Positions 1 through 11,749 of a stretch of DNA of 11,749 nt are shown piece by piece. The stretch comes from an uncultured Peptococcaceae bacterium (GTDB taxonomy: Bacteria > Bacillota > Peptococcia > Peptococcales > Peptococcaceae): positions 1 through 11,749 of the forward strand of contig CAMFFG010000013.1 of NCBI GenBank assembly GCA_945949655.1. The letters are read 5' to 3'. The position numbers and the translations under genes are program-made. The stretch's first letter is position 1, and each line of letters starts with the position of its first letter. The notes under the pieces were generated by a model. That model ran no database searches. It saw only the letters and a list, made by a program, of their open reading frames with translations, and had not been told where the DNA came from.

Positions 1-1743
1 TACTGGCCCAATTATAACGGGCTGGTGAAGGAGTTGCTGAAAAAAAATCTGATCTGTCGCAAACAGATGCAGGTGCAGCGGTTTTCTACCGAAAATGTAG
101 TGTTCCGCAATGAAAAAAAACTGTGCCTGAATTCAGAGCAGCAGGCGGTTTTAGATGTGATCGTGGAAAAAGCGGATAGCGATAAGGCCGAAGAGATTCT
201 GCTGCATGGTGTTACTGGCAGCGGCAAAACGGAGGTTTATTTGCGCACGCTGCGCCATGTGCTGGATCAAGACATGGGCGCCATGGTGCTGGTACCGGAA
301 ATCTCCCTGACACCGCAGTTGATCGGGCGCTTTCGGGCAGTGCTGGGTGAATATGTGGAAGTGCTGCACAGCAACATGTCAGATGGCGAGCGTTTTGATG
401 CCTGGCAGCGGCTTTATGCCGGCGAGACCCGCATAGTAGTGGGTGTGCGCAGTGCCGTGTTTGCGCCGGTACAGAATCTGCGGCTGATCATTATGGATGA
501 GGAGCATGAGACTACCTTTAAGCAGTCGGAACCGGACCCGCGCTATCACGCCCGGGATGTGGCCCGGCACCGCATGGAGCAGAACCATGGTCTGCTGCTG
601 TTGGGCAGCGCCACGCCATCGGTACAGAGCTATTATCGCATTCAGCAGGGCCACGGCACACTGCTCTGTATGCGGAATCGAGCCATGCAACAGCCATTGC
701 CGGAAGTGGAAATTGTGGATATGACCAGAGAATTCCAGAACGGAAACCGCAGTATGTTCAGCGAGACTTTGCAGCAGACTATGGAACAGAGCTTGCTGCA
801 GGGCGAGCAGGTGATTTTATTTTTAAACCGCCGCGGCTTTTCCAGCTCCATCGTGTGTCGAGAGTGCGGCTATACAATGACCTGTGAAAAATGCTCCATT
901 GCGCTTACTTATCACAAGGAGCGGCAACTGGCCAAGTGCCATTACTGTGATTATATCACCCCGGCGCCGGATCATTGCCCCAAATGCGGCAGTCGTTTTA
1001 TCCGCTATATGGGTTCGGGAACCGAGTTGGTGGAGGAAGAGGTAAAAAGACACTGGCCCCATGTGGTGACAGACCGCATGGATCTGGATACCACCCAGAA
1101 CAAGGATGCCCACAATCAGATTCTGGAGCGGTTTGCCAGAGGGCAGACCCAGGTGCTGATTGGCACCCAGATGGTGGCCAAGGGGCTGGATTTCCCCAAT
1201 GTGACCACGGTGGGCGTGCTGGCCGCTGATCTGGTGCTGAACCTGCCGGACTATACTGCAGCGGAGCGTACCTTTCAGTTGCTGACCCAGGTGGCAGGCC
1301 GGGCTGGCCGCGGCGACAAGCCCGGCCGTGTGGTGGTGCAGACCTACAATCCGCAGCACTACAGTATTGTGGCGGCCAGCGTGCACGATTATCACAGCTT
1401 TTATGAAAAAGAGATTCAGATGCGGGAGCTTATGGTGTATCCGCCATTCTGCTTTATGGTACGGATGTTAGTTTCTGATTTCCGCCCGGAGGGACTTCTG
1501 GAACAGCTGGAGGAGGCCGCCCGGCAGATCACCAGACAGTATCCGCAGTTGGAGCTGTTAGGCCCTGCGGAAGCGCCCATCTCTATGGTGCGGCGGCGGC
1601 ACCGGTTTCATCTGATTTTAAAAGGATCAAATCTGGACCGGGTGCGGGAAGCCGCCGAATATGGACAAAAAGTCATGAATTTATCAAGAAAGAGTAAAAC
1701 TTTGAGAATCCTTATTGATGTAGAACCGTTAAGTGTTTTATAG
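1..1743 (+). CDS. priA: Primosomal replication restart helicase PriA (5' end cut off by window)
   Basis: PriA is a 3'-5' superfamily 2 DNA helicase that recognises stalled forks and reloads the replicative helicase. The reading frame is open from base 1, so the gene starts upstream. About 580 codons are present, and roughly the first 200 residues (the 3'-end DNA-binding domain) are missing. Counting from base 1, Walker A GVTGSGKT is at residues 70-77 and the helicase box DEEH at 166-169. A zinc-binding cluster of paired cysteines lies at about 286-329 (CRECG, CEKC, CHYC, CPKCG). The helicase C motifs GTQMVAKGLDFP and QVAGRAGRG follow. A GTG at base 25 is an internal valine, not a start. The gene ends in TAG 20 nt before def, consistent with one operon. 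I see no frameshift or missing key residue. Confidence 0.97.
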   Translation, partial: YWPNYNGLVKELLKKNLICRKQMQVQRFSTENVVFRNEKKLCLNSEQQAVLDVIVEKADSDKAEEILLHGVTGSGKTEVYLRTLRHVLDQDMGAMVLVPEISLTPQLIGRFRAVLGEYVEVLHSNMSDGERFDAWQRLYAGETRIVVGVRSAVFAPVQNLRLIIMDEEHETTFKQSEPDPRYHARDVARHRMEQNHGLLLLGSATPSVQSYYRIQQGHGTLLCMRNRAMQQPLPEVEIVDMTREFQNGNRSMFSETLQQTMEQSLLQGEQVILFLNRRGFSSSIVCRECGYTMTCEKCSIALTYHKERQLAKCHYCDYITPAPDHCPKCGSRFIRYMGSGTELVEEEVKRHWPHVVTDRMDLDTTQNKDAHNQILERFARGQTQVLIGTQMVAKGLDFPNVTTVGVLAADLVLNLPDYTAAERTFQLLTQVAGRAGRGDKPGRVVVQTYNPQHYSIVAASVHDYHSFYEKEIQMRELMVYPPFCFMVRMLVSDFRPEGLLEQLEEAARQITRQYPQLELLGPAEAPISMVRRRHRFHLILKGSNLDRVREAAEYGQKVMNLSRKSKTLRILIDVEPLSVL

Positions 1744-1763
1744 TATAGCTAGGAGGTAGAGCA

Positions 1764-2228
1764 ATGTCGATTTACAATATTGTAACCAAAGAAGATAAGA
1801 TCTTGCGCAAGATCTGTAAACCAGTACCTGAAATTACCCCCAATGTGGTGAAGATGCTGGATCGCATGCTGGAAACCATGTATGCATCCAACGGTGTCGG
1901 CCTGGCCGCGCCACAGGTGGGGATCCTCAAGCGAGCCGTTGTGGTGGATGTGGGCGAAGATGGGCCTGGTCCATTAAAGCTGATCAATCCGGAAATCATT
2001 GAGCGCTCCGGCGTGCAGACAGGTCCGGAAGGATGCCTGAGTTGCCCGGGCATGTGGGGCGATGTGAAACGCAGCAAATATGTAAAAGTAAAAGCACTGA
2101 ACCCGGAAGGTGAAGAAATCATCGTGGAAGGTGAGGATTTTCTGGCTCGGGCATTGCAGCATGAGATCGATCATCTAGACGGCGTGCTGTTCATCGATAC
2201 GGCAACCAATATTGAGTATCAGAAGTAG
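1764..2228 (+). CDS. def: Peptide deformylase
   Basis: This metalloenzyme removes the formyl group from the N-terminal Met of new proteins, undoing what Fmt adds; the two genes are adjacent, as is common. The protein is 154 residues, normal for the short type 1 deformylases. All three signature motifs are present: GVGLAAPQVG at 44-53, EGCLSCPG at 89-96 with Cys91 as metal ligand, and HEIDH at 133-137 with His133 and His137 as ligands and Glu134 as catalytic base. The ATG start is supported by an AGGAGGT ribosome binding site at 1751-1757, with six bases between it and the ATG. The stop codon overlaps the Shine-Dalgarno of fmt, which suggests coupled translation. Confidence 0.98.
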   Translation: MSIYNIVTKEDKILRKICKPVPEITPNVVKMLDRMLETMYASNGVGLAAPQVGILKRAVVVDVGEDGPGPLKLINPEIIERSGVQTGPEGCLSCPGMWGDVKRSKYVKVKALNPEGEEIIVEGEDFLARALQHEIDHLDGVLFIDTATNIEYQK

Positions 2229-2243
2229 GAGGTGGTTCCCTTG
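2227..2243 (+). promoter_or_regulatory. Ribosome binding site and TTG start of fmt
   Basis: AGGAGGTGG lies at 2227-2235, five bases before TTG 2241-2243. Its first two bases are the last two of the def stop codon. This near-perfect Shine-Dalgarno fixes the intended fmt start at the TTG. It is the main evidence that the TGA at 2259-2261 lies inside the coding frame rather than upstream of it. Confidence 0.85.
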
Positions 2244-3182
2244 CCTATCGTATTTATGTGAACGCGTGATTTTGCAGTGGAAGCCTTAAATGCGCTGGTA
2301 ACCGCAGGGCATGATGTGGCAGCGGTCATCACCCAGCCCGACCGTCCCAAAGGCAGAGGAAATAAGCTGGCCTTTCCGGAAGTAAAAACACGGGCGCTGG
2401 AGCTTGGTTTGCCAGTATATCAGCCGGCCAGCGTAAAGGATGCCACTTTTCTGGAACTGCTGCAGCAGTATGCACCGGATGTGATCGTGGTGGTGGCTTA
2501 TGGCCGCATTCTGCCCGAGTCTGTGCTGATGCTGCCCCGCTATGGCTGCATCAATGTGCACGGCTCTCTGCTGCCGGCCTACCGCGGTGCAGCGCCCATT
2601 CAGCGGGCTGTGCTGGATGGCTGTGCCGAAACCGGTGTCACCATTATGCAGATGGATACAGGCATGGATACCGGAGCTATGCTGCTACAGGGTAGCTTAC
2701 CTATCACTTCGGAGGACACCACCGGCACCATGTTTGACAAGCTGGCACGGCTGGGTGGCGAATTGCTGGTAACGGCACTGCAGGGGCTGGAAGCTGGTAA
2801 CATACAGCCCACACCGCAGGATGAATCGCAGGCCACCTACGCAGCCAGAATTTTAAAAGAAGACGAAGTGATCGACTGGCAGCAGCCGGCAGAAACAATT
2901 TTCTGCCAGATCCGCGGTTTAGCGCCGGCGCCCGGTGCGTACACTATCTGGAACGGCCAGCGGCTGAAAATATGGAAAAGCCGTGTGGTGCAGCGCGATA
3001 CTGGTCTTGTGCCGGGTACCATTGCCGAAGTGGGCAAAGACAGTCTACTGGTGCAGACCGGTCAGGGCTGTTTGGAACTTTTAGAACTGCAGCCTGCAGG
3101 TAAAAAAGCCATGCCGGCCAGGGCGTTCTGTAATGGCGGCAGCGTCAAAACAGGAAGCCGCTTTGGTGCATGCAATGGATAA
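2241..3182 (+). CDS. fmt: Methionyl-tRNA formyltransferase with in-frame TGA near its start
   Basis: Fmt transfers a formyl group from 10-formyl-THF to initiator Met-tRNA. The frame starts naturally at TTG 2241, with an AGGAGGTGG ribosome binding site at 2227-2235. It reads L/M-P-I-V-F-M, stop, T-R-D-F-A-V, whereas the family has IVFMGTPDFAV. The conserved Gly codon is TGA (2259-2261) and the next Pro codon is CGT (Arg). Downstream the protein is intact: formyl-THF site SLLPAYRGAAPIQ, catalytic Asn105 and His107 in INVHG, Asp143 in MDTG, and the C-terminal tRNA-binding domain ending in LQPAGKKAMPARAF. Full length would be 313 codons, normal for Fmt. The only restart visible is GTG 2277, which removes the first beta strand and has no ribosome binding site. 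The gene is therefore a fresh nonsense mutant, a recoded gene, or carries a sequencing error. The identity is certain; functionality is not. Confidence 0.9.
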
Positions 3183-3933
3183 AGGGAAAAAACGACTATT
3201 TATTTTACTGGGTATGGCTACCGTGCTGCTCTATGGGCTGGTGTTTGGCGTTATCTGGTTTATCATGACCAGTGCGCCGCAGGCCCTGCGCCATATTGTA
3301 GTGGTGTCGTTGGTGGCCGCCTTTGCCATGTTGATGCTGCTGATGATTCTGGGGTTGGGCGGCCTGGTGTTCAGCCTGCTGTTTGGGTTGGAATCGCCTT
3401 TTCTGCAGAAGCTGGGCAGAGGTATCGTGGAGCTGTTTTATCCCATGGTAGTGCGCATCGGTCAGTTTTTTGGCATTTCCAAAGAGGAGATTGAGGATTC
3501 CTATATCAAGATCAACAACCAGATCACAGTGGCTTCCGGCCGGAAATATAAACCGGAGGAGGTGCTGGTGCTAGCGCCCCACTGTTTGCAGAACACCAGC
3601 TGTCCCTATAAAATCACTATCGATGTACATAACTGTCACCGCTGCGGTCGCTGCAGAATTGACGGTCTGCTGACCATTGCCGAAGATACTGGCGTCAATT
3701 TTGTGGTGGCCAGCGGTGGTACTTTTGCCCGTAAATTTGCCAGAGAATATCATCCCAGAGCCATTGTGGCTATCGCCTGCGAGCGAGATCTGACCAGCGG
3801 CATCAAGGATATGAACCACCAGCAGATCCCGGTGGTGGGTGTGCTGAATGAACGGCCCAACGGCCCCTGCCATAATACTAGTGTGCAACTGTGTAAAGTG
3901 CGGCAGGCTATCGCATATTTTACGGAAGAATAA
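3175..3933 (+). CDS. DUF116 membrane protein with cysteine cluster
   Basis: This is a DUF116-family protein of unknown function. From ATG 3175 it has 252 residues. Two hydrophobic segments (about 8-31 and 41-70) should anchor it in the membrane. A cytosol-type C-terminal domain follows, with many conserved cysteines: Cys137, Cys143, a CHRCGRC cluster at 154-160, Cys202, Cys232 and Cys240. Such spacing suits a metal or Fe-S site, but that is inference. ATG 3175 overlaps the end of fmt by 8 nt, typical of coupled genes. An in-frame ATG at 3133 would add 14 residues and a 50-nt overlap with fmt, and has no better ribosome binding site, so I prefer 3175. The gene sits between fmt and a zinc peptidase, an order I associate with Negativicutes and some Clostridia. 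Confidence 0.88.
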   Translation: MDKGKKRLFILLGMATVLLYGLVFGVIWFIMTSAPQALRHIVVVSLVAAFAMLMLLMILGLGGLVFSLLFGLESPFLQKLGRGIVELFYPMVVRIGQFFGISKEEIEDSYIKINNQITVASGRKYKPEEVLVLAPHCLQNTSCPYKITIDVHNCHRCGRCRIDGLLTIAEDTGVNFVVASGGTFARKFAREYHPRAIVAIACERDLTSGIKDMNHQQIPVVGVLNERPNGPCHNTSVQLCKVRQAIAYFTEE

Positions 3934-3948
3934 CGAGGAGGCTTGTTT

Positions 3949-4641
3949 ATGTTTTTTTATGATCCGACCATGATTATTTTAATACCGGCAGTACTGATCA
4001 CTATGTATGCCCAGATGAAAGTGAGCAGCACCTTTAATCACTATTCTCAGGTGCCGTCTCATCGCGGTATGACTGGTGCTGATGTAGCCCGGTATATTCT
4101 GAATCAGAACGGTCTGTACGATATACCCATCGAGCGGGTCAGCGGTCAACTCAGTGACCACTATGATCCGCAGAGCCGAGTGGTACGGCTTTCCACCGAT
4201 GTGTACGGCAGCAGCTCGCTGGCAGCACTGGGTGTAGCCGCTCACGAAGTTGGCCATGCCATTCAGCACGATACCGGCTATCTGCCGCTGTACATCCGTA
4301 ATACGGTGATCCCCGTCACCCAGATCGGTTCCTATGCGGCTATCCCGCTGTTTATGCTGGGACTGTTTATGGGCAGCGAATCGCTGGCCCGGCTGGGCGT
4401 GCTGCTGTTTGGCGCCATCGTATTTTTTCAGCTGGTCACCCTGCCGGTAGAATTTAATGCCAGCTCCAGGGCGTTAGCCACTTTAGGCGGCGAAGGGTTT
4501 TTAGATGCGACCGAACTGAAAGGCACCAGCAAGGGGTTAAAAGCCGCTGCGCTGACCTATGTGGCCGCTGCGCTGATGGCTGTACTACAGCTTTTGCGTC
4601 TAGTTGTGATTTCTGGATTCCTGGGAGGGCATGATGACTAA
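3949..4641 (+). CDS. Membrane neutral zinc metallopeptidase (YugP/Zn_peptidase_2 family)
   Basis: This is a predicted integral-membrane zinc metalloprotease of the YugP type; the natural substrate is unknown. The HEVGH motif (HExxH) at residues 99-103 gives the zinc ligands and catalytic Glu. The family motif PVEFNASSRAL follows a membrane segment and probably supplies the third ligand. Hydrophobic segments lie at the N-terminus (about 8-22), at about 120-165 (two stretches), and near the C-terminus (about 200-225). I chose ATG 3949 because AGGAGG at 3936-3941 is seven bases upstream and the protein then begins MFFYDPT, as its relatives do. The TTG at 3943 is too close to the ribosome binding site. 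It starts 15 nt after the DUF116 gene, and its last codons overlap rsmB. Confidence 0.92.
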   Translation: MFFYDPTMIILIPAVLITMYAQMKVSSTFNHYSQVPSHRGMTGADVARYILNQNGLYDIPIERVSGQLSDHYDPQSRVVRLSTDVYGSSSLAALGVAAHEVGHAIQHDTGYLPLYIRNTVIPVTQIGSYAAIPLFMLGLFMGSESLARLGVLLFGAIVFFQLVTLPVEFNASSRALATLGGEGFLDATELKGTSKGLKAAALTYVAAALMAVLQLLRLVVISGFLGGHDD

Positions 4642-5986
4642 ACAGCCCGGCAGCCGTGAACTGGCGTTAAAAATTTTATATCAGATTAACGAAGAAGGGG
4701 CTTATGCTAATCTGGCTTTAGATAAAGCCCTTTTTTCATGTAGCGGATTAGATCCGCGGGATAAAGGGCTGATCACGGAGATCGTGTACGGCTCTGTCAA
4801 AAACAAAGGCAAGCTGGATTTTGTGCTGAACCAGTTTGCCAGCACAAAAGTGAAAAAAATGGATCGCTGGACCCGCAACATTTTACGGATGGCACTGTAT
4901 CAGATCCTGTTTCTGGATAAGATTCCTCCTTCAGCGGCAGTCAACGAAGCCGTAAAACTGGCCAAACGCTACGGCCATGTGGACAAATTTGTCAACGCGG
5001 TGCTGCGTAATATTCTGCGGGGCATGGAGCAGATCACCTGGCCAGACCGGGAGAAGGATTCGGTGCAGTACTTGATGGTGCAGTATTCTTTTCCCCAATG
5101 GATGGTGGAACGGTTTATCCGGCAGTATGGGGTGGAACAGGCCGAACAGCTTTGCAGTTGGTACAACCGGCCTGCGCCGTTGTGGATCCGCGCCAACACC
5201 TTAAAGACAACGCGGCAGGCATTAAAACAGCAGTTGGAGCAAGCCGGGCTTGTGGTGCAGGAGAGCCGTTATACGTTGGAAGGCTTAAAAATAGAAACAG
5301 CGGTGAATCTGCATCAGCTGGAGGCCTTTCAGCAGGGTCTGTTTACCGTTCAGGATGAAAGTTCTATGCTGGTGGCTTTAGCCGCAGAGCCCGCTCCGGG
5401 TCAGCGGGTGCTGGATGTGTGCAGTGCGCCCGGCGGCAAGACCACCCACATGGCACAGCTGATGAAAAACACTGGAACCATCTATGCCTGCGACATCCAT
5501 GCCCATAGGCTGGAGCTGATTGAGGAAAACTGTAAGCGGCTTGGCATTCAGAATGTGGAAACGGTGCAGCAGGACGGTACACGTTTAACAGAACGCTGGC
5601 AGCAGCCCTTTGATGTGGTGCTGTGTGATGTGCCTTGCTCCGGTCTTGGTGTGCTGGGGCGGCGGCCCGATGCCCGCTGGGCCAAAGAATCGGAGGATAT
5701 TGCCAGTCTGTGCAGTGTGCAGCGGCAGATTCTGGAGCAAGCCGCACTGCTGGTAGCACCCGGCGGCACTCTGATCTACAGTACCTGCACCATCACCCCG
5801 GAGGAAAACGAGCAGATGGTGCGGCAGTTTTTAGCGCAGCACGGCCAGTTCATGCTGGATGAAACGCTGCCCGACTGCTGGCTCAACATGGACAAAGGCA
5901 AGGATGGCTATGTGCAGTTTTTGCCTTTTGCCGATGACATGGACGGATTTTTTATCGCACGGATGGTGCGCAGGGAGGAAGCATAA
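4631..5986 (+). CDS. rsmB: 16S rRNA (cytosine-967-C5) methyltransferase RsmB
   Basis: RsmB makes m5C967 in 16S rRNA using S-adenosylmethionine. The 451-residue protein has the expected two parts: a NusB-like RNA-binding domain (about 5-130) and a Rossmann methyltransferase domain. Motif I (SAM binding) is VLDVCSAPGGKT at 260-271. Motif IV is DVPCSGLG with Cys336. The catalytic nucleophile is Cys386 in YSTCTITPEEN. Two adjacent ATGs are possible, 4631 and 4634. GGGAGGG at 4623-4629 is spaced better for the second, but the difference is one residue. The start overlaps the peptidase stop by 8-11 nt, and the stop overlaps the rlmN start (TAATG), so translation of the three genes is probably coupled. 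Confidence 0.97.
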   Translation: MMTKQPGSRELALKILYQINEEGAYANLALDKALFSCSGLDPRDKGLITEIVYGSVKNKGKLDFVLNQFASTKVKKMDRWTRNILRMALYQILFLDKIPPSAAVNEAVKLAKRYGHVDKFVNAVLRNILRGMEQITWPDREKDSVQYLMVQYSFPQWMVERFIRQYGVEQAEQLCSWYNRPAPLWIRANTLKTTRQALKQQLEQAGLVVQESRYTLEGLKIETAVNLHQLEAFQQGLFTVQDESSMLVALAAEPAPGQRVLDVCSAPGGKTTHMAQLMKNTGTIYACDIHAHRLELIEENCKRLGIQNVETVQQDGTRLTERWQQPFDVVLCDVPCSGLGVLGRRPDARWAKESEDIASLCSVQRQILEQAALLVAPGGTLIYSTCTITPEENEQMVRQFLAQHGQFMLDETLPDCWLNMDKGKDGYVQFLPFADDMDGFFIARMVRREEA

Positions 5987-7053
5987 TGGAACAGCAGGAT
6001 TTACGTAGCATGGACCTGGCGGAAATGACCAGCCTATTGAAAGAACTGGGACAGCCGGCCTTTCGCGCCAGGCAGCTGTTTACCTGGGTGCATCAGAAAC
6101 AGGTCAGCCAGTTGGCCCAGATGCATAATTTGGGCCGGCAGCTGCTAGAACAGCTGGAACAGCGCTGTCAGCCCACAGCATTTCAGCTGGAACGCAAACA
6201 GGTGTCTGCTGACGGCACCGAGAAATTTCTGTTCCGGCTGGCCGACGGTAACTATATCGAATGTGTGCTGATGCGCTACCGGGGCGATCTGAGCAAACAG
6301 CGCAATACACTGTGCATCTCCAGCCAGGTGGGCTGTGCCATGGGGTGCACCTTCTGCGCCACCGGGCAGAGCGGCTTTGTGCGCAATCTGACAGCCGGGG
6401 AGATCATCAGTCAGGTGTATGAGGTAAACCGTATCCTGCAGGAAGAAGGTGACGCAATGCCAGTGGGTAATGTTGTGTTTATGGGTATGGGAGAGCCGCT
6501 GCTCAATTTGTCTGCCGTGTTAAAAACCATCAGCCTGTTGAATGACCCGCAGGGGCAGAAGATGGGCATTCGCCGTATGACAGTGTCCACCTGCGGTGTT
6601 GTGCCGAAATTGCTGGAACTGGCAGATCAGAAGCTGGATGTGGTGCTGGCTGTTTCCTTGCATGCCCCCAACGATAAACAGCGCTCCAGTGTGATGCCCG
6701 TTAACCGCCAGTATCCCTTAGAACAGCTGATGGCCGCCTGCCGGTATTATCAGCAGCAGACTGGAAACCGTATTTCCTTTGAATATGCACTGATCACTGG
6801 TTTTAACGACCAGCCTCAGCATGTGCAGCAGTTAAAACAGCTTTTAAAAGGTCTGGACTGCCATCTCAATATCATTCCGGTCAATCCGGTAGCTAACACC
6901 GCCCAGTTTGGTCGGCCAGACAAAAAACAGGTGGCAGCCTTTGTAGAAGCACTCCAGCAGGCCGGGCTGAAAGCCAGCGTGCTGGAAGAAAAAGGGACCG
7001 ACATCGACGGTGCCTGTGGACAGTTGCGGGGCAAAGTACTGCGGGAGAAATAA
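5986..7053 (+). CDS. rlmN: Dual-specificity RNA methyltransferase RlmN (23S rRNA/tRNA m2A)
   Basis: RlmN is a radical SAM enzyme that methylates C2 of A2503 in 23S rRNA and A37 in some tRNAs. The protein has 355 residues, normal for the family. The [4Fe-4S] motif CAMGCTFC is at Cys117, Cys121 and Cys124. GMGEP follows for SAM binding. The methyl-carrying cysteine is Cys344 in DIDGACGQLRG near the C-terminus. The ATG overlaps the rsmB stop by one base (TAATG), with GGAGG upstream. It is the last gene of this operon here. In many Bacillota rlmN is followed by stp, prkC and rsgA, but here a non-coding region and metal-related GTPases follow. Confidence 0.98.
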   Translation: MEQQDLRSMDLAEMTSLLKELGQPAFRARQLFTWVHQKQVSQLAQMHNLGRQLLEQLEQRCQPTAFQLERKQVSADGTEKFLFRLADGNYIECVLMRYRGDLSKQRNTLCISSQVGCAMGCTFCATGQSGFVRNLTAGEIISQVYEVNRILQEEGDAMPVGNVVFMGMGEPLLNLSAVLKTISLLNDPQGQKMGIRRMTVSTCGVVPKLLELADQKLDVVLAVSLHAPNDKQRSSVMPVNRQYPLEQLMAACRYYQQQTGNRISFEYALITGFNDQPQHVQQLKQLLKGLDCHLNIIPVNPVANTAQFGRPDKKQVAAFVEALQQAGLKASVLEEKGTDIDGACGQLRGKVLREK

Positions 7054-7056
7054 ATT

Positions 7057-7085
7057 GGAGATCATACCGATGCGGTACAGTCTCT
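7057..7085 (+). other. RNA hairpin just after rlmN
   Basis: GGAGA (7057-7061) can pair with TCTCT (7081-7085), enclosing a perfect TACCG/CGGTA stem (7065-7069 with 7073-7077) around a 3-base loop. It starts three bases after the rlmN stop. No T-run follows, so it is not a standard terminator; it may protect the mRNA 3' end or be part of the following structured region. CATACC at 7063-7068 is complementary to GGTATG at 7295-7300 in the downstream terminator, which would allow an alternative fold. Confidence 0.45.
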
Positions 7086-7280
7086 GTAGATACTTAACGA
7101 ATCCGTTTTTTGGATTAGTCTATAGTTAGAAAAGTGAGTAGCTATGATGCATTGGCGTGCAGCTGTAAACGGTTTACTTCCCAGTGATTGAACTACTCGC
7201 CAATCGGGTCAGGATTGAGGCGGGCAGTCTTTCTATTTTAAGACAAAAACCTTGCTACTTGCGCAGCAAGGTGATAACTA

Positions 7281-7295
7281 TAGTAATAATTACGG
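7281..7295. promoter_or_regulatory. Candidate Zur operator
   Basis: TAGTAATAATTACGG matches the Bacillus subtilis Zur 7-1-7 box TCGTAATNATTACGA at 12 of 14 specified positions and contains the perfect palindrome GTAATAATTAC. Zur represses zinc-uptake and COG0523 GTPase genes such as yciC when zinc is plentiful. Here the site lies 253 bases before a COG0523 GTPase gene. Caution: it overlaps the 3' arm of the RNA closing stem and touches the 5' arm of the terminator, so part of the palindrome may exist for RNA pairing. Confidence 0.5.
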
Positions 7296-7325
7296 GTATG
7301 CCCTGATCTGGTGCATGCCTTTTTT
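7295..7325 (+). terminator. Rho-independent terminator
   Basis: GGTATGC (7295-7301) pairs with GCATGCC (7313-7319), seven pairs including one G-T, around an 11-base loop. Six T residues follow at 7320-7325. It ends the structured RNA candidate, the rlmN transcript, or both. Confidence 0.75.
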
Positions 7326-7548
7326 GTATTTAATCTGATAATCTGACAAAATCTCAAGTCCTTTGCCCCTTTCGGCGACGGGAGATTGAAAGATTCTCAG
7401 AGCTTAAAAAAAAGTGAAAAACATTGCTCGATGGGCCTTTACGCTCAATTTTTCCGATAAAAAGAGGGAGAACGGCCCTTTCTGTTGAAACTAAAGATGG
7501 AAAAATTTTTAGAGATAAGACTCTATTTCAGAAAGAGGCGGAGATATT
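7326..7548 (+). promoter_or_regulatory. AT-rich leader region of the GTPase operon
   Basis: I see no gene here. The region holds a perfect tandem octamer TAATCTGA twice (7331-7346). A stem AATCTC/GAGATT (7350-7355 with 7382-7387) has inner GTC/GAC and GCC/GGC pairs. A second stem GGGCC/GGCCC (7433-7437 with 7474-7478) encloses CTC-aa-TTTTT paired with AAAAA-GAG. A weak sigma-A-like promoter is possible: TTGAAA at 7485-7490, 17-base spacer, TTTAGA at 7508-7513. The ribosome binding site GAGGCGGAG lies just before ATG 7549. These stems suggest a regulated or stabilised 5' leader, but no known riboswitch core is recognised. Confidence 0.4.
7331..7346. repeat. Tandem 8-bp direct repeat
   Basis: TAATCTGATAATCTGA is two exact copies of TAATCTGA, one DNA helical turn or less apart, directly after the terminator. 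It could be a pair of half-sites for a regulator, or chance in AT-rich DNA. Confidence 0.5.
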
Positions 7549-8745
7549 ATGGTTAAGATCGATATTATTTCAGGATTTTTAGGTGCGGGCAAGACCACGC
7601 TGATCCAGAAGCTGTTAAAGGAGGCGTTGGCCGACAGCAAGGTGGTGCTGATCGAAAATGAATTTGGCGAGATCGGCATTGACGGTGGATTTCTGCAGGA
7701 AGCGGGCGTGGAGATTCGGGAGATGAACTCGGGCTGTATCTGCTGCTCGCTGGTGGGTGACTTTAAAACATCACTGCAGGAGGTACTGCAGACCTACGCG
7801 CCGGAACGGATTATCATTGAGCCATCGGGTGTGGGCAAGCTGTCTGAGGTGGTGCAGGCTGTGGCTAGCGCCGGTGATGGGGCCCATGAGATCGCTATTT
7901 CCGGCAAGGTGACCGTGGTGGATGTGAACAAATGCAAAATGTATCTGAAAAACTTCGGTGAGTTCTTCCGCAATCAGGTGGAGGAGGCCGATACCATTCT
8001 GCTGAGCCGCACCGGCTCCGCCAGTGCCGATAAGATCCAAAAAGCAGTGGATCTGCTGCGACAGCACAATGATCATGCGGTTATTGTGACAACGCCGTGG
8101 GATCAGCTGGACGGCAGAGATCTGCTGCAGGAAATGGAGCGGACCACCACCATGGCCGATGAACTGCTGGCCGAAGTACAGCATGCCCATGAACAGGATC
8201 ATGCCGAAGCGGAACATCATCACGAACATGGTGAACACTGCAACTGTGGTCATCACCATGACCATGACGAACACTGCCATGAGGAACACGATCACCATCA
8301 TGACCACGATGAACACTGCCATGAGGGACATGACCATCATCATGAACATGACGAACACTGCAGTTGCGGACATGATCACGAACACGAACACGAACATGAA
8401 CATCACCATCACGACCATGCCCATGGTGAAGCCTGCAGCTGCGGACAAGACCATCATGCCGACGAAGTGTTTGCCAGCTGGGGCATGGAGACACCGGCTG
8501 TGTACAATGCCGATGCCCTGCGGCAGATGCTGGTTGCCTTAGAACAGCAGGATACCTACGGTATGGTGTTGCGGGCCAAAGGCATGCTGCCGGCAGCGGA
8601 TGGTACCTGGACCTATTTTGACTATGTACCCGGCGAGCTGGAACTGCGTCCGGGAAAACCGGCTGTCACCGGTAAAATCTGTGTCATTGGCTCCGGCCTC
8701 AGGCAGGATCAGCTGCAGCAGCTGTTTCAGGCAGAACGGCGGTGA
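7549..8745 (+). CDS. COG0523 (CobW/YciC-like) GTPase with long His/Cys-rich metal-binding insertion
   Basis: This is a G3E-family P-loop GTPase, a group that includes zinc metallochaperones (YciC/ZigA) and CobW. In the 398-residue protein, Walker A GFLGAGKT is at 9-16, the ENEFGEIGID switch region at 36-45, and the metal-binding CICC at 63-66 in NSGCICCSL. Walker B-like EPSG is at 91-94. The usual NKxD guanine motif is replaced by SRTG at 153-156. Residues 212-303 form a linker with about 40 His and 8 Cys, including three CxCG motifs. The CobW C-terminal domain follows (about 308-395). The ATG has GAGGCGGAG upstream. TGA ends it six bases before the next GTPase. A zinc role is the best reading, given the Zur-like box upstream and the carbonic anhydrase downstream. 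Nickel or cobalt binding by the His-rich part cannot be excluded. Confidence 0.93.
   Translation: MVKIDIISGFLGAGKTTLIQKLLKEALADSKVVLIENEFGEIGIDGGFLQEAGVEIREMNSGCICCSLVGDFKTSLQEVLQTYAPERIIIEPSGVGKLSEVVQAVASAGDGAHEIAISGKVTVVDVNKCKMYLKNFGEFFRNQVEEADTILLSRTGSASADKIQKAVDLLRQHNDHAVIVTTPWDQLDGRDLLQEMERTTTMADELLAEVQHAHEQDHAEAEHHHEHGEHCNCGHHHDHDEHCHEEHDHHHDHDEHCHEGHDHHHEHDEHCSCGHDHEHEHEHEHHHHDHAHGEACSCGQDHHADEVFASWGMETPAVYNADALRQMLVALEQQDTYGMVLRAKGMLPAADGTWTYFDYVPGELELRPGKPAVTGKICVIGSGLRQDQLQQLFQAERR
8182..8457 (+). repeat. His-rich coding repeat (14-residue units)
   Basis: This stretch encodes residues 212-303 of the GTPase. Its core is about three to four tandem units of 42 nt, such as HDHDEHCHEEHDHH, HDHDEHCHEGHDHH and HEHDEHCSCGHDHE, preceded by a partial unit HEHGEHCNCGHH. 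A run of alternating His-Glu and HHHH follows. The DNA copies differ in places, so expansion is not only very recent. The long open frames on both strands here are by-products of the CAT/GAC/GAA composition. Confidence 0.85.
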
Positions 8746-8751
8746 GCGGCC

Positions 8752-9684
8752 ATGACCTTACCGGTGTATTTTATCAACGGTTTTCTGGAAAGCGGCAAGA
8801 CCGAGTTTATCAACTTTACCATTGAAGAAGATTACTTTAAGATCGACGAGTTGACCCTGATCATCGTCTGTGAGGAGGGGGAAGTGGATTACGAGGAAGA
8901 AGCGCTGAAAAACGGCCATGCAGTGCTGGAACGGCTGAACGAGGAGACCGACTTCACCATCGCCCGGCTGACCGCTCTGGAGCAGAAATACCATCCTGAG
9001 CGCATCATCATCGAGTACAATGGCATGTGGAATCCCAAGGATATTCTGCTGCCCCGCACCTGGCACATGGAAGAGCAGATCACTCTGATTGACGCCACCA
9101 CCTTTCCGGTTTACTATGCCAATATGAAATCCCGCATAGCCGAAATGGTGCGCAACGCTGATGTGGTGGTGTTCAACCGCTGTGACGGCGTGGAGGATCT
9201 GCCCAGCTTCCGCCGCAGCATTCGGGCGGTCAATCAGTTTGCCGATATTATTTTTGAGGATTCCTATGGTGAGATAGAAGAGTTAGGCGACGAGGATCTG
9301 CCCTACGATATCAACAGCGACCACATTGTGCTGGAGGACAACACTTATGCCACCTGGTATCTGGACGCTATGGAGCGCCCCGACCGTTATGTGGGAAAAA
9401 CTATCGAATTTACCGGCATGGTCATGCACGGTGAGGAATATCCGCCGGGGTGGTTTATTCCGGGCCGCATTGCCATGGTGTGCTGCGAAAAAGACGTGGC
9501 TTTTCTGGGCTATCCCTGCCGCTGGGACGACGAGTGTGACATGCGGGATCAGCAGTGGGTGCAGGTGACAGCCCGCTTTGACCTGGCGGAATGGTTTGAA
9601 TATGAAGGCGAAGGCCCTGTGCTGTATGTGGATAGGGTAGAGCGGTGCCAGCCACCGGAACAGCTGGTCATCAATGTAAACTAG
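8752..9684 (+). CDS. Diverged CobW-like GTPase fused to a TIGR03943/YcgQ-like C-terminal domain
   Basis: This 310-residue protein starts like a G3E GTPase, with Walker A GFLESGKT at 10-17 and a guanine motif NRCD at 142-145. The switch region is altered (CEEGEVDYEE in place of ENEFGE), and the metal-binding CxCC motif is absent. From about residue 210 to 302 the sequence (YVGKTIEFTGMV, FIPGRIAMVCCEKD with Cys244-Cys245, WVQVTARFD, PVLYVDRVE) resembles the C-terminal part of TIGR03943/YcgQ proteins. These are partners of the DUF318 permeases found near COG0523 genes. That match is from memory of the pattern and needs a profile search. No DUF318 permease is present here. The gene starts six bases after the first GTPase and is surely co-transcribed. 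It may be a partner or regulator of that GTPase rather than a metal carrier itself. Confidence 0.82.
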   Translation: MTLPVYFINGFLESGKTEFINFTIEEDYFKIDELTLIIVCEEGEVDYEEEALKNGHAVLERLNEETDFTIARLTALEQKYHPERIIIEYNGMWNPKDILLPRTWHMEEQITLIDATTFPVYYANMKSRIAEMVRNADVVVFNRCDGVEDLPSFRRSIRAVNQFADIIFEDSYGEIEELGDEDLPYDINSDHIVLEDNTYATWYLDAMERPDRYVGKTIEFTGMVMHGEEYPPGWFIPGRIAMVCCEKDVAFLGYPCRWDDECDMRDQQWVQVTARFDLAEWFEYEGEGPVLYVDRVERCQPPEQLVINVN

Positions 9685-9715
9685 AAGACAGATACGGGAG
9701 AGGAGCGGCCTGAAC

Positions 9716-10264
9716 ATGGGTGAGATGATTGAATCTTTTTTGGCATATAACGAAAAATTTGTGGCGGAAAAGCAGTACGAGCAGTACGCCACTAGCAAGT
9801 ATCCCGACCGCAATGTGGCCATCGTGGCCTGCATGGATACCCGGCTCACCGAACTGCTGCCAGCGGCGCTGGGTATTAAAAACGGCGATGTGAAGCTGAT
9901 CAAAAACGCCGGCGGCGTGGTGATGGCCCCCTTTGGCAGTGTGATGCGCAGCCTTTTAGTGGCGGTGTATGAGCTGAGCGTCACTGAGATCATGATTATC
10001 GGCCACTACGACTGCGGCGTGCAGCACATGGACGGTGAGCTAATGCTGCAGCACATGAAGCAGCGGGGCATCGACCAGCGCAGCATTGATTTTCTGGATT
10101 ACTGTGGATTCAATGTAAAAGAGTGGTTGACCGGCTTCTCCTGTGTGCAGGAGGCGGTGCGCAAGAGCGTAGAGCTGGTGCGGGATCATCCGCTGATCCC
10201 TGCCGACATTACCGTGGAGGGATTTCTGATGGATCCGGTTACGGGGCGGGTGGAGCGGATATAA
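9716..10264 (+). CDS. Beta-class carbonic anhydrase
   Basis: This is a zinc enzyme that interconverts CO2 and bicarbonate. The 182-residue protein is of the small bacterial/archaeal beta class, like B. subtilis YvdA. The ligands and catalytic pair are all visible: Cys39, Asp41 and Arg43 in ACMDTRL, then His97 and Cys100 in GHYDCGV. KNAGG at 63-67 is also typical. The ATG at 9716 has GGAGAGGAG about ten bases upstream. It lies 31 nt after the second GTPase and probably belongs to the same transcript. This places a zinc-dependent enzyme directly behind two putative zinc-handling GTPases. No terminator is seen after it. Confidence 0.94.
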   Translation: MGEMIESFLAYNEKFVAEKQYEQYATSKYPDRNVAIVACMDTRLTELLPAALGIKNGDVKLIKNAGGVVMAPFGSVMRSLLVAVYELSVTEIMIIGHYDCGVQHMDGELMLQHMKQRGIDQRSIDFLDYCGFNVKEWLTGFSCVQEAVRKSVELVRDHPLIPADITVEGFLMDPVTGRVERI

Positions 10265-10332
10265 TATGCGGTTCGCAGTCTGAACGCCATGAGCTGTATT
10301 CAGAAAGCGGCAGTATCATAAATGATTAGGGC

Positions 10333-10385
10333 GGAACAATAAAATGGAATATATCAATTTTATATTGAGTGGAGTGAATTGTTCC
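10333..10385. repeat. Nested inverted repeats in spacer
   Basis: GGAACAAT (10333-10340) is an exact inverted match to ATTGTTCC (10378-10385). Inside lies ATAAAAT (10339-10345) against ATTTTAT (10357-10363); the two stems share two bases and would partly compete. No T-run follows, so it is not a standard terminator. It could be an operator or an RNA element at the end of the carbonic anhydrase transcript. A tandem CAGGATGA pair follows at 10405-10420. No gene is seen between 10265 and 10550. Confidence 0.55.
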
Positions 10386-10474
10386 AGGAAACGCAGAAGA
10401 ATGGCAGGATGACAGGATGATGCGGAAATGAGAGAATCGCCTTCGACAATATCTGAATTGCCTGTTTTATTGGA

Positions 10475-10503
10475 TTGTAAAAAATATTTATATTCTATAT
10501 AAT
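10475..10503 (+). promoter_or_regulatory. Sigma-A-type promoter for the LysR gene
   Basis: TTGTAA (10475-10480) and a perfect TATAAT (10498-10503) are separated by 17 bases in an AT-rich stretch. Transcription would start near 10510, about 40 bases before the GTG start. The regulator therefore has its own promoter, independent of the carbonic anhydrase operon. Confidence 0.75.
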
Positions 10504-10550
10504 AGGGGAGGAAGGTAAAGCGAAAACAGTAAAGAAAAGGGGGCGGCTTT

Positions 10551-11480
10551 GTGCAGCTAAATCAGTTTAAGTTCCTGGTGGCGGTGGACCAGTACGGCTC
10601 TATTTCCCGGGCGGCGCAGGAGCTTTATATTTCTCAGTCCACAGTCAGTCTGGCGCTGATTAATCTGGAGGAGGAACTGGGTGTGACCATTTTAAACCGC
10701 AGCAAACGAGGCGTTTCTTTTACTGCGGAGGGAAAAATGATTCTGGCCCGGGCCAAAGCCATTATGGAAGAAGTGGAGGGCCTGCAGGCGGCCAGTTTTG
10801 ATACCCAGGAGTTGACCGGAGAAGTGCGGCTGGGAGGCAGCAGTCATTTCTGCATGAATATCATCACTGATATGATGATTCAGATGAAGCGGCAGTATCC
10901 GGGCATCTGTATCATGACCCAGCGACAGCCGGTGAAAGATGTGATCAAGGCTGTGGCGCAGAAAGAACTGGATCTGGGCTTTATCAATTTCAATGCACTG
11001 AATGAAACCGATGTTAGAAATGAATTTCGCCGTTATCATTTGGAGTATACACCTATTTTTCAGGACAGAATGCGGATCTGCGTGGGCAGCAATCATCCGC
11101 TGTGTGGAAAGGCGCAGATCGATTTTGCGGAGTTGTTGCAATATGATCTAGTGTCGCTGGCTTTTAAGATGGATGAGTTCACCTACAATTATTTCAGGCA
11201 GCGGGGTTATCAGAGGGAGCCTATTTCCATCAATGATATTGCCAATCTGCGCAAATATACTGCCAGTCTGGACTGCCTGATGATTATGCCGGAAAAAGAG
11301 ATCGAGAATAGCAATAAAACCTACTGTACCAAAATCCACGGACTGGATGTACCGGAATTTGACGTGGCAGTATCGGTGGGCTGGCTGCATCACGGCGATC
11401 ATACTATGACCTTGCTGGAGCAGAAGGTGGTTGAACTGCTGGAGCGGGAGTGTCAGCGCTATCAGGATCTGAATAGCTGA
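10551..11480 (+). CDS. LysR-family transcriptional regulator
   Basis: This is a 309-residue LysR-type regulator, the standard length. The N-terminal winged helix-turn-helix is clear at about residues 1-60 (GSISRAAQELYISQSTVSLAL at 16-36, then LEEELGVTILNR). The periplasmic-binding-protein-like effector domain spans about 90-295. The ligand cannot be told from sequence. The start is GTG 10551, with AGGGGG at 10538-10543 seven bases upstream. LysR genes often regulate a divergent neighbour, but here both upstream genes run the same way and the downstream gene is convergent, so the target is unclear. The CO2 or metal genes upstream and the flavoprotein downstream are both possible. Confidence 0.95.
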   Translation: MQLNQFKFLVAVDQYGSISRAAQELYISQSTVSLALINLEEELGVTILNRSKRGVSFTAEGKMILARAKAIMEEVEGLQAASFDTQELTGEVRLGGSSHFCMNIITDMMIQMKRQYPGICIMTQRQPVKDVIKAVAQKELDLGFINFNALNETDVRNEFRRYHLEYTPIFQDRMRICVGSNHPLCGKAQIDFAELLQYDLVSLAFKMDEFTYNYFRQRGYQREPISINDIANLRKYTASLDCLMIMPEKEIENSNKTYCTKIHGLDVPEFDVAVSVGWLHHGDHTMTLLEQKVVELLERECQRYQDLNS

Positions 11481-11497
11481 CCGAAAGCATAGAACAG

Positions 11498-11551
11498 AAA
11501 AACAGAACCGACAGTATGGTCGATGACCGATTATTCTGCGGTTCTGTTTTT
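11498..11551. terminator. Bidirectional rho-independent terminator
   Basis: AAAAACAGAACCG (11498-11510) and CGGTTCTGTTTTT (11539-11551) are perfectly complementary over 13 bp. The stem has a T-run on the + strand and, through the A-run, another on the - strand. It serves the LysR gene (stop at 11480) and the convergent gene ending at 11567. Confidence 0.9.
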
Positions 11552-11566
11552 GTTCGGGACAATAGC

Positions 11567-11749
11567 TCAGGCATGGACCTTACAGCTGAGGGAGGTGACA
11601 TCCACTGCGATGATGGTGGCGGCGCTCAGGGCCTGCTGGCTATAAGGCAGCCGCTGATGAGTGTAGTGCGCCATGATATGGTCAAAAGCGGCTGCTTTTT
11701 CGTTGTTGTCTGTAATGAGGCGGGCGGGGCCGGTGCCCATGACGCACTG
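11567..11749 (-). CDS. Pyridoxamine 5'-phosphate oxidase-like flavoprotein (C-terminal part only)
   Basis: On the minus strand an open frame enters from the window edge and stops at TGA (11569-11567), giving 60 residues. It reads SVMGTGPARLITDNNEK-like at its start (here CVMGTGPARLITDNNEK), then HYTHQRLPYSQQALSAATIIAVDVTSLSCK. This pattern matches the C-terminal end of NimA/PNPOx-like FMN-binding proteins, which typically read V.G.ar...d..EK...l..lm..y......y....l....i..i.v..ltgK. The family call is from pattern memory on a short fragment. The N-terminal flavin-binding part is outside the window. Function in such proteins ranges from nitroimidazole resistance to unknown redox roles. The shared bidirectional terminator supports a real gene here. 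Confidence 0.62.
   Translation of the reverse strand, partial: QCVMGTGPARLITDNNEKAAAFDHIMAHYTHQRLPYSQQALSAATIIAVDVTSLSCKVHA

Follow-up and report, generated by a model that had tools for sequence, protein, structure and literature searches.

What kind of element occupies the gene-free stretch at positions 7054-7548 of the window, by which we mean the whole 11,749-nucleotide stretch of DNA analysed here? It is flanked by what we take, from reading the translations, to be rlmN (5986-7053) and a CobW-type GTPase gene (7549-8745). An earlier note had proposed that a perfect 9-bp stem closes a multi-branched structured RNA here, followed by its own terminator. Inspection of the forward strand confirms the stem itself, with CTATAGTTA at 7120-7128 pairing at nine of nine positions with TAACTATAG at 7275-7283, and local hairpins are present between its arms. 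Segment 7100-7330 is predicted to fold more stably than shuffled versions of itself (z -3.12; 1/200 as good). A perfect stem of at least 9 bp with arms 100-220 nt apart arises in 35 of 2000 dinucleotide shuffles of 7114-7325. The closing stem is not conserved: only 4-6 of the nine positions pair in eight homologous copies, and we rejected the multi-branched fold on this ground. The 5' arm lies in a promoter or start region just upstream of the RNA described below, and the 3' arm falls inside the relic of a toxin gene, where the relatives have coding sequence.

The conserved unit is shorter than the feature first described. An alignment of ten copies places it at about 7129-7240 on the forward strand, where it consists of a 5' hairpin and a terminator hairpin; the idea of a non-coding RNA gene with a terminator looks right. 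We annotate this segment as an antitoxin-type RNA of about 110 nt, for which the covariance model R1 gives 84.6 bits at 7129-7236, a score to be read with the window being one of the ten training rows of R1; blastn supports the RNA independently of the model. The 5' hairpin (7136-7180) is seen in alignments A1 and A4, and its inner helix covaries; a toxin mRNA would end in the complement of this hairpin. Helices 4 and 5 of A4 correspond to the RNA's terminator hairpin with its T-rich tail (7191-7239). A terminator-like hairpin with a T run does fold at 7294-7325, as the note had it, but it is a separate element with no counterpart in nine aligned relatives; by alignment, the RNA's own terminator is the hairpin at about 7191-7239.

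Across the 100 genomes searched by blastn, our own (G000) included, relatives were found in two. The own genome carries a second copy on contig C65 at 72% identity, and a genome of the same genus, G004, gave six matches at 71-78%. Contig C17 of G004 holds six tandem copies with a period of 377-385 nt. These units of about 380 nt (L009:8590-10850) directly follow a gene that is presumably queC-like; units 4 and 5 hardly differ, with 98% identity over 300 nt, and the terminator hairpin differs from unit to unit with compensating changes.

Covariation among homologues, one of the checks named in the earlier note, is present. In A4, which comprises 18 copies (17 distinct) fitted to the model, 93.1% of cells are paired and 14 of 30 pairs show changes on both sides; helix 4 accounts for both-side changes in seven of its 12 pairs. 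The covariation score is 0.365 against 0.218 in shuffles and 0.08-0.12 in slid controls. Four of five covariation measures exceed all 500 shuffles, whereas for the fifth, the number of further pair types, 293 of the 500 shuffles do as well. RNAalifold applied to a free MAFFT alignment of ten copies likewise finds double changes in 9 of 30 pairs. Folding of eight other copies gives z-values of -3.7 to -5.6 for the core.

No Rfam family reaches its gathering score in the window, in 14 related loci or in a further set of nine, which bears out the note's failure to recognise a family. The weak matches CRISPR-DR45, GibS and GNAS-AS1_3 (E up to 10) were rejected as far below gathering; all three lie on the reverse strand, beyond or merely touching the 3' end of the RNA. 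The matches listed in a search of the open PMC literature cover type I systems of Bacillus, Clostridia and other groups; among them, none describes this RNA in its title or the beginning of its abstract, supplementary tables lying outside that search. We regard the RNA family as real and as belonging to a kind already known, with no match in Rfam.

Its distribution was followed with two covariance models. R1, built from ten sequences and applied to 46 genomes of the class, has matches in nine of them at E<=0.01; of its 13 matches in G004, one is the opposite strand of another. R2, built from 30 sequences after removal of L033, L075 and L076 (judged false R1 matches), L038 (an insertion) and L046 (score too low), finds matches in 15 of the 46. 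In the phylum, R2 matches 42 of 398 sampled genomes at E<=0.001, false positives included. On visual inspection of the 22 properly cut phylum loci (L112 was set aside for a wrong cut), the 5' motif is recognisable in about 13; five of the loci pass the ORF filter. Nine resemble plain terminators or T-box ends (L100, L102, L105, L108, L109, L113, L116, L117 and L118), and 42 of 398 is therefore an upper bound.

The opposite strand of these loci shows what the RNA accompanies. In intact copies it carries a ribosome site and, after it, an ORF that runs towards the RNA, for example MTYEFYMAVIATLTLLVAVIALLRKK. A toxin alignment searched against 21 genomes of the order recovers 12 such ORFs in G004, one in G000 and a partial, weak match in G006; the ORF at the C65 copy of G000 is intact. 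In the class, 28 of 42 R2 matches face a hydrophobic mini-ORF that has a ribosome site and is convergent with the RNA; of 554 places picked at random in these loci, 10 do. Among the 28 are 18 of the 25 training rows and 10 of the 17 matches outside training. These 42 were examined from 47 listed, three matches of G024 and the matches on G003 C44 and G004 C71 being left out. Fourteen of the 42 have no ORF under the criterion, two of which (G004 C34 and one copy on G004 C38) do have a frame of the Hol_Tox type.

Several copies show peculiarities at the start of the toxin frame. Between ribosome site and start codon, the G004 C34 locus (L090:1470-1505) and one Hol_Tox copy of C38 (L051) have hairpin-like segments that resemble each other (CCCCACC...GTGGGG); these may be inserts by which the start is silenced or its spacing altered. 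At the same C38 locus, units with array-type toxins alternate with units bearing Hol_Tox-type toxins. In L040 (G005 C35) the toxin-like frame opposite the RNA starts with ATA where relatives have ATG, perhaps a silenced toxin.

A promoter scan places consensus matches for both promoters in all six array copies and in C1, and the forward promoter of intact copies reads TTGACG-17-TAGCAT/TAGTAT. Intact loci of this family have a short hydrophobic membrane-peptide ORF with a ribosome site and, judging from predicted transcript ends, a separate antisense RNA gene that has its own promoter and would overlap the toxin transcript. A small membrane peptide combined with an antisense RNA that overlaps its mRNA at the 3' end is the layout of a type I toxin-antitoxin system. 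We put the probability at about 0.9 that the RNA at 7129-7240 is the antitoxin half of such a locus, the toxin half having decayed in this copy. The toxicity of the peptide and its neutralisation by the RNA are putative activities at these loci.

Partner peptides vary among lineages. Measured against the cut-off of 23.3 for Pfam Hol_Tox (PF16935), the G004 C34 peptide scores 27.4 in the genome search, a peptide opposite the same RNA core on a viral contig (L126) scores 26.8, and a G004 C38 peptide scores 23.5 by hmmscan yet 21.2 in the genome search. Among the 19 matches listed in a Hol_Tox search of the class, five lie opposite R2 matches (G004 C34, G004 C38 twice, G000 C173 and G009 C106), C34 alone being listed above the cut-off. 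For the array-type and C65-type peptides, no family of Pfam (Hol_Tox included) or NCBIfam scores above its cut-off, and the array-type peptide has no PHROG match. Hol_Tox is thus a likeness for some peptides of this layout and not for the array-type and own-genome C65-type.

A core pattern drawn from distant relatives was found in nine IMG/VR contigs, four of which share sequence around the motif. A convergent ORF is present in eight of the nine, that of the four-contig group being only weakly hydrophobic. Searching viral contigs with the toxin alignment yielded no confirmed relative, and searching phage and plasmid records with two related loci yielded no match. On one viral contig (L121:10993 onward), a second RNA resembling the first comes straight after a copy that lacks a toxin ORF.

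The closest known arrangements are txpA/RatA, bsrG/SR4, bsrE/SR5 and yonT/SR6 of Bacillus subtilis, in which an antitoxin RNA overlaps the 3' end of the mRNA for a small membrane peptide. RatA acts there by pairing with the 3' region of the toxin mRNA, and a double-strand RNase carries out mRNA decay in Bacillus. The likeness is one of layout description, and the two-hairpin covarying RNA described here differs. PMC6563280 describes the Bacillus subtilis type I layout, and PMC5848175 gives SR6 as 100 nt, a size like that of the antitoxin here. The CD-RCd systems of Clostridioides difficile, again compared by description, are alike in their convergent, overlapping layout, in their several copies per genome and in their occurrence in phages, as described in PMC6563280 and PMC7699646. 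Further type I literature comprises PMC6429828, PMC8632094 and PMC8040213.

How such a pair might work is suggested by a likeness between the two transcripts. In intact relatives, transcription from the forward promoter would yield an RNA about 110 nt long, which is predicted to converge with and overlap the 3' part of the hydrophobic-peptide toxin transcript; the latter would be about 263-278 nt long if the end assignments in six folded copies hold. The beginning of the toxin leader at intact loci tends to resemble that of its own antitoxin, and does so in different lineages. Similarity between cognate leader and antitoxin scores 25.5 against 17.9 for non-cognate combinations, a value reached in 0 of 10000 permutations of 14 representatives, although no more than 8 of the 14 rows have the cognate pair in first place. 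Predicted duplexes between leader and 3' tail behave similarly, at -44.0 kcal/mol for cognate and -34.5 kcal/mol for non-cognate combinations (0 of 20000 permutations), the cognate ranking first in only 8 of 15. These tests draw on 14 (similarity) and 15 (duplex) of 23 loci, array-type G004 copies being left out of both and the G000 C65 copy additionally out of the first. The shared sequence could partly reflect an old duplication, and not selection.

With a leader that begins like the antitoxin and a 3' tail complementary to the antitoxin's 5' end, the toxin mRNA could form an intramolecular fold-back. Folds were predicted for six toxin mRNAs of G004, their ends being assigned from sequence, and all six close with an 11-13 bp stem between 5' and 3' ends. 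On this model, the full-length toxin mRNA would be held inactive by the fold-back of its 3' tail onto the leader, and the antitoxin would pair with the same tail. By analogy with SR4 and RatA in Bacillus, pairing of the antitoxin with the 3' region of the toxin mRNA may lead to decay or silencing, the decay possibly by a double-strand RNase as in Bacillus. In hok/Sok-type two-step control the 3' end of the toxin mRNA pairs with its own leader, a fold that is predicted here as well. In contrast to hok/Sok, the arm that would fold back here is complementary to an antitoxin that overlaps the mRNA at its 3' side and begins with a leader-like sequence. For hok/Sok-type control, the processing of toxin mRNAs is treated in PMC11228461.

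The state of the window copy differs from that of its intact relatives. Alignment with the latter reveals a weak promoter relic at 7094-7121 on the forward strand, made up of TTAACG (7094-7099), 16 nt and TAGTCT (7116-7121), and a promoter scan of 6900-7600 returns no forward-strand promoter. On the reverse strand, 7255-7283 retains the 3' end of the toxin, reading ...TIVITLLRK stop, with start codon, ribosome site and leader missing. The open frame at 7255-7329 has no toxin-like N-terminus, blastn similarity to the C65 copy stops at about 7279, and no mini-ORF opposite the RNA in the window passes the criterion applied to the class, nor is there an intact toxin ORF. The RNA keeps 24 of 30 model pairs, the lowest share of the 18 rows, and 19 of these are Watson-Crick, again the fewest; its tail TTTCTATTTT is interrupted as compared with most relatives. 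The core at 7129-7240 shows no extra stability (z -0.72; 49 of 200 shuffles as good). Since promoter, RNA pairing and toxin are all eroded, the window copy is most likely a relic, that is to say, probably a decaying orphan. The evidence from the family (ORF, covariation and leader likeness) would not show from this copy alone.

Retention without a toxin could also mean function, with the window RNA acting in trans, as an anti-addiction antitoxin, against the toxins of paralogous loci. Toxin-less copies do recur (the window, G004 C27, G001 C98, G005 C28, G006 C3 and also G001 C28, whose RNA has no 3' half), and the RNA of G004 C27 is well paired, with 28 of 30 pairs and 91.4 bits from models that it helped to train. 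The window RNA is predicted to pair with the 3' UTR of the C65 toxin at -110 kcal/mol, against a shuffled mean of -48, but common descent alone predicts strong pairing, and C65 has its own RNA at -233 kcal/mol. A functional RNA also sits poorly with the lowest share of pairs kept among the 18 rows, a promoter that escapes the scan and an interrupted U tract. Trans action retains some weight because other toxin-less copies exist, one of them well kept; for the window RNA we consider it unlikely. A wider proposal, which we offer as speculative and on balance rather improbable, is that of an unlisted antitoxin RNA family, phylum-wide and phage-carried, whose 5' domain copies the toxin mRNA leader, such that one complementary sequence would be toxin terminator, fold-back lock and antitoxin target at once, and whose toxin-less copies would persist because they protect in trans against paralogous or phage-borne toxins.

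Control of a neighbouring gene, by which the RNA would be a new riboswitch or other cis-regulatory RNA serving either the rlmN operon or the CobW-type GTPase operon, was suggested in the earlier note by its position between the two with a terminator at its end. The comparison of genomes speaks strongly against this. Within 1.5 kb downstream of rlmN, six of seven other genomes of the genus have neither the RNA nor the GTPase gene (one of the six offers about 130 nt only, and G003 was left out for an rlmN-like match of 40% identity), and an rlmN-linked cis-element was rejected accordingly. About 300 nt separate the RNA from the start of the GTPase gene, with another terminator-like hairpin in between. 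In the contexts examined, those of the homologues differ, mostly lying opposite mini-ORFs and with no common same-strand downstream gene, which leaves the suggested link to rlmN or to a metal GTPase very improbable. Chance stems in a gene-free region that never had an RNA function would suit the window core's ordinary stability and the frequency of long 9-bp stems in shuffles, but this reading is contradicted for the family by the homologues in the own genome and G004 and by their covarying structure, merges for the window copy with decay to a relic, and as an account in its own right deserves next to no credence.

With the antitoxin reading, a suspected riboswitch is replaced by a concrete, testable gene pair. 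Since the RNA has a covariance model and no Rfam match, very short unannotated toxin genes become findable through their RNAs. The tandem arrays with their compensated terminator changes form a natural set for asking how near-identical antitoxins stay specific, and they also bear on whether toxin-less RNA copies are debris or protection.

Two further observations concern the neighbouring genes. Over 7549-10264 and 10551-11480, the window carries two adjacent genes that we take from their translations to be CobW-type GTPases, the first with a long stretch rich in His, Asp, Glu and Cys, followed by a presumably carbonic-anhydrase-like gene and then a presumed LysR-like regulator. In the leader of the first CobW-type gene (7477-7538), CCTTTCTGTTGAAA at 7477 and TTTCAGAAAGAGG at 7526 are largely complementary and could form a hairpin just 5' of the ribosome site.
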